Below, piece after piece: positions 1 to 64,000 of a stretch of DNA of 64,000 nucleotides. Below the pieces are notes generated by a model that was not told the DNA's origin, ran no database searches, and worked only from the letters and a program-made list of their open reading frames with translations. The stretch spans positions 7,226,001 to 7,290,000 of the forward strand of contig NZ_JAQFIL010000001.1 of NCBI RefSeq assembly GCF_029504655.1, written 5' to 3'. Positions within the stretch are counted from its first letter, which is position 1, and the number at the start of each line of letters is the position of its first letter. The translations under genes and the position numbers were made by a program. The stretch is from Catalinimonas alkaloidigena. GTDB taxonomy: Bacteria; Bacteroidota; Bacteroidia; Cytophagales; Cyclobacteriaceae.

Positions 1-648
1 ATGTTAATAGCATTAAAAGGAATAGAGGGTAAATTCTTAGTCAAATAACATTCCCACTTTAAATTATTGCTTTCATACTGATTGATATGAAAATAAACTA
101 AAGCAACTGTGTAAATCATAAATTTTACTTTTTAATTAAATAATATGTCTCCCTTCAGAGTTGGCCAACATTAAAGATTAATCAGCTATACAAGATTTGG
201 CAGGAATTCTAACAAGTTTTGCAGTATTTTGTTAAGGAAAAAGGGAAGGGATCTTTTAGAAAAGGTACGCTGATTTGTACTGAATAACTGTAGATTTAGG
301 CTGAACATTTTTCAACTTTTTTTAAAGTCCACACAACCCACATAATAGGGTATCTAATAATAGCTCATATTCACAACCTTTAGACAACCTACATAATAGG
401 GAGTTATTGAAAAGGCTTCTATATGACTTTTCATAGTGTCAAATAAGACAACCTACATAGTAGGGAAAATATAAAAGAATTATAAAAAGCCTTTTTTTGG
501 TAGTATCAGGGTATTTTTTCTCAAATATTAAAATACAACCTACATATACCGTAGGTATCTCTTCTTATTAAATATTATATTATTCTTATAGTATATATAT
601 ACTCTTACTAGTATATGTAATTGTTACTCCTTATATAAAGAGTTATCT
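1..648. other. AT-rich left region of the mobile element, no convincing gene
   Basis: No long reading frame is visible. A frame open from base 1 ends at a TAA at 46-48 and could be the 3' end of a gene lying to the left, but 15 codons cannot be assigned. The right half (333-556) carries four related palindromic repeats, annotated separately. The stretch 540-640 is almost pure A/T with several TATA-like runs. An origin or a promoter region for the polymerase-like gene downstream is the simplest reading, and that is inference. Confidence 0.5.
333..556. repeat. Four iteron-like palindromic repeats
   Basis: Related 18-22 bp repeats begin at 333, 384, 448 and 535. The first three follow acaacc(c/t)acata(a/g)taggg. 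The fourth, acaacctacatataccgtagg, has a 4-bp expansion at its centre. The third contains the perfect inverted repeat CCTAC-ATA-GTAGG and the fourth contains ACCTAC/GTAGGT. Start-to-start distances are 51, 64 and 87 bp. The cluster lies upstream of a replication-type protein, which fits replication iterons or operators for an element regulator. The repeats are too few, too irregularly spaced and too palindromic for a CRISPR array. Confidence 0.7.
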
Positions 649-669
649 TTGTATTTATATATAAATGCT

Positions 670-843
670 ATGATCAATAAAGAAATATTAAATAAAGTCT
701 CTCTAAGATTAAGAAGAGAGGGTATACATAATTATCTGAAAGGTTCTCAGTTACTTGTTAAACCTGAACATAGAGAATATTCAAAGATTTTATACAATCA
801 CTATGAGAACCAATATCTAAGAGAAAAATTAATATTAAATTAA
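670..843 (+). CDS. Small basic protein of unknown function (57 aa)
   Basis: This short frame runs from an ATG at 670 to a TAA, and an in-frame TTG at 649 would add seven residues. The product is rich in Lys, Arg, Asn and Tyr, with no signal peptide or membrane segment. It sits between the palindromic repeats and a strong intrinsic terminator, so it would be a monocistronic transcript. That position suits a small copy-control or transcriptional regulator, but no motif supports it. It is not recognised as a known family. Confidence 0.4.
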   Translation: MINKEILNKVSLRLRREGIHNYLKGSQLLVKPEHREYSKILYNHYENQYLREKLILN

Positions 844-889
844 TAACCTTTTCTTTTTCGGGATCGTCTATTTATTAGTGAAAGCTTTT

Positions 890-939
890 AAAAGAACTCA
901 GATAGGTTTCTCACACATTTCCCTTCTGAGTTCTTTTTT
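890..939 (+). terminator. Intrinsic terminator
   Basis: A 12-bp perfect inverted repeat (AAAAGAACTCAG at 890-901 and CTGAGTTCTTTT at 926-937) is followed by T residues. It closes the small gene ending at 843 and separates it from the polymerase-like gene. Confidence 0.75.
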
Positions 940-988
940 CACCTAAAAAAATGCTGTGTCCATAAAAGCCTTGCAGAAAAATGTGTGA

Positions 989-2674
989 ATGCAAATCAGC
1001 TTTAATAATGATTTTTATTTCTTTGCGCAAAGAGATATAATCAATTTTCTTAATCAGTCCCTACCGGACAATCTGAAGCCCTATAAGGATCGCTTTCTTT
1101 ACCCTATCCATTTACTTAATGTAAACCGTATACTTTCTACAAAGTACGAGCATTACGATTATATACCGTTAATGTCAGAGCTTTTACAAGATATGTTAGG
1201 AAGTAGTAAGTTAAAGAGTTTTGACAATAAAAAGCCCTATTCATTTATCCTGAATTACCTAAAAGATAATGGGATAATTGAACAGGATACTAATGTAAAA
1301 TACATTCCTGGTAAACGTGCTAAAGCATATAGGATTACAGAACAATACCGTTACTGTCAGATAAGACAGATAGAAATTGTAGATGATTACATGTTCTCTA
1401 AAGTTGTTAAATGGAAAGATAACCTATTTGATAGTTCAATCCCTTATCTAGCTGCTAATAGAATGAACTTGAATAGCCTTTCTATTGATGCGAATGCAGC
1501 TACTAAGTTTTTAGAGAAAAAGTATAGTATATCAGTTGATGATTATCTGTCTGGGGAATTAACTAATCAGGTACGTATCGATAAGGATCTAGCAGACAGA
1601 TACGGCAAGTTTGAGCAACAATATGCAGCTGTAAATAAAATATACTTTCTACCAGATTTTAGCCGTAGTAAAGCTAATAATAGAGTACATACCTCTTTAA
1701 CTTCCCTGTCTAAAAGCCTTCGTCAATTCCTGTACTTACCTGATGAAAAAGCTAGGTTATTCAGTATTGACTGCCGTAACTCGCAGCCATTAATTTTTAA
1801 TGTTTTGATCAAACAGTTTGCAGATAGGCAGGGAATTGAAATCGATGGTGATTTACTCCTGTATAAAAATCTTACCGAAGGTGGTAGGTTTTATGAATAT
1901 ATTGCCGATAAAGTAGGGTATAAGCTTACAGATGATAATAGATCAGAGTTTAAGAAGAAATGCTTCAGTAGCATCTTTTACAATGAGTTCTATTCTAAAG
2001 GTGGAGGTAAGATTGAAATGATATTTCAGAAGCTTTTTCCTACGGTTTACAAGGTTTTAGAATATCATAAAACTAGTGGTACTAGTAGGAAAGAAGGTCC
2101 CCGTAATTTGGCTTTAAACATGCAAAAAGCAGAAGCTAATATCTTTATTGATATAGTATGTAATTTGTTACTAGATCATGATAAGAGCATGTTTTTTACA
2201 ACTATTCATGATAGTGTAATATGTCTTGAACATCACATAGAAGTTGTAAAGAATGCTATTAAGAAAGCTTTTAGCGAATACAATATAGTCCCTTCACTAA
2301 GTACTGAAGTTATATCTGATAACCATAATCCTGAAGAGATTGAAGATAAAATTTGGAGAGTAAAAGATATAGTACCTGCTGAAACTGTAGCAAAATTTAA
2401 TGAAAAACCTAGTGATGGTATCGTACCTGTGGAAAGCAAAAAGAGTTTTATAGATAAAGTAAAAAAATATGATGTATCAGACAGTGAGTTTAAGCAATTG
2501 CTTATTGAAAGATTAGGTGAATGTCAAGATTTTATACGAAGGTTAACATCTGATCAGGATGAATATATATCAGGTGATGAAAAGTTTGCTATGAAACAAG
2601 CATTTATAAATCTACGTGCTCCAGTTGATGAGGTAGAAGAGTTTAAAAAACAAAAAGAATTGGCAGTGGCATAA
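989..2674 (+). CDS. Winged-helix / family A DNA polymerase-like replication protein
   Basis: A 561-residue protein. Residues 40-130 are helical and basic and look like a winged-helix DNA-binding domain. The later part carries a divergent family A polymerase palm: RVHTSLTSL (232-240, matching the conserved Arg block), motif A SIDCRNSQPL with Asp261, motif B KKKCFSSIFY (322-331), a downstream N-x-Q-x-x-A block (377-382), and motif C IHDSV with His407-Asp408. No 3'-5' exonuclease motifs are visible and the protein is shorter than Pol I. The gene follows four iteron-like repeats, so element replication is the likely role. The palm assignment is fairly firm from motif order. Initiator function is inference, and the ATG at 989 is chosen because it gives the longest frame. 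Confidence 0.7.
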   Translation: MQISFNNDFYFFAQRDIINFLNQSLPDNLKPYKDRFLYPIHLLNVNRILSTKYEHYDYIPLMSELLQDMLGSSKLKSFDNKKPYSFILNYLKDNGIIEQDTNVKYIPGKRAKAYRITEQYRYCQIRQIEIVDDYMFSKVVKWKDNLFDSSIPYLAANRMNLNSLSIDANAATKFLEKKYSISVDDYLSGELTNQVRIDKDLADRYGKFEQQYAAVNKIYFLPDFSRSKANNRVHTSLTSLSKSLRQFLYLPDEKARLFSIDCRNSQPLIFNVLIKQFADRQGIEIDGDLLLYKNLTEGGRFYEYIADKVGYKLTDDNRSEFKKKCFSSIFYNEFYSKGGGKIEMIFQKLFPTVYKVLEYHKTSGTSRKEGPRNLALNMQKAEANIFIDIVCNLLLDHDKSMFFTTIHDSVICLEHHIEVVKNAIKKAFSEYNIVPSLSTEVISDNHNPEEIEDKIWRVKDIVPAETVAKFNEKPSDGIVPVESKKSFIDKVKKYDVSDSEFKQLLIERLGECQDFIRRLTSDQDEYISGDEKFAMKQAFINLRAPVDEVEEFKKQKELAVA

Positions 2675-2809
2675 GTTTTTCTAACTGATTATCAGGTAGT
2701 TATAAAAAATTTAAGGTGTTTTTCGCCTCACATAGAGTTTTTAGGTTGAAGTGCATCTATTTATAATAAAGATGCAAACTTAATGAAATTCCGACTTCGA
2801 CGTCGTACT

Positions 2810-2848
2810 GCTCTGTTGGGTTATGCATCTCCCACAGAGCTTTTTTTT
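2810..2848 (+). terminator. Intrinsic terminator
   Basis: GCTCTGTTGGG (2810-2820) pairs with CCCACAGAGC (2831-2840), with one mismatch or bulge, and is followed by eight T residues. It lies 14 bp before the next gene, so the polymerase-like gene and the gene at 2863 would have separate transcripts or depend on partial readthrough. Confidence 0.7.
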
Positions 2849-2862
2849 GAAAATATTAAAAG

Positions 2863-3402
2863 ATGAAAACTTATCAGAATAACAGATTAGAATTCTTAAT
2901 CAAAGCAGATGATCTATACGTAACAGCCGACAGCGTATACAAAAAAATTGGCTATGATCTATCAAATAAACAACGCTGGTATCAAACAAACATCACGTCA
3001 AAGTACAATAGACATGATGACTTTTTCTATGATGAAAAGTTAGGGCTCTGTGTTCACGTTAAAGTGATGGAAAAGGTTTGTACTAATCTGTATTACAATC
3101 AGACGCAAGGCAATGCTATAGCAGATCAATTAAGTGTAGAGTACCACAATTTTGTCAAAACTCACGACTGGAAAGAATCCTCAGAGGACGAATTTTACAA
3201 TACCGAAATCAACCCAAAAGTTTCTGAAGCACTTGAAAACATTCAACCTAAAAAATTATCAGAATATGATTTTAATCTTGAAGAACTCCCTGATCAATTA
3301 ACGATCAACGGCAAAGAATACGTAGCACGTGAAGCTGTTGAGAAAGATTTTGTAGAAGCAAATATGAAATTAGAAGCGATGAAAAGTTTGTTGGCAGGAT
3401 GA
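2863..3402 (+). CDS. Element protein of unknown function (179 aa)
   Basis: This acidic, soluble 179-residue protein has no signal peptide or membrane helix. The N-terminal half contains a tyrosine- and aspartate-rich segment (LYVTADSVYKKIGYDL, residues 18-33) loosely reminiscent of the short DNA-binding modules of phage antirepressor proteins, but this is too weak to name. The C-terminal third is helical and Glu-rich. Its stop codon overlaps the start of a 40-codon gene (ATGA), so the two are translationally coupled. It lies between polymerase and tail-fibre genes. No family was recognised. Confidence 0.55.
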   Translation: MKTYQNNRLEFLIKADDLYVTADSVYKKIGYDLSNKQRWYQTNITSKYNRHDDFFYDEKLGLCVHVKVMEKVCTNLYYNQTQGNAIADQLSVEYHNFVKTHDWKESSEDEFYNTEINPKVSEALENIQPKKLSEYDFNLEELPDQLTINGKEYVAREAVEKDFVEANMKLEAMKSLLAG

Positions 3403-3521
3403 AAAGTAAAGTAATACTTCTACAGATAATCATTCTTTTGTTAATGTTCAATCTCTATATAAGTAATAAGATTAATTACGAGCATCGACAAATTCTGACA
3501 GAAATCTACGTCAAAAAGTGA
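3399..3521 (+). CDS. Small single-pass membrane protein (40 aa)
   Basis: This frame starts at an ATG that overlaps the TGA of the previous gene (ATGA). The product begins MKSKVILLQ and has one strongly hydrophobic helix (about residues 4-22) followed by a short charged tail ending in Lys-Lys. An intrinsic terminator follows 33 bp later, so the overlap pair forms a compact unit. In a phage-type element such a product could be holin- or spanin-like, or a membrane anchor for its partner. Nothing in the sequence decides between these. The gene is short but the coupling and terminator support it. Confidence 0.45.
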   Translation: MKSKVILLQIIILLLMFNLYISNKINYEHRQILTEIYVKK

Positions 3522-3554
3522 AAACGTAACTATTTATAATTGCTTGTGTGACCT

Positions 3555-3598
3555 AACCTCCCCGATAAAATCACTCACGACTTCGGGGAGGTTTTTTT
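3555..3598 (+). terminator. Strong intrinsic terminator
   Basis: AACCTCCCCGA (3555-3565) and TCGGGGAGGTT (3583-3592) form a perfect 11-bp stem followed by T residues. It ends the transcript of the 179-aa and 40-aa genes. Confidence 0.9.
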
Positions 3599-3621
3599 AT
3601 GACTTGAATACTTAGAAATAA

Positions 3622-3915
3622 TTATAGTCTTCTTCTCGACATTTCATTTTCAACTTCATTCAGTGTAAATAAACAAATCTCATAATCTTCAAAAATTTCA
3701 TGTAACCCTTCATTGATTACATGAGTTTCAATAATATTTTCATTTAGAGCTACCATATTTCTGCGACGCTCAAGTCTACTAGCATTTTCTTTACATTTAT
3801 TTCTTATTTCAATAATAAATTCTGGCAAAAATGTAAAATAACTTTCTAACTCTTTAGCAGAACAAACCCTTATTTCTCTAATTATTTCAGCTTTTAATTT
3901 GTCAGTTAATATCAT
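3622..3915 (-). CDS. Hypothetical protein (97 aa)
   Basis: This 97-residue reading frame lies on the minus strand between a plus-strand terminator and the tail-fibre gene, in space otherwise empty. The product is helical and highly charged (a Lys/Arg/Glu-rich centre with the run ERRRN) and has no signal peptide. It could be a small regulator or an antitoxin-like protein of the element, but no motif supports either. Base composition matches the surrounding AT-rich DNA. Confidence 0.4.
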   Translation of the reverse strand: MILTDKLKAEIIREIRVCSAKELESYFTFLPEFIIEIRNKCKENASRLERRRNMVALNENIIETHVINEGLHEIFEDYEICLFTLNEVENEMSRRRL

Positions 3916-3993
3916 ATAATTTCATTTGAAGAATCCAAATTTATAATAAATACTATCTACTAATTCAGCACTATTTATGAGAAAGGTACAATA

Positions 3994-6021
3994 TTGACTT
4001 TCTCAGGAACAACAAAAATAATCTTACGAAAATCTACAGCTGCTGAGTGGCAAGCTGCAAACACGGTGCTTGATAGCGGTGAAGCAGGATATGAAACAGA
4101 TTCAGGAAAACTAAAAATTGGGGATGGTACTACAGCTTGGAATTCACTCTCATATCTCACTGACATTCCAGACAACTCGATTACAAATGCAATGCTGCAA
4201 AGCGGATCAGTTTCCGCTGCAATTCTTGCAACTAATGCAGTATCAAGTAGCAAGATTCAAACAGATGCAATCAGTACAGGAAAGATTCAAGATGCAGCAA
4301 TCACTGAGCAAAAACTTAGTGCTGATGTAGTTACAAAGTTGAATCAGACAGGAAGTACTTATACAGGTTTTGATTCTGATTTTGCTGCAAAAGATACAGA
4401 CGATTTAGCGGAAGGTAGTGTAAATAAATATCTACTCGATAACTCTGTAAGCACTGCAAAGATTCTCGATGATTCAGTAATAGAAAGTAAGCTTTCTTCA
4501 GATGTTCGCACAAAACTGAATGATATATCAACATCAGCAGGGTATACTTCAGGAATTACTACAGATATAACAATCACTAGCGGAAACTCATCTACGTATC
4601 ACAATAAGATTCTTAAGCTTACTAACAGTTCTGACATTATAATAACAGTTAGTGAAGGATTAGATGAAGATTTTAATTTTTGGCTTGATAAAGTATCTGG
4701 TACTGGTGAAGTATTTTTTGATTTTTCAGCAGTCACAATTGAAGACAATATCAATCATCTGAAAATAGATGAGAATGGTAAGGCAATTGCAGGAATAAGA
4801 GCAATTTCAGCAGATACATACGGCTATGTAAAAGGATCTGACTTCATAACTAATACAGCACCTGTAGCATCAAATGTAATCATATCAGGGAATATACAGG
4901 AAGGTGAAGTAGTAACTATTCAAGCTGATATTACTGATGCTGAAAATGATCCACTTGGTACTCATATATATGAGTTAAGCACATATGATAATGATGGAAA
5001 TGATGCACCTGTACTTGCTACAAAAAGTGTTGTATCTACTTCACAATCTCATCAACTAGCAGCATCAGGTTTAGCAGATAAAATACTGGGTGGTAAAATA
5101 ACACCTGTAGCAACTGAGGGAATCAAAACAGGTACTACTGTAAGTTCTCCTTATTATGTCATAAACAGTTCAGCACCTTCCCTGTGGCTTCCTTCAGCAG
5201 ATTCAGGAACTACAAAAATTTGGCTTACATCTCTAGCAGGAACATACAGTAACCAAGATACCCAGAACCCTACGCAAAGTGTGGTAGATGGTGGTGGATC
5301 TGGAATTGTTCAAAGGTGGGCTTCACAGGTAGGTAATTATTCAGGATTAGAAACTGTAGATGCACCTTCATTAGTATCATACGGTTCTACACGTGCTGTA
5401 TATTTCAATAATCAGGACTTCCTGAATTTTGGGAATGTGTTTGATTCAATCGTGAATCAGCAAACCGCAGGTGATCACTGGGCACTGATTTTTATAGGTA
5501 GAATTGTTACAGCACTTCCTAACAATAAAATTCTTACAAAGCAAAACGGAACAAGTGCAGGTACATCCCTAAGACTAAACAGTAACAGAAGAAAATTGAG
5601 TTTGGCAGATGGTGAAGCAAATTGGTTAACACGTCAAAATAATTCACCTGACAACATCGCTCCTGCAAATTATTGTACAGTGTTCAGGCTTCAGCCTGGA
5701 GCAGCAGCGATAGAAGACAGAGCAAGAATCTTAGATGGAGGATATGATGCAGGCAGCAATGCAGCAGGTACGACTAATAACGGATCAGGATTAAGTTCTG
5801 GAGGTGCTTCTACTGCTGATTTAATAATCGGAGGTGGTGGTGATATAGATGTGCTGGGAATGGAATGGATACTAGCACATAATCCTACAGATGAATATTT
5901 ACGCAAATGTGAAAGTCTTGTTCATCGTCACGGAATCCAGAATTCAATTTATAGAAACGGTACAGCAGCTACTACATTAAATACAGGACACCCTTACCTG
6001 TCAGGACAAGCTACAGTGTAA
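3994..6021 (+). CDS. Phage tail fibre / receptor-binding protein
   Basis: A 675-residue protein starting at TTG, with the purine-rich stretch GAAAGG seven bases upstream; no in-frame ATG lies just before it. Residues 1-56 match the N-terminal module of many phage tail fibres (an RKSTAAEWQAAN-like start, then GEAGYETDSGKLKIGDGTTAW), which attaches fibres to the tail. Residues 60-135 hold short SITNAMLQSGSVS-like repeats typical of fibre shafts. About 290-400 resemble an Ig-like domain, and 400-665 look like a concanavalin-type lectin fold. The gene is followed with a 1-base overlap (TAATG) by a tailspike-like enzyme. It probably binds a cell-surface glycan. The absence of head genes in view leaves open whether the element makes its own particle. 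Confidence 0.75.
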   Translation: MTFSGTTKIILRKSTAAEWQAANTVLDSGEAGYETDSGKLKIGDGTTAWNSLSYLTDIPDNSITNAMLQSGSVSAAILATNAVSSSKIQTDAISTGKIQDAAITEQKLSADVVTKLNQTGSTYTGFDSDFAAKDTDDLAEGSVNKYLLDNSVSTAKILDDSVIESKLSSDVRTKLNDISTSAGYTSGITTDITITSGNSSTYHNKILKLTNSSDIIITVSEGLDEDFNFWLDKVSGTGEVFFDFSAVTIEDNINHLKIDENGKAIAGIRAISADTYGYVKGSDFITNTAPVASNVIISGNIQEGEVVTIQADITDAENDPLGTHIYELSTYDNDGNDAPVLATKSVVSTSQSHQLAASGLADKILGGKITPVATEGIKTGTTVSSPYYVINSSAPSLWLPSADSGTTKIWLTSLAGTYSNQDTQNPTQSVVDGGGSGIVQRWASQVGNYSGLETVDAPSLVSYGSTRAVYFNNQDFLNFGNVFDSIVNQQTAGDHWALIFIGRIVTALPNNKILTKQNGTSAGTSLRLNSNRRKLSLADGEANWLTRQNNSPDNIAPANYCTVFRLQPGAAAIEDRARILDGGYDAGSNAAGTTNNGSGLSSGGASTADLIIGGGGDIDVLGMEWILAHNPTDEYLRKCESLVHRHGIQNSIYRNGTAATTLNTGHPYLSGQATV

Positions 6022-8894
6022 TGATACAGCAACTAATAAGAAAAAATGTATCTGGTAGCACAGGTGGAGGGGAAGGTAATGAAGTAGAAAAACCTGCTGT
6101 TCCCTCCCTGAACGCTACAGGTGGTCAAAATAAGATTACACTTAGTTTTGATTCTGCACCTGATAATGTCACTAATAGATCGATAAAAGTTAGTTCGGAT
6201 GGTGAAAATTATTCAACACTTGTATCGAGCAATGATGGGAGTTCATTCACATTACAAAGTACAAGTTATGTGCATGAACCCTTATTGAATAATGAGTTAA
6301 AATACTACAGATTAGAAGATAGTAATTCAGCAGGTACAACACCTTCAGCAGTAAAATTTGCTAGAACAAATCCGGTTCAAAATACTACAAATGGCTTTTC
6401 TACAGCTGTTCTACAACAGGTAAATGTACTTGATACGGGAAGTTCTGCACATCAAATAGAACTAGTTTTTGACAGAGCAATTAGCCTTACAAATTCTGAA
6501 GGTTTCAGGCTACTTGAATGTTCTGCAAGAATAAAAAACTTAGCATCAGGTAGTAATACAAATAGACTTGTATTCACTCTTACTGATCATCTGTTACCCT
6601 GGGATGAATTATCAGTTTTGTATTGGCAGGAAATCGGAAATGCAACAGCATCGGATGGAAAGTTAGCATATCAGAAAATTGAAAATATTAACAATCCTGT
6701 AAGTACGTATTACGGTACAGGTGATGTGTATTTTGTAGCAAGTAACGGCAATGATGGTTCAGGACAAGCTAATAATATTAATCAGCCTTACCGTTGGCCA
6801 AATGCAGCACTAGCTGATGCTCAAGCAGGTGATTATGTATTACTCAGAAGGGGAGATACATTTGTTCAATCAGTACGATTCCCTAGAAACGGACAAGCAA
6901 ATAATTACATAACATTGTCTGCATATGGCACTGGTAATAAACCTGTAGTCAGAAACGAAGGTGATGTAGATCCTGGCTCAAATAATGCTAGAGGTCCCGG
7001 TACTGGTGTAGCAACCCCTGATCAGCAAAGGTTTTTGAAAACAAATGGGACTTCAATCATCATCGATAAGGATTACATAAATGTAAATGCAATTCATATC
7101 GACTGTGATAACGGAGGTGGAGAAGCAATTACGATGATGGATTATTGTGTCGATCCGATTGTCGGCAACTGCTTTGTAGATAGTTCTAATAATAGTGCAA
7201 GTAAAGGTATTTTAATAGGTAGACCTGCAAATGCTTGTCATAATCCTTATGTATATAATAACGAATGTCAAAGATTCAACTGGGGAATAAGGAGTTCTAC
7301 AGATAACTGGGGGTTCAGGCTAAAAGCGGATGGTACACCTCGACATGAAGTTTTTGGGGGATTAGTAGAATATAATCGCTGTCTAATTACTAGACGTGAT
7401 TGCATGGGACTACTTAGAGGAAATTATCATGGTCTGATTTATAGAAAAAACACTATTTCAGGTTGGGATCAGGATGGAGTAGACCATTTTGCAGCCTGGA
7501 ATCTTATTAATGAATATACTCATGCTTATAGTCCTGCAAATGGAACAGGAAGTGCTATTAAAGCAGGAGGTACATCAGGGAACTATGATAGTCAGCAGGG
7601 AGGCACACAAGGGATTTCAGGAAGAGATGTAATCGTAAGATATGCTTATGTACATGATATAGAAAATAGCTCTGGCAACGGTTTCGGTATTACGAATAAT
7701 AATAATATTCGGGGGAAGATTTATGGGTGTCTTGTAATAGGTGCTAAGAATTCAGGAATCAAAATTTCAGGAAGTATTGAAAGATATGATCTGTATAACA
7801 ATACACTTCTAAAAATCACAGGAAATGCGTTGGATACTTATACAGCAGGAGGAAACGGGGATAAGGTATTTATGTATAACAATATCTGTGATGGTGCAGA
7901 TTACGACATAAAACATAACGGACCTGGAAGTGCTACAGCAAGAAATAATATCCTAAAAAATGGTACTACAAATGGTTCTCTTAATACTAGCAACAATGTA
8001 ACAGTCAGTAACTTTTCAACTCTTTTTGAGAACTATACTAATACTTCATCAGGAGATTATCATTTAAAATCTACAGCTAGTCAAGCAATTGATACAGGTT
8101 TTGATGTATCAAGTTTTGGGTATGATCAGGATTATGAAGGAAAGGATTCTTCAGCACCTTTTGACATAGGTTGTTATGATCATGCATCTACTACAACCCT
8201 GAATCAGACAACCATCTGGGGTTTGGGAGATAGCACAATGAAGCTTACAGGTGCAAAAGCAGGTTGGGGGGAATACTTTCAAAATTATTTAAGACCTGAA
8301 GCGACCTGGATTAACAAATCTGATAGTGGAGAATCTACAGCTAGTTTTAGAAATGAATCTCAGTTCTATGACAGCTTCAAAAATCAAATCAGTACAGGTC
8401 ATTATTGTATTATACAGTTCGGACATAACGACAAATATTCGACTACAAAATCTACAACGGTTTCAGAGTTCAGGGAAAACTTAGAATTCTTTGTAACTGA
8501 TATAAGAAATCGAGGTGCTATTCCAATTTTGGTAACACCTGTTGAACGTATGATTTTCAGTAATGGAGAAATTACAAGTTCACATGATCCTTATCACGAA
8601 GAGGTTATAAAAGTTGCTACAGGTCATACTGGTGGAAGTGTAACGTATCTGGATTTACAACAACTAAGCTTTGCAACTTTCGGTTTTGCAGGAGAAAATA
8701 ATGTAAGAAATGATTTTGCTTCACCTGATTATCCGCCTTCGGGCACAGATGAAACCCACTTTGGAAGAGGGGAAAATGCTGAAAGAGTTACAAAAATGGT
8801 GGTAAGTTTGATTAATGATAGTAGTTCTGGAATCAAGAATTATATACAATCAGGGTGGAGTAATTTCACCTGGAATCCTTCAAATTACGCATAA
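6021..8894 (+). CDS. Tailspike-like beta-helix protein with C-terminal SGNH esterase domain
   Basis: A 957-residue protein, translationally coupled to the fibre gene (TAATG). Residues 20-115 resemble a fibronectin-III/Ig module. About 235-700 are rich in Asn/Gly turns with YNN- and NNI-type rungs, as in right-handed parallel beta-helix pectate lyase and tailspike proteins. Residues 732-935 form an SGNH/GDSL hydrolase: block I GDST with Ser738, block III FGHND with Asn803, and block V DETHF with Asp910 and His913. The spacing resembles rhamnogalacturonan acetylesterases (CE12). The likely role is binding and deacetylating a capsular or exopolysaccharide during adsorption. No signal peptide is present, which argues against a secreted host enzyme. 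Substrate is unknown. Confidence 0.75.
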   Translation: MIQQLIRKNVSGSTGGGEGNEVEKPAVPSLNATGGQNKITLSFDSAPDNVTNRSIKVSSDGENYSTLVSSNDGSSFTLQSTSYVHEPLLNNELKYYRLEDSNSAGTTPSAVKFARTNPVQNTTNGFSTAVLQQVNVLDTGSSAHQIELVFDRAISLTNSEGFRLLECSARIKNLASGSNTNRLVFTLTDHLLPWDELSVLYWQEIGNATASDGKLAYQKIENINNPVSTYYGTGDVYFVASNGNDGSGQANNINQPYRWPNAALADAQAGDYVLLRRGDTFVQSVRFPRNGQANNYITLSAYGTGNKPVVRNEGDVDPGSNNARGPGTGVATPDQQRFLKTNGTSIIIDKDYINVNAIHIDCDNGGGEAITMMDYCVDPIVGNCFVDSSNNSASKGILIGRPANACHNPYVYNNECQRFNWGIRSSTDNWGFRLKADGTPRHEVFGGLVEYNRCLITRRDCMGLLRGNYHGLIYRKNTISGWDQDGVDHFAAWNLINEYTHAYSPANGTGSAIKAGGTSGNYDSQQGGTQGISGRDVIVRYAYVHDIENSSGNGFGITNNNNIRGKIYGCLVIGAKNSGIKISGSIERYDLYNNTLLKITGNALDTYTAGGNGDKVFMYNNICDGADYDIKHNGPGSATARNNILKNGTTNGSLNTSNNVTVSNFSTLFENYTNTSSGDYHLKSTASQAIDTGFDVSSFGYDQDYEGKDSSAPFDIGCYDHASTTTLNQTTIWGLGDSTMKLTGAKAGWGEYFQNYLRPEATWINKSDSGESTASFRNESQFYDSFKNQISTGHYCIIQFGHNDKYSTTKSTTVSEFRENLEFFVTDIRNRGAIPILVTPVERMIFSNGEITSSHDPYHEEVIKVATGHTGGSVTYLDLQQLSFATFGFAGENNVRNDFASPDYPPSGTDETHFGRGENAERVTKMVVSLINDSSSGIKNYIQSGWSNFTWNPSNYA

Positions 8895-8901
8895 AATAGA
8901 A

Positions 8902-8940
8902 AAGGCTAGTTTCAACTGGTTAGAAAAACTAGCCTTCTCT
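8902..8940. terminator. Intrinsic terminator after the tailspike gene
   Basis: AAGGCTAGTTT (8902-8912) and AAACTAGCCTT (8926-8936) form a perfect 11-bp stem a few bases after the stop codon. The T-run is short (TTCTCT), so termination may be partial. Confidence 0.6.
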
Positions 8941-9028
8941 CTGAGATGTGTTTAAAATAACTATATGAATATACTTACATTTTCACTCAGAATAAATAGA
9001 GATATATACTTATATTTTTATAATAAAA

Positions 9029-9062
9029 AAAGGTCCGGCTCAAACTACGATACCGGACCTTT
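9029..9062. terminator. Bidirectional terminator between convergent operons
   Basis: AAAGGTCCGG (9029-9038) and CCGGACCTTT (9053-9062) form a perfect 10-bp stem. The flanking A-run on the left and the T's of the right arm let it stop transcripts from either side. It separates the tailspike gene from the convergent integrase operon. Confidence 0.8.
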
Positions 9063-9125
9063 AAAAATTGTATGTTTAACTAACTATGTAATATAAATTT
9101 ATATTTTCTATTTGAATAATACAAA

Positions 9126-9686
9126 TTATTTAACCATTTCTTCAAGTATTCTTTTCAAATCGTTGTGAGTAATGAACTTACCTTTTTGATAACCTCTTTC
9201 ATCAAACACTTCAATATTCAGTTTTTTGACGTATTTCTTAATAGTATTAATGCTCTTGATACCATAATTTTTTTCTTTTAATATTTCTGTGAAGCTTATA
9301 TAAAAATTATGGGTAGGATCATAAGTGCTTACTATTTCCTGAACGAACTCAGGATCTTTTTCTAATTCTATATCTCTTAGCATAGCAGCAGTTTCCATGT
9401 ATTCGTCGAGAAAATAATTATCTGAGTACTTTGCTAGATTGTGAACAAAGCTTCTGATCTTCCAAGATTTTTGTTCATAGGAATCACCTACATCGAAGAT
9501 TTCAAATAATGAATTATAATGTTTAATGAACTCTATAAGAAATTCACGATACTTTTCTGCACGAAAAAATTGTATATAGACATTCCCTAAAAGCTGTAAA
9601 GCTTTGATATTATCAAGATGTTCATTTGCAGAATAAATAGTGAAGTAAGTGAGTTCAAAATTTTTAATTACCTTTTTTACCTTCAT
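9126..9686 (-). CDS. Integrase-operon partner, unknown function (186 aa)
   Basis: This 186-residue, Lys-rich soluble protein has its start codon overlapping the stop of the integrase gene (TAATG), so the two are co-translated. The C-terminal 45 residues (beginning near IKSINTIKKYVKKL) have the helix-turn-helix-like pattern of a DNA-binding tail, with a basic segment and a final amphipathic helix. Coupling to an integrase suggests a recombination directionality factor, an accessory regulator, or both. This is inference from position, and no family was recognised. Confidence 0.6.
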   Translation of the reverse strand: MKVKKVIKNFELTYFTIYSANEHLDNIKALQLLGNVYIQFFRAEKYREFLIEFIKHYNSLFEIFDVGDSYEQKSWKIRSFVHNLAKYSDNYFLDEYMETAAMLRDIELEKDPEFVQEIVSTYDPTHNFYISFTEILKEKNYGIKSINTIKKYVKKLNIEVFDERGYQKGKFITHNDLKRILEEMVK

Positions 9687-11005
9687 TACTCAGCTTTCTT
9701 TATGGAGTTATATATCTCTTCATGCTTTTCGTTTCCTTTTATCATCGATAGTGTACTCTTGTACTGATACCTTTTTCTAGCTTTTGATCGATGTCCAGTA
9801 GCAAGCCTACTTATTGTTTCATCAATCTGGGATTCATCATCTATACTAACTCTTGTAATTCGTGCCCATTTTGATGTTATATGATCGCACATCCTTTTCT
9901 TTTCTATCTTCTTAATATTTCGGTCTGCATCGTAGAATTTGACTTCTATTTCATGTGTCCAGCCTAATAATTCACCAATTTTTTTTAGCTGCAAGTTTAT
10001 ATCCTTTGCAGGTTTTTTAGGAGGTAGTTTTTCATCATACTTTTTTAAAATTTCTACACCATATCCTAAAATCGGAATATCTTTATGTTGCTTCTTATTC
10101 TTATGTTCGAAGTAGTCAAACACCCAAACTTCTCTTGCCTCACCATCGACCATGCGAAATTCTTTTCTAATATCATCCTGCTTTATTGCTAAGTAATCAT
10201 GTACCCTAAGTCCACCCATTGCAATCATTAAGACAAAATGATCTCTAGTTACTCGTAAATGTGATTGTTTTTCAGAAAATCCATCATATTGAAATAGTTC
10301 AAGAAACATAGCGTAGTCACAACCAAAGTTTTCATCAAATAGAACTACAGGTTTTATATCCTGAATATCTTCTTTTATCTCTGTCACATACTGTTTAATT
10401 TTTCTGTTTCTCCTATTATATTTTTTTACAGTATTGAAGATTCTACCAAGTCTTGACATATACGCTTCAATTGTACTTATCTTATCTAACCCTTTTGAAA
10501 TGTGGTTATAGAACCTTTCCAGCCAATCAAAATCTACATCAATTAATCTAGCATCTTTATCAAAAGACTCGATGTAATTCCGTACATTCTTTTCTGACTT
10601 TCTAGTATTAGAATTAGCAATATTTTGTAAATGAATGTCGCACCAATCCAAAAGTTTTTGATTCAAAATTACTTCCTCTGACTCTTCACTTCTCTTTACT
10701 TTTTCTGCCTGTTCTTTTTCTAACTTGATAGCTTTTTCCATCTCCAAACAGGTAGGTTCTACACCTTTATTCAGTAAAGATTTTTTCACTTTTTCCAGAC
10801 GATCAGATTCAGAACGTAAAAAAGAATTAAGGCTTTCATCATTTTTTGAAATACCTAATTCCTTATTCCAATCTTTTGCAAAAACCTTGAAATTAGTTGG
10901 AAAACGTAATCTTGGTGGTTTACCTGGGTGACGGTATTCTATTGTTATTTTCTGCTTACCTGCTTTATCCTTAAAACTTAGCAGAATTGCTTTTACATAT
11001 CCCAT
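9686..11005 (-). CDS. Tyrosine recombinase / phage-type integrase
   Basis: A 439-residue protein with the usual Bacteroidetes layout: an arm-binding N-terminal domain (1-60, with IEYRHPGKPPRLRFPT), a coiled linker, a SAM-like core-binding domain (about 115-215) and a catalytic domain. Catalytic residues that can be placed are Arg267 (GGLRVHDY), the K/H-x-x-R box as KWAR (379-382, Lys in place of the usual His), His405 (ATGHRSK) and the nucleophile Tyr413 or Tyr415 (RYQYKS). It should integrate and excise the element. Five direct repeats directly upstream may be its arm-type sites. It is first in a two-gene operon with the 186-aa protein. Confidence 0.9.
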   Translation of the reverse strand: MGYVKAILLSFKDKAGKQKITIEYRHPGKPPRLRFPTNFKVFAKDWNKELGISKNDESLNSFLRSESDRLEKVKKSLLNKGVEPTCLEMEKAIKLEKEQAEKVKRSEESEEVILNQKLLDWCDIHLQNIANSNTRKSEKNVRNYIESFDKDARLIDVDFDWLERFYNHISKGLDKISTIEAYMSRLGRIFNTVKKYNRRNRKIKQYVTEIKEDIQDIKPVVLFDENFGCDYAMFLELFQYDGFSEKQSHLRVTRDHFVLMIAMGGLRVHDYLAIKQDDIRKEFRMVDGEAREVWVFDYFEHKNKKQHKDIPILGYGVEILKKYDEKLPPKKPAKDINLQLKKIGELLGWTHEIEVKFYDADRNIKKIEKKRMCDHITSKWARITRVSIDDESQIDETISRLATGHRSKARKRYQYKSTLSMIKGNEKHEEIYNSIKKAE

Positions 11006-11033
11006 AGCTTAATTATTTACCAAATAAAAAAAG

Positions 11034-11088
11034 TCAATACACATTCAATACATGTGTATCGATACATTTTCAATACATATTCGATACA
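11034..11088. repeat. Five phased TCRATACA direct repeats upstream of the integrase
   Basis: The octamer TC(A/G)ATACA occurs at 11034, 11045, 11059, 11070 and 11081, always in the same orientation, with start-to-start distances of 11, 14, 11 and 11 bp. The near-helical phasing just upstream of the integrase start, on the attachment-site side, fits integrase arm-type binding sites. Operators for autoregulation of the operon are an alternative. Confidence 0.7.
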
Positions 11089-11198
11089 AAGAACGGGATA
11101 TTTTTAAAATTTTAACAGTAAATTTTACAATAAATATAATTATTGTCTAACATATAATACCGTAAAATAATTTTTCACTGTCAAATACTGCTTTGGCG

Positions 11199-11215
11199 GA
11201 TTCCTGCCGGAACCA
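11199..11215 (+). other. Possible attR: tRNA-like 3' tail
   Basis: The 17 bases GATTCCTGCCGGAACCA match the layout of a tRNA 3' end: T-loop G57-A-T-T, a 5-base T-stem half (CCTGC), a 7-base acceptor half (CGGAACC) and discriminator A. The bases just before them do not complete a T-arm, so this is not a full tRNA. A plus-strand terminator with no gene of its own follows. This is what integration into a tRNA 3' end leaves at the far end of an element. The intact tRNA would lie left of the window. Confidence 0.35.
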
Positions 11216-11221
11216 CTAGTC

Positions 11222-11258
11222 CCCCTTGTAAACCTTTGTATGCAAGGGGTTTGTTTTT
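11222..11258 (+). terminator. Orphan intrinsic terminator
   Basis: CCCCTTG (11222-11228) pairs with CAAGGGG (11243-11249) and is followed by TTTGTTTTT. No plus-strand gene precedes it. It may be the terminator of a tRNA separated from its gene by the element. The rest of 11006-11415 shows no gene. Confidence 0.65.
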
Positions 11259-11415
11259 GCTTCATCACCAAGCTTTTTTCCTGTTACATAAGGTCGGGTT
11301 TTATACTGCTCAAGCAATTGACGAAAACTTCATCAATCTCTCAAACAAAAAGTTTTTTCAGCAATTATGCTTGGGTGATCCTTGTAAAAAATACCTTTAT
11401 TAAACGCTCATTTTT

Positions 11416-12075
11416 ATGACTCTGAAAAAACACCTCTCTCCTCAGGCAATTCTATCAGGTATATTGATTTTTCTGGCGGCCTGTACTGCTACTTCTACCA
11501 ATATTACCGGTTCCTGGAAAAGCCCTGACCTCAATAAAAAGAATTATGACAATATTTTCGTAGCAGCCCTTACCCAGAATATGAATGCCAAAGAAATTTT
11601 GGAAGGAGAAATGGTAGCCCTGCTGGAGCAGCAAGGCATCAATGCTACTACCAGCCTAAGCTTATTTCCAAATAACTTCTCAGCTGAGCATGCCAGCGAT
11701 AAGAGGTTAATATTAGATAAAGTAAAAGCCAATGGCAATGATGCTATTCTGGCTATTTCACTGGTAGACCAGACGCATGAGAACCGTTATGTAGGAGGTA
11801 ATGATACTTATGCGCCTACGCTGGCCTATGGTTATTACAATAACTTCCATACCTACTATTCTTATAACTACAACCAGATCTATACACCCGGCTACTATTC
11901 CCTGGATAAGATTTACTATCTGGAGACGAACCTCTATGATGTAGAAAATGAGAAGCTATACTGGTCTGCCCAGTCTGATACTTACAATCCGGGAGACATA
12001 GAGTACTTTGCTGAAGACTTTTCTGTCGCCATTATCGCTCAGCTGAAAAGAGAAGGTCTGATTGAAGTGGAATAA
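11416..12075 (+). CDS. DUF4136-like lipoprotein (219 aa)
   Basis: A lipoprotein signal peptide with lipobox LAAC (Cys at about residue 23) is followed by the start ITGSWKSPDLNKKNYDNIFV, a pattern of DUF4136-type lipoproteins. The middle is tyrosine-rich (about residues 120-165) and the C-terminal part resembles LYDVENEKLYWSAQSDTY, a frequent closing motif of that family. The likely site is the inner face of the outer membrane or the periplasm. Function is unknown in the family. It is monocistronic, converges on a frameshifted thioredoxin gene, and is the first clearly chromosomal gene right of the mobile element. Confidence 0.7.
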   Translation: MTLKKHLSPQAILSGILIFLAACTATSTNITGSWKSPDLNKKNYDNIFVAALTQNMNAKEILEGEMVALLEQQGINATTSLSLFPNNFSAEHASDKRLILDKVKANGNDAILAISLVDQTHENRYVGGNDTYAPTLAYGYYNNFHTYYSYNYNQIYTPGYYSLDKIYYLETNLYDVENEKLYWSAQSDTYNPGDIEYFAEDFSVAIIAQLKREGLIEVE

Positions 12076-12089
12076 AACTATACCTGGGA

Positions 12090-13600
12090 TTATTGATTGA
12101 GCAGCGCATAAATCTGATCGGCTACCTTTCCGGAAGAGGGAGGGTCAGCTTCGGAATCTTTGATTCTGCCTTCCTGATCAATCAGAATGTACCGGGGGAT
12201 ACTGCTTAATAAATATTTTTTCCAGATAGAGGACTCTCCCTCAGGTTCATTCAACATATGCTTTCCTCTTAAGTCCGGATGCTCTTCCAGGTATTCCAGT
12301 CAGGCAGACTCATCTCTATCGATACATACAGAAAGCTCACCCCTTCCTCTTCAGCAAACTCTTTTTGTAAAGCGATAGAAGCGGGAAACTCTTGGCGGCA
12401 AGGACCACACCAGGTAGCCCATACATCTATATATACTACCTTCCCTTTGAAGTCGCTCAAAGCCAGCCTTTTTCCATCAGGCGTAGTGCCATAGAAATCA
12501 GGAGCAGGGCTGCCCGTACTGATGGCCATCCAGCGCTCATACTTTTCTTCCAGAGTTGCCAGATAAGGTGAATTGCTATTATTTCTCAGAAATTGGTGAT
12601 ATAAGCTGTCAATATCAGGAGATATGCCCTTCCTATCCATCCATGAGCTGATATTCCAGGCCAGAAAATAGTCAGGAAATTTTGCCTGATCATATTGAGT
12701 ACGGATAAGACTATCTATCATGGATGGCATTTGCTTGGGCATATTTTCTCTTTCCTCCGCACTCGTACCAAAATACAAGGGGTATGCAACAGTAGCATCC
12801 ATACTCCTCTGTAGCAATAATGCATAGTGAGGCATCTGCTTTTTTATCAGATTGGTGTCGTAAGGAACTCTTTGGTATACATTGCTAAAAGCTTCAGGCA
12901 ACTGATACTCTCCTACCGTTTCGCCATTACTTATGGCTTTCACTACAAAATTATTCTGTAACAAAAAGGCATATCTTACTTCCTCTTTCAGGACATCTAT
13001 TTCATTCCTTTTCTCCATAAGCGCTTTCATGTCAGCATCCATATCCACGCTGTCTGCATATTGCTGCAGAAAGGTTTCCATGCTAAAGCGAATAGAGTCC
13101 AGCCGATCTAAAAATGCCTGCTGCTCAAGCTGCCAGATAAGCTTGCCTACCCTTCTGAAAAATGGTTTTCTGATCAGGAATGAACGCGCCAGATAATTAT
13201 TCACTTCGGCCCCTTCGCCCTCAAAACTAAGGGTCTGTTCTGGAGCTTCACCATCTAACGTTATCATGAGAGAATCTCCCGGCTCCAGATACAGCTGATT
13301 ATTCTTAGGGTGTTCTTTCTGTGTGGGTTGATAATCCAGGGTTGCGAACAAGCTATGTTCAACTGCCATGTTCATCTTTCCTATTCCGCTGGAGTCCAGC
13401 ACTGCTTCAGCCAGTAGAACACTTTTCCCTGTGAGCATATCTATGGTCAGTACTTTTACAGTATCTGAGGCCAGATGCTTTGCCTGTAGGTGAATATTTA
13501 CATGTGAAGAAGCCTCCTCTTGGCTTGCTTTCTCTTCCTGGCAGGCAGAAAAAATAAGGAAGGAGCAAAGTGACAGCAGTAGAAAAAGTGAACTTCTCAT
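12090..13600 (-). pseudogene. TlpA-like thioredoxin lipoprotein with C-terminal frameshift
   Basis: The frame from 13600 encodes a lipoprotein (lipobox FSAC), a long helical middle domain like that of many Bacteroidetes TlpA-type proteins, and a thioredoxin domain with the redox motif WCGPC near residue 400. It stops at 12269 after SLPDWNTWKSIRT. A second frame continues the family without a gap: LEYLEEHPDLRGKHML, then a SIPRYILIDQEGRI-type strand, ending at a TAA at 12090-12092. Restoring a lost CTGG copy at about 12296-12301 would rejoin the frames (DWLEYLEEH). The domain's last strands and helix are therefore missing from the product, unless this is a sequencing error. Confidence 0.75.
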
Positions 13601-13694
13601 ATCCTAAAAATTATAATACTTATTGTTCCAGAAAACACAGCGCATAATAAGATAGAGAAACTATGAGGTATTCACAACACTAAGCTGCGGTCAC

Positions 13695-15371
13695 TTAGTC
13701 TGGCCATAGCTCTTTAAGCTCATCTGCTTTACCCAGATATTCATAGCGCTGCAAAGCAATGGGCACATTGCCATTGACCATCAGGAAATCATGAAAGTCA
13801 CGCAGACTGAAGTCATCTCCCTGTTGTATTTTGGCATCGGCCAGAAACTTCATGATCTGAATTTTACCTATCTGATAGGAAATCGCCTGTCCGGGGGTAA
13901 GGCTAAAGAAACCTGCTTCCTCTACCGCAGTTCCTCTATCCATAGGTACTATCGTTTCCAGATAATTGGCGGCTTCAGGAATGTCATAATTCCCTACTGC
14001 CAGATTCACATCAATATCCACCCGCAGAGCACGTAAGCGCATAAAGCTGTACATAATCTCCCGGGTGCGAGGCCTGTCATCCAGTAAGCCAAACTGCAAA
14101 AGCATCTCCTCTACATAAAAACCAATTCCTTCAATGGGACCGGAATCAAAAAAGCGGCGGCGAATAGGGTTATCATTCTTCCAGGAGCGTACCAACTGAA
14201 AATAATGACCGGGCACTCCTTCATGTATGATGATGGGGCGAGGGTCTTGTGCAATCGCTCTGTAAAAGTAAGGCAGGTCCCAGGACGGATCACGAATATA
14301 GCTTACCCCATCAATATCCAGCCGCGATTCGGAGGTGAGATCGTCGGTAACGCCCATATGAGCCAGAGGCGTGAGGTAAGGCGTTAGTTCTTTGTTGAGA
14401 TAGTGATTTACATCGGCAGGCACGCTCATGATGTTCATCTCCTCCATAAAATCACGAATTTCCTGCTCCTGTTCAGCCTCTTTGGCAATTTGTGCCTGAG
14501 CATTCTCAAAAATTGTGGGAGCGGGTTCATCCACATTGCGCATCTGCTCAAATACATCAAAAGCGACCGAACGACTCCATTCCATCGCCCCCATGGTCAG
14601 CAGTTCTTCGGGTGTAAATGGCATAAGGGCAATGTTCTTCAAAAAGTAATTATAGTTTTCCCTGCCTACCTCAAATGAATTGCCCATTTTGGGCATCTCT
14701 GCTTCCAGCCAGTCAGCATAGGCTACCAGGGCTTCGCCAGCCGCTTTTGTAGCTTTATCTAGTTTTTTGTGGTAAGATTTGTCAGCTACCTGTTGTAGCG
14801 CCGAATTGAGTTGGTTGAATTTCTGTTCAATCTCTTCCAGGTTGTTCAAAGCGATGACTGCTCCTCCGGCAAAAGGCTCGGTCAGATTGGCACGGGCATG
14901 TTCAAGCGTGGCCGGAATAGATTGCATGCGAAGGATGATTTCCTCCATACGTGCGTCATTCATTTCAGTATGCAATACTAGCAGTTCAAAAAGAACGCCC
15001 AATGTCTGATGTACATAGAAGTCAGGATTGCGGTAGGGGAGGCGCAGCACATTCAGCTCCCAGTTGATACGCTCTACCGCGGAGTGCAAGAGCAAAAAGT
15101 CAACACTATCTGACCTATCCCAGCCGCTCTGGTCAATCGCATCCAGCGCAGCACGGAACTGCTTATAATCCTGGTGATATTGTTGCAGAGCTTCGTGGGA
15201 ATAATCAGGCACCCAGCCCTGTGGGCGTTCCACCCGATTGATATCATCACCGCTGGCAGGCTGCATTTTGGCCCGCCAGGTAAAAAAAGTTTCGCCAAAG
15301 CTTTGCAAATCGTCGTTGGCGAATGCAAAGAGGGGAAGGAGGCTTAGGGTAAGGATTCGGACTAAGGTCAT
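13695..15371 (-). CDS. DUF885 family protein, putative periplasmic metallopeptidase
   Basis: A 558-residue protein with a short signal peptide (residues 1-18, ending AFA). DUF885 hallmarks are the HEGVPGHYFQ motif near residue 382, whose two His and Glu resemble a zinc-binding site, and a downstream EGIGFYVEEM block corresponding to the family's EGWAxYxE signature. The length is typical of the family. Members are presumed zinc peptidases or carboxypeptidases, but few have been characterised. It is transcribed in the same direction as the BNR-propeller gene upstream, separated from it by a repeat-rich intergenic stretch, and is probably not co-transcribed. Confidence 0.8.
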   Translation of the reverse strand: MTLVRILTLSLLPLFAFANDDLQSFGETFFTWRAKMQPASGDDINRVERPQGWVPDYSHEALQQYHQDYKQFRAALDAIDQSGWDRSDSVDFLLLHSAVERINWELNVLRLPYRNPDFYVHQTLGVLFELLVLHTEMNDARMEEIILRMQSIPATLEHARANLTEPFAGGAVIALNNLEEIEQKFNQLNSALQQVADKSYHKKLDKATKAAGEALVAYADWLEAEMPKMGNSFEVGRENYNYFLKNIALMPFTPEELLTMGAMEWSRSVAFDVFEQMRNVDEPAPTIFENAQAQIAKEAEQEQEIRDFMEEMNIMSVPADVNHYLNKELTPYLTPLAHMGVTDDLTSESRLDIDGVSYIRDPSWDLPYFYRAIAQDPRPIIIHEGVPGHYFQLVRSWKNDNPIRRRFFDSGPIEGIGFYVEEMLLQFGLLDDRPRTREIMYSFMRLRALRVDIDVNLAVGNYDIPEAANYLETIVPMDRGTAVEEAGFFSLTPGQAISYQIGKIQIMKFLADAKIQQGDDFSLRDFHDFLMVNGNVPIALQRYEYLGKADELKELWPD

Positions 15372-15436
15372 ATTTTCATACTTGTAATAAAATTGTGAAT
15401 TTTCAACTATAATGATCTAAGTAGCTTATTTGCTTT

Positions 15437-15525
15437 GTTACTTTTTGTCATTGTCCCGGCGGGGAACCGCACAAAAAGTAACCGCGGCGGACCGTCAAAA
15501 AAGTCTAGCGGTTTCCGCCGGGAAA
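15437..15525. repeat. Nested inverted-repeat element in an intergenic region
   Basis: GTTACTTTTTGT (15437-15448) is a perfect 12-bp inverted repeat of ACAAAAAGTAAC (15471-15482). A GC-rich arm CCCGGCGGGGAACCGC (15455-15470) pairs almost perfectly with GCGGTTTCCGCCGGG (15508-15522). Further GC-rich sequence and a partial copy (CACAAAAAGCTAG) continue to about 15600. The structure resembles a REP- or MITE-type dispersed element. No open reading frame is present. Confidence 0.65.
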
Positions 15526-15604
15526 TCTCCGAACGCTTCACCGCACATACCAATTACACGCCCGCCGGATATTCAAACCAACGCACAAAAAGCTAGCTGT
15601 TTAA

Positions 15605-18600
15605 CTATTCATGATCAAACCAGCTGATGTCGGCTGCTTCAATCTGCTGACGGTAAGCTTGCCATGCGCTTGCATAAAAGTCATCTACAGCTTGCTGAAA
15701 TTCGTCTACCAGCTTTTCAGCCTGTGCCACCAAAGCTTGGTCCTGCTCGGAAGGCTTATGCAGACGCCCCATCAGGGCATACTGGGCATCAGAAACGCTG
15801 GAGTAAGCCGTAGTTTCAAACGACTGCCAGGCGCCTACCTGCTTCTCCGGGCGCTTGCCCCTGGCCTCTTCGCTCAGCTGTTGCAATTCATCTTTGACCT
15901 GTTGAGAAAGCTTCACCAGAGCATCCGACTCCGAATAGTTCAGGGCATTCAACTGCGACTGAATCTGGTTGACCTTTTCTTCACTTTCGGCAATACTATT
16001 CAAAGCAGTACTGAGCTGAGCCGTGCTTTTGTCCAGGTGTTTGAGCAGGGCATAATGAGCAGCATCTACTTCCGGCTGCTCTTCAAAACGAGGATCGGGA
16101 ATGACTTTTACTTCAGTGGTGTCGCTACTACCTTCATAATAAAGCACAGCCTGATAAGTGCCCGGAAGTACAGGAATATCCCGGCTTTCATCGCTCACAT
16201 AAGCACCCGGAAGCTGAGCCGCCTGCTCATCCAGTTTCCAGGTGATGTAGTTTAGCCCCAAATCCAGTGCTGAGCGACCAAAAGTCTGTATAAGATTTCC
16301 TTCTTCATCATAGATTTCCGCTTTGACTTCCACGTTGGCAGCAGGTTGATCAGTGATGTAGAAAGGAATTTCTACTTTTTGGAAAGGACGGTTTTCTCCT
16401 TCAAAGGTAGTATGAAAGCCGGTCCAGATATTGCCGGGAGGGGCAATAAACAGGCCCTTCACCTGCACCACCTCATTGAGTGGCAGGGCAGTCAGTTTAT
16501 CATTCAGCTTTCCAGCCGCGGCTTCCCGCAGACTGAGCAAGTCGTCTATGATCCAGATGGCGCGCCCAAAGGTACCTACGATAAGGGCCGATTCTCTTTG
16601 CTGTATGGCCAGATCCATAGTGGAGACTGCCGGAAAGCCATTTTGAAATTGTGTCCAGCTATTACCTTCATCCATACTAATCCATAGGCCATTTTCAGTG
16701 CCCAGAAATACCAGCTTAGGCTCTACAGGGTCCTGTATCACTGCCAGCGCATAGCCTTTAACATCTGTGTCATCTACCATGCGCTCCCAGCTTTTGCCAA
16801 AATTGGTAGTACGAAAAAGATAGGGCGCATAATCACCCCGGCGATAATCGTTAACCACCATCCAGGCCGTGGCGGCATCATAGCTTGAGGCTTTGATCCG
16901 GGCAATCCAGCTGCCTTCAGGCATCCCTTTTATATTAGCAGTCAGGTTTTGCCAGCTTTGTCCACCATCCTGCGTCAGTTGTAGCTGTCCGTCATCGGTA
17001 CCTATCCAGATGGTTCCTTTATCTACCGGACTGGGGGCAATCGTCAGAATGGAATTATAAAATTCCGCTCCGGAAGCATCAATGGTCAACCCCCCATAGT
17101 CCTGCTTTTGCTTCTCAGGATTATTAGTAGTCAGGTCAGGAGAGATGATCTCCCAATTTGCCCCCTGATCAGTTGTTTTGTGTACGAACTGGCTACCGTA
17201 GTAAGCAGCATCCTGATTCCAGGGGTCACGGGCAAAGCCCGCATTCCAGTTGAAGCGTAAGCGGGTATCCAAATCAGTAGCCTGCGGTTTGATGCTTTGG
17301 TAGTAACCTGTGAGCTTATCATAGCGGAAAAGGTCACCATTCTGGGCAGTCCCGTAGCCGAAGCGAGAATTGGTGGAGTCAGGTGAAATGTAAAAACCAT
17401 CTCCTCCCACCAAATACTGCCAGTAGAGCGTACGTATGCCTCCTCTCTTCCAAACATAGCCCGGCCCCGACCAGTTGCCATTATCCTGCATGCCGCCGTA
17501 TACATTGTAAGGCATATCATTATCCACATTAATATGGTAAAACTGGGCCACCGGAATGGTTTCGGGAAAATACCAGCTCCTGCCATGATCATGGGTAATA
17601 CCCAGGCCACCATCTCCTCCAATGATGAAGAAAGTAGGGTCGTTAGGATCTACCCAGAAAGCATGAAAATCTGCATGTATGCCTTTGGTCTCATCGGCAG
17701 GAATCATAGGAATGGAGTCAAAACTTTGCCCCCCATCATAGCTCAATGTCAGAGGTTGGTAAATGTTGTAAAGCCTGTTCTGATCCTGAGGGTCTACTGC
17801 TAAATCCTGGAAGTAGAAAGGACGGTTGTTGGTATAGCGAGGGTTGTCATTGATCATTTCCCAATGTTTTCCTCCATCATCACTGCGGTAGAGCGCGTTT
17901 TTTTCAGCTTCTATTTTAGCATAAATGCGGTCAGGGTTACTGGGAGCAATGGCGATGCCGATACGTCCCAGTTCCCCGGCAGGCAATCCGTTTTCTTTAC
18001 CCAACTGCTGCCAGTTATCCCCCCCATCATAGGTGGCGTATAAGCCTGAGCCGGGGCCTCCGGAGGTAAAGCTATAAGGCGTACGCCGGTGCTCGTACAT
18101 AGCAGCAAAAATCTTATTGGGATTCTCCGGGTCCATCACCATATCCGCCACGCCCGACTGTTCGTTGGTATAGAGAATTTTCTCCCAGCTTTCTCCGCCA
18201 TCGGCAGTCTTGTAAACGCCTCTGTGCTCCCCGGGCGTAAAAGGATCGCCCATCACGCCTACATAGACTACATCGCCATCATGAGGGTCAATGAGAATAC
18301 GGTGGATGGTTTTGGACTCCTCTAAACCTACAAACTGCCAGCTTTCTCCACTATCTATACTTTTGAACAAACCCTGACCGAGGTTCATAGAGTTGCGGGG
18401 GTTCCCTTCGCCTGTACCCACCCATACCACTGAGGGATTGTCCTGCTGAACCGCTACCGCGCCTATATTCATGGTGGGCTGATCGTCAAAAATACTTTTC
18501 CAGGCAGTGCCTCCGTTTTCAGATTTCCAAACTCCACCGGAAGCGGCACCTACATAAATGACCTTGGTAGGATGATCCACTACTGCATCTATGGCGGTAA

Positions 18601-18745
18601 TTCTTCCGCTCATATTGGCCGGGCCTACATTACGGATGTTCAGGTTTTTGAAGTGCTCCGGCTGAAAGGTTTGGGCAAATGAGATACATAATGTAGTAAA
18701 CCAACATAAAGCCAGGAAGAATAAAACACGAAAAGTAAAGGGCAT
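15605..18745 (-). CDS. Secreted VPS10/BNR beta-propeller protein (1046 aa)
   Basis: A signal peptide (residues 1-25, ending SFAQ) is followed by two sortilin/VPS10-type propellers built of BNR/Asp-box repeats. Examples are GVWKSENGGTAWKS, GLFKSIDSGESWQ and LYRSDDGGKHWE between residues 60 and 720. The C-terminal third (from about 770) has Ig-like strands and a helical tail containing YALMGRL and PSEQDQALV segments. This architecture is common in Bacteroidetes and is often annotated as a glycosyl hydrolase, but no catalytic residues are evident. It is probably exported and binds peptides or glycans. No partner gene is obvious. Confidence 0.8.
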   Translation of the reverse strand: MPFTFRVLFFLALCWFTTLCISFAQTFQPEHFKNLNIRNVGPANMSGRITAIDAVVDHPTKVIYVGAASGGVWKSENGGTAWKSIFDDQPTMNIGAVAVQQDNPSVVWVGTGEGNPRNSMNLGQGLFKSIDSGESWQFVGLEESKTIHRILIDPHDGDVVYVGVMGDPFTPGEHRGVYKTADGGESWEKILYTNEQSGVADMVMDPENPNKIFAAMYEHRRTPYSFTSGGPGSGLYATYDGGDNWQQLGKENGLPAGELGRIGIAIAPSNPDRIYAKIEAEKNALYRSDDGGKHWEMINDNPRYTNNRPFYFQDLAVDPQDQNRLYNIYQPLTLSYDGGQSFDSIPMIPADETKGIHADFHAFWVDPNDPTFFIIGGDGGLGITHDHGRSWYFPETIPVAQFYHINVDNDMPYNVYGGMQDNGNWSGPGYVWKRGGIRTLYWQYLVGGDGFYISPDSTNSRFGYGTAQNGDLFRYDKLTGYYQSIKPQATDLDTRLRFNWNAGFARDPWNQDAAYYGSQFVHKTTDQGANWEIISPDLTTNNPEKQKQDYGGLTIDASGAEFYNSILTIAPSPVDKGTIWIGTDDGQLQLTQDGGQSWQNLTANIKGMPEGSWIARIKASSYDAATAWMVVNDYRRGDYAPYLFRTTNFGKSWERMVDDTDVKGYALAVIQDPVEPKLVFLGTENGLWISMDEGNSWTQFQNGFPAVSTMDLAIQQRESALIVGTFGRAIWIIDDLLSLREAAAGKLNDKLTALPLNEVVQVKGLFIAPPGNIWTGFHTTFEGENRPFQKVEIPFYITDQPAANVEVKAEIYDEEGNLIQTFGRSALDLGLNYITWKLDEQAAQLPGAYVSDESRDIPVLPGTYQAVLYYEGSSDTTEVKVIPDPRFEEQPEVDAAHYALLKHLDKSTAQLSTALNSIAESEEKVNQIQSQLNALNYSESDALVKLSQQVKDELQQLSEEARGKRPEKQVGAWQSFETTAYSSVSDAQYALMGRLHKPSEQDQALVAQAEKLVDEFQQAVDDFYASAWQAYRQQIEAADISWFDHE

Positions 18746-19094
18746 AGGTAATTATCTTTGCTAAAGTTTAAATATGGGCAAATATAAAATCAAAATTTTT
18801 TCAATCCCCTGTTCCAGTGTTTAATTCGAAAGAAGGTTTAGCCGATGAAAATTATGAAGGGCTATGAGTGCACATTGGAATGACATACATCAGGAGAGAC
18901 TATTCATCTTTCCCATCAAATAGGATGTTAATAACACTGGTCCAGGCTTACTGCAACAGGATTTGTAATAAAGCGTATTTCAGTAGGTAGGGGATAGTAG
19001 TTTTTGGAAAAGAAAACTACAATACCATAGTAGAAATATAAACATCAATTTGATGTATCTACAAATAATTTATACATGAATAAAATTTATAAAG
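18746..19094. other. Intergenic stretch between divergent genes
   Basis: This 349-bp stretch separates the minus-strand BNR-propeller gene from the plus-strand pirin gene and should hold both promoters. The last 60 bases before the pirin gene are AT-rich. No clear operator, repeat or RNA was found. Confidence 0.5.
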
Positions 19095-20111
19095 ATGAGT
19101 AAATCAGCAGTAATAGATATCAAAAAACTAGGCTTTCCCTGGGAGACCAGCGATCCTTTTCTTTTTTGTGTGCATCATGAAGATGCTTATCCTCAAGGCA
19201 ATAAGGATATGGGGCCTTCAGCCTCACTGACAGGAAGAAATATCGGTCAGGACTTTGCCGGAAAAGACGGATGGAGCATGTACCACGGCTCTAAGGTTCC
19301 TGGCTTTCCTGCACACCCTCATGTAGGTTTTGAAACAGTAACGATCGCCCGCAAAGGTCTAATTGACCACTCAGACTCCTTGGGTGCTGCCGGGCGTTTC
19401 GGTGATGGAGATGTGCAGTGGATGACTGCCGGAAAAGGGGTGCAGCATTCGGAAATGTTTCCTTTGCTGAAGGAAGATAAAGATAATCCGGTGGAGCTTT
19501 TCCAAATCTGGCTCAACCTGCCCAAAGCCAAGAAAAAAGCTGATCCTCACTTTGCCATGTTGTGGGGAGATACCATTCCCAAGTATAAAACAAAAGATGA
19601 AGAGGGCAGGGAAACCAGCGTAGCCATAGTCGCCGGTAAAATTGGTGACTTACAGGCGCCACCTCCCGCCCCGGACTCCTGGGCGGCAGATCCTGAAAAT
19701 GAGGTAGCGATCTGGAATATCCGTATGGAGGCGAATGCTCAGTGGACCTTACCGGCTGCCAAAAGTGCGGTGAACCGTACGCTTTATTTCTTTAAAGGTG
19801 ATACCGTTGAGGTAGATGGGCAGGAAGTTGCTAATTACAAATCCATAAAGTTGCATGCGGACCAGGAGGTGAGGCTGAAAAATGGCGACGAAGAAGGACA
19901 TTTACTATTGCTACAAGGTAAGCCTATCAGTGAGCCGGTAGTGCAGTATGGTCCTTTTGTGACCAATAGCAATGCGGAAGTTCAGCAGGTAATGCAGGAG
20001 TTTCAGCGTACACAGTTTGGTGGATGGCCCTGGCCTTCACATGAACACGTCCACCCCCGCGAAAAAGGGCGCTTTGCCAAATATGCTGATGGGAAGCTAG
20101 TAGAGAAGTAG
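19095..20111 (+). CDS. Pirin family bicupin protein
   Basis: A 338-residue protein with the pirin N-terminal cupin: [14 protein letters not shown] holds the metal-binding His pair, and further ligands lie in [14 protein letters not shown] (about residues 113-126). A second, degenerate cupin follows (about 200-290). Length is somewhat above the usual 230-300 residues because of an N-terminal extension and a long C-terminal tail containing QFGGWPWP. Pirins bind iron, and some act as quercetin dioxygenases or as redox regulators. It is monocistronic, followed by a strong terminator. Confidence 0.85.
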
Positions 20112-20170
20112 TATTCTTATCATAAAGCTATCGCCCTTTAAATTTTCTGAAAGAGAATTTCCTTCTACAC

Positions 20171-20197
20171 CCGGAGCACTACGCTCCGGTTTTTTTT
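20171..20197 (+). terminator. Intrinsic terminator after the pirin gene
   Basis: CCGGAGC (20171-20177) and GCTCCGG (20183-20189) form a perfect 7-bp GC-rich stem with a 5-base loop, followed by eight T's. Confidence 0.9.
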
Positions 20198-20320
20198 ATC
20201 TGCCCCCCTCTCCCAGCCTAACACTCTTTTCATTTTTGTTGAAAAAAAAATTGAATCAACAAACATAAAAGCATTATTGTCGTATATGATAGCATTACTA
20301 TCAAATAAAATAATAAGACT

Positions 20321-20497
20321 ATGATACTATCACCTTTCATCCCGGATATAGCAGAAGGAAAGCAGAAAGAGAAGGCACTTGCCCCTTTACAACCAATAGC
20401 TATTAGAAGATATAGGCAAATGAATACCCTGGCGGATATATCACTTGGCAGGATACGACGGTGGGGCTTACCATTCCGACGTCCTTTTTCTTTATAG
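20321..20497 (+). CDS. Doubtful small ORF (58 aa)
   Basis: A frame of 58 codons lies between the pirin terminator and the next small gene, which begins 31 bp later in the same direction. The product is basic at its C-terminus (GRIRRWGLPFRRPF), with no signal peptide or recognised family. It could be the first gene of a two-gene unit or simply leader sequence. The upstream stretch 20200-20320 is AT-rich and promoter-like. Confidence 0.25.
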   Translation: MILSPFIPDIAEGKQKEKALAPLQPIAIRRYRQMNTLADISLGRIRRWGLPFRRPFSL

Positions 20498-20528
20498 CCT
20501 ATCGAAGAAACCTAAAATTTGATTTCCG

Positions 20529-20753
20529 ATGAGAACTTGTATGTTGACTTACAGCAAACTTATACTGGAGAAAGTAAGGAAAGTAAGCTTCAGTAAAGAA
20601 TTGTACGAGCGGGAGTACAGGAAAGCCCTCAGCAAGCTTTCTGAAAGTGAAGCACGACAGTTAAGAGATTGGGCTGACAATAAGAAAAAATTAGCCAGTT
20701 TGTCGGGGTCAATGGTAAATCAATCTGCAACTATACTTTGCCAGGGTTTCTGA
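20529..20753 (+). CDS. Conserved small Bacteroidetes protein of unknown function (74 aa)
   Basis: The core MLTYSKLILEKVRKVSFSKE, then EYRKALSKLSESEARQLRDW, resembles a short protein type often seen in Cytophagales genomes. It is helical and charged, with no signal peptide. An in-frame ATG at 20541 gives the more typical N-terminus (MLTYSK) and may be the true start. The stop codon lies within a hairpin that probably serves as a terminator for this gene and the convergent one. Function is unknown. Confidence 0.6.
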   Translation: MRTCMLTYSKLILEKVRKVSFSKELYEREYRKALSKLSESEARQLRDWADNKKKLASLSGSMVNQSATILCQGF

Positions 20754-20766
20754 ACTCTGGCAAAGT
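20735..20766. terminator. Hairpin between convergent genes
   Basis: ACTTTGCCAG (20735-20744) and CTGGCAAAGT (20757-20766) form a perfect 10-bp stem between the ends of the 74-aa gene and the convergent reductase gene. There is no long T-run on either side. Confidence 0.55.
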
Positions 20767-20770
20767 AATG

Positions 20771-22216
20771 TCATATCCTGGCTTCTGCTTCTATTTCTAC
20801 CAGATAGCCTTCCCCTACCAGTCTGGCCTGTACCAAAGTGTTGGCAGGCTGAATGTCTTTGAAACGCTCGCCATGCGTTCGTGCTACCGCTTCCCAATCA
20901 TTGATATTGTTTACAAAAATTCTGGTGCGGTCTACATCTTCCAGGCATCCTCCTAATGACTCAAGGGCTCCCTGAATTTTGTCAATCACAAAATGAGCTT
21001 GCGCTGCCGCATCTTTACCACCGATCATACGGCTGCCATGCGTAGCGGTAGTGCCTGAAACGAGAATACGGTCACCACTGCGTATCGCCCGGCAGTAGCC
21101 CGCCATATCTTCCCAAACTGTACCGCTGAAGATTTTCTTTCTCCCCTGATGTCCATCCACGACTTCAAAAGGGGTAGGAATACTTTCCAGATGATCACTT
21201 AGATCACCGGAAGCAGTGAGGAAGGGTGGCTTGCGATATTCATCTCCGCAACCTCCGGGGATAGGAGAAAGCGCAGACTGTGCTTCCCGGATAGACTGTA
21301 AATCTTCCGCATCCAAATGGATGTCAAATATGCGCTGGTTTTCCGCGATGTGCTCACTTTTGCCCAGTCGTGCTCCCAAAATAATGCCTGCTACCGCGGG
21401 TTGATTCAACATAAAGCAACTACTAATATTGGCTATGGAAGCATTATGTTTTTGAGCTACCTGATGTGCCACTTTGAGTAAATGCTGAAATTTCTTCCAA
21501 CCACCGGCAGCATCAATAAATCGCTTGTATTTCATCTGCGACCAGGTGCTTAGTTCCTCCATTTTCGGTTCGGGCTTGTTCAGCCATTTCTCCGAAAGAA
21601 AACCGCCAGCTACCGTTCCAAAAACGAGCAGTTTTACCCCATACTGCTTACATACTTCTGTCATGCTTTGCGCTGCCCGCTGGTCTATGAGTGAATGGCA
21701 CACCTGGTTGGATACAATTTCAATACCGCTACTCACCGCTACTCTCAGGTGAGCAGCATCAAAGTTGGTCAGGCCGAGATGGCGTATCAGGCCCTCTTCT
21801 TTTAGCTCCTGTAGCCAGAACAGGCAGTCCAGCCAGTTTGGATCGGCATAGTTCCAGGCATGGAATTGCATCAGATCAATGGTTTCCAACTGCATGCGAT
21901 CCAATGCCTTTTGTACTGCTTCCCGTACTTCCTGCTTAGAAGTAGGCCCCGGTCTGGGGACCCATTTGGTCAGCAGTTGTACCTGTTTGTCTGAAGCATG
22001 CTGCTTTTTGAATGTACCACTGATGATCTCTGCCGACCCATAATGATCAGCCATGTCAAAAGTGGTAAAGCCTGCTTCTACATAAGGTGTCATGGCACGC
22101 GCGCTTTCCTCAGGATCAAGGGTAGTCCCGTCTTTTTCCATATCGGCTATCTGCCACAGTCCGGTCAGCACCCGAGAGATTTTTAAGTCGGGAGCGAGTT
22201 CGCAGTATTTTTGCAT
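20771..22216 (-). CDS. Aldo/keto reductase fused to a RidA (YjgF/YER057c/UK114) domain
   Basis: Residues 1-330 form an aldo/keto reductase TIM barrel with the full catalytic tetrad: Asp54, Tyr59 (FDMADHYG), Lys84 and His119. Residues 345-481 form a RidA-like domain ending with the TRIFVNNINDW, LVQARL and VEIEAEA blocks, which include the Arg and Glu used by RidA enzymes to hydrolyse reactive imines. Separate proteins usually carry these activities. A fusion could reduce a carbonyl and clear an enamine/imine intermediate, or couple to amine metabolism. The amino-acid permease gene ends exactly one base before this gene starts in transcription order, so both are likely in one operon. Confidence 0.85.
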   Translation of the reverse strand: MQKYCELAPDLKISRVLTGLWQIADMEKDGTTLDPEESARAMTPYVEAGFTTFDMADHYGSAEIISGTFKKQHASDKQVQLLTKWVPRPGPTSKQEVREAVQKALDRMQLETIDLMQFHAWNYADPNWLDCLFWLQELKEEGLIRHLGLTNFDAAHLRVAVSSGIEIVSNQVCHSLIDQRAAQSMTEVCKQYGVKLLVFGTVAGGFLSEKWLNKPEPKMEELSTWSQMKYKRFIDAAGGWKKFQHLLKVAHQVAQKHNASIANISSCFMLNQPAVAGIILGARLGKSEHIAENQRIFDIHLDAEDLQSIREAQSALSPIPGGCGDEYRKPPFLTASGDLSDHLESIPTPFEVVDGHQGRKKIFSGTVWEDMAGYCRAIRSGDRILVSGTTATHGSRMIGGKDAAAQAHFVIDKIQGALESLGGCLEDVDRTRIFVNNINDWEAVARTHGERFKDIQPANTLVQARLVGEGYLVEIEAEARI

Positions 22217-23719
22217 TTATTCGGGAGGAAGCTTGGTAAACAATTGCCGGGTATCTACACCCTGCTTTTTTAGTGCTGCTAATTTTACGAAAAATATGAT
22301 GGAAGCCAAGCTCATGACAATGAGCCAGATGGGGGTAGAATGAAAATACCAGGCCTCCGCTTCGCTGTTTAAGTCTTTCCAGCTATGGATAATCAAAAAG
22401 CCAGACAGCATCAGCGTGCCCATCCATCCTAAAAATTGCTGCATGCTCCGCTTACGAATTACCGTTACTTTCTCTGCCAGATCAGGATTGACATGCGGAA
22501 GACGCAGCAGCGTAATACACATCAGCAAAAAATTAACCATCATAGAAGTCACCATAATATCTATACCTAAGAAGAAGTCGCCGGCAAAGTGGCTTCCCAA
22601 AATGCCTATGCTGGCCATGATGCCACTCACAATCAGGGCGATATGGGGTGTATGTCTGCGGGAATGTACTTTTGCGATTTTTTTAGGAAAGATGCCATCT
22701 TCTGCCCAGGCAAACATCAGGCGGGATACGGAGAGTAACATGGCGGGGAGATCATTGATCAGGGCGATAGCTGCCCCGGCTACAATGGCTACCGCCAGGC
22801 TGGAAGGAAGCACATAGCTCAGCATACCCGGTGCGGTGATGTCTTTCTGCATGACCTCTTCGGCTATAAAAGACCAGGGCACGGTATGATAAACCGCTGC
22901 GGTAAAAAGAAAATAAAAGCTTCCCACCACTATGATTGCCAAAGCAATAGCCAGCGGCAAAGTGCGCGATGGATTCTTGGCCTCCCCTCCTGCCTGGGCA
23001 ATGGAGTCAAAGCCAATAAAGCTGGAAAACAGAAGCGCAGATGCTGCAAGAAATGTATCCAAGCTAAAAGCAGGTGAAGCTGCTGCCTCATGCACTCGTC
23101 CTTCTTTGGCAAGCAGTCCGGCCGCAAAATCCTGCTGGTCAAAAATAAAACCGGCTACAATTACGATAGCGCCCAGCGCAAACATCAGGAACATAAGGGG
23201 AATCAGGGTGCGCTCATAGGATTTCGCTCCTCTTATATTTATACCCACAAAAATCCATAATAAAAATATTGCCAGACTCACCCGTATCCATCCTTTGTCC
23301 AGCAGTACAGCCATTTCCTGCCAATTCATACTGACGGCCACATCTCGGATAAAGGGAATGATAACATAGGATACTACGCCAATGACAATGGATAAGCCGA
23401 ACCATTGGGAGAAGCTGGCGACAAAACCGAGGTAAGGGTTGAGCCCGCGGCTGGCGTAGATGTAACTCCCCCCTGCCCGGGGCATGGCTGAAGCCAGAAT
23501 ACTATAGGCAAAAGCAGCGAATATGGCAGGTATCGCGGCAAAAAGGAAAGCAGGCAGCACGTATGGACCGATACCCGGAACATTCCGCTGGATCATAAAT
23601 GGCACTACATTGATGGAGGCGCCTAGCATGGAGCATATACCAGTTGCGGCCAGACCCAGCAGGCCCATTTTCCTGACTAATCCATTTGTTTTGGTCTTGG
23701 ATTGAGAAGTACTGATCAT
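22217..23719 (-). CDS. APC family amino acid permease
   Basis: A 500-residue integral membrane protein with about 12 hydrophobic helices. The first contains GLLGLAATGICSMLGASINV, the glycine-rich TM1 of the amino acid-polyamine-organocation superfamily. TM6 (about residues 225-245) holds SSFIGFDSIAQAGGEAKNP, the usual signature of cationic-amino-acid/YfnA-like members. Substrate cannot be read from the sequence. Its stop directly abuts the downstream AKR-RidA fusion gene, suggesting that the permease imports the amine or amino acid handled by that enzyme. Confidence 0.85.
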   Translation of the reverse strand: MISTSQSKTKTNGLVRKMGLLGLAATGICSMLGASINVVPFMIQRNVPGIGPYVLPAFLFAAIPAIFAAFAYSILASAMPRAGGSYIYASRGLNPYLGFVASFSQWFGLSIVIGVVSYVIIPFIRDVAVSMNWQEMAVLLDKGWIRVSLAIFLLWIFVGINIRGAKSYERTLIPLMFLMFALGAIVIVAGFIFDQQDFAAGLLAKEGRVHEAAASPAFSLDTFLAASALLFSSFIGFDSIAQAGGEAKNPSRTLPLAIALAIIVVGSFYFLFTAAVYHTVPWSFIAEEVMQKDITAPGMLSYVLPSSLAVAIVAGAAIALINDLPAMLLSVSRLMFAWAEDGIFPKKIAKVHSRRHTPHIALIVSGIMASIGILGSHFAGDFFLGIDIMVTSMMVNFLLMCITLLRLPHVNPDLAEKVTVIRKRSMQQFLGWMGTLMLSGFLIIHSWKDLNSEAEAWYFHSTPIWLIVMSLASIIFFVKLAALKKQGVDTRQLFTKLPPE

Positions 23720-23783
23720 AAGGGCTGCTAAAATGCAACATTTCAGGCAATATTGCTATCCCTCTTTGAATCAGGCCTTGCAT

Positions 23784-24689
23784 CTACTTTGAACGGTATC
23801 TTTGCATCAGGCCATTTACATATTTCCTGAGCTGTAGATGATCAGCTTTGCCAGTAATTTTATAAGGATAAAAGCCTATGACAAAAGACTGAGGCTCACT
23901 GAGCAAAGCCTGAGTCTGAGGCCCCCTGCCAAAGCCAAAGACTGTCATTCCATCCTCACTATCTACTCCTCGCTCACTATTGCCCATATAGCTAATCAGA
24001 TCTTGATGTTCATCAGGTTCTATCTGCAACATAAACAGTATCCGGTCCACCTGCTGATGTCCGACATACATCCACTGATATTTTCCAAAGTTTGCTGTGC
24101 CCTTAGATAAATCCGGATGTTGAGTTTTAGGTCTGCTCAGACTTGAGTCTCTTGAATCTGACCCAAAATAATACTGCTCGGGAGCATACTCACCCCCCGC
24201 TGCACCTTCGTACAAAAACCAGTAAGCCTGCTGCGGATCTGTCTTTTCAATTTCTAATACCGCATGATCTTCATAGAAAGTCCAGCGCCACCTCCACTTT
24301 CCGCTCTTGCTTTCCGTCACGATTTGACGCTCTCCATCTACGAGGCTGGTACACTGATCAAAACCGGGATGCCCGGCACCACCATCATCTGACCGGAACA
24401 CCAGATTGGGCAGGCCGCGATAAGAAGAAGCTGCTGAGGCAGGATATGCATTCCAGGGCTCTTTCTTAAAACCAATCCAGTCATTTCCTTTCTGATCGAT
24501 CATACGGGAGAAGCCTCCCCCTACTTTATCGTAATAATAAGTGGCAGTTAGCGTATATACGATAAAGTGGGGCCGTTCTTCATAATAACCTTCTTCTATT
24601 CTTATTGCATCCTGAGCATACAGAAAGCTCAAATCGATAGCGCAGATCAATACATATAGGCCAATACAAACTATTTTAGGCTTTTTCAT
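23784..24689 (-). CDS. Secreted protein of unknown function (301 aa)
   Basis: An N-terminal signal peptide (about residues 1-25, ending LYAQ) precedes a beta-rich domain with many Trp, Tyr and Gly residues (such as WRWRWTFYEDHAVLEIE and YWFLYEGAAGGEY). The pattern suggests a beta-sandwich that binds or trims carbohydrate, but no catalytic motif is apparent. It lies between the permease and the hybrid sensor, both on the same strand. The 57-bp gap from the sensor could allow co-transcription. The family was not recognised with certainty. Confidence 0.55.
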   Translation of the reverse strand: MKKPKIVCIGLYVLICAIDLSFLYAQDAIRIEEGYYEERPHFIVYTLTATYYYDKVGGGFSRMIDQKGNDWIGFKKEPWNAYPASAASSYRGLPNLVFRSDDGGAGHPGFDQCTSLVDGERQIVTESKSGKWRWRWTFYEDHAVLEIEKTDPQQAYWFLYEGAAGGEYAPEQYYFGSDSRDSSLSRPKTQHPDLSKGTANFGKYQWMYVGHQQVDRILFMLQIEPDEHQDLISYMGNSERGVDSEDGMTVFGFGRGPQTQALLSEPQSFVIGFYPYKITGKADHLQLRKYVNGLMQRYRSK

Positions 24690-24746
24690 AGCATAAAATA
24701 GCAGATGAAGGTGACATTTGAGAAAATGCGAACATAATTTTTATCA

Positions 24747-27700
24747 CTACAATACCGTATGTGCTACATATTCGGAAGGGGTTTGTCCGTATTGCTTGTG
24801 GAAACTCTTGCTGAAGTAGGAAGGATCGTTGAATCCCACAGCATAGGCTACTTCTGCAATGCTGCCTGAATCCTGGGCCAGCAGCTCTGCTGCTCTTTTC
24901 AGACGCATCATGCGGATAAAATCTCCTGGTGCCTGGTTGGTCAGGGCTTTGAGCTTGCGGTACAGTTGTACCCTGCTCATGCCCAACTCCTTACCCATGC
25001 TTTCTACACCAAAAGTAAAGTCTGCCATGTGCGCTTCCATGATTGCCAACAGCCGCTGTAGGAACTGCTCATCGGCTGAGCTTACTTTGACCGAGCTGGG
25101 CTGCAGGGTAATCTCCCGGCTGAACTGCTCTCTGAGCTTTCTGCGGCTCTCAATCAGGTTTTTGATCCTGACCAAAAGCTCATCGGCTTTGAAGGGCTTG
25201 ATGATGTAGTCATCGGCTCCGGTCTCCAACCCTTCTATCTTGTCTCCTCCGCTGGCTTTGGCGGTGAGCAGGATCACTGGAATGTGAGCGGTCTTTTCAT
25301 TGGTTTTAAGTTTGGTACAGAGTTCTACTCCATCCATTTTGGGCATCTCCATGCTGGGCATCATCACATCACTTAAGATCAGGTCGGGGATGTGTTCAAT
25401 GGCCTTCTTATAGCCTGCTGCTCCGTTTGCTGCTTCCATGACCCGGTAGACAGCCTGCAGGTTCTCCCGGATGAATGCCCGCACATCGGCATTGTCTTCT
25501 ACGACTAAAATCAGAGGCGCTTCTGAATGGCTTTCGGAGATTGGTGATCCATTCGTTTGGTAGCCGGAAGCGGCTGGGGGTAATACCTGTTCTTTTCCAT
25601 TACCCTCTTGACCTACTACAATTTCGGCGAATTCAGCCTGCCAGAGGGGAAGTTTTACTGTAAAGCAGCTGCCTTTTTCGGCTTCACTGCTGGCTGAGAC
25701 TTCTCCGCCGTGTAGTTCTACCAGTTCCCTGACCAGCGACAGACCGATGCCACTGCCTTCGCTAGCCTGCTGGCTGTCATCTGCCTGGTAGAAGCGGTGG
25801 AAGACATGGGCCAGTTGCTCTTCAGACATACCTACCCCACTGTCCTGTACTTTGAGTTCCAGCAGGCTGAGCTGAGCAGCATCCTGAGGTTTCTGTACAG
25901 GAGTAGTGATTGATTTTTCCGCGGCATGCAGGCGGGCAGAGAAAGTAATACTTCCTCCTGCTGGTGTAAACTTGAAAGCATTGGAAAGCAGATTGGTGAT
26001 GATCTTCTCCAGCTTGTCAGCATCAAAGTAGACTACAGGATGATCATTAGGGTACTGAAAATGATAGCTAATCTGCTGTCGCTCGGCCAGGGTGGTAAAA
26101 GACAGGCCGATAGACTGGAGGAAAGGTACAATGGCGCCGGCTTTTACTTCTGCCTGCATCCTGCCCGCTTCCAGTTTGGAGAGGTCCAGCAGCTGGTTGA
26201 TGAGGTGCAGGAGTCGCTGGGCATTGCGCTGCATCATGCTGAAGAGGGAGTGCTCTTTGGCATAGGCAGGCTCAGTCATCAGTTTGTCAAGTGGACCAAG
26301 TAGCAGAGTGAGGGGGGTACGGAACTCATGAGAGATATTGGCGAAGAAGTGAGACTTGAGTTGGTCTACTTCATGCATTTTCTCGGCTTCCATGCGCTGT
26401 ATATTCAGTTCATGTCTGAGTCTTTCTCTTTTCACCGTATACTGTCTAAGGCTGTACAGAAGGCTCAAGCCCAAAACAGTATACAAAGCATAAGCCCAGC
26501 CGGTCTGCCACCAGGGCGGGAGGATGGTGACCACTATTGTTGCTCCTTCTTCGTTCCAGATGCCATCGTTGTTGGAAGCTTTGACCCGGAAAATATATTC
26601 TCCGGGATCCAGATCGGTATAGCTGGCAAAGCGGCGGGTATCACTGTAGACCCAGTCTTTGTCTACACCTTCCAGCATATAGGCATACTGGTTTTTCTCA
26701 GGAGCATCATAATTGAGCGCGACGAAGTCAAAAGAGAGGAAATTCTCATCGTATGCTAATTCAATTGATCCGGCAGGGACTTCTCTATCTTCATCCATCA
26801 CCTGGAAGCTCGTGATGTAAATCGGAGGAATAGTAATATTATCCTGAATGCTATCCGGGTCAAAGATGACAAAGCCATTATCAGTACCAAACATTAACTT
26901 CCCGCTGCTGCTAAAAGAGCCTACCCCTGCAAAGCTTGAGGGTAAACCATCACTCACATCAAAGTTTTGGAAGCTCTTATCTTCAGGATCAAAATGACTA
27001 ATTCCTTTATTGGTTCCCAACCATAACTCTCCTTTATCATCGCCAACTATACTAAAAACAGTATTACTGGGAAGTCCCTCTCTGGTAGTAAAATGCGTAA
27101 AAGTATTGGTACCTGGGTCAAAGCGGTTAAGTCCTCCCATCCGGGTCCCTATCCAGATGATGCCTTCATCATCTTCATAGAGTGTCATCACACTTATATC
27201 ATTGAGGTGTTTCGGTGATGGAGCGTCAATGGGAAGGTGATGAGTAAACAAGTCTGTCTCAGGATTTAAACGAGCGATGCCAGCCGCGGTAGCGGCCCAA
27301 ATCTCTCCTGTATGGCTGGCTAAAATATCATTTACAAATAAGTGCTTGAGTCTGGTGGTATCTAAAGGATTATACTTATAGTAAACAAATTTTTTGCCCT
27401 CTGGGTCAAAAGATGCCATACCGGTTTTACCCCCTACCCATATCTTGCCAGAGGCCCCCTCATCCATATTCCATATCGGGATTTCACAATCATAATGTGT
27501 GAACTCACCTGTTTTCCTATCCAATAGATTCAGGGCAGTACCTGTTCCTACCCACAGGCGTTTTTTACTATCTTCAAGAAAGGACAAAACCTGATTGTCA
27601 GCCAGATCACCAGCAGCCTTATCTTTTATGGATAAGCTCTCTATTTTTTTAGTATTTGGGTCAAATTGGAATAGCGACCCTCTTGGGTTTCCATGTGGTT

Positions 27701-28886
27701 CACTGCCCGAATATCCCAGCCAGACCGTACCGGTATGATCTTCCAGCAAAGCACTTACTGCATTTTCATCATGAACATCTGAAGCATGGGCAGGAATCCT
27801 CTGATAAGTCTGGAACATGCCGGGAGAAGCACTTGCTTTATTGATTCCATGAGCTGTTCCTATCCAGTATGCTCCTTCTGAATCCTGATAGATTGCAAGA
27901 ACATTTTCGTGGCTCAGGCTTGTAGGTTTGAGGGGGTCGTACTCAAAGTTAAGTACCTCATCGGTTTGTTTATTTATTCTGTGTAAACCCTCCGATCCAT
28001 ATACCCATAGGTACCCCTGGTTATCTTCGTATATGCCGTTCCAATATATCTTTTTACTTATTGAACCTTCAGGATCAAAGCGATTAAATACCAATTTATT
28101 CTCTTTCGTATCCATGCGAAATAGTCCTTCTGACTCACGTCCATGCACTCCAATATCAGTACCTATCCATAATACTTCTTCTTTATCCAGATACAGATAG
28201 TTACACCAAAAGTCCTGTGGGTCAATTGAAGGGTCCATTTCCACATAAGTAAATTCACCAGTTTCTTGGTGAAACTGATAGAGTCCACTGCTAGTACCTG
28301 CCCACATACGATTTGCTGAATCTCTGGCAATTGAAAAAACTGCCGGAGCTTTGCCTGATGTTGGGTTTCCGGGAGCAGGATATTGCGTAAATTCTTCAGT
28401 CTCTCTGTCAAATAGCGCTAACCCGCCGAAGCCACATACCCATAAATTATCATCCTGGTCTTCATAGATGGACATCAAATAATTCCACTCAAAAGAACTA
28501 AGCGGCATAATCTCATGGCGGGTTACTTTTCCTGTATGTTTATCTACCTCATGAAATCCTCCACCGCTAGTAGTTACCCATAATCGTCCTTCACGATCTT
28601 CATAGATATCACTAATTTGATTATGACGCAAACTATGTTTGGGATCATTAGGATCATATCTAAGTACTTCAAACTCGTACCCATCATACTTATTCAAACC
28701 ATTTGCCGTACCAATCCACATAAAGCCTTCACTATCCTGGTATATGCTGGTGGCAGCGTTATTTGATAGGCCATTTTGCTCAGTAATATGCTCAAAACGA
28801 AAGCTTTCGTCCTGTCCGTGGCCAGTTACCGCAAAGAGGCAAAGCCACAGAAAAATAAGCGGATATTTTGTCTGACTGGTTTTCAT
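24747..28886 (-). CDS. Hybrid two-component sensor/regulator (HTCS-like) with AraC output
   Basis: A 1379-residue protein. A signal peptide (1-24) is followed by two periplasmic reg_prop beta-propellers (about 30-700, with repeated SIYQDSEGFMWIGT-type blades), a Y_Y_Y domain (about 715-785), one membrane helix near 800, and a HisKA with the phospho-acceptor His in ISHEFRTPL (about 852). Then come a HATPase with the GSGIGLSLV box (about 1043), a receiver with phospho-acceptor Asp in ILSDVMMP (about 1172), and an AraC helix-turn-helix (about 1300-1379). The whole phosphorelay is in one polypeptide. In Bacteroidetes such proteins usually control glycan-use loci, but no SusC/SusD pair lies nearby, so the ligand is unknown. 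The secreted 301-aa protein downstream is a possible target. Confidence 0.92.
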   Translation of the reverse strand: MKTSQTKYPLIFLWLCLFAVTGHGQDESFRFEHITEQNGLSNNAATSIYQDSEGFMWIGTANGLNKYDGYEFEVLRYDPNDPKHSLRHNQISDIYEDREGRLWVTTSGGGFHEVDKHTGKVTRHEIMPLSSFEWNYLMSIYEDQDDNLWVCGFGGLALFDRETEEFTQYPAPGNPTSGKAPAVFSIARDSANRMWAGTSSGLYQFHQETGEFTYVEMDPSIDPQDFWCNYLYLDKEEVLWIGTDIGVHGRESEGLFRMDTKENKLVFNRFDPEGSISKKIYWNGIYEDNQGYLWVYGSEGLHRINKQTDEVLNFEYDPLKPTSLSHENVLAIYQDSEGAYWIGTAHGINKASASPGMFQTYQRIPAHASDVHDENAVSALLEDHTGTVWLGYSGSEPHGNPRGSLFQFDPNTKKIESLSIKDKAAGDLADNQVLSFLEDSKKRLWVGTGTALNLLDRKTGEFTHYDCEIPIWNMDEGASGKIWVGGKTGMASFDPEGKKFVYYKYNPLDTTRLKHLFVNDILASHTGEIWAATAAGIARLNPETDLFTHHLPIDAPSPKHLNDISVMTLYEDDEGIIWIGTRMGGLNRFDPGTNTFTHFTTREGLPSNTVFSIVGDDKGELWLGTNKGISHFDPEDKSFQNFDVSDGLPSSFAGVGSFSSSGKLMFGTDNGFVIFDPDSIQDNITIPPIYITSFQVMDEDREVPAGSIELAYDENFLSFDFVALNYDAPEKNQYAYMLEGVDKDWVYSDTRRFASYTDLDPGEYIFRVKASNNDGIWNEEGATIVVTILPPWWQTGWAYALYTVLGLSLLYSLRQYTVKRERLRHELNIQRMEAEKMHEVDQLKSHFFANISHEFRTPLTLLLGPLDKLMTEPAYAKEHSLFSMMQRNAQRLLHLINQLLDLSKLEAGRMQAEVKAGAIVPFLQSIGLSFTTLAERQQISYHFQYPNDHPVVYFDADKLEKIITNLLSNAFKFTPAGGSITFSARLHAAEKSITTPVQKPQDAAQLSLLELKVQDSGVGMSEEQLAHVFHRFYQADDSQQASEGSGIGLSLVRELVELHGGEVSASSEAEKGSCFTVKLPLWQAEFAEIVVGQEGNGKEQVLPPAASGYQTNGSPISESHSEAPLILVVEDNADVRAFIRENLQAVYRVMEAANGAAGYKKAIEHIPDLILSDVMMPSMEMPKMDGVELCTKLKTNEKTAHIPVILLTAKASGGDKIEGLETGADDYIIKPFKADELLVRIKNLIESRRKLREQFSREITLQPSSVKVSSADEQFLQRLLAIMEAHMADFTFGVESMGKELGMSRVQLYRKLKALTNQAPGDFIRMMRLKRAAELLAQDSGSIAEVAYAVGFNDPSYFSKSFHKQYGQTPSEYVAHTVL

Positions 28887-29267
28887 AAGGCGGGAGGTTA
28901 GGTATATAATAAACTGACGCTTCAGAGAAAGCGTGGTGGTATAGAAATATTTTCCTGCTAAAACAGGATCATGATTGACCAGCCCTCTCTGGTTGTGGGA
29001 AATGTGATCTTAAAATTATTTGAAGGGAACACTCTCACAAATAAGGGCAAGTCATTTATAAAAAGTAATAATTTTTTTGATAAAATCCTTCTGAATTCCA
29101 TCAGTTTTCCACAAGCTTTTATGATCAAATATGCTGCATTAATGGAGTAAAGCTATTCATAAGTCTGCCCAAAAGCTGGTAATTCTGTTGCAATTGTTGG
29201 TAAATTGGTAACAAAATGTAACGGGAATTATACAGCATGAGCAATAGATAACATTTTTCCCCTCGCA
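28887..29267. other. Intergenic stretch without a recognisable gene
   Basis: This 381-bp region lies upstream of the hybrid sensor gene and downstream of the zincin-like gene. It contains AT-rich promoter-like sequence and no open frame of note. A T-rich patch at about 29055-29080 has no paired stem. Confidence 0.5.
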
Positions 29268-29798
29268 CTAGGGACGATTGCTTGCAGACAGAGGTAGTAT
29301 AGGTATAGGTAGATTTTCTTCAATCATATTAGCCAATTGCCTATCATAATGGTAGGCTTCAGATTCCCAGGGAGTCTTCCGTGAGTTGAAGTTCCCACCA
29401 TAGTATTTTCTCCCGTTCCAGAACACTTCATTTTCGTCAAGCACTTCAAGTTCACCTTTTACATATTGTTTAACATGGATCATTTCATGAGCAAGTACCA
29501 GTCTTTGCATTTTTTCGTTCAGACGAGCATCTACCCGTACCACGAATACATTTATCACTTGTCCTGCGTCAATAGATTTTGTGACGTATGTGATTCCGGC
29601 TAAGTTGTCTGCCATGTAAACAGAAAATTTTACATGTAGATATACTTTTTCCCTTATGCCAAGGTATGCTAGATATTGCGATACCTGGTTGATTATTTTT
29701 AAAGAGTCTTTATTATTACAGACTTTGATAGTAGGCTGAGCCAAAGCAATATTTCCTGCCCATACGTTTAAGAATATTAATAAGAGTAGCTTTTTCAT
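29268..29798 (-). CDS. Secreted zincin-like protein (176 aa)
   Basis: The start at 29798 is preferred because it begins a clean signal peptide (MKKLLLLIFLNVWAGNIALA); an in-frame ATG at 29822 would add eight residues. The mature part has the zinc-protease motif HEMIH (104-108), followed by VKQY, and a downstream Glu in PWESEAYHYDRQ (about 145-147) that may be the third ligand. The layout resembles small Bacteroidetes metalloproteins with a DUF4157-like fold. It is likely periplasmic, and catalytic activity is unproven. No operon partner. Confidence 0.7.
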   Translation of the reverse strand: MKKLLLLIFLNVWAGNIALAQPTIKVCNNKDSLKIINQVSQYLAYLGIREKVYLHVKFSVYMADNLAGITYVTKSIDAGQVINVFVVRVDARLNEKMQRLVLAHEMIHVKQYVKGELEVLDENEVFWNGRKYYGGNFNSRKTPWESEAYHYDRQLANMIEENLPIPILPLSASNRP

Positions 29799-30141
29799 AG
29801 TGAAGGGGAATTTGAGGTTCACTGATGATATAAAGCTAGTGACTGGGTATAGCGAAGGGTTAGGAAAAAAGTCTCATTTACCAGTAGATTGGTAATGCTC
29901 AGAAACGATAAAGTAGCACCAGGCCAAACTACTGGAAGTATAGTTCCAAATCATGGTAATTTGGTAAACTTGTTTGTTGGAAATCCGGGAGCATAATTCC
30001 CTGTCAGGATATAGCAAAATAAAAGACCTTCCGCTTTCTTCTCTGAAAAAGTCGGGTGGATGGTATGTTTTAGTGTGGAGTTATGAACTGATAAAACGAT
30101 TATTTATCACAGCTTACATCCCTCTTTTTACTGACGTAACC
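29799..30141. other. Intergenic stretch before the double-PAS kinase 3' end
   Basis: No reliable gene is seen. A plus-strand frame across 29974-30348 overlaps the 3' end of the histidine kinase gene and is only a shadow of it. Short TTGGTAA-like words recur around 29890 and 29960 without clear structure. Confidence 0.45.
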
Positions 30142-31644
30142 TTAGTTATCAAAGTAAAGCCTGAACAAAGTGCCTTCATTCAACTTACTCCTGACCTCTA
30201 TCCTCCCACCATAGTTTTCTACCGTCCTTTTTACGATATACAAGCCTACCCCGCTACCCTCTACATGTCTATGAAAGCGCTTGAACATACCAAACAACTT
30301 AGCCTGGTGTGCCTGGCTAAGGCCAAGTCCATTATCTTTGATGCATAGGATAATTTGTCCATCTGATTTATAAGTCCTTACCTTTACCTCGGGCTTTCTT
30401 TTTGGCGAATGATATTTGATAGCATTGCTTAATAGATTATACATAATACATCTTAAACTGGCTTTGGCAAAGCTCAATTCTTCTACCTGCAACTCCTCTT
30501 TAATATCTACTTTGGCACTACTAATAGAAGACGCTAAGTCTTCTTTTACTTCTTCCAATATCTCTTTAAAGGAAACTATCTCTACCGGTTCTTCCAGATT
30601 CTTTTGAGCCTTAGTCACTTCTACCAGGCTATCAATAGTGCTCTGGAGTCTTGCAATGGATGTTCCCATTTTCGCAACAATTTGCCTGTCATGCTTATCA
30701 AGCTTAGGGCTTATCTTACTTTCTACCAGTTGTAGTAAGCCTTCCAGATTGGCAATAGGGGATTTAAGATCGTGTGAAGCAGAATAGACAAAATTGTCCA
30801 GATCCGTATTTACCTTGTGTAGTTCTGCGTTCTTCCTCATGAGTTCCTCATTCCTGACTCTATCACTCAGGTCTCGGGTAACTTTGGTAAAGCCGATATG
30901 TTGATTCTGCTCGCTATAAATAGGCGTGATGACTACATTGGCCCAAAACTTACTCCCATCTTTTTTGATTCTCCACCCTTCATCTTCAAACCTCCCTTTA
31001 TCCATAGCTTCGACGAGCTCAAAATTAGGGTAATGGGACGCTACCGCATCCGGAGGATAAAACCGTGAAAAATGACAGCCTATAATTTCTTGTGCTTCAT
31101 AACCCTTTATTTTTTTTGCCCCTTCATTCCAGCTGGCAATTTTACCCTCAGGGGTCAGGAGAAAAATAGCGTAGTCTTTAACTGAAGCAATTAACAAACG
31201 AGACCGTTCTTCACTTTTTTGCAGCTCATTTTGTAGCTTTTTTTGCTCGGTCAAGTCCCTTGTTACTTTTGAGAAGCCGGTTAGCTTATTATCGCTGTCG
31301 TAGATAGCAGAGATAACCACATTGGCCCAAAACTTACTCCCATCTTTTTTGATTCTCCATCCTTCTTCTTCAAACTTACCTGTTTCCCTTGCAACTTTAA
31401 GTTCATGTGCCGGATGATTTATTTTAAGCGCTTCCTCGGGATAAAAAATAGAAAAGTGCTGACCAATAGCCTCCTCTTTAGTATAACCATTAAGCTTGTT
31501 GGCTCCTGAATTCCAGGTGATGATATACCCTTTGGGGTCCAGCATAAAAATAGCGTAATCCTTTACACTCTCTATCAACAGCTGATATTTCAACTCATTC
31601 TCTTCCAGAAGCTGTTGCGTATGTATGGAGGGAAGCTTACTCAT
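30142..31644 (-). CDS. Cytoplasmic histidine kinase with two near-identical PAS domains
   Basis: A 500-residue protein with no membrane segment. PAS1 (about 15-130) and PAS2 (about 140-260) share the block EEGWRIKKDGSKFWANVVI almost exactly. Each is followed by a PAC motif ending SKVTRDL or TKVTRDL. The dimerisation domain has phospho-acceptor His in SASHDLKSP (about 290), and the catalytic domain (about 390-500) has NLLSNAIKY, DNGLGL and GSGVGLYIV. No response regulator is adjacent, so the partner is elsewhere. The family resembles bacteriophytochrome-like PAS kinases that sense redox or small ligands. Confidence 0.9.
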   Translation of the reverse strand: MSKLPSIHTQQLLEENELKYQLLIESVKDYAIFMLDPKGYIITWNSGANKLNGYTKEEAIGQHFSIFYPEEALKINHPAHELKVARETGKFEEEGWRIKKDGSKFWANVVISAIYDSDNKLTGFSKVTRDLTEQKKLQNELQKSEERSRLLIASVKDYAIFLLTPEGKIASWNEGAKKIKGYEAQEIIGCHFSRFYPPDAVASHYPNFELVEAMDKGRFEDEGWRIKKDGSKFWANVVITPIYSEQNQHIGFTKVTRDLSDRVRNEELMRKNAELHKVNTDLDNFVYSASHDLKSPIANLEGLLQLVESKISPKLDKHDRQIVAKMGTSIARLQSTIDSLVEVTKAQKNLEEPVEIVSFKEILEEVKEDLASSISSAKVDIKEELQVEELSFAKASLRCIMYNLLSNAIKYHSPKRKPEVKVRTYKSDGQIILCIKDNGLGLSQAHQAKLFGMFKRFHRHVEGSGVGLYIVKRTVENYGGRIEVRSKLNEGTLFRLYFDN

Positions 31645-32130
31645 TATTAATGTTTTGACAGTGAGTCAGTAAGAAAAAAATAACCGTATCCGAAGATAAA
31701 GATAAAAAAGTAATCCTTTACACAAACTTTGCATTAAAACGCTCACTCCTTAGTTGAAAGCTAGAAATCCCAAAGTAGTTGCTAAAATTCAGGAGGCACG
31801 ATAGCAGAGCTCCTAATTATGAACCAAACTTTACTCTGTAAGCTCAGAAAAGAGGCCTTTGCTCCAAAAATATGGAAATAAGGTAATGCATAACCATACC
31901 TTTATAGCACCTGGATATCGGGTGAAAAGATATGCAGCATTGCCTTCTTATAAATTATTACTCCAACGACACCGAGGTATGTATTTCATTTATACCCGGC
32001 AATTTTTGAATTCAGAGAAGTCAGTTATGCAAAAAAATAAATCGCTATAAGGATTTGCTACATAACAATTAACCCTCCCTTCAGAAAGGAACATGAAGAG
32101 GTTTAGAGTAATTTGAGGGCCTTTTATGAA
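31645..32130. other. Intergenic stretch, no supported gene
   Basis: This 486-bp region contains one 63-codon plus-strand frame (31859-32050) with no family resemblance and no credible translation signals. I do not count it. No terminator or repeat of note was found. Confidence 0.5.
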
Positions 32131-32545
32131 TTATTCAGATGATAAAAAGGCATTGATGTATTCGGTGCCTTCGTGCACTAATCCTTTGCCTACACTATTG
32201 GATTGAGGAGCATAGATAAAATATGCGTTACCTTTGGTTTCAGTACTGGACATAATGACTGCTTTACCATTAGCCAGAAGTTCCAGCGCTTTTCTTGAAT
32301 ATTTGCTCAAGGGGACATCCAGTTTTTCAATGGTTTTAGTTGCCAAATCTACCAGATGATATTCAATCACAAAGCCTTGCTGATAGTCACCATATTCGGT
32401 GATTGAGTCACTTCTAAATATCTGTACGATGGCTTTGTTATCATCCACAGACAACCTGCCCCCGCTGTGATATTCGTTGAATTTCGGTCAGGTTGAAGAA
32501 ATAATCAGCGGCAAATGCATTTTCAGCAAAGCCAGGTGCGCTCAC
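32131..32545 (-). pseudogene. Remnant of a DUF4374-like lipoprotein (C-terminal fragment)
   Basis: The 107-codon frame 32131-32454 looks like the C-terminal blades of a DUF4374-type propeller (a YHLVDLATKTIEKLDVP strand, then SRKALELLANGKAVI and AYFIYAPQS). Upstream, a second frame (to about 32545) reads SAPGFAENAFAADYFFNLTEI, the expected preceding segment, but out of phase. The N-terminal two thirds and signal peptide are absent. The gene is therefore truncated and frameshifted near 32480. DUF4374 proteins often accompany TonB siderophore or metal receptors, which fits the metal cluster to its right. Confidence 0.55.
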
Positions 32546-32691
32546 TACACTCTATCCTACGCCGGCGGTTCTGGAGTCGGTGATCAGTTTCATGAGGATA
32601 AAATGAATACCAATTTTACTGCCTCTCATACCTACCGACTACCAATAGAGGTAGCTTTACTTATTTTATCTGATGAGCTATATTTTTCTGC

Positions 32692-33117
32692 TTAGTGGTT
32701 ACAGGTTTTACAGATGCCACTTAGTGTGTAATTAACTTTATGAACAGAAAAATTATCAGACACTTTTACTTTAGGCACTTTTACATCTTCCAGACAGTAA
32801 GTCTGCTGACATTCTTCACAGATGAAATGAGCATGTTTCTCTGTATGCTGCTCATCCGGGCAATGCTTCCCGCATAATGCGTATTTGGTGCCTTGTGCGT
32901 CTTCAGAGGCACGGTGTAAAATACCATGTTCTTCAAAAGAGTTCAATGCTCTATATACTGTAACCCGGTCATGCTCTGTAGTCATCTTAGCCAAAATATC
33001 ACTTGCGGAAAGCGCAAAATCATTATCCAGGAAAAACCCCAGAATTTCCATTCTTATGGGAGTTTTCTTCAATCCATGCGCACGTAATAGGTCGCCTAGC
33101 AGTCCTTTATTGTCCAT
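32692..33117 (-). CDS. Fur family regulator (Zur candidate)
   Basis: This 141-residue protein has the Fur layout. Residues 1-80 form a winged helix with the recognition segment DRVTVYRALNSFEEHGI. The dimerisation/metal domain has HAHFICEECQQTYC. Two CxxC pairs (Cys100/Cys103 and Cys136/Cys139) make a structural zinc site, and His residues near 85-97 and 126 suit regulatory metal binding. The C-terminal NYTLSGICKTC is typical of Zur-like members. It is downstream of a second Fur paralogue in a zinc-type operon, 154 bp away, so it may have its own promoter. A Zur role is inferred from neighbours. Confidence 0.8.
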   Translation of the reverse strand: MDNKGLLGDLLRAHGLKKTPIRMEILGFFLDNDFALSASDILAKMTTEHDRVTVYRALNSFEEHGILHRASEDAQGTKYALCGKHCPDEQHTEKHAHFICEECQQTYCLEDVKVPKVKVSDNFSVHKVNYTLSGICKTCNH

Positions 33118-33271
33118 ATCTTATTATGGTAAATTAGCAGTTGTTTGTCAAAGCTAACACATAGTTAATCTTTAAAGTTTTGTGACCTACATCATTGTTT
33201 CACTTTCTTTGGGGGCCTGATCTTCGCTCAAGATAATCGTAAAGTGATTTTACACTTGAGTTTAGTTGTCT

Positions 33272-33694
33272 CTATGAATGATGGTTTCGCCTACATTGCA
33301 TGCATATACCCTTCATCAATAAGGGCATTTCTTCTATTTCAAACTGATTTAAGGAATGAAGATATTCATCTGGTAGGGTGGGCAAGCATACTATCTTTCC
33401 ACAATGCTTACAATGTAGATGAGGGTGTATCTGATGATTGCAATGATGCGCCTGATGATACACATACATAGCTTTACCATGCTGATTTATTATTTTCATC
33501 AAGATGTGAGCATCTACAAACATGTTTAACGATCTGTATATGGTGACACGGTCCATCTGAAAATAAGCTTCTAAACCATTTAAAGTATAGGCCTTGGGTT
33601 GTGAAATCAGCAACTGAAGCAAAGCAATTCGCTTGTCAGTTGATCGTATGCCATTGCTTTTCAGAAGTTGGATAGCTTGCCTGGCAGCGTTCAT
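33272..33694 (-). CDS. Second Fur family regulator
   Basis: A 140-residue paralogue. Its winged helix includes MDRVTIYRSLNMFVDAHI. Two CxxC pairs are at Cys95/Cys98 and Cys131/Cys134, with a His-rich stretch YHQAHHCNHQIHPHLH (79-94) that would form the regulatory metal site. It starts one base after the folE stop codon, so it is co-transcribed with folE, the COG0523 gene and the MerC-like gene. A feedback role at the palindromes of that promoter is likely. Whether this or the neighbouring paralogue is the true zinc sensor cannot be decided here. Confidence 0.8.
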   Translation of the reverse strand: MNAARQAIQLLKSNGIRSTDKRIALLQLLISQPKAYTLNGLEAYFQMDRVTIYRSLNMFVDAHILMKIINQHGKAMYVYHQAHHCNHQIHPHLHCKHCGKIVCLPTLPDEYLHSLNQFEIEEMPLLMKGICMQCRRNHHS

Positions 33695-33695
33695 C

Positions 33696-34370
33696 TTAAC
33701 CGATCATTTTGTGAAATTCATCTCGCATCTCTTTATCGGAGAAGGCGCCTCCGTATTCTATCGTTGTCGTTCTGCTGGTAGTATCTTTCACCCCTCTTGA
33801 GGAGACACACAGATGTTCAGCTTCTATAAGCACAATCACATCTTCGGTTTGTAAACACGCTTGTAGCTCCTTATAAATCTGTAAAGTCATGCGCTCCTGT
33901 ACCTGGGGTCTTTTACCGTAATATTCTACCAGACGGTTAATTTTGGAAAGGCCAATGACTTTTCCATGAGAAACATACCCCACATGGGCTTTACCTACAA
34001 TGGGTAAAAAATGATGTTCACAGGCAGAATAGAAAGTGATGTCTTTTTCTACCAACATTTTACTATACTGATACTTGTTATCAAATACAGACACAAAGGG
34101 TTTATTTTCGGGATTCAGCCCGCTGAAAATTTCCTCAACGTACATTTTAGCCACCCTATATGGGGTTCCCTTCAGGCTATCATCCCTAAGGTCCAACCCC
34201 AGCTCTTCCATGATGCCCTCAAAAAGTTTAGTGATATTTTCTATTTTTTGGCTGTTGGGCTTTTGAAATGCATCAGCACGAAGAGGAGTTTCTACAGAGG
34301 TCATCAGATGTTGATCTCCTGCAATTTCAAAAGCTTCTTTTTCGGTTTTTACCACTTGATTATTATTCAT
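33696..34370 (-). CDS. folE: GTP cyclohydrolase I (type IA)
   Basis: A 224-residue enzyme catalysing GTP to 7,8-dihydroneopterin triphosphate, the first step of folate and pterin synthesis. Zinc ligands are visible: Cys117 and His120 in SACEHHF and Cys188 in HLCVSSRG. The catalytic core continues through KINRLVEYYGKRPQVQERMT and ends at SRTTTIEYGGAF. The N-terminus is about 40 residues longer than the catalytic minimum. It is the zinc-requiring form, not the zinc-independent FolE2 commonly induced by Zur. It lies directly after a COG0523 GTPase gene, a known candidate zinc chaperone family, and directly before a Fur gene. Confidence 0.92.
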   Translation of the reverse strand: MNNNQVVKTEKEAFEIAGDQHLMTSVETPLRADAFQKPNSQKIENITKLFEGIMEELGLDLRDDSLKGTPYRVAKMYVEEIFSGLNPENKPFVSVFDNKYQYSKMLVEKDITFYSACEHHFLPIVGKAHVGYVSHGKVIGLSKINRLVEYYGKRPQVQERMTLQIYKELQACLQTEDVIVLIEAEHLCVSSRGVKDTTSRTTTIEYGGAFSDKEMRDEFHKMIG

Positions 34371-34414
34371 ATTGATTTTTTTGGTAAGCTGAGAAACATT
34401 TTATGTATTCCCTT

Positions 34415-35620
34415 CTAGATGGGGACCCAATCAGGAAAAGGGTCTTTAAAAGAATGGCCGGACTGGGCCATCAACCACTCTTCTTCAGTACACAGGCAAG
34501 CTTCCAATTCCGCAGTGATAAGATCCTGATCCAGATGTATACCGATGATGACTAGCTCATTCATACGGTCACCGAATACGCCATCCCATTTTTGCTCTAT
34601 TTCTTTTTTTCTTTCCTGAAACAAAGGATGACTGATTCTATCCAGAAAGGACAAACTGACCCACCAGACGCCTGCCGGTTCTGCGCGTAAAGAACCACCC
34701 GCCTGACTCCAATTGAAAGCCTGGTCTGAGCGGGTTGCCAGCCAGAACAGCCCTTTGCTACGGATAATATTGGCACTCCATCCTCCTTGAATTAAATTCC
34801 AGAACCTTTGGGGATGGAAAGGCATACGGCTGCGGTACACAAACGAAGATATGCCATACTCTTCAGTTTCAGGAGTATGTTCATTTTCCAGTTCTTTGAT
34901 CCATCCCGCCGCTCCGGCTGCTTTTTCAAAGTCAAATTTGTGGGTATTGAGAACACGCTCCAGAGCAACATTTCCATTGATTGTAGGAATTATGTCTGTC
35001 GTGGAATTCAGTTTTCTCAGTATCCCCTTCACCACATTGAGCTGCTCCTGATCTATGAGGTCAGTTTTGTTTAAAATAATAACATCGGCAAACTCAATCT
35101 GATCAGTGAGTAAGTTCACAATGGTACGCTGATCGTTAGGATCATCCTCATTGAGATTTCTGTCCTGCAGCGTTTCTGTACTACCAAAGTCTTTGAGAAA
35201 ATTTAATGCGTCTACCACGGTGACCATGGTATCCAGCCGGGAAAAACGAGACAAGTCAATGCCCGTAAGCTCATCTACATAAGTGAAGGTTTGTGCCACT
35301 GGTATAGGCTCGGAGATACCTGTACTTTCTATCACCAGATAATCAAAACGTTCTTCTTTGGCGAGTTGCTCTACTTCTACCAGAAGGTCTTCCCGCAGGG
35401 TACAGCAGATACAGCCATTAGACATTTCCACCAGCTTCTCATCGGTACGAGAGAGCGTATTTTCATTTTTCACGAGCTGAGCATCAATATTGACTTCGCT
35501 CATATCATTGACGATAACGGCCACTTTCATACTATGTTTTTTGTGCAGTATGTGGTTTAAAAGGGTGGTTTTACCTGCTCCCAGAAAGCCGCTGAGCACA
35601 GTGACAGGTATTTTTTTCAT
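34415..35620 (-). CDS. COG0523 family GTPase (CobW/ZigA-like), putative zinc chaperone
   Basis: A 401-residue G3E-family GTPase. The P-loop is GFLGAGKTT (11-19), the metal-binding motif is GCICC (Cys70, Cys72, Cys73), and the guanine-specificity motif is NKTD near residue 190. The C-terminal domain (from about 285) holds aromatic-rich segments usual in the family. Members hand zinc or cobalt to client enzymes under limitation. It lies between a MerC-like membrane protein gene and the zinc enzyme folE in one operon whose promoter has two palindromes, so a zinc-starvation role with FolE as client is plausible. That is inference. Confidence 0.88.
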
Positions 35621-35650
35621 GTGTTAAAGATTATCATGAGAGAAAAAAAA

Positions 35651-36055
35651 TTAAACAGCTTGCTTATTTCTGGTTTGAGATGACCGGGCGAGCTTCCAAT
35701 TAACTAAATGCGCCAGTGCGACAGTTGTCGCTCCCAGAGCGGTGAATAGGATTTCCGCCCAGGCATTAGGAAATGTATGCCCCAGGAAGATGAATGCAAA
35801 GCCTGAAAGCACAATCCAGAAGGGGCTAAATTTCCTATGGTGTCTGAGGTATCCGTGTATCAGAGAAAGTGTAGCGATCAGCAGGCTGATTGCAATAATG
35901 CTATTTTCCAGCCAGGGATCCTGCAAAAACTCCAGATTGGCTAAAGGTGCTAATGCCAGCAAAAATGGTAAAATACCGCAATGGATAGCACAGAGAAGCG
36001 AAACAGAAAGTCCTATATGATCCAGAGAAACTTTGAATAATTGATTTTTGGTCAT
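35651..36055 (-). CDS. MerC domain membrane protein
   Basis: A 134-residue protein with four hydrophobic helices and the motif CAIHCG (about 22-27) characteristic of the MerC family, whose best-known member carries mercury. It is the first gene of the operon with COG0523, folE and fur. A His/Arg-rich loop (HGYLRHHRKF) sits between helices 2 and 3. In Bacteroidetes many MerC homologues lie outside mercury operons, and here the zinc-type context points to zinc or another divalent metal. The upstream palindromes at 36072-36086 and 36110-36124 would control it. Confidence 0.8.
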   Translation of the reverse strand: MTKNQLFKVSLDHIGLSVSLLCAIHCGILPFLLALAPLANLEFLQDPWLENSIIAISLLIATLSLIHGYLRHHRKFSPFWIVLSGFAFIFLGHTFPNAWAEILFTALGATTVALAHLVNWKLARSSQTRNKQAV

Positions 36056-36071
36056 TTGATGTTTTTTTTAC

Positions 36072-36124
36072 TGCAACAGAGTTGCAAATATAGAATCTTA
36101 ATTTTTTATTGCAACATAGTTGCG
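36072..36124. promoter_or_regulatory. Two Zur/Fur-like palindromes in a divergent promoter
   Basis: TGCAACAGAGTTGCA (36072-36086) and TGCAACATAGTTGCG (36110-36124) are 15-bp palindromes of form YGCAA-N5-TTGCR, 38 bp apart from start to start. They lie between the divergent MerC-like (start 36055) and ABC ATPase (start 36169) genes. Related sites occur upstream of the His-rich gene and the truncated receptor. Confidence 0.8.
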
Positions 36125-36168
36125 TTTATATTTTATGATTTAGTTCTTATTCAAGATTCTGATACATT

Positions 36169-36795
36169 ATGTTTAGCACTGCATCCTTAAAGTTTGCTTA
36201 CCATACTGCTCCGCCATTTCATTTTCCTGATATAAGGCTGGTGGATGGTGAACATTTACTGATCTTGGGTGAGTCCGGAATAGGCAAAACCACCATGCTT
36301 CACCTGATGGCAGGGATATTAAAGGCACAGTCGGGAGCCATTGAAGTGGATGGAACCAATATCTGCACCTTATCTTCTCAGAAGCTGGACCGTTATCGGG
36401 GGCAGCACATAGGATTGATTTTTCAACGCCCTCATTTTATACATGCTTTATCGCTTCAGGAAAACCTGAGTCTGATACAACACCTGGGAGGCGTTTCCAA
36501 AGACAGCAAGCGCATCAAACATGTACTGGATCGTCTGGGTATCGGGCACAAACTGCATCAAAAACCGCATCAGTTGAGTCAGGGAGAGCAGCAGCGGGCG
36601 GCAATTGCGATGGCCATTGTCAATCAGCCTTCACTCATACTGGCCGATGAACCTACTTCCAGCCTGGATGATAAAAACTGTTTTAAAGTGGCAGCATTGC
36701 TGAAAGAACAGGCTACCGCCACTGGCGCTCATCTGATCATCATTACCCATGATCAACGTCTGAAGACCCTATTTCAAAAGTCAATTACCTTATGA
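36169..36795 (+). CDS. ABC transporter ATP-binding protein (LolD/MacB type)
   Basis: A 208-residue ATPase: Walker A GESGIGKTT (about 36-44), signature LSQGEQQRA, Walker B LILADEPTSSLDD and the switch His in IITHD. Its stop overlaps the start of the permease gene (ATGA). The first gene right of the divergent Zur-type promoter, it probably energises the FtsX-type permease next to it. The sequence class (lipoprotein-release/MacB-like) is not a classical ZnuC zinc importer. Confidence 0.88.
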   Translation: MFSTASLKFAYHTAPPFHFPDIRLVDGEHLLILGESGIGKTTMLHLMAGILKAQSGAIEVDGTNICTLSSQKLDRYRGQHIGLIFQRPHFIHALSLQENLSLIQHLGGVSKDSKRIKHVLDRLGIGHKLHQKPHQLSQGEQQRAAIAMAIVNQPSLILADEPTSSLDDKNCFKVAALLKEQATATGAHLIIITHDQRLKTLFQKSITL

Positions 36796-38018
36796 ATATC
36801 ACGAAATTAAGTGTAAAGAATATGCTCAGCAAACCTCTCAGCACCAGTATGAGCCTGATACTACTTACACTGGGGGTGGGGATGATTTCTTTGCTGATCC
36901 AGATTAACCATCATATTGAAGAGCAGATGAAAAAGAATGTAAGGGGAATTGATATGGTGGTAGGAGCCAAAGGAAGTCCGTTACAGCTTATTTTATCAGC
37001 CGTATTTCATATGGATGCCCCTACCGGAAATATCAGTATGCATGAAGCCGAAGAGCTGATAAAACATCCTCTTATCAAGTCAGGTATTCCTCTTTCCTAT
37101 GGAGACAGTTATCAGGGGTATAGAATTGTAGGTACAGATCGGCAGTATCCTGAGCTGTATGGAGCACAGCTACAAGAAGGGCGTCTCTGGCAGGAAGCCT
37201 TTGAGGTAAGCCTGGGGGCTACAGTTGCCGAAACATTGGACTTAGGTATTGGAGATACTTTTGCCGGAGCGCATGGCCTGGCTGAAGGTGGCGAAACCCA
37301 TGAGGGTCATCTTTATGAAGTGGTTGGCATATTCGGCTATACTAATTCTGTGCTGGACCAGTTAATTCTCACGGCTACCGAAAGTGTCTGGGATGTGCAC
37401 CATCATGAGGAAGAAGCGCATCAGGAAACAGAAGAGGCCGGTCATGATCACGAAGAAGAACATGAGCAGGAGAAAGAAATTACGGCCATGCTGATCAACT
37501 TTCGCAACCCAATGGGCATGATACAGATGCCTCGTAGAGTCAATGAAGATACCCAGATGCAGGCAGCTCTCCCTGCTTTTGAGATCAACCGCCTGTTCAG
37601 TCTGATGGGAGTAGGCATAGACACACTGAATATGATCGCTTTGGTCATTATGGGCGTTTCAGGGATCAGTGTATTCATCAGTCTGTACAGTGCCCTCAAA
37701 GACCGGCAATACGAAATGGCCCTGATGAGAGCCTATGGCGCTTCCCGAGGGCAATTGTTGTTCGTAGTATTACAGGAAGGGCTGCTGCTTTCCCTGCTTG
37801 GCTTTGTACTAGGAATGCTTTTCAGCAGAGTGGGGTTGCTTCTGGTTTCCGCTTTTATGCAGGAAGCTTACCACTATCGCTTTTCCGGGGCCTCTCTCAT
37901 GGCCGCTGAATGGTGGCTGTTGCTGGTGGCTATGGGGATCGGGCTGATCGCTTCCATCATTCCTGCCTGGCAGGCTTCTTCTATTAACATTTCTAAAACT
38001 TTATCTCATGCGCACTAA
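36792..38018 (+). CDS. FtsX-type ABC permease with histidine-rich periplasmic loop
   Basis: A 408-residue protein with an N-terminal helix (about 20-40), a large periplasmic domain and three C-terminal helices (about 275-400), as in MacB/LolC-type permeases. Within the periplasmic part, residues 200-226 form a His/Glu-rich stretch (VHHHEEEAHQETEEAGHDHE) that could bind several metal ions. The ATGA overlap with the ATPase and an 11-bp overlap with the next gene show a tight operon. It resembles the Zur-regulated Zrg-type ABC systems described in Vibrio by gene content, and transport direction and substrate are not evident. Confidence 0.85.
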   Translation: MNITKLSVKNMLSKPLSTSMSLILLTLGVGMISLLIQINHHIEEQMKKNVRGIDMVVGAKGSPLQLILSAVFHMDAPTGNISMHEAEELIKHPLIKSGIPLSYGDSYQGYRIVGTDRQYPELYGAQLQEGRLWQEAFEVSLGATVAETLDLGIGDTFAGAHGLAEGGETHEGHLYEVVGIFGYTNSVLDQLILTATESVWDVHHHEEEAHQETEEAGHDHEEEHEQEKEITAMLINFRNPMGMIQMPRRVNEDTQMQAALPAFEINRLFSLMGVGIDTLNMIALVIMGVSGISVFISLYSALKDRQYEMALMRAYGASRGQLLFVVLQEGLLLSLLGFVLGMLFSRVGLLLVSAFMQEAYHYRFSGASLMAAEWWLLLVAMGIGLIASIIPAWQASSINISKTLSHAH

Positions 38019-38457
38019 AATGATCATCGTGATGATGTTTATGTTTAGCACCATCCACGTTTTTTCTCAATCTAAAATCAACTGGAGAGTGCTTGCCAAC
38101 ATAGAGTATGTGGAAAGATACGTAGCGGCTGAGGACTTCTATGGCTATCTTCCCGAATTTAGTGATGAGCTAAAAGCCCTGGAGGGAAAAGAAGTTTCTA
38201 TCAAAGGTTTTATGCTTCCTATAGATCCTGATAACAATATGTTTCTTCTTTCGCAGAATCCTTTTGCTTCTTGCTTTTTTTGCGGAGGAGGAGGGCCGGA
38301 GTCAGTGGTTGAGTTAAATTTAAAGCCCGGTCATCCCAATTTCCGCATGGATCAGGTGGTGACTATGAAGGGTAAACTTAGGTTGAACAACGAAGATTTT
38401 GAACAAATGATGTATATATTGGATGAAGCTGAAGTAGTAGAAATCCCTGAATACTAA
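38008..38457 (+). CDS. Secreted small protein with CFFCGGGGPE motif (DUF3299-like)
   Basis: A 149-residue protein with a signal peptide (about 1-21, ending VFSQ) and a compact beta domain. The motif CFFCGGGGPES (about 89-99) supplies two conserved cysteines, and LEGKEVSIKGFMLP and VVTMKGKLRLNNED strands surround it. This resembles the DUF3299-type partner of Zur-linked ABC transporters. Its start overlaps the permease gene by 11 bp, so it is co-translated. A periplasmic metal-binding or folding-partner role for the transporter is likely but unproven. Confidence 0.7.
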   Translation: MRTKMIIVMMFMFSTIHVFSQSKINWRVLANIEYVERYVAAEDFYGYLPEFSDELKALEGKEVSIKGFMLPIDPDNNMFLLSQNPFASCFFCGGGGPESVVELNLKPGHPNFRMDQVVTMKGKLRLNNEDFEQMMYILDEAEVVEIPEY

Positions 38458-38548
38458 ATTTCATACACTACATAATAAGCGAATGACCAAATGATTTTTC
38501 CAAGTTGTCATTTAGATATGCGAATTATGTAGAAATGAACTTACCGAT

Positions 38549-39025
38549 CTACTCTATTTTGATGCTTATCCCTCGTATGGTTTGCCATCCTTCCTCATCT
38601 GTCAGTCGAATCATGAAGTGGTAATCTCCGCTATCCACATCTTCAGGAATCTCCATCTCAAATTCTGCTACATATTCACGCTGCCCCTCCGGAATGGGAT
38701 AGTTTTGTATGAAAAGAAAGGGATTCTCCGCCTCTTTCACCGGCTCCATATCACAGTCGTTGACTTCCGTACTGTGGGTATGATGGTCAAAATTATGATG
38801 GATGTCAATGCTGAATGATCCCAGTTGAACATTGTCGGTAAACCTGGCTTTGAAAGTAAAGGTTTCTCCCTTTGTCAAAATGCTACACTGTTGCGGAAAA
38901 GTTTCTGCAAAATCCGCATCTATTACCGGATATTCTGTGTCTATCTCTTCCTGGTACTGGCAACTGCTCAGTAGAAACAGTCCAGGCAATAGACTATAGA
39001 TCAATAGGTTTCTGAGTAAGTTCAT
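38549..39025 (-). CDS. DUF4625 lipoprotein, single domain (158 aa)
   Basis: The lipobox LSSC (Cys at about residue 22) follows a short signal peptide. The single DUF4625-like domain shows FTDNVQLGSFSIDIHHNFDHH (about 62-82), a dense His/Asp cluster likely to coordinate metal, and closes with YHFMIRLTDEEGWQ, the recurring last strands. It is the last gene of the TonB receptor operon. Length fits the family's shorter members. A role as periplasmic or surface metal-binding partner of the receptor is inferred. Confidence 0.75.
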   Translation of the reverse strand: MNLLRNLLIYSLLPGLFLLSSCQYQEEIDTEYPVIDADFAETFPQQCSILTKGETFTFKARFTDNVQLGSFSIDIHHNFDHHTHSTEVNDCDMEPVKEAENPFLFIQNYPIPEGQREYVAEFEMEIPEDVDSGDYHFMIRLTDEEGWQTIRGISIKIE

Positions 39026-39105
39026 TTTTCTTAATGCTTATGTAATAAGATGTTGATAAGCAAGAAGTAAAGGCACCGTGGCCCATACTTCTTGTAATGC
39101 AACTA

Positions 39106-40056
39106 TTAAAATCCTTCTATAGTAACTCCCAAATAATGATATACGCTTATGTTATATGTGGAATTGGTGTACACCACACCAAAGTAATATTCCCCATTTT
39201 CCCAGGCTTTTTCACCGTCAATAGGATTAGATTCCGGAGCGTTGTTATCAACTGATGCACCTATTGTAAATTCTGGTGAAGGACGAATAAATCCTCCCTG
39301 GCCGTCGAATATAACATTACTAAAGTAATCTACATCTTCTTCATTTTCATGTTGAAAAACATCATAGACAATCACTTTTGAAAAATCAATATCATCTACA
39401 ATTCTTGGAAGATGGTCTGCAGATTTCTTGACAAACAGAAGGTACATTGTTCCATCTCCTTTCACATTTTTGATTTGTGCGGAAGATTTAAGGGTATCCC
39501 CTTGAGCATACGTTACATCTTCCGGGTTTTCGAGTGATTCATTCACATACTGATAAGGTCCATCTTTTATAAAGAAGTCCCATAAATACAAATAGGGATC
39601 AACCGGAAGATTTGCAGGGTCAATCAGGTTTACTTCATAGGTTTCTTCCAGTTTTGTTCCATTTTCATCGGTTATAGTGATGATAAAATCAAACTTACCT
39701 TCTGGGGCATCTTCAGGAATATCAAAATGTTTGTGAATGGTACTGTTTTTAAGCCCTTTAAATTCATCCCAGGCAATCTCAAAGGACCAGTCATGAGTGT
39801 ACGTCTCGTTTTCAATGGGATTGATATTGATTTGTACCTTATCAATTGTGCCTCCTGCTACAACTTCCGCATTAAGATGAAAATCTCGACCGATTACGCC
39901 AATGCCATTGTTGCCGGAACCAATCTCAACTTCATCAATACTGGGCATAGTAGCCGATGGTTCATCGTCATCAGAACAAGCGGTTACCAACAAAAGGGAC
40001 ACTACCCAAAAGGGCAGGATTAATTTTTCAAAGGCAATGGTTAGTTTCTTTTTCAT
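39106..40056 (-). CDS. DUF4625 protein with extra C-terminal domain (316 aa)
   Basis: A lipoprotein signal (lipobox VTAC) precedes the DUF4625 domain: IDKVQININPIENETYTHDW, then HKHFDIPEDAPEGKFDFII and TDENG. Residues 150-316 form a second, unrelated beta-rich domain. The His/Asp-rich strand turns match those of the neighbouring paralogues. It sits third after the TonB receptor, with 107 bp to the preceding gene and 80 bp to the following one. Metal binding is inferred from the His positions and the operon. Confidence 0.7.
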   Translation of the reverse strand: MKKKLTIAFEKLILPFWVVSLLLVTACSDDDEPSATMPSIDEVEIGSGNNGIGVIGRDFHLNAEVVAGGTIDKVQININPIENETYTHDWSFEIAWDEFKGLKNSTIHKHFDIPEDAPEGKFDFIITITDENGTKLEETYEVNLIDPANLPVDPYLYLWDFFIKDGPYQYVNESLENPEDVTYAQGDTLKSSAQIKNVKGDGTMYLLFVKKSADHLPRIVDDIDFSKVIVYDVFQHENEEDVDYFSNVIFDGQGGFIRPSPEFTIGASVDNNAPESNPIDGEKAWENGEYYFGVVYTNSTYNISVYHYLGVTIEGF

Positions 40057-40163
40057 TTATTTTATGTATCATGTTGAATTAAAATTCCAGGAAGGGAATC
40101 TAAAAGGTATAGCACCAGCACCGCCGTGCCTTTCAGCAGGCGGGTGGACTAAAAGTTCATGTA

Positions 40164-40973
40164 TCAGGAAGCAGTAACTTCTATATGTGATTCAAACTCC
40201 TTCGTATTTCCTTCTTCATCTTCTATGGTGAAAATAATATGGTACTCACCGGCAGGAGCATTAGCCGGTATATCAATATGCTCATGAAATTCTACCTCTG
40301 TTTCCCCATGATAGCCTTCTTCAAACTCATTTTCATAATGCCACTCTTCTTCGCCTTCTCCTACAGTAATACCATCTACATGAATATCCACAATGACATG
40401 ATGAACGCCATGTACCGCATTGATCATAAACTCTGCATGCATGTCGCTGCCACGTGCTACTGTCTCGTCTACTGAAACATCGCTGTAGGCAATCACATCC
40501 ATGATCTCCAGTTCTCCTTCAGTTTCCGTACTATTTCCTGCTTCATCAGTAACTTTAAGCGTAATATGGTATTCCCCTGCGGGGATATTGGCCGGGATAT
40601 CTACATGCTCATGAAAAGTAGGGTTGATAACCTGATAAGCAACATCATCAAAAATCTGCTCAAAGTCCCACTCTTCTTCGCCTTCTGCCACAGTAAGGTC
40701 GTGCCCATGTATAGAAACAGTAATGCTACTTACAGTAGCTTCTGCCATAATTTCTGCTTCCATATGAATGTCAGATCCTTTGTAAGCTACCTGGCCGGTA
40801 CCGTGTTGACTTCCTTCGCCAAATTCAAAATTAGAAATCACCGGAGCCATAGGTGTAGGTTCATCATCTTCACTACAGGACACTAAAAATGCGAATACTG
40901 AAGAGAGGAGCATAGCTCTCAGGACTACTGAGAATTGCAGGTTTTTAACTGTGTGTTTGTTCTTTTTTAGCAT
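40164..40973 (-). CDS. DUF4625 lipoprotein with internal duplication (269 aa)
   Basis: The lipobox VSC (about residue 32) follows a signal peptide. Two tandem DUF4625 repeats, about 40-155 and 158-265, share a pattern: a (V/I)xxHGH or DIHVDG strand, then VxEGEEEW, then FHEH(V/I)DIPAN and AGEYHI. Each repeat has six to eight His. The gene starts two bases after the receptor stop codon, so coupling is very tight. The duplicated His-rich motifs suggest multi-metal binding on the outer-membrane or periplasmic side. Confidence 0.75.
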   Translation of the reverse strand: MLKKNKHTVKNLQFSVVLRAMLLSSVFAFLVSCSEDDEPTPMAPVISNFEFGEGSQHGTGQVAYKGSDIHMEAEIMAEATVSSITVSIHGHDLTVAEGEEEWDFEQIFDDVAYQVINPTFHEHVDIPANIPAGEYHITLKVTDEAGNSTETEGELEIMDVIAYSDVSVDETVARGSDMHAEFMINAVHGVHHVIVDIHVDGITVGEGEEEWHYENEFEEGYHGETEVEFHEHIDIPANAPAGEYHIIFTIEDEEGNTKEFESHIEVTAS

Positions 40974-40975
40974 AG

Positions 40976-43381
40976 TTATTTGTGTTTAATTGTAAAAGGT
41001 ATTTTCAAAGACAAAATGATATTTCTACCGGCCTCGGGCAGCCCGATCAGCCGGTAAAAACTGGTATGATTCATATAGCTGGTATTGAGCAGGTTTTGCA
41101 CCTGCAGATTGATGGTAACAGGTGTAGTATTCAGATATACCTCAGCGCCTGCCTGCACATTGAGCAGTTGAAAGCCTGGTGTTTTTTTCTCAGGCGGCAC
41201 AATATTGTCTTGCCGGGAGGTGAGGCGATAGTCAACAGAGAAAAATGGATTTTGCACAGTACCGTTAAGTTGGGGCGACCAACTCAGGTTAAACAAAGCC
41301 GATGGAGGTGGAGAAAAAGGAAGGGTATAGCCCCTTTTATCGCCTGACATTTGCAGCGCATACAGGTATTCACCCAAAAATTCAAAGCGCAGGCTTTTAG
41401 TAAGATTCCCTGTAAGCTGTATTTCCCCCCCGTAGCGTACCACTCTGCTCTGTGTATATTCAAAGACCTGATTTCCCGCTCCATAGAGATAATCATATTC
41501 AGCAGTGGGATTGAGGTAGATGTAATTAGAAAAATAATTGAAGAAAGGCGTTAAAGATACTGACCAATCCTGATCTGTCCAGCTCAGGCCCAGATCTGCC
41601 TGATAAGACCGTTCCGGGTCCAGGTCGGTATTGCCCCGTTCGTAGCTGAAATAATGATAATTCACACCATTGGCACCCAGTTCTTTGGCAATAGGCATCC
41701 TGAAACTTTTGCCAAGGTTAGCTTTCAAATCAAATTTATCTTGGTTGTAATTCATTCCGGCTGACCATACCACACTATTGAACTCACGAGTAAGGTCATT
41801 GGCCCTGACAACATTGAGGGAAACAGTTTCGCCATTTATTTCTGCATCTGAAGTAAACCAGTCCTGATAATGAAACATGCTGATATGGCCAAAGTCATAG
41901 CGCAAGGCAGCGTGAAACAACAAATTTTCTTTCCATTGATACTTATCATATACAAAGGCTCCCAGCGTAGTCTGACGGAAGGCAGGTACCAGAAAACCCC
42001 ATCCGCCAATGGTATTGTCCTGATGTTCTGCATTCAGACCCATGGTCAGGCTATGTTTACCTATCCACAGATAATCTCTCAGGTTGGCCGTATAGACTTG
42101 CTTATCAAACTCTCTTTCCAAATCCTGAGGTATGTTCGTTTCCTCCGGATAGGTAGGTGGCATGTAACCGTGGTTGACGTATTGATTAAACTCCTGACGG
42201 AAGTTGTGCTGATAGCCCAGTTCCGTTTCCAGCAGGTGACCGTTTAGGTGAAATGTACTTTTGTTGATGAGCTTAAGATGGTTGACCTGCTGCCAGGGGT
42301 ACAATATGTCACGTCCGGATTTGTCATGCAGTTCGGTATCCACCTGTCTGGGTTCCAGGCCATGGGCGTTGGCAAAAAAACCGCTTTTGCTATGGATATG
42401 GCTGATGTAAAAAATAGATCGCAGGCTATCACGGACAAAACCTGTATTCAGGTGGAGGTTAGTTTCCTGCCCTGCTGAGTTGCGCAGTTGATTTTCATGC
42501 AGGTCTACGGCAAAGTCATACACATAGACCCGCTCGGTAGGCACCCGGTAATCCCCATAATCCTGATACGTCATGCGGGTGTCAAAAAACCAGGCATCAT
42601 TTCGTCCATACAGGTTGATGGAAGTTCCGAATAGCGCATTGTTGCTTTTGCCTACCACATCCACTGTCCCGCCCAGCGATTGAGAGGGAGGCACTGGTTC
42701 AGGCTTGATATCTATCGCCCCACCGATAGCATCAGAACCATAAACAAAAGAAGCCGCACCTTTGATGACTTCTGCCTGATGCACCGCAAACTGATCAATC
42801 TCCAAACCATGATCTGCGCCCCACTGCTGGCCTTCGTGCTTTACCCCTTTATCTACCACTACCACTCTGTTGAAGCCAAGCCCCCGAATTAATGGTTTGG
42901 ATTGTCCTGAACCAATGCCGATGATATTGATCCCTGGGAGTCGCTCCATGGATTGCATCAGGCTACCACCTAAGTTTTTCCGGATAAAAGCGTCATTGAC
43001 CAACGCTATGTTAAGTGATTCTTCTTTTTTGAGGCGCTTAAATGGATCGTCTTCCACTACAACTTCATCCAGTTGACGTGAAGAAGTGCTAAGATGAATA
43101 AACACGGGCGCATTCAGGCTGCCTGCCTCAACATCAATGCGCTGAGACGTATAGCCCAGGTGGCTAACAGAGAGGGTATACCTCATTTTGCTGACTCCTG
43201 AGAAGCTAAATTCTCCTCGGGCATTACTCGTGGTGATTTTGTTTCCCGGAGAAAGTCTGAGGGCAGCGTCTTCTACCGGACGCTCTTGTTCGTCAAGAAC
43301 TACCCCCTCAATGCGCACAGCCTGACCTGATGCCACTACAACAATACCCGATAGCAACATCACTAAAAAGAATTTAAACAT
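40976..43381 (-). CDS. TonB-dependent receptor (ZnuD-like)
   Basis: An 801-residue outer-membrane receptor. A signal peptide (1-20) precedes a carboxypeptidase-regulatory-like domain (about 22-100). The plug (about 120-235) contains IGSGQSKPLIRGLGFNRVVV and EGQQWGADHG, a block seen in zinc-receptor (ZnuD-type) plugs. A 22-strand barrel follows, ending with a family-type final segment (LSLKIPFTIKHK). It is expressed with a His-rich small protein upstream and three DUF4625 proteins downstream from a promoter with a Zur-type palindrome. Import of zinc or a zinc complex is the best inference. No substrate can be read directly. Confidence 0.85.
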   Translation of the reverse strand: MFKFFLVMLLSGIVVVASGQAVRIEGVVLDEQERPVEDAALRLSPGNKITTSNARGEFSFSGVSKMRYTLSVSHLGYTSQRIDVEAGSLNAPVFIHLSTSSRQLDEVVVEDDPFKRLKKEESLNIALVNDAFIRKNLGGSLMQSMERLPGINIIGIGSGQSKPLIRGLGFNRVVVVDKGVKHEGQQWGADHGLEIDQFAVHQAEVIKGAASFVYGSDAIGGAIDIKPEPVPPSQSLGGTVDVVGKSNNALFGTSINLYGRNDAWFFDTRMTYQDYGDYRVPTERVYVYDFAVDLHENQLRNSAGQETNLHLNTGFVRDSLRSIFYISHIHSKSGFFANAHGLEPRQVDTELHDKSGRDILYPWQQVNHLKLINKSTFHLNGHLLETELGYQHNFRQEFNQYVNHGYMPPTYPEETNIPQDLEREFDKQVYTANLRDYLWIGKHSLTMGLNAEHQDNTIGGWGFLVPAFRQTTLGAFVYDKYQWKENLLFHAALRYDFGHISMFHYQDWFTSDAEINGETVSLNVVRANDLTREFNSVVWSAGMNYNQDKFDLKANLGKSFRMPIAKELGANGVNYHYFSYERGNTDLDPERSYQADLGLSWTDQDWSVSLTPFFNYFSNYIYLNPTAEYDYLYGAGNQVFEYTQSRVVRYGGEIQLTGNLTKSLRFEFLGEYLYALQMSGDKRGYTLPFSPPPSALFNLSWSPQLNGTVQNPFFSVDYRLTSRQDNIVPPEKKTPGFQLLNVQAGAEVYLNTTPVTINLQVQNLLNTSYMNHTSFYRLIGLPEAGRNIILSLKIPFTIKHK

Positions 43382-43535
43382 AGAAATGACTTACCTATAC
43401 AGGTAGAATTGAATAAGCAGGCTTATCCAACCCATTACCATAGGCTTTTCTCGTCCGTTTTTAAAAAATAGTATAGCTATTCCCCTCCAGCACAGGATTG
43501 ATAGCTCATGAATGAATTTTGAGAATGAGAACTAT

Positions 43536-43958
43536 TTAGACAGCGGGAGGGCCGCGGAGAGGCTCCTTAAAATCATTAATTTTAGGAACAGAAAAGTGGT
43601 AAAAAGAATAAAAGCTTTTATTGCTCCATGAAACTAATTCAAGGGCGTAAAAAGTAAACCCTTGATGAGGCTGAACCAGAGCGTCTTGAAATTGACAATT
43701 TTCATTTGTGTCAAAGTGAGCCTGATGCTTACAACCATTGATGGTATCCTGATGATGTACCGTACGATGGCAAGGGTCCAGCTCCAGGCTGGTAGAATGG
43801 TGTTCAGAGGCTGAATGATCGTGAATGATGTTATGAACCAACTCTGGCCCAAGGCTACTACCCAAGTAGACAACCAGCAACAATGCACTCAACACCGATT
43901 GAATACGCAAGCGGATAGCCTTGTTTTGTCTTATGTCACTATGGCCCAGTCTGTTCAT
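43536..43958 (-). CDS. His-rich small protein upstream of the receptor (140 aa)
   Basis: The ATG at 43958 (MNRLGHSD) is preferred to an upstream one at 44057 because a Zur-type palindrome lies between them (43994-44008). The product has a hydrophobic segment (residues about 18-36) followed by a His/Asp/Cys-rich region (NIIHDHSASEHHSTS, then CHRTVHHQ and CKHQAHFD). It ends in EPLRGPPAV, a tail seen in small Bacteroidetes proteins adjacent to metal TonB receptors. A periplasmic metal-binding role is likely. The gap to the receptor gene is 154 bp. Confidence 0.65.
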   Translation of the reverse strand: MNRLGHSDIRQNKAIRLRIQSVLSALLLVVYLGSSLGPELVHNIIHDHSASEHHSTSLELDPCHRTVHHQDTINGCKHQAHFDTNENCQFQDALVQPHQGFTFYALELVSWSNKSFYSFYHFSVPKINDFKEPLRGPPAV

Positions 43959-43993
43959 AACAATCACGCAAGCTAAACACACAAGTCTACAAA

Positions 43994-44008
43994 TGCAACA
44001 AAATTGCA
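43994..44008. promoter_or_regulatory. Zur/Fur-like palindrome upstream of the receptor operon
   Basis: TGCAACAAAATTGCA fits YGCAA-N5-TTGCR with perfect TGCAA/TTGCA arms. It lies 35 bp upstream of the chosen start of the His-rich gene, on the promoter side of the receptor operon. Confidence 0.7.
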
Positions 44009-44146
44009 GTTGTGTTCTGTTATTTTTACAGATATCTTTCAATAAAAACCTAAGCATTCTGAGTAGCTAATTCTAAATTGATTGGACAAGAGTTTTTAAC
44101 AAGTGAGCCCAAAAATCCTATCTCTTACCCTGAGGTTATTTTTATA

Positions 44147-44179
44147 AAATTTAAACGCAAATTACTTGCGTTTAAATTT
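44147..44179. promoter_or_regulatory. Extended palindrome containing a Zur-like site
   Basis: A 14-bp perfect inverted repeat (AAATTTAAACGCAA and TTGCGTTTAAATTT) is separated by ATTAC. Its core, CGCAAATTACTTGCG (44156-44170), fits YGCAA-N5-TTGCR. It ends about 38 bp before the likely ATG (44217) of a truncated receptor gene. Confidence 0.75.
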
Positions 44180-44216
44180 TATCATTATATTCGCAACCTT
44201 ATTGCTTTTATCTGAT

Positions 44217-44771
44217 ATGTGTTTCCAACCAACCTTCCTCTTAATCATTGCCAGTGGCTTATGTTATGGGCAAGCTGCCTCTGTATCCGGGAGTGTGTAT
44301 TCAGAAAATGGAGAAGCGATACCCGGGGTTTACGTTCAACTCAATGGTAAGCAAGCTACAGTTACCGATGAAAAGGGGCTGTTCAGCTTCAAAAACCTAA
44401 AATCCGACGAGTATGCTATCGTAGCCTCCTGTGTGGGGTTCCAGGCAATGCAGAAAACCATTCAGCTAAAACAAGGGGAAGCCTTGATGGTCAAATTTAT
44501 CCTTAAAGATGATATTACACAGTTGAATGAGGTGACCGTTAGGGGGAAATCAGAAGCTCGTGAATTAAGAGAGAGTACGACAAGTGTTACAGTGCTTGAG
44601 ACCAGGAAGCTCTACGCTCAGAGTAATACTACCAGCGATGTGATCAAGCAAATTTCCGGAGTGAACGTCCGTCAAACCGGTGGTTTTGGGAGCGATGCGG
44701 AAGTGTATATTAACGGGATGTCAGGAAAACAGCAAATACTTTTTTCGGTCAAAGCGATCGGCGAAGCCTGA
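44217..44771 (+). pseudogene. Truncated TonB-dependent receptor (N-terminal part)
   Basis: The start at ATG 44217 gives a clean signal peptide (MCFQPTFLLIIASGLCYGQA). It is preferred to a TTG at 44166 that lies inside an operator palindrome. A carboxypeptidase-regulatory-like domain (about 20-100) and the start of a plug (LNEVTVRGKSEAREL, SDVIKQISGVNVRQTGG) are normal up to VYINGMSGKQ. There the expected plug continuation is lost and about 13 unrelated codons follow before a stop. The barrel is missing altogether. The upstream Zur-type palindrome shows that it once belonged to the same regulon. Confidence 0.8.
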
Positions 44772-44981
44772 GGAGATCAGTGCCGAGATACCGGCACTAA
44801 ATGCGTAAACGGATGCCACTAAGCCAAACCGGGCGGTGCTGAGGGAAAAAGCATTGAGCAGGGTACTGCTCAGGGCAGACAATAGCATAAAATCCGGCAC
44901 TACCGTAAATAATAGGCCACCCAGTCCCAGCAGCACCAGGCGCTGATATGCAGTAAAGGGTACTATAGCGGTGGTACTCAT
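44727..44981 (-). pseudogene. Truncated MFS transporter (N-terminal part)
   Basis: The frame encodes the first two to three helices of a major-facilitator transporter: a signal-anchor helix with LVLLGLGGLLFTVVPDFML, then VASVYAFSAGISALI and the loop motif GFADRFDRKKYLL, the conserved motif A between TM2 and TM3. The coding sequence then runs into the truncated receptor and stops. It begins six bases after the upstream regulator gene, as if in one operon. A normal protein would have about 400 residues; this has 86. Confidence 0.75.
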
Positions 44982-44987
44982 GCTTGA

Positions 44988-46694
44988 CTATACTTTTGCC
45001 TGTGCCTTCACCCAGGCACGGGGAGTGAGGCCGGTGGATTTTTTGAAATAATCATTAAACACCGATTTTGAATTGAAGCCGCTCTCGTAGGCCAGTCCCA
45101 GCAGGGTCAGGTGGTGGTTATCAGGGGCCAGGGCTTTCTGCTTGAAGATCTCCAGGCGGTACTGGTTGATAAACTCATTAAAGTTTTTGCCCACATGCCG
45201 GTTGAGCAGCCAGCTTAGCTTGTTAGGATGAAGGTTCACGGCTTCGGCCAGGGACCGTAGACTCAGGCTTTGATCGGTGACATTAGCTTCATCCATGAGT
45301 AGCTGACTGATCGCCTCGGTGACCTCCACAATTTCTTCGGACGATAATTTGGCGGCTCCACCTTCCTGCAACTGGTGGGAGCGCGGGTCAGCTTTGAGGG
45401 CTCTCTGCTCGTGGAAATGCATGCTTTTGTAAATCCGCTGAAAAGCGGCATCCTGCCGTATGTTGTTCCATATCCAGAAGTGCTTCAAAGAAACCATCAT
45501 CACCGATCGGGCTTCCAACCCTTTTTCCAGCCACGCCACTGCTTTTTCGGGCATGTTGAGCAGGCTGTACAGGGCAGCCGGGTCACAGGGATCAAGGTGC
45601 TGCATCTGTTCAATTTCCTCCACCACACCTGCATGTTCCTGCTGCAAAATCTTCACGGTCAGCCGGTCCAGCAAGGCCAGTCCTTCGCCCCGGGTGATGG
45701 TGAGCGCCTGCTCAATTGCGGTAAGGGCCTCCTCAAAACGACCCAGGTATCCCAGCACTACACCTTTCCATCGCAGAGATTCGCTAAAATTGCTGTCCTG
45801 CTGCAGGCTCTGCTCAAAAGCATGCAAGGCTTCCTCAAAGCGACCGGCAAAATAATAACAAAGCCCCAACTGCCAGTGGCTAATGACATGCAGCGGGTCT
45901 TTCACCACATTTTCCTTGGCAATCCGTATCGCCTGATCGTAGTCTTTCTGGATGAAAATGTAGTAGTAGGTAATGAACTCGTTTTCGTTGGTGAGTCCGC
46001 TTTCAATTGCGCGGTTATAAGAGGCGATGGCGCCATCCCAGTCCCAGTCGTAAAAGAGATGAATGTAGGCCAGCACCTTATGTGCCCGGGCTTCGTTTTC
46101 GTTTATTTGCAGGGCTTTTTCTGCGGCCTCACGCGCCTCGCTGTGCCCTTTTTCGGCAGTGATCAGGTTAAAGCCTGCGTAGTGCAGATAGGTCTCTCCG
46201 ATGAAGGCATGAGCCTCGGCATAGTCAGGATCTAACTGTAAGGCATCCTGAAAGTAGGCAAGTGCTTTTTGGATGTCCTCCAGGTCTTTGCGCTTGAAGT
46301 GAAAGCTACCTTTGAGCAGCAATTGGTAAGCCTCAGCATTACTGGTTTTGGATGTTACCAAATGGTCACTGATTTCCATGTGGTCGAAGTTTTCCCGGAT
46401 TTTATCCGCCACTAGCAGGCTGATTTCATCCTGCAATGCAAATATATCCGAGAGTTTGCGGTCAAAATTTTCTGACCAGAGGTGGAAGCCATTATCCGTA
46501 CGGATGAGCTGTATGGTGATACGCACACGTTTCCCGGCTTTTCGGACACTTCCTTCAATGACCGAGGCCACGCCCAGCTTATTGCCAATGATACGAACGT
46601 CTTCTTTTAATCCTTTGAAGGCGAAGGAAGAAGTGCGGGCGGTTACTTTGAGTCCATTGATTCGGCTGAGGGCGTTGATGATCTCCTCGCTCAT
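44988..46694 (-). CDS. TolB-N / TPR / AraC-type transcriptional regulator (start lost?)
   Basis: The product has a TolB-like N-terminal domain (to about 120), TPR-like helices (about 125-420) and an AraC-type helix-turn-helix at the end (about 465-568, with GLAYESGFNSKSVFNDYFKKSTG). The 46694 ATG begins inside the conserved TolB domain. The reading frame stays open upstream to about 46793 and encodes the missing segment (SIAVLPLENLSSDPENEYFSDG), but it has no ATG, GTG or TTG there. It may use an unusual start or be decaying. A full paralogue lies at 53274-55073. The truncated MFS gene downstream was probably its target. Confidence 0.7.
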   Translation of the reverse strand: MSEEIINALSRINGLKVTARTSSFAFKGLKEDVRIIGNKLGVASVIEGSVRKAGKRVRITIQLIRTDNGFHLWSENFDRKLSDIFALQDEISLLVADKIRENFDHMEISDHLVTSKTSNAEAYQLLLKGSFHFKRKDLEDIQKALAYFQDALQLDPDYAEAHAFIGETYLHYAGFNLITAEKGHSEAREAAEKALQINENEARAHKVLAYIHLFYDWDWDGAIASYNRAIESGLTNENEFITYYYIFIQKDYDQAIRIAKENVVKDPLHVISHWQLGLCYYFAGRFEEALHAFEQSLQQDSNFSESLRWKGVVLGYLGRFEEALTAIEQALTITRGEGLALLDRLTVKILQQEHAGVVEEIEQMQHLDPCDPAALYSLLNMPEKAVAWLEKGLEARSVMMVSLKHFWIWNNIRQDAAFQRIYKSMHFHEQRALKADPRSHQLQEGGAAKLSSEEIVEVTEAISQLLMDEANVTDQSLSLRSLAEAVNLHPNKLSWLLNRHVGKNFNEFINQYRLEIFKQKALAPDNHHLTLLGLAYESGFNSKSVFNDYFKKSTGLTPRAWVKAQAKV

Positions 46695-46845
46695 GCCATC
46701 GCTGAAGTACTCGTTCTCCGGGTCGGAGCTTAGATTTTCAAGGGGAAGTACGGCGATGGAGTTCTTAACTATTTCAGGGCTATCATACTCAGATTAGCTA
46801 CAAGATAATCTTATTATACCCCCGAAAATAAGCAGAAAAGTTGAA

Positions 46846-47335
46846 TCACGCAGAGACTTCTACTTCATAATTAAACCTTAGAAAGCGTTTAGGATGTTTT
46901 TCAAAACTATATGTTACGATGGCAAGAGTAATGAAAAGTAAAAATGTTACAATTGCCATCAAGAAATGTTTGCCAACTACTCTAACAAACTGAAAAATAC
47001 TCGTACAGTTCAGTTTTTGTTCTTCGGGAAAATTTTCATTCTGGTAAATGTCTGCCCATTCAATCTTACCTTGATGTATTATCGCAAGAGATAATGCCGG
47101 AATATTATACGCTGACATTTTATTTGGTATGGTGCTGAAATTTTCCGGCTCTCCCCAAAACTTCACTTGCCCACGAACTCCGCTCTCTAATTGCGCTTTT
47201 CTTTCAACTGATTCTTCTAGGCTAATGCAACCTGTGTTAACGTTGTGGGTGCTGGAATCGTTGGAATCTGTGGGCAGGAAGGAACAAGAACCTATAAAAA
47301 ACCAAGACCAAAGATTGAAAAATTAATTTTTTCAC
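46846..47335 (-). pseudogene. Broken serine beta-lactamase-family gene
   Basis: Three segments suggest a lipoprotein serine hydrolase. A signal (KKLIFQSLVLVF from GTG 47335) is shifted out of frame at an A6/T6 run (47296-47301) from the lipobox segment IGSCSFLP. That is in frame with EESVERKAQLESG and with the N-terminal domain start KMSAYNIPALSLAIIHQGKIEW. The part holding the SxxK catalytic site is missing: after TSIFQF an unrelated hydrophobic helix and tail follow. Both a frameshift and an internal deletion are therefore present. Confidence 0.6.
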
Positions 47336-47397
47336 AAGTAGCTTCCTATGCTTAATCTCGACCATATTTTTTTATCTAATTTTTTTCAGATTCCATT

Positions 47398-48360
47398 TTA
47401 GGGATTCTGTTGTTCTAGCCATTTTAAAATTGCTTGATTTGTTTCTTTTGGCTTTTCTTGCTGAATCCAATGACCACAATCTAAGCTAACCACATCCAAA
47501 TTTGGTACGAAACCTTTCAAGCTTTGAGCCTTCGGAATCAAATCTCGATCACCATATATCATCAATGTCGGTTGTAGAATCATTGGCTTCACGTCTGCCA
47601 ATAAATGCCAATTGCGGTCAAGGTTTCTGTACCAATTTATACTCCCTGTAAACCCTGATGACTCGAAAGCGGAGACAAAAACGGACAGTTCGTTGTCATC
47701 CATTATGGGCTCACCAAGTGGTTTATCTGCTCTAGCAAGATTAATCATTAACATTCCTGGCTCTGGCGGTGCGGGAGGTACATTCTTGCGAAACAGGTTA
47801 CGAAGAAAACGATATGTATTCTCTTTCAATATAGCATCTGCCACCCCCGGTTGTCTATTGAAGTGGACAAAATAGAAGTCCTCTCCAAAAACCTCTTCCA
47901 TAAACTCAATCCAAGGCTTTTCTCCTCTCTCTTGATAAGGTAAGGCCAAATTTATCACTTTATTTACCTTCTCAGGATGTAATATTGCAAGATTCCAAAC
48001 CACATTTGCACCCCAATCATGACCAACAAAAGTAGCATCTTGATATCTATAATAATTGAGTAATGCAACCAGGTCTCCTGTTAAGTGTTCTATGTCATAT
48101 TCTGTTACTTTGGTCGGACAAGATGAGTTTCCATAACCTCTTTGGTTGGGAACAATAACATGGTAACCAGCTTTGACAAGTGCTGGGATTTGATAACGCC
48201 AAGAAAACGCATGCTCTGGAAAGCCATGGCAAAGCACAATAGGTTTGCCTACATTTTGTTTCCCTGCTTCAAATACTTCAAGCTCAACATCATTGACTGG
48301 AATCATTGTTGGCTCTGGAAACTCGATTGCATTAAGACTAGTGTTTGTTACGTTTGTCAT
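47398..48360 (-). CDS. Alpha/beta hydrolase, epoxide hydrolase-like (320 aa)
   Basis: The protein has the oxyanion motif HGFPE (45-49), the nucleophile elbow GHDWGA with Asp115, a lid with the Tyr-containing segment INWYRNLDRNW, the acid in MIYGDRDLI and the catalytic His in CGHWIQQEKP (about 297). Asp in the nucleophile position separates epoxide hydrolases and haloalkane dehalogenases from Ser esterases. Length fits soluble epoxide hydrolases. No signal peptide is seen, so it is probably cytoplasmic. It is followed by the pseudogene at 46846 and preceded by a beta-lactamase-family gene in the same direction. Confidence 0.85.
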   Translation of the reverse strand: MTNVTNTSLNAIEFPEPTMIPVNDVELEVFEAGKQNVGKPIVLCHGFPEHAFSWRYQIPALVKAGYHVIVPNQRGYGNSSCPTKVTEYDIEHLTGDLVALLNYYRYQDATFVGHDWGANVVWNLAILHPEKVNKVINLALPYQERGEKPWIEFMEEVFGEDFYFVHFNRQPGVADAILKENTYRFLRNLFRKNVPPAPPEPGMLMINLARADKPLGEPIMDDNELSVFVSAFESSGFTGSINWYRNLDRNWHLLADVKPMILQPTLMIYGDRDLIPKAQSLKGFVPNLDVVSLDCGHWIQQEKPKETNQAILKWLEQQNP

Positions 48361-48418
48361 TTTTTTTATTGTTTAAAACGTTTTGGCTAAACTGCGTTTT
48401 AATGCCTTTTGTGCATTG

Positions 48419-49456
48419 CTATGAGCTTTTCTGCCTTTTCAGTATTTTGACAATTCTATTATTGATGATTTCTGACAAATTCCAATTGTACAGTTTAGGG
48501 TCGGTGGTACTGTAAAACTCAATAATAACAGCATCAAGGTCTTTGTGATATTTTGCGAAACTCTGATATCCCGGAACCCAACCGGCATGCTCATACTCGT
48601 AAACGGAGGAATAGATTTCTTGCTCTCCTTCATCAAATACAGATCCATCGTTTAATGCCCTTAGGAATGTCCCCACGTCTTCTGCGGTGGCATGCATGCC
48701 ATAATCGTTTGTCTTTAAATCATGAGGATATCCTACATGATAGCCACTCATTACATTGTCTATATTTACTTCACTTAGCGAAGCGAAGGTATGGTTAAGA
48801 TTTAGCGGTATTAGAATTTCTTCCTGAATGAATTGAAAGTTCTCATAACCCAGAATGTCATCCATTATCTTATTAATTAACAGGTAATTCGTATTACAAT
48901 ATTCGTAGTCTTCACCGGGTTCAAAGTTGGCCGGCTTGCCCTGAATCAATGCAAGACTTTCTTCATAGGTCTCGGTTGGAGTTGCCCAAAAGTTCGGCGC
49001 GTCCGTAAAATTGGGAATGCCACTTCTATGCTGAATCATCAACCTCAAGGTAATATTCTCAGCGTTTTCAATTCTTCCTACAAGCTCCGGTAAATAATCT
49101 GCGATGGTTTTATCCAAAGAAAGACGTTCATCACTTACCAATTTGGTGACAGCCACAGCGTCGTATAGCTTGCTGATGCTGGCAATCTTAAATAGTGCGT
49201 CAGGTTTGGCAGGTATCTCAGATTCTCTATTATGCCATCCGGAAGCAAAATACTGAGGTGGTTTACCAGTCTGGTCTATATAGACAACCATTCCTTCAAA
49301 TCCATGACCAATGGCCTCATCTAACTGTTCTTGAACCGTATCCGGTAGCGGAAGTATCCACGCCTTTACCAAAAGCCATGGTACAAAGAACAGGGAGATG
49401 ATTGTGCCTACGAGCAGTACAGCCTGGGTGATTCGTTTTGATCTTTGCCTGGTCAT
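48419..49456 (-). CDS. Serine hydrolase, beta-lactamase/class C family (345 aa)
   Basis: An N-terminal hydrophobic helix (about 10-32) anchors or exports the protein. The catalytic SxxK is SISK (Ser93-Lys96), and YCN in DYEYCNTNY is the second motif. The family commonly hydrolyses D-amino-acid peptides or esters rather than beta-lactams. Its start is 4 bp after the stop of the DUF4386-like gene, indicating an operon. Substrate unknown. Confidence 0.8.
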   Translation of the reverse strand: MTRQRSKRITQAVLLVGTIISLFFVPWLLVKAWILPLPDTVQEQLDEAIGHGFEGMVVYIDQTGKPPQYFASGWHNRESEIPAKPDALFKIASISKLYDAVAVTKLVSDERLSLDKTIADYLPELVGRIENAENITLRLMIQHRSGIPNFTDAPNFWATPTETYEESLALIQGKPANFEPGEDYEYCNTNYLLINKIMDDILGYENFQFIQEEILIPLNLNHTFASLSEVNIDNVMSGYHVGYPHDLKTNDYGMHATAEDVGTFLRALNDGSVFDEGEQEIYSSVYEYEHAGWVPGYQSFAKYHKDLDAVIIEFYSTTDPKLYNWNLSEIINNRIVKILKRQKSS

Positions 49457-49460
49457 CGTA

Positions 49461-50186
49461 TCATATTTTTTCGCGACTATGCACTTGTATGAGTTCCTTC
49501 TTGACAGAATGGAATTGTGGCGATGCTACATTCCTGCTGCGTATCAATAACCAAAGGGCAAAAGCCAACTCTCCCACTGCCATCGGTAGGCTGAGCAAGG
49601 TTTCCAATTGATCAATAAGCCGTGCTCCCGGAAATAGCCATTTGCCTGTATGGACAAATAAATAGCTGAATCCAGCAAATAGTAGTAGCCAGCCAAAGAT
49701 ACGCGGAATATTTTGAGATAGTAGTGACAAATAAGCCAATGCTAGCAAATGCAGTCCAAAGACGATCAGCCCTGCCGACCAGATTTCCTCAAAAGACGCA
49801 AACTGCTGCATCACCTGAAGTGCCGCTGCTTGATCAGGATTATTGAGTAACGGAAGCAGGTAGACAAGTTGGGCGATAGCCACTGCCAGCCAACCGCTAT
49901 ACACCAGCCGCAGGCCGGAAGAGAGCAAAGATAGTGAGCGGTGAACGTGCTTAAAGTAATGATACAACGCCCAGCAAACGACCAGGTCGCAGACTAGCAC
50001 TACTACCCAGGCAAGTATGCCTGCTTTGAGCAGTCCAGGTGAATTTTGGACATTTTGCACAGTTGTTTGTGCGTCATCTGCCAAAAGGCTGCTCTGCACA
50101 TAACCGTAGGCAAAGCCTGCTGCTACCGCCATGAGAAGGATGGCGATGGCGGCGATAAGTCCGAAGGGTTTGCGATTTTCAGTCAT
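49461..50186 (-). CDS. DUF4386-like membrane protein (241 aa)
   Basis: The ATG at 50186 (MTENRKPFGLIAAI) is preferred over the longer frame to 50369, whose extra 61 residues look non-coding. The product has six to seven hydrophobic helices, with a short loop containing LLNNPDQA typical of DUF4386. These multipass proteins have no known function. The beta-lactamase-family gene follows 4 bp later, so the two are likely co-expressed. Confidence 0.7.
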   Translation of the reverse strand: MTENRKPFGLIAAIAILLMAVAAGFAYGYVQSSLLADDAQTTVQNVQNSPGLLKAGILAWVVVLVCDLVVCWALYHYFKHVHRSLSLLSSGLRLVYSGWLAVAIAQLVYLLPLLNNPDQAAALQVMQQFASFEEIWSAGLIVFGLHLLALAYLSLLSQNIPRIFGWLLLFAGFSYLFVHTGKWLFPGARLIDQLETLLSLPMAVGELAFALWLLIRSRNVASPQFHSVKKELIQVHSREKI

Positions 50187-50462
50187 TATGTTTTGATTTA
50201 ATGGGTTATTACCGCTCATCCTGCTTATTGTCATTGTGAGTTGCCTACTTCGGTCAGTGTATGTGTAGTGGCAGATTTCGGAGCCACTCGCTATCAACAA
50301 ACCGAAATGAGGCTGCTGCGAGCTACAAATCTTGAGGTTTGCTACTACGCTCGCTATTAGGTATGACACATTGTTAGCATTTTTTTGGATCTTTCTAGTC
50401 TAGTTTTCTATGCTAAAAATATTGACCTAAATAGCAGGTAAAATTAACTGCTTTATACAGCT

Positions 50463-51056
50463 TTATTTGGGTTTTGAATAGTCGATTAATTCCTCTGCGT
50501 ACGAGAACTCACCTTGATTCTGAGTGAGTTTTATGAAATTTTTTATAGCAGGTGCATACAACCAAACTTCCTCTTCATTTGCGCTATACCCTCTGGAATT
50601 CGAGGTTTTACCTGTGTATTTAATCGTATAGGCCATGAACGTTCCAGCTGCTACCGTTTCTTCCTGGTAGGATAATACTTCAGCATCTTGACTTTGGTTT
50701 CCCGTTGTTCCATCTTGACTTGTCCAGTTGTTCTCATATTTCCACTTTTTGCCCACTTCCAAAGGCCAGTCGTACTTAGGTGTTTCGCTTTCATCCGGCT
50801 TCACAATGTCAGTAACGGGAATGGTGTCATTTCCGATTGTCATACCTAAAACTCCATTAACACTGACTATTTCTCTTGTCTCTTCTCCATCAGAGCGTAC
50901 TTCTCCTTCCGTCGTTACGCCCTTATATTTCCAAACCCATTTTTCACCAACTTGATAATCAGCTAAAGTTGGTTGTTGCGTGATACCAGAATTTGCAGGG
51001 CCGCTGCAAGCACCAAGCATTACTAGCGCAATAAATATTACAATTTGACTTTTCAT
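50463..51056 (-). CDS. Lipoprotein of unknown function (197 aa)
   Basis: The lipobox LGAC (Cys at residue 17) ends a clear signal peptide. The mature part starts with a Gly/Thr linker, then WVWKYKGVTTEGEV and WKYENNWTSQDG repeats of aromatic-rich beta strands, suggesting a single beta-barrel or immunoglobulin-like fold. Related lipoproteins in Bacteroidetes are uncharacterised. It stands alone, with about 275 bp upstream of the DUF4386 gene's start. Confidence 0.6.
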   Translation of the reverse strand: MKSQIVIFIALVMLGACSGPANSGITQQPTLADYQVGEKWVWKYKGVTTEGEVRSDGEETREIVSVNGVLGMTIGNDTIPVTDIVKPDESETPKYDWPLEVGKKWKYENNWTSQDGTTGNQSQDAEVLSYQEETVAAGTFMAYTIKYTGKTSNSRGYSANEEEVWLYAPAIKNFIKLTQNQGEFSYAEELIDYSKPK

Positions 51057-51626
51057 GATAAAATATATTTTAAATGTGCTTACTTTTCTTTAGTTTCTTT
51101 TTCCAGCTTGTTCAGTCAGTTCTTTGATAAATGCTGAAGGATTGAATATGCGTAGTGTAGGATTTCAGTGTACTTTAATAGCAAACAGCTACGTTGTTTA
51201 TTAAATGTTATAAAATTCAAATTAGCTAAACCGCTTGCATTACGCATATTTATTATGTGCGCCTTGAATGGTGGATATAGCGCATGAAGTGGAGCGTTCC
51301 AAAGGGTGAAAGCCGCCGGGGCCCGGCCGCCGGGGCCCGGTCCCGTAGGCAGGGGAGTCGTTACCCCAAGCCAAGCAAGTGGCAAAGTGTCTCGTTCTGA
51401 ATAAAGCTTAAACTTTTTGTGTGATAATCCTTCAATAGGTTTACAAACATAATTAAATCCTGAATTTAGTTTACATTTACTTTGCAGTCTAAAGTGGAAG
51501 CAGACGCTGCCGCATGGCGTCCACTGAGGAGCAACCTGCTAGGAATAAGACTGTCAACCGTCTACACGATTGGGCATGGTTTCTAGCTTATATAGTTAAT
51601 TTCTTTGTGATGGGTATAACCATAAA
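51057..51626. other. Gene-poor stretch with GC-rich tandem repeat
   Basis: No supported gene is found. An ORF of 89 codons on the minus strand (51116-51385) spans a GC-rich repeat and has no family support. A perfect 14-bp tandem repeat GCCGCCGGGGCCCG lies at 51312-51339 and is followed by a further partial unit. The rest is moderately AT-rich. Confidence 0.5.
51312..51339. repeat. GC-rich 14-bp tandem repeat
   Basis: GCCGCCGGGGCCCG occurs twice in direct tandem (51312-51325 and 51326-51339), and each unit contains the palindrome CGGGGCCCG. Such GC-rich palindromic DNA is unlike the rest of the region. Confidence 0.7.
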
Positions 51627-52037
51627 CTATGACTTCGTGTCCTGCTTCCAAGTGACTGCTAGATAAATAATTATTAAACCGGTACTTATCTCAAAGAAGC
51701 TAAAGAACATATAGTGAAGTGTACCCCCCATAGTCACCGTAAAGGCTTGAATTGAAGTCGTAATGATGCCTGCAACAATATTGAAATATTTGTTTAGTCT
51801 GAAAGTTAAGTACCTAGACAGGACAATCATGATCATAGGAATTTGCATCACAACGGAGAAAGCTAATAAAAACTCTTCAGTTATCTTCATGCCACCTACG
51901 TCACCAGATAAAAATGCTTCTAAGTAACTGGAAAGGTGTAAAGTAAACACATCACAATAGATATAATTTAGTGTTAGGTAAATCCAAAGCAGAGATAATA
52001 GATTCTTACGTTTTCCATCCCATTCAAAAATTTTCAT
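51627..52037 (-). CDS. Small four-helix membrane protein (136 aa)
   Basis: The start at 52037 (MKIFEWDGKRK) is preferred to 52070, because the preceding codons look like leader sequence. Four hydrophobic helices separate short polar loops, including YCDVFTLHLSSYLEAFLSG between the first two and MGGTLHYMFFS before the last. This is the pattern of a DUF6326-like family of unknown function. No signal peptide apart from the first helix. The next gene in transcription order is separated by more than 400 bp. Confidence 0.6.
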   Translation of the reverse strand: MKIFEWDGKRKNLLSLLWIYLTLNYIYCDVFTLHLSSYLEAFLSGDVGGMKITEEFLLAFSVVMQIPMIMIVLSRYLTFRLNKYFNIVAGIITTSIQAFTVTMGGTLHYMFFSFFEISTGLIIIYLAVTWKQDTKS

Positions 52038-52161
52038 AGCATTGTTTTTATAATTAATGATGCCCAACATAACGACAGCGTAATATTGCAGCTATGTTCT
52101 ATAAATTAGAATTATATGTAACATACGGTAGATTCAAAATGAATATTCATGATCCTTATTT

Positions 52162-53151
52162 TTAGGCAGTGACGATGACAACATTTCCTTTCTTGTGCCC
52201 CAGTTCAATATACCGGTGGGCTTCGGCAAGCTTTTCTAAGGGAAACTGCCGGTCTATCACCGGTTTCAGCTTCCCGTCCCGGTAGATACTAAGCAGTTCG
52301 GAAAGCATGTCCCTCAGTTCATCAACCGACTTCAGACCAGTGGCAGCAAATTTGGCTTTCTTTTTTCCGAATAGCGAAGTACGTATCATTTCTAGCAGTA
52401 GCGGGAACTTCAGGACCGGCGAAAGGTACATGCCATAAGGTTTGAGCACCTGTTTGCTTTTGCTGAAGGTGCTTTTGCCTACTGTGTCGTAGATAAAATC
52501 GTATTTTTCATCCAATTGGGTAAAATCCTGCTGCCGGTAGTCAATGACATGGTCGGCACCCAGAGATTTGACCAAGCCTACATTGCCGGTGCTGCATACG
52601 CCGGTGACTTCCGCGCCGAAGTATTTGGCTAATTGGACCGCAGCACTGCCCAGGCTACCGGCCGCTCCGTTGATCAGCACTTTTTCACCGGCTTGTATCT
52701 GCGCGATTTCTTTTAGAAAGTTGATGGAGGTAAGAGGGCCATCGCAGAAACTGGCTGCCTCTTCATAGCGCATATTGTCGGGCATGGGCAGGATGACGCC
52801 CTGCTCGGCTATGGCGACATACTCGGCATTGGTGCTGAAGCTCAGGGTGGTTTCTCCGAATACCCTTTCTCCAATTTTGAAAGACTTCACCGCTTCACCG
52901 ACCGATTCCACCACTCCCGCAAAGCCGGTCCCGGGAATTGGATTCTTGGGCTTTTTCAGTCCGTTAAAGAGGCGGCCGATATAGGGCTTGCCACTGAGCA
53001 TCATGCTGTCGGCTCGGGTGGCTGAACTGGCGTAGACTTTCACCAGTATTTCATCGGGCTTGGGTTCAGGTCTGCTTACCCGGCTGAGTTGTAGTACTTC
53101 GGCACTTCCGTAACCGGTGGCGAGAACGGCTTTCATCTGTATAGTTTTCAT
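52162..53151 (-). CDS. MDR family NAD(P)H-dependent quinone/zinc-type oxidoreductase
   Basis: The start at 53151 (MKTIQMKAVLATGYG) is preferred over 53205, because the 18 extra residues lack family support and the resulting 329-residue length fits quinone reductases. The N-terminal GroES-like domain contains GTGFAGVVESVGEAV. The Rossmann motif is INGAAGSLGSAAVQLAKYFGA, with VTGVCSTGN as the dinucleotide-binding edge. Zinc ligands of classical alcohol dehydrogenases are not seen, which favours an NADPH:quinone or enone reductase. A TolB-TPR-AraC regulator gene lies just upstream in the same direction. Confidence 0.85.
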   Translation of the reverse strand: MKTIQMKAVLATGYGSAEVLQLSRVSRPEPKPDEILVKVYASSATRADSMMLSGKPYIGRLFNGLKKPKNPIPGTGFAGVVESVGEAVKSFKIGERVFGETTLSFSTNAEYVAIAEQGVILPMPDNMRYEEAASFCDGPLTSINFLKEIAQIQAGEKVLINGAAGSLGSAAVQLAKYFGAEVTGVCSTGNVGLVKSLGADHVIDYRQQDFTQLDEKYDFIYDTVGKSTFSKSKQVLKPYGMYLSPVLKFPLLLEMIRTSLFGKKKAKFAATGLKSVDELRDMLSELLSIYRDGKLKPVIDRQFPLEKLAEAHRYIELGHKKGNVVIVTA

Positions 53152-53273
53152 CCTGATGGTTTTTTTGGTTTGACTTCTGTTTGATGATGTTTCAAAGTAA
53201 GTCAAAGCTGCTGAGCGGGCTGTTCTGAAAAGCAGGGAAAGGGTTCCGGATTATAAATACGAACCAGAAAAGA

Positions 53274-55073
53274 TCAGGATTTGCTTTTGACGAAGGCGCT
53301 GGGCGTCATGCCGGTTTCTTTTTTGAAGAAAGTATTGAAAACCGTTTTGGAGTTGAAGCCGCTTTCATAAGCCAGGCCCAGCAGGGAGATGTGGTGATTG
53401 GCATCATCCAATGCCAGCTGTTTAAAATGTGCTACCCGGTAGTGGTTGACAAACTCATTGAAGTTTTTGCCCATTTTTTCGTTTAACAGCCAGGATAGCT
53501 GGTTAGGGTGGATTTCCACCTGCTCGGCCAATAGCCGCAGGCTCAGGCTGGGGTTGAGGTAAGGGCGTTCATTTTCTACAAAATCCAGCAGATTTTCCTG
53601 GTAAGCATTCGCGGTCGCTTGATCCAGCAGTGGATCTTTCTTTTCATCTGCTTCAGTTTCTTGTCCAATGGCCGGATAGAGCTGTTGATGAAAGCTGGTG
53701 TAACGGGCATCCTGCTTTAGCGCCTGAGCCAGCGGATCAGAGAAGCTCAACAGAAAAATGGATGATTTCAGCTTCAGGGCTTTTTTCAGCCAGTCAAAGG
53801 CTTCATCAAAGCGGTTTTGCTGTACATAGGCCAGAAAAAGGTAAGTATGGGCCTGGAAAGAGGTATTGTGCTCTGCACCTGACTTCAGCTTAGGCAGGTA
53901 GGCCTCCGTTTTCGCCTGATCTCCCCGCATGATGCTGGCCAGACAGTTAATCCCCAGCTTTTCGTCGGGTATGGTGATTTCCGGAGGCATACTTTCCAGG
54001 AGGGAAGTGGCTTTATCAAATTCCTTCAGCATCAGCAGGCAGTAAGCTTTGACAATCAGGGCCGGTAGGTTTTTAGGGTTTTTGTCCAGAAGAGCCTCCA
54101 ACTGTTGCCGGGCTGAGGCGAATTCCTTAGCACGGTACGCATAGTAAGCTTTGTAAAAAAGCGTCTCCTGGTTGAGCGGATCTATCGCAAGCGCAAGTTG
54201 GAGGTGGTGCAGGGCTTTATCCATATTTCCACAAAGCATGTAGAGAAAGGACATATACTGCTGGGCTTCCGGATAGTTGGGCTTCAGTTTCACCGCCCGG
54301 AAGGTATGTCGGGCAGCTTCCGCAAAATTACAGTCGGTGAAGAATGCCAGGTTGGCCAGTTGATAATGTACACCGGCATTCTCCGGATCCAGTTCGTATG
54401 CTTTATGCGTATAAGTCACCGCCTGCTGCCAGGCTTCCTGCCGGGGCATAAATTCGGTAGTAGCCATAAAGCCGTAGGCATCGGCCAGCCCCACGTAAGA
54501 CTCGGTATGCTGCGGATCCATCTGAATCACCTGCTCAAAAAGGCCGATAGCTGTCCGTACGTCCTGGGGGTTCCACTTGTTGAAATAGTACTTCGCTTTG
54601 AGTGAAAGGGCATAGGCATCCAGCCTATCGGTCTGCCGGTTGACCAGGTGGTCGGCGATCTCAAAGTGCCCGAACTGCTCCCGCAGTTTTTCGGCGATCA
54701 GCAGGCTGATCTCATCCTGCACCTCAAAAATATTTTCCAGCTTACGGTCCCAGGACTCCGACCAGAAGTGAAAATCTTCTGCCGCCTCTATTAGCTGGGC
54801 GGTGATACGCACCATTCCGTGTGCTACCCTGACGCTGCCCTCCAGCACGATGGCCACTTTTAGCTGCGCGGCAATTTCCTTCAGGGGAACGTCTTTGTTT
54901 TTGAAAAAGAAAGAAGAAGTGCGGGAGATGACTTTCAGCTGTTCAATCTTGGCCAGCGCATTGATGATCTCTTCGGTGATGCCATCGCTGAAGTACTCGT
55001 TCTCCGGGTCAGAGCTAAAGTTTTTGAAGGGTAGTACGGCGATAGAATTTCCGGTCATATTATCGGATAACAT
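53274..55073 (-). CDS. TolB-N / TPR / AraC-type transcriptional regulator
   Basis: A 599-residue protein. The TolB-like N-terminal domain is complete (SIAVLPFKNFSSDPENEYFSDG, about 10-31, and VLEGSVRVAHGMVRI). TPR-like repeats span about 150-450, and an AraC-type helix-turn-helix occupies about 495-599 (with GLAYESGFNSKTVFNTFFKKETG). It has no membrane segment. It closely parallels the shorter gene at 44988-46694, pointing to duplication. The oxidoreductase gene downstream (start 122 bp away) is the obvious candidate target. Confidence 0.85.
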   Translation of the reverse strand: MLSDNMTGNSIAVLPFKNFSSDPENEYFSDGITEEIINALAKIEQLKVISRTSSFFFKNKDVPLKEIAAQLKVAIVLEGSVRVAHGMVRITAQLIEAAEDFHFWSESWDRKLENIFEVQDEISLLIAEKLREQFGHFEIADHLVNRQTDRLDAYALSLKAKYYFNKWNPQDVRTAIGLFEQVIQMDPQHTESYVGLADAYGFMATTEFMPRQEAWQQAVTYTHKAYELDPENAGVHYQLANLAFFTDCNFAEAARHTFRAVKLKPNYPEAQQYMSFLYMLCGNMDKALHHLQLALAIDPLNQETLFYKAYYAYRAKEFASARQQLEALLDKNPKNLPALIVKAYCLLMLKEFDKATSLLESMPPEITIPDEKLGINCLASIMRGDQAKTEAYLPKLKSGAEHNTSFQAHTYLFLAYVQQNRFDEAFDWLKKALKLKSSIFLLSFSDPLAQALKQDARYTSFHQQLYPAIGQETEADEKKDPLLDQATANAYQENLLDFVENERPYLNPSLSLRLLAEQVEIHPNQLSWLLNEKMGKNFNEFVNHYRVAHFKQLALDDANHHISLLGLAYESGFNSKTVFNTFFKKETGMTPSAFVKSKS

Positions 55074-55206
55074 TGTGGCTTATCAGATTAGACGACAGAA
55101 TGTCGTCAGTTCTTGCAGTAGATCCTGATGACGATAACCAAAAATACGCAGAAAAAAGGAAATTTTTAGGTTTGGTTAGATTCTTAAAGAACAAATATTC
55201 GCAGCT

Positions 55207-55908
55207 CTACACCTTAGCGCAACTCTGTGGATGAGTATTTTTTAAGCCTCCTTCAAAATCACTATCATCAATTTGACCTAGATAGCTTAGTGCTTTGTCT
55301 ACCTGGCTACCGCTTCCGGTAAGCAGCCATTGCATCCACTTTTTGTTGATATTATTTAGACGGATTGCTTTCAGTATTACTAGAGAGATTATTTCTAGTA
55401 TAATGGTTATAAGGCCGAAAGCGGCAACGAAGTCCATGCTTACGATAGTAGTTAAGTCAAAATCAAATATCGCTCTGGTAGCAAATACCCCAACAAAGGG
55501 CGCAAAAGGAAGTAGCCAGGCGGCCAGTCGCAAATTATCCACTGCCAAAGATTTTGCTTGAGCGAGCGATCGCTGAATCTTGGCCACCGGAGCATCGTAA
55601 TCCATAAACAGTATCTTGCTTAGTAGCCGAATGGATAGTAGTGTATATAACACCGAAAAGATGGTTACAACACTTCCGGAAAAAGCGAAGTACCATGTTT
55701 CCCGGTGCTCTACGACAAAGTATGCCCCGTAGGAAGATACTACAAGAAAAAATACTAGGGTGCTAACTGGCAGAAAAAGTAGCTTCTTCAGAGCCAACTC
55801 AGCCTGGTGTAGCTTTACTTCTTTCTGAAGAGTCTGATACAGCTCTTGGCTTTTAGCCGATTGGTTTTCCTTCAGGTCTGAGGTTTTTTGAGTTTCTGAG
55901 GTTTTCAT
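55207..55908 (-). CDS. Membrane protein with coiled N-terminus (233 aa)
   Basis: A polar, coiled N-terminal part (about 1-35, Gln/Glu/Lys-rich) leads to five hydrophobic helices (about 43-65, 70-95, 130-150, 155-180 and nearby). A cytoplasmic C-terminal tail contains an AALSYLGQIDD-like segment. No family recognised. It is transcribed in the same direction as the next small membrane protein gene, with about 131 bp between them. Confidence 0.55.
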   Translation of the reverse strand: MKTSETQKTSDLKENQSAKSQELYQTLQKEVKLHQAELALKKLLFLPVSTLVFFLVVSSYGAYFVVEHRETWYFAFSGSVVTIFSVLYTLLSIRLLSKILFMDYDAPVAKIQRSLAQAKSLAVDNLRLAAWLLPFAPFVGVFATRAIFDFDLTTIVSMDFVAAFGLITIILEIISLVILKAIRLNNINKKWMQWLLTGSGSQVDKALSYLGQIDDSDFEGGLKNTHPQSCAKV

Positions 55909-56039
55909 TTTATTGTTCGTTAAAAGTTCGTATTTCTTAAGTTTTAATGTTCGTTTGATAGTCGTCTACTCTATGATTCGCGCTACCTTTCAGAAAATCA
56001 CACCTGGCTACTTAATTTTTTCCCATCAAAAACCGGCGC

Positions 56040-56504
56040 TTAGAAAAATAGGCTAAACAACATGCATAGTAAAACACTGAAGGCTGCTCCCATCATTAAG
56101 CCTTTCAGGCTGGTTTTTCCTGTAAGGGCTATCTGTGGGAACCCTGGTGAGAAAACCAGGAAGAAGACTATTAGCGATAGCAATCCGAGAATAACCAGAG
56201 CGTAAGCAGGAAAAATAGTCGTGCTTAAGCCTAACATGACCATAGCGACTTCTTCCAGCATCATAAACACCACAATCAGTAGATAGATAGCGGATTTGCC
56301 AGGAAAGAATAACACTAACAAGCCACCGGGAAGTAAGGCTGCGTAGTACAACAGCGGAATCAGCCTTGTCCACGTCTGCTCATCAGTATAAGTCTCAATC
56401 TCGTTCCACTGAGTATCCAGCTGAGATAAAGTAACCATTTGGTAGACGATCAGACCCAGCGTTATTGCCAATAGTAGGGTGGCGATAATACCTTCTTTTT
56501 TCAT
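56040..56504 (-). CDS. Small multipass membrane protein (154 aa)
   Basis: Five hydrophobic helices with short connecting loops. The first (about 7-27) starts MKKEGIIATLLLAIT, and a polar region between the first two contains SQLDTQWNEIETYTDEQTW. It has the composition of a Bacteroidetes DUF-type membrane protein, but no signature assigns it. It may form a unit with the membrane protein gene at 55207. Confidence 0.55.
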   Translation of the reverse strand: MKKEGIIATLLLAITLGLIVYQMVTLSQLDTQWNEIETYTDEQTWTRLIPLLYYAALLPGGLLVLFFPGKSAIYLLIVVFMMLEEVAMVMLGLSTTIFPAYALVILGLLSLIVFFLVFSPGFPQIALTGKTSLKGLMMGAAFSVLLCMLFSLFF

Positions 56505-56803
56505 AGCTCAAGTGTTTATTGAGTTCAAAGGAAAAGTATTACTGCCTCGAAATCGTACGAAAATGTAAATCCATACCTATTGCTTACCAATAGGAAAGAA
56601 GGCTGTCTTATGGCAACTATGGCAGAGATTTGAGCAAAAACGTCCGCAATTTCATTTCAGGACGATTGCGCCACCTTTCCACCCCACCTTTGACACCTCA
56701 TCAAAACAAAATATGTAATCACCGGATGAATATTCTTTTCTCTAAAGGAGTGCTCAGTATGAATTTCTATAACTATTTATTTCACCACTAAAAATTTTCA
56801 AAA

Positions 56804-57454
56804 ATGAAAAGTTTATTAATTGTCATTCTAACGCTTATTACGTTTAGTGCTTTTGCTCAGAGCAACCAAAAACTAGGTAAAGAAACCGAAGTGGCTCACA
56901 AGTATAGAGTTAGTTTCCCTGTGATTATTTTACCTCAGTTAGCAGAAAAAGCCTGGGACGATAGGACACATACGCAGCACATAGAACTTCATGTTAAACG
57001 TAACCTGGATAACAAGAACATCATTGGGGTAAAGTTTGCCACCTGGCGATTATTTCAACCCATGGGGATCACCTGGTGGGATGGTGTTGTGGATAAAATA
57101 GAATCTGGAACTGAATATTACGATGGATATTTAAGGGAAACAGGAATTGGCGTCACATACCAACGCATGCTTTGGAAAGGACTTTTTGCCTCTATTGAAG
57201 TGCTGCCACAAATTCAAACCTATACCGATCTAGACGGTAATAAAATTAAAAATGGATTTAAACTTTACAACTCGCTTCATTTGGGATATCATTTTGCTTT
57301 TGGTAAGAACAAACGCTTTTTCATAGAACCTCAAGTTCATTCTCAATTTTGGGTTTTTGATACCAATACACCAGAAGGGTTTAAACAGCTAGATGATCAA
57401 TGGAGAAACTACTTTCTCTTTGAACCCAATCTTTATTTTGGGATAAATTTCTAA
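56804..57454 (+). CDS. Predicted outer-membrane protein (216 aa)
   Basis: A signal peptide (1-18, ending AFAQ) precedes beta strands rich in aromatic residues that alternate hydrophobic and polar positions (for example ATWRLFQPMGITWWDG and YFLFEPNLYFGINF). The C-terminal Phe, at the end of an amphipathic strand, fits an 8-strand outer-membrane barrel. No family was recognised. Upstream 56505-56803 holds no other gene. Confidence 0.6.
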   Translation: MKSLLIVILTLITFSAFAQSNQKLGKETEVAHKYRVSFPVIILPQLAEKAWDDRTHTQHIELHVKRNLDNKNIIGVKFATWRLFQPMGITWWDGVVDKIESGTEYYDGYLRETGIGVTYQRMLWKGLFASIEVLPQIQTYTDLDGNKIKNGFKLYNSLHLGYHFAFGKNKRFFIEPQVHSQFWVFDTNTPEGFKQLDDQWRNYFLFEPNLYFGINF

Positions 57455-57782
57455 TTCCTTATTGTTCGCAGTTTTTACACCAACTCATGAGCAGATTAGA
57501 TTCTTATTCTTGAATCTTAATTTTAAACAGATGAAAAGTTACCTATTACTGCTTCTCACTATCGCCCTCACCACTGCGTAACCGCTCCAGTGGGGCAATC
57601 GTAATGGTCGTATTTGTTAATTTAACCCGAGGTCTTTAATAATCAGATTATCTATCAATCCATAACCGTTCTGGGGGCGCGTCCCCCGGGAGGAGTGAAA
57701 ACTGAACCTGTTGTCTTATACTAATTGAATTCAACTACCTTCCATTTCAGGAACAAATTCAGAAAGCATTAACCACAATCAT
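57455..57782. other. Stretch with an aborted signal-peptide remnant
   Basis: A short frame at 57531-57581 encodes MKSYLLLLLTIALTTA and then stops, resembling a secreted protein's signal peptide without a body. A GC-rich near-palindrome (57673-57687, GGGGGCGCGTCCCCC) lies downstream. No intact gene is seen. Confidence 0.5.
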
Positions 57783-58664
57783 ATGTCAGCATTATTTGAT
57801 TCACCCAAAACAAGAAACATCATAGAAGCACTCTACTACCAAAAGTTAGATGAGTTGAACCTTTCCTACGAAAGTATAAAAGTAGAAACAAGCTTCGGAG
57901 ATACCCATGTGCTTCTAATAGGGAAGAAAGATAATCCGCCGCTAGTCTTACTACACGGCTCCAACGGATGTGCGCCCATCGCCCTTGAGGCAATGAGGGG
58001 TTTAGAAAAGAACTTCCGTATGTATGCTATCGATTTGATTGGTCAACCTAACCTGAGTGAAGGCCTTCGCCCCTCTATGAAAGATCACTCTTACGGCCAG
58101 TGGTTGTACGAGCTACTGTCTCGGTTCAGTATCCGCGATGCCGTATTGGTCGGTATTTCGCTGGGTGGTTTCATTGGCTGGAAAGCGTTGGTGTACGACG
58201 AAAAACGAATTGCCCAGGCCTACCTTGTTGTACCGGCTGGCATTGTCAGTGGCCATCCACTACAAGCACTACAAAAAGTATTTTTACCGATAAAACTGTA
58301 CCAGTGGCGAAGAAAACTATCTTACGTCCGTGATTTTCTACGTGAGCTGTTTACTGAAGAGGATGATTTTGCACGGGAGTTTCTCTCAGAAGTACTTCTT
58401 CATTTTGATCAGGATTTCTCACCCATCCCGCTGATTAGTCGGAAAGAAGCTCGAAAGATTAAAACCCCACTACATATCGTTGGGGCCGACGGGGATATAC
58501 TTTTTCCGGGGGAAAAAATGCTACGAAGAGCGCATCAGATTTTTCCATCGCTAAAAAACACGATCTTGCTAGAAAACTCTCGCCACGTTCCGTCGGCGGC
58601 CGGTAATACTCAGATTGTAAACTTAATTAACCAACAATATCATGGAATCGCTATTCAACCCTAA
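57783..58664 (+). CDS. Alpha/beta hydrolase (293 aa)
   Basis: The oxyanion motif LLHGSN (about 57-61), nucleophile elbow GISLGG with Ser126, and a catalytic His in NSRHVPSA (about 274) define a Ser hydrolase of the alpha/beta family. No signal peptide is visible, so it is probably cytoplasmic. Its 3' end overlaps the next gene by 23 bp, which suggests translational coupling with a small membrane protein. Substrate unknown. Confidence 0.8.
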   Translation: MSALFDSPKTRNIIEALYYQKLDELNLSYESIKVETSFGDTHVLLIGKKDNPPLVLLHGSNGCAPIALEAMRGLEKNFRMYAIDLIGQPNLSEGLRPSMKDHSYGQWLYELLSRFSIRDAVLVGISLGGFIGWKALVYDEKRIAQAYLVVPAGIVSGHPLQALQKVFLPIKLYQWRRKLSYVRDFLRELFTEEDDFAREFLSEVLLHFDQDFSPIPLISRKEARKIKTPLHIVGADGDILFPGEKMLRRAHQIFPSLKNTILLENSRHVPSAAGNTQIVNLINQQYHGIAIQP

Positions 58665-59034
58665 GCTCGCTGGTAACACCCTACTCATCTTACTGGGATT
58701 GTTGATTGTCTTTCATGTGCTGGTTATGGTCGGTATTATTCCCTACGGCATCGTTTGGGCCGGTAAAATCCAAAACCGGCAGCAGATGCTCCGAATGGAA
58801 TCTATTTCTTTGGTAATACTAGCACTGGCTATCCTTTTGGTAACATTACGAATGGGATATTTAACTTTTCTTAATTATCCGGCAGTGGTCAACGGAGGGG
58901 TGTGGGTACTATTCGCCTTCTTCTTACTCAACACATTAGGAAATTTAACGGCAAAAAGCCCCATTGAGAAATATGGCTTTGGTACGCTGACGTTGCTAAT
59001 GTCGCTATGCTGTTTAGTGTTAGCTATTGGTTGA
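58642..59034 (+). CDS. Small membrane protein overlapping a hydrolase gene (130 aa)
   Basis: Four hydrophobic helices, the first about 13-35 with LLILLGLLIVFHVLVMVG, separated by short polar loops. The gene starts 23 bp before the end of the hydrolase gene, so translation is coupled. No family recognised. The next frame is a truncated lipoprotein-like gene. Confidence 0.55.
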   Translation: MESLFNPKLAGNTLLILLGLLIVFHVLVMVGIIPYGIVWAGKIQNRQQMLRMESISLVILALAILLVTLRMGYLTFLNYPAVVNGGVWVLFAFFLLNTLGNLTAKSPIEKYGFGTLTLLMSLCCLVLAIG

Positions 59035-59096
59035 GTCGATCAACTGTAGGTTACAATGTTTACTCCTTGTTGTTGGTGAACCTAAAAACCAGATAA

Positions 59097-59264
59097 ATGA
59101 AGCAAACAGTAACCATCTTTTTCCTTCTTCTGTTCACCGCCTACCTTTTAATTCCAAAAGAATCATTTGCTCAACGTACAGAAGAGACTGTTTCTATCAC
59201 GGAGTTCTCTAAAGCAGTAGACTCAATCGTGATGTGTAAAATGCGCCAGTACACTTTTCGCTAA
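59097..59264 (+). pseudogene. Truncated serine hydrolase-like N-terminus (55 aa)
   Basis: A signal peptide (MKQTVTIFFLLLFTAYLLI, about 1-25) is followed by the ITEFSKAVDSIVM segment, which resembles the start of beta-lactamase-family serine hydrolases. The frame then ends at a stop after only 55 codons, with no catalytic motif. It may be a 5' fragment left by a deletion. The region 59265-59501 shows no gene. Confidence 0.45.
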
Positions 59265-59501
59265 GCTTTGACCATACTTCTCAACAGCCAACAGATGACA
59301 ATAATATAAACTGATGAATGAAAGTAATACACAATGGGCATCATCCTAAAACTAAACGTTCCTGCTAGCCACATTTCTCACTCATAAGATATATCGCTCT
59401 ACTTACCTGGGTAAGTAAATTCATCACTTGGTTAGAATGTCACAATTAATCATAAGTATTTTTACGCGAAATATTATTCTTTCTTTCCCTGAAAATCACT
59501 T

Positions 59502-60899
59502 ATGAAAAGATCATTCTTCACATTGGTATTAGCGTCTTTTATCAGTATATCTTCTCTTGCACAAACCAGCAAGCTTGATTTCGCTGTAGATAAAAAAGAT
59601 GAACTGCTTGGCCACCTCAACTTAGGCAAGGCGGGCTTTGTAATTAAAACGGGTGTAAAAAAGACTTACTCTAAAGAACTCAACTGGATGCTTAGCTATT
59701 ATACCAACGATAAGCAGCAACGCTGGCAGGTACCCATTGCTACCCACCAGGCTGAGAAAGGCCTGGGCCAGAATATTGTAGCCACTCCTGATGGGTCATA
59801 TGTATATCATATAGAAAATATGGGGTGGAACGTAAGCAAAGGTACTAGTGAATCTGTCATCACCCAGATCAAAAGCTCGGGGGAGAGCAAAACTTTTGAG
59901 GTAGAAAAAGATACTTATGAGAAGATGGAGGGGGACTTCCAGGTACAGTTTGTAGATGATCAATACTTGTACATGCTCAATACCGAAGAAAACAAAAAAA
60001 CCACCACCCTAAAGATCAACACTTTTTCCCATGATGACTTTACCTTCAAGCAGTTAAGTACTCAACTGCCCATTACAGACGAAGAGTGGAGATACATTAC
60101 CCATAATGACAAGCACATCTGGCTGGCTACCAAAATCTTTGACGAGGATGGCACGAACGCCTTTACCAAAATCATCGCTGTAGACTTTGAGGGGACAAAG
60201 CAAAGGGAACAAACTCTGTTGATCAAACTTGAAGAGGATTATTTTAGTGGGTTTATACGCTTTGGCTATAACAAAGGAGCTAAACAAAACCAGGGCAGCG
60301 AAGAGCAATTCTACTCCTCCCGTTCTCATACCAGTTCAAACGGTAAGGCCCTCTCAAATCTTTTAGAGAATGGTTATACGCATGGGCACCTGATGATAGA
60401 CGAAGCCAGAAACCTTATCATATGGTATGGTTTGTATGATCATAAAAACTCCAAGGCTAGCAATGCCGATATTGAGGGCTACTATCTGCAAGCCTATACA
60501 TTGGACGGTAAACTTCTATGGCAATACAAGAGTGGTGAAAACGACCTGTTCCGCCAAGACAAGCGACTGATAAAGCAGTGTTTTGGTGTTGAAAGGAAAG
60601 CATTGGCTTATATCGCTGAAGATGGTAACTTCACCTTCCAGTTGGCTTCCCCTGAGATGGTACATACCGTGAGATTTGATCTTCATGGAAAGAAAATAGC
60701 AGAGCATTCTAACCCTCTTTACGATAAGATATTTGCTTACGATGATTTCTTTAGCTCATTCTCCGATAAGAAAATCAATGCTTACCTGGATGAGCATGCC
60801 TCTAAAAGGAAGGTATCTTATTTAGGCAATAATACTTGCAATGAAGATTTACTGATTGAGTTTGTAGAGGGAGAGCGTATGAGCCTGCTCAGCTGGTAA
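59502..60899 (+). CDS. Secreted protein of unknown function (465 aa)
   Basis: A signal peptide (1-20, ending SLAQ) precedes a beta-rich domain of repeated strands of the kind YVYHIENMGWNVSK and YLYMLNTEENKK. This is a propeller-like periodicity, followed by a long second half with TPDGSYVYH- and EDGNFTFQ-type segments. No catalytic motif. It may be a periplasmic or surface beta-propeller. Single gene, with a hairpin just after the stop. Confidence 0.55.
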   Translation: MKRSFFTLVLASFISISSLAQTSKLDFAVDKKDELLGHLNLGKAGFVIKTGVKKTYSKELNWMLSYYTNDKQQRWQVPIATHQAEKGLGQNIVATPDGSYVYHIENMGWNVSKGTSESVITQIKSSGESKTFEVEKDTYEKMEGDFQVQFVDDQYLYMLNTEENKKTTTLKINTFSHDDFTFKQLSTQLPITDEEWRYITHNDKHIWLATKIFDEDGTNAFTKIIAVDFEGTKQREQTLLIKLEEDYFSGFIRFGYNKGAKQNQGSEEQFYSSRSHTSSNGKALSNLLENGYTHGHLMIDEARNLIIWYGLYDHKNSKASNADIEGYYLQAYTLDGKLLWQYKSGENDLFRQDKRLIKQCFGVERKALAYIAEDGNFTFQLASPEMVHTVRFDLHGKKIAEHSNPLYDKIFAYDDFFSSFSDKKINAYLDEHASKRKVSYLGNNTCNEDLLIEFVEGERMSLLSW

Positions 60900-60913
60900 A
60901 GCATTTGTGCTCC

Positions 60914-60945
60914 ATGTCTCCTTACTCAATGTGGTGAGGAGACAT
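60914..60945. terminator. Hairpin after the secreted-protein gene
   Basis: ATGTCTCCT (60914-60922) pairs with AGGAGACAT (60937-60945) in a 9-bp stem. There is no strong T-run, so termination may be weak. Confidence 0.45.
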
Positions 60946-61039
60946 AGAACCTTTACGCAGCTATCTTTTCTTGAGATTGTCGCTAAGATTACCCAGGTTC
61001 CGGAGGGTTCTTTGGATTAGCTGGTTAGGCTTACTTCTC

Positions 61040-61152
61040 AGCAGCTCAAAGACCGCAGGCTTCTGCAACCCCTGGATGATCTGCGCCAGTTAGACGAAGA
61101 TAAGCAGCGTACGCTCTTTGACCCTATGGATACCTATATCCGGGACTATTAA
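61040..61152 (+). pseudogene. C-terminal fragment of an XRE-type regulator
   Basis: The open frame ending at TAA 61150-61152 reads LDEDKQRTLFDPMDTYIRDY, which matches the tail of Bacteroidetes helix-turn-helix regulators (a helical cap ending in a short charged segment). The DNA-binding part and start are missing upstream, where a TAG interrupts the frame. It is a leftover of a regulator gene. The surrounding 60900-61265 holds no other gene, only GC-rich sequence around 61200-61250. Confidence 0.45.
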
Positions 61153-61265
61153 ACTTGACAGGCTTTTGTTTCTTGAGTTTGGAGAATAAAAAGGCACGCA
61201 TTACGCCGCCGGGCCACGATGGCTATAGCTAAACGCGCGCCAGAGGGGGCTATAATTTTTTCAAT

Positions 61266-61727
61266 CTAATTATCAACTGTTTTAATACCATGTTCTTCTA
61301 GAAGTTGAAAGTATTTAAGCTTTTTATCTTTTGTGTTAAATCCACTAAGTATAATACTCTTATTAAAATCATCACCTTTAAATTTAAAGGTGACTACTAA
61401 ACTTGGTGAATCTCTAGCTCCACCTTGATTATAAGCTACAGAATTAATTATTATTGGATAATAAACTTTTCTTCTTCTGATTAACCGTATTGGATATAAA
61501 TATATAAGCTTATCTGAATATAATTTTACTCTATAAATAAAGTATCCTGCAATAATATACACTGTTATAAAACTTAGTATTAAGGATATTACAGCATGAA
61601 TGTGCATTGCATTTAGGAGAAAGTATTCTGAAAAACCTATTACTAATAAAGTTGCAGTGCTAGTAATTAAAGAAAAACTTTCTTCAAAGATAGGTCCAAT
61701 ATCTTTAGGGTTATTTTTTTTCATCAC
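61266..61727 (-). CDS. Small membrane protein, candidate immunity protein (153 aa)
   Basis: Two hydrophobic helices (about 18-40 and 44-68) are followed by a soluble basic/beta-rich domain reminiscent of a small PH-like fold (IYLYPIRLIRRRKVYYP). Its start (61727 or 61724) overlaps the end of the RHS gene by about 17 bp, the usual arrangement of toxin tip and immunity gene. The two genes are more AT-rich than the RHS core. Immunity function is inferred from position. Confidence 0.55.
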   Translation of the reverse strand: MMKKNNPKDIGPIFEESFSLITSTATLLVIGFSEYFLLNAMHIHAVISLILSFITVYIIAGYFIYRVKLYSDKLIYLYPIRLIRRRKVYYPIIINSVAYNQGGARDSPSLVVTFKFKGDDFNKSIILSGFNTKDKKLKYFQLLEEHGIKTVDN

Positions 61728-64000
61728 TGTTTTGGGTTTCTAGTTTGTCTGAACTATAGTCATATACTCCATTGAGATCATTAAAAAAGTTTAATGAATT
61801 AATTCCATCAAATGGATTTCCATCATAAAAAATAGACTTAAAGTTATTTCCTATTCCCAGGAAATTAACTCCTAATTTAAATGTAGAATAATCATTCTGA
61901 TCAAAATTCTCAGTAGCAAAATTTCCAAAAATATCATCAACACTAATAGCAATATTTGCGAAATCTAGCCCTACAGAAAAACTATTTGCAAGAGTTACAC
62001 CACCAGAGGCATAAAGAGAAGATCCAAAGGAAGCTAATGCCCCCTCTATAATTGCTAAATTGGTTATTAACTTCAGGTTAAATTCTCTTTCATCTATATC
62101 TTGACTAATCCCATCATACATTTTAAATACAGCCTTTTCATAAGCTGCTTGTCTTTTCTGTAGTTCTCCTTGTCTTATTTCCTCAAGTTTATCTGTAGCA
62201 TGGTGAATACTTGCGACATTGTCTCCTGGAGCAAAAACTCTGAATGGCCCTCCATTATTTCTGGTAATTGCCATGTTATATTCACTATCTGCCCCCCAAC
62301 CCTTTTCCATAGATTGAAGTTTATCTTCTTTGTTAATCCAGTCATTTACACCATAGTACATGTTAGACGCAATAGCCATAACTTCAGACTCAGATTTACC
62401 CTCGATCATTGACGTAAATTTGGTGTACATTCCCAAACTATGAAAATGATAAGCCTCCAACCCATCTAAATCTACAGCTTGGATTGGTGTATTACTTGCA
62501 AACTGATAAGGCGTCAGCATGGGATAACTCTTCGTCAACGGGTCCACGCTCAAGAACTTCCCGATCTTCGGCGAGTATATTCTAAACCCGTAATCATAAT
62601 TCGTGCTGCCAAAAGAATTATCCTTCATTTTGCCATTGAAGCCGAAACGGTAGTTTTCATCATCTACATCAGCGATATAGCTTCTACCTTCCATTTCCAT
62701 ACCGAACGGGTAGTAGTCGTGGAGGCTGGTAACAGTGGCCCAGGTAGAGTCAGCGTCCATATTGATGTTGTCGGTAATCACAGCCAGTACATTGCCCAGA
62801 TGATTGTATAACTCATACTGGCGTTTGCCTAGTGTCTCATGGCCAGCTGCTGTTCCTCCCTTGTACATACCCAATCGGCTACTGCCATAAATAGGCTGCT
62901 CCGCCAAAGTAGAGTCCTGGTAGATGGCCAGCACATTGCCGGAGGCATCGCGTACATAAGTGGTGGTATGGGTAAAGCCTGCTCTATCCACTGCCTTCAG
63001 AATTCGGTTACCCGCACCATCATAGCGGTAAGTAACTTGAGTGCTATCATTATGCTTCACCTGCCGTACTTTGCCATAGGGGGTCCAGCTAATCTTTACT
63101 CCATCACTACTATCAGAGATCAGATTGCCTATCTCATCATATTGGTAGGTAGCATTGTCATCATCAATCTCATAGTTAGCTTCATCTACCCACTTGGCAT
63201 GGAAACCACTGCCTGCAGTAGCATGGAAATCTGGTTTCAATGTAATGACCTCATTGGCTCTGAGTTGAGCGTTATATCTTCCATCAGCTGTTGTATTACC
63301 TTCTACCGTAATTTCTCGGTACACTTTGCCATCAGATTTTATGACTCCGCTATCATAAGTCTTACTATCATACCAAATCGTATCGGCAGGTATAGAGTCT
63401 CCCAGACTCGTTAGTTTATTGGTTCCTGCAGCATAGTTGTAGGTGTAATCATCCCTCAAGCTAGCCTGCTGGTTGTACCGTTGCAAGTTGAGCAGGTTTC
63501 CGTTAGCATCATAGCTGTAGTCAGTATCAAAAGCTTCAGCGCCACTGGTATTACGACTAGCAAAGCCAGTGCCTTCGCTATAATTGCTAAGGCTGCGGGA
63601 GAGTACCAAACGGTTGAGCTGGTCGTACTGATAAAGCATAGCCTGCATACCTGAGTTGTTGTTTTCTCCTTCCTCTCCGGCCATTCCTGCCAGATGGGTT
63701 TGCATCCAGGCAATGTTGCCATTATGCAATCCACTGTAATTATACTGCTCATTGAGTCGGGCCCACAGTTGATTATCTTCCTGCGTAGCGCCAATGCCAT
63801 TAAAGTCGTCTTCATGATAGCCCAAAGCAAAGGCAATGGCGTCTTTACCGACCCGGCTGCCATTGATACCATCCTGGGCAGGGTCATTGGTTTCGGTACT
63901 GCCATTTACGCCTTTCAGCCAACCTTGTAGAGTGTAGTAGTAATCTAGCCCCTGTGACGAACGCTCACCCAGCTCTACCCGGGCTAAGGGGCCATGTGGA
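61711..64000 (-). CDS. RHS/YD-repeat polymorphic toxin-like protein (3' part, runs off the right edge)
   Basis: The frame is open up to the right end of the window; the TTG at 63825 is an internal codon. Residues before it read RVELGERSSQGLDYYYTLQG, then WLKGVNGS, the RHS core start typical in Bacteroidetes. YD repeats follow (YDANGNLLNLQRY, YDEIGNLISDSSDG), and an inserted repeat (ITLKPDFHATAGSGFHAKW) is like those in Bacteroidetes surface proteins. The core ends at GFRIYSPKIGKFLSVDPL and DLDGLE (about 62470). The last about 250 residues are a different, AT-rich tip with a hydrophobic helix and no recognised catalytic motif. The gene is coupled to an overlapping small membrane-protein gene. 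Confidence 0.85.
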   Translation of the reverse strand, partial: PHGPLARVELGERSSQGLDYYYTLQGWLKGVNGSTETNDPAQDGINGSRVGKDAIAFALGYHEDDFNGIGATQEDNQLWARLNEQYNYSGLHNGNIAWMQTHLAGMAGEEGENNNSGMQAMLYQYDQLNRLVLSRSLSNYSEGTGFASRNTSGAEAFDTDYSYDANGNLLNLQRYNQQASLRDDYTYNYAAGTNKLTSLGDSIPADTIWYDSKTYDSGVIKSDGKVYREITVEGNTTADGRYNAQLRANEVITLKPDFHATAGSGFHAKWVDEANYEIDDDNATYQYDEIGNLISDSSDGVKISWTPYGKVRQVKHNDSTQVTYRYDGAGNRILKAVDRAGFTHTTTYVRDASGNVLAIYQDSTLAEQPIYGSSRLGMYKGGTAAGHETLGKRQYELYNHLGNVLAVITDNINMDADSTWATVTSLHDYYPFGMEMEGRSYIADVDDENYRFGFNGKMKDNSFGSTNYDYGFRIYSPKIGKFLSVDPLTKSYPMLTPYQFASNTPIQAVDLDGLEAYHFHSLGMYTKFTSMIEGKSESEVMAIASNMYYGVNDWINKEDKLQSMEKGWGADSEYNMAITRNNGGPFRVFAPGDNVASIHHATDKLEEIRQGELQKRQAAYEKAVFKMYDGISQDIDEREFNLKLITNLAIIEGALASFGSSLYASGGVTLANSFSVGLDFANIAISVDDIFGNFATENFDQNDYSTFKLGVNFLGIGNNFKSIFYDGNPFDGINSLNFFNDLNGVYDYSSDKLETQNSDEKK

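Follow-up and report, generated by a model that had tools for sequence, protein, structure and literature searches.

The analysed DNA, called the window below, is a 64-kb stretch of the genome of Catalinimonas alkaloidigena and carries three metal-linked operons (Table 1). MerC, COG0523, folE and fur genes follow one another on the minus strand from 36055 to 33272, with a second fur gene at 33117-32692. ABC ATPase, FtsX-type permease and DUF3299-like genes occupy 36169 to 38457 on the plus strand, and a small open reading frame (ORF), a TonB-receptor gene and three DUF4625 genes run from 43958 to 38549 on the minus strand, with a truncated receptor gene on the plus strand. This order, two fur genes included, had been proposed from the letters alone (the sequence-only reading), and the coordinates and strands bear it out.

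Table 1. Features of the metal-linked cluster (window positions)
Feature	Position	Strand	Remarks
Fur-family protein A	32692..33117	-	its YALC aligns with E. coli Zur YVLC
Fur-family protein B	33272..33694	-	1 bp after folE; no Zur-type sensor cysteine
GTP cyclohydrolase I (folE)	33696..34370	-	PF01227; the genome has a second such gene
COG0523 GTPase	34415..35620	-	NF038288 (ZigA zinc metallochaperone), 575.7 bits, full model; cut-off 600
MerC-domain membrane protein	35651..36055	-	first gene of operon; PF03203, 93.3 bits
Palindrome TGCAACAGAGTTGCA	36072..36086		putative Zur-type; minus-strand overlap with the MerC-operon -7 promoter element
-7 promoter element TATATTTG	36085..36092	-	MerC operon; overlaps the 36072 palindrome; matches TAnnTTTG
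Second palindrome TGCAACATAGTTGCG	36110..36124		38 bp from the 36072 palindrome
ABC transporter ATPase (LolD/Zrg-like)	36169..36795	+	
FtsX/MacB-type permease	36792..38018	+	His-rich segment
Small protein, weakly DUF3299-like	38008..38457	+	CFFCGGGGPES motif
DUF4625 proteins (three)	38549..39025, 39106..40056, 40164..40973	-	
TonB-dependent receptor	40976..43381	-	haem-receptor/ZnuD-like
Leader stop to receptor start	43382..43535	-	154 nt; RGPP codons predicted to pair with downstream GGAGGGG run
His/Cys-rich leader	43536..43958	-	140 aa; N-terminal hydrophobic stretch (by eye); ends LRGPPAV; candidate ribosome-arrest leader
Palindrome TGCAACAAAATTGCA	43994..44008		35 bp upstream of leader ATG
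Fourth 15-mer CGCAAATTACTTGCG	44156..44170		centre of 17-pair hairpin 44144-44182; doubtful
Truncated TonB receptor	44166..44771	+	start about 44166; carboxypeptidase-like domain, partial plug (positions 2-59 of 107); barrel absent

The permease and ATPase genes form the MacB-like pair of a Zrg-like transporter, and the window shares with Vibrio ZrgABCDE (PMC9820375, PMC8248653) this pair, a small exported protein and a Zur-linked operon. Unlike the Vibrio system, it lacks a recognised ZrgA-type binding protein among the Pfam-scanned window proteins, and the third gene of the operon, correctly placed by the sequence-only reading, matches DUF3299 at only 16.7 bits, under the Pfam cut-off of 22. 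A PDB search with its product returned no match; a homologue lies directly upstream of COG0523 in genome G035 (L058/L069) and, by eye, likewise at locus L063. The receptor at 40976-43381 scores 108.9 bits against the ZnuD model NF038289 (cut-off 950) and 110.6 bits against the haemoglobin/transferrin/lactoferrin-type model (cut-off 323.75).

The 15-mer YGCAA-N5-TTGCR occurs in the window at 36072, 36110, 43994 and 44156, with the letters and positions first reported for it. These four exact copies compare with a mean of 0.35 in shuffled sequences, the largest shuffle count being 2 and none of 100 shuffles holding 4. With one mismatch allowed, the window holds 12 copies against 9.16 expected and 21 shuffles reach 12, so that the excess is unclear and the exact 15-mer is taken as the carrier of the signal. 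At the MerC operon promoter, the -7 element matches the consensus TAnnTTTG (PMC7366714), and the 36110 palindrome supplies a minus-strand TTG 19 nt upstream of that element, i.e., at the -33 position. The palindrome overlies the -33 or the -7 element in a fixed phase: over 46 gene-directed contexts, the start of TAnnTTTG falls at -6 relative to it in 8, at +32 to +34 in 14, and elsewhere in 8, in a count where the two palindromes of a tandem pair may share a single -7 element. Where two palindromes lie no more than 70 bp apart, the spacing is 35-40 bp in 15 of 19 pairs. For the receptor operon, the proposed gene order stands and the start of its His-rich first gene shifts, since 43958 is most likely the true start rather than 44057; the 43994 site would then lie 35 bp upstream of the gene and not be intragenic.

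The sites at 36072, 36110 and 43994 probably serve as operators of a Zur-type regulon, and for these three the earlier proposal of such a regulon over all four palindromes is supported. The site at 44156 is the weakest of the four and doubtful as an operator. It lies at the centre of an AT-rich, 17-pair hairpin and lacks the TGCAAY core, and of the other four CGCAA-N5-TTGCG sites that the genome contains, three fall inside long ORFs; a terminator-like or structural hairpin is accordingly the account that we favour slightly. Set against it are the location upstream of a receptor remnant and a one-mismatch partner at 44192-44206, 36 bp away, which is the spacing of tandem operators.

Over the whole 7.9-Mb genome, YGCAAN5TTGCR is found in 20 places versus 9 for a reversed-pattern control, several of them within long ORFs, while the strict form TGCAAY-N3-RTTGCA (TGCAAYNNNRTTGCA) occurs 7 times versus once for the reversed control. 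All 7 strict sites are promoter-proximal, 16-82 bp upstream of a gene start; the one-mismatch 15-mer (45 versus 16 in the control) was left out of the regulon content. Across 59 genomes, this one included, the strict motif is present 240 times against 16 in the control and exceeds the control in 53. A whole-genome scan for random scatter, suggested with the sequence-only reading, speaks against scatter of the strict motif, the looser 15-mer exceeding its control roughly twofold, and the window, genome (strict motif) and 59-genome counts rule out a chance origin of the palindromes.

The exact 15-mer is counted 43 times in the upstream regions of COG0523 and TonB-receptor orthologues, and the reversed controls 0 times. 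It is present at 17 of 23 COG0523 loci and absent at 6, the 23 being taken from 30 after omission of L080-L086, which are weak partial matches, and it is present at 18 of 30 receptor loci and absent at 12. A census of the relatives covered 77 of their 233 strict sites, drawn from 29 loci, two G001 loci (L178, L191) and 40 further stretches, and omitting places inside receptor or COG0523 loci (e.g., L067, L101, L104, L109) and one of G016. Among these 77, a gene of a family from the C. alkaloidigena regulon starts within 120 bp in 34 and no such gene does in 43; in the relatives sampled, the palindrome is found before MerC-like genes more often than before any other recognised target. Of ten genes scanned behind strict sites outside these families, two or more look unrelated. 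A seemingly unrelated gene stands directly behind the strict site at L031 (DUF6712) and at L033 (peptidase M61), either of which may be chance. ZnuA/TroA-type genes were dropped as zinc markers, the palindrome being found at none of the 30 loci examined (of 34 matches). None of these loci encodes a His-rich loop, for which reason they may perhaps be manganese systems.

The small ORF that heads the receptor operon ends in LRGPPAV-stop, so that what had been described simply as a His-rich protein carries at its C-terminus a ribosome-arrest motif of the RAPP/RGPP type (PMC12992588), a feature new beyond the earlier description. Its operon has the long gap before the receptor (154 nt in the window, 160 nt in G001, from coordinates). 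The Bordetella copper leader CruR (DUF2946) is likewise a small ORF heading a TonB-receptor operon (PMC9426467), with a gap of 162 nt; the motif lies 2 residues from the end in the window leader and 3 in CruR, and a Cys 46 residues before the motif is a further likeness. In contrast to CruR, the window leader has Gln for the second Cys of CxxC, carries an extra Cys/His cluster, lacks a DUF2946 match and stands behind a Zur-type operator. R[AG]PP leaders directly follow 5 of 84 palindrome sites, compared with 10 among all 2079 small ORFs, a background that counts in the leaders themselves and spurious ORFs. L106, a locus of a GC-rich genome, also has an RGPP ORF; it lies a long way from the receptor, on its upstream side, and was set aside as probable chance.

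Of the 37 profile hits (E up to 10, query leaders included), 36 place CxxC ahead of R[AG]PP by 42-44 residues; the profile was built from six leaders and is biased towards their features. The L020 and L017 leaders of C. alkaloidigena have CxxC at 43 and 44 residues; the window leader keeps the first Cys, and the Gln in place of the second adjoins the conserved Cys/His cluster. Used as the query of a direct protein search, the window leader retrieved no protein other than itself. A two-row profile found three proteins, namely its two query rows (the window and G001 leaders) and P0040, in which a window-type Cys/His domain is joined to a CELC-43-RAPP ending. Pfam DUF2946 (PF11162) matches neither the window leader nor the six CxxC cousins, and P0040 reaches 14.6 bits (E 0.057, cut-off 23.7). 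The leader-receptor gap has only a weak folding advantage over shuffles (z -1.79; 11 of 200 fold equally well) and by eye shares no structure with the G001 gap, so that a conserved terminator or attenuator there was rejected.

The leader could alternatively be an ordinary exported metal-binding protein, such as a periplasmic metal chaperone, whose C-terminal motif plays no part in stalling. Its richness in His and Cys, the ligands common to two genomes and the scarcity of relatives would fit this account, which we regard as plausible, though the less probable one. It has to contend with the motif standing 2-5 residues from the C-terminus in all nine of the distinct R[AG]PP leaders listed, with LRGPP being kept despite divergence of residues 100-133, and with the fixed CxxC spacing in related leaders. 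RGPP/RAPP is moreover reported to be strongly avoided in bacterial proteomes and arrest-inducing where tested (PMC12992588).

Three Fur proteins of this genome have the Fur fold (PF01475, cut-off 23.1), with A at 54.7, B at 32.8 and D (L019) at 35.3 bits. Only A has the Zur-type sensor cysteine (YALC against YVLC of 4mtd), the counterpart of the sensor-site residue Cys88 of E. coli Zur; B and D lack it. Of the two window Furs, A (32692) is the better candidate for the sensor; B is the protein at 33272. Fur A scores 41.7 bits against the NCBIfam Zur equivalog NF008646 (cut-off 167), and since this is an equivalog model, the low score excludes only close kin of its seed. The proposed link of the palindrome to Fur genes gains support from one Fur clade (support 100/98), in which 9 of 11 members carry the 15-mer close to the ORF start used, from 71 bp upstream to 1 bp downstream of it; by coordinates, a receptor gene comes next in 8 of these 9. 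C. alkaloidigena has a fur/receptor operon outside the window, its Fur protein being encoded at 2814849. Genomes with a Fur A match have 0.81 excess sites per Mb and those without have 0.31, an indicative comparison that ignores kinship; the latter average 1.33 sites, a small excess.

As for the effector, the ZigA-like COG0523 protein, the Zrg-like transporter and the Zur-type cysteine of the 32692 Fur lead us to infer zinc, and the box stands on zinc-uptake-type and COG0523 promoters save at the ZnuA/TroA-type loci. The same Fur-family operators might instead answer to copper or to several metals, in a general metal-scarcity regulon. The strict site L021:7224 of this genome does head an MbnP/MauG-like, copper-linked operon, the CxxC-R[AG]PP leaders resemble copper leader CruR (PMC9426467), MerC proteins are among the targets, and the ZnuA/TroA loci examined lack the palindrome. 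We nevertheless consider this improbable, as the COG0523 protein near the ZigA model and the Zrg-like transporter both have a zinc connection in the publications surveyed, and Fur A has the Zur-type cysteine. It is very improbable that the palindrome is bound by a non-Fur regulator, with the Fur genes as mere targets: the two window fur genes have no palindromes of their own within 300 bp and some sites persist where Fur A has no match, but the palindrome precedes most members of the Fur clade, site number rises with Fur A, and no other regulator was noticed behind it, ten of the unmatched genes having been scanned.

We therefore think it very likely that zinc repression acts at the DNA through the operators at 36072, 36110 and 43994, together with a probable metal-sensing stalling leader. 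A zinc-loaded Fur-family dimer, most likely the 32692 protein or a relative in the genome, would occupy the -33 and/or the -7 element and block the MerC/ZigA-like/folE/fur, Zrg-like ABC and leader/TonB receptor/DUF4625 operons; under low zinc the repressor would leave and all three would be expressed. The receptor operon probably has a second layer, in which the His/Cys-rich, probably exported RGPP peptide would stall its own ribosome, and metal on the nascent chain would alter stalling and thereby receptor expression. More tentatively, and at rather less than an even chance, the operator and the nascent RGPP-stalling sensor would form a two-tier switch in which the window lineage has remodelled the CruR-type CxxC copper site (to CxFQ with a DPCHRTV-HQD-GC-HQ-H cluster), perhaps into a zinc sensor; since other leaders in the regulon keep CxxC, some operons may respond to low zinc combined with low copper, as a logical AND.

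The box resembles the Streptomyces Nur box, a Fur-family palindrome of TTGCA halves and N5 with the half-sites in the reverse order (TTGCA-N5-TGCAA); unlike with Nur, no nickel genes were noticed here. It offers a testable zinc box and promoter place for one Bacteroidota order and, more weakly, for much of the phylum; it indicates MerC-like proteins as frequent targets and connects zinc regulation with metal-linked arrest leaders, which PMC9426467 and PMC12992588 treat for copper, protein localisation and other roles. No such Bacteroidota box is named in the available portions of the literature surveyed, and the main text of PMC2770081 has no word beginning 'bacteroid'. With Zur regulons of other phyla (PMC6103462) the system shares a Fur-family repressor, a palindromic promoter box, some two-box promoters, and COG0523, TonB-receptor and ABC zinc-uptake targets. 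It differs from them in that TGCAAY-N3-RTTGCA is unlike the E. coli Zur motif TRWNAYRWTATAWYRTNWCA (PMC6103462), in the prominence of MerC-like genes and the 30 box-free ZnuA/TroA-type loci, and in the overlap of the box with TAnnTTTG/TTTG elements. As in the ZigA/COG0523 zinc subgroup (PMC2770081), COG0523 stands behind a Zur-type site beside folE, the neighbour here being of the folE1 type (PF01227).

The four copies of the palindrome YGCAA-N5-TTGCR that the sequence-only reading had placed in the window are all present, where 0.35 would be expected in 64 kb, and none of 100 shuffles reaches four; with one mismatch allowed, this clear excess is gone. The genome-wide scan proposed in the same reading favors the 15-mer as written less, since it occurs at only 20 places compared with 9 for the reversed pattern, and YGCAAN5TTGCR alone is therefore a loose definition. 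The scan does bear out the strict form with specified inner bases, TGCAAYNNNRTTGCA, which occurs at seven places in the C. alkaloidigena genome versus one for the reversed control, and all seven precede a gene. In the window, the MerC gene lies 16 bp and the ABC gene 82 bp away; the distance is 18–45 bp for a second MerC gene, for a fur/receptor operon, for a TrxR-like gene, and for three small ORFs that include the leader ORF of the window.

The strict motif is common to the order. In the 59 genomes searched as relatives, C. alkaloidigena included, it occurs 240 times versus 16 for the control, and sites exceed the control in 53 of them. In a phylum sample, other orders of the same class gave 131 versus 13 occurrences (51 genomes), and other classes a weaker excess of 191 versus 42 (186 genomes). 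The upstream regions (up to 1.5 kb) of 23 COG0523 and 30 TonB-receptor orthologue loci together contain 43 exact 15-mers and no control match, with at least one 15-mer at 17 and 18 of these loci, respectively. The position of the palindrome is thus as expected of a metal regulon. A census covered 84 strict sites, 7 of them own and 77 from relatives. Among the latter, 34 are within 120 bp of a gene matching the own-regulon families and 43 are not; the families, for which a single site may count twice, are MerC-like (11), receptors (6), L017-type lipoprotein (5), TrxR-like (4), fur (3), ABC ATPase (3), NosF-like ATPase (2), DUF3299-like (1), and DUF4625 (1). The TrxR-like flavoprotein is a recurrent regulon member, with a strict palindrome also upstream of its homologues in G040, G002, G001, and G004. 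A single PhoX alkaline phosphatase behind a strict site is perhaps a zinc-sparing enzyme. While a Zur regulon is of a known kind, no naming of such a box was found among the open-licence papers listed.

Coordinates of sites and genes (window positions unless a locus or the genome is named)
Feature	Position	Strand	Remark
Exact 15-mers	36072, 36110, 43994, 44156		
One-mismatch site	51771-51785		TGCAACAATATTGAA
Fur A, Fur B	32692, 33272		
Fur of fur/receptor operon	genome 2814849		
Leader ORF	43536-43958	minus	140 aa
TonB receptor	40976-43381		
Leader end and leader-receptor gap	43376-43560	minus	possible pairing between the RGPP codons and a GGAGGGG run, followed by a weak hairpin and U-run
DUF4625 genes	38549-40973		three consecutive, in the receptor operon; HxH-DIP-type His motifs in two
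Truncated receptor with MFS transporter fragment	44166-44981		receptor cut off mid-plug; abuts the MFS fragment on the opposite strand
TrxR-like flavoprotein	L016:6132-7130 (genome 7295131-7296129)		about 5-6 kb past window end; strict palindrome upstream
PhoX	L257:2648-4327 (G004)		
Paralogous small ORFs	L021:6830-7192, 5551-5922		in MbnP/MauG-like operon; ends FFHPPRV, FFHPPRA
Small metal-rich ORF	L047:1568-1861		DUF6660 match; end WQPPKLA
Small metal-rich ORF	L013 near 1501		looks similar to that of L047; end FLKPPRS

The elements described for Bacteroidota promoters are TTTG (about -33) and TAnnTTTG (-7); according to the same source, the -33 motif was not found in Flavobacterium johnsoniae (PMC7366714). 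Across 46 gene-directed contexts, the start of TAnnTTTG falls 8 times at -6 relative to the palindrome, 14 times at +32 to +34, and 8 times at all other offsets together; the palindrome therefore overlies the promoter, where a single copy either overlaps the -7 element or provides the -33 position. Pairs of palindromes less than 70 bp apart are spaced by 35–40 bp in 15 of 19 cases, approximately the distance between these two positions. At the MerC operon promoter of the window (TTG, 19 nt, TATATTTG), 36110 and 36072 cover both, and the promoter at 43994 has a degenerate -7 element. The site at 44156 is the center of a 17-pair hairpin. With a one-mismatch partner 36 bp away it resembles a tandem operator before the now-truncated receptor, and we lean toward a hairpin rather than an operator. 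The junction of this receptor with the MFS fragment suggests a past deletion or rearrangement.

The genome encodes at least six Fur-family proteins, five from a Pfam search and the one of the fur/receptor operon. A tree of 69 Fur proteins contains 11 whose genes carry a 15-mer close to the start, and 9 of them group in one clade of 11 (support 100/98); a receptor gene is next by coordinates in eight of the nine, and none was seen for the ninth (G006). The YALC of Fur A aligns with the YVLC of E. coli Zur, and this Zur-type cysteine, also found in most of the wider clade, is absent from Fur B and the own fur/receptor Fur, although 8 of the 11 proteins that make up the clade of the fur/receptor Fur have it. 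The helix DRVT-[IV]-YR is common to A, B, and D (the Fur at L019), and reads SRATVYN in the canonical Fur-like protein E. Excess sites per Mb amount to 0.81 in genomes with a match to A (47) versus 0.31 in those without (12). We conclude that the putative regulator of the palindrome is a Zur-type Fur, with A as the likeliest sensor in the window. Zinc as the putative effector is what we infer from gene content, namely a COG0523 protein (ZigA model score 575.7 bits, cut-off 600), a MacB-like/LolD-like transporter resembling Zrg, and the Zur cysteine. Counting against zinc, the palindrome regulon includes an MbnP/MauG-like operon, and none of the 30 ZnuA/TroA loci examined carries the palindrome.

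The His-rich ORF before the receptor, which most likely starts at 43958, ends in LRGPPAV. RGPP or RAPP close to the C-terminus of a small exported protein is described as the mark of a ribosome-arrest leader; in CruR of Bordetella, the leader of a copper-repressed TonB receptor, a CxxC lies 45 residues before RAPP and the gap is 162 bp (PMC9426467, PMC12992588). Five of the 84 census sites are immediately followed by an R[AG]PP leader (the window, its G001 orthologue, own L020, the L020 orthologue in G026, and a G013 leader). Another such leader follows a relaxed site at own L017, and three more receptor loci (L102, L108, and L116) have one without an exact palindrome. The CxxC-to-motif spacing is 43–44 in all six CxxC-bearing leaders, and the leader of L108 has no cysteine. 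A profile built from these six (E up to 10) matched 37 proteins, query members included, 33 of them with E <1e-9; all 37 contain R[AG]PP, preceded by CxxC at 42–44 residues in 36. Window and G001 leaders (41% identity; receptors 64%) have an invariant Cys/His set in common and keep the first Cys at 46 residues from the motif, with Gln in place of the second. The homologue P0040 combines much of this set with CELC 43 residues before RAPP, a combination that connects the window leader with the CxxC type. Because it gave no DUF2946 match, the window leader is not filed as CruR, but this candidate arrest leader probably works like CruR. The predicted pairing of the RGPP codons with the GGAGGGG run of the gap may represent an attenuator.

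RAPP/RGPP leaders before TonB-related genes have already been reported for Gram-negatives generally; the source of that report describes Bacteroidota as without Cu-related ones, and the word "zinc" is absent from its main text (PMC12992588). A Zur operator combined with an arrest leader was not found in the open-licence literature among the matches listed, where "arrest peptide" is absent. The ORFs of L021 that end in FFHPPRV and FFHPPRA are possibly another arrest-leader type. The small ORF of L013 precedes a gene that, by eye, resembles an RND metal pump.
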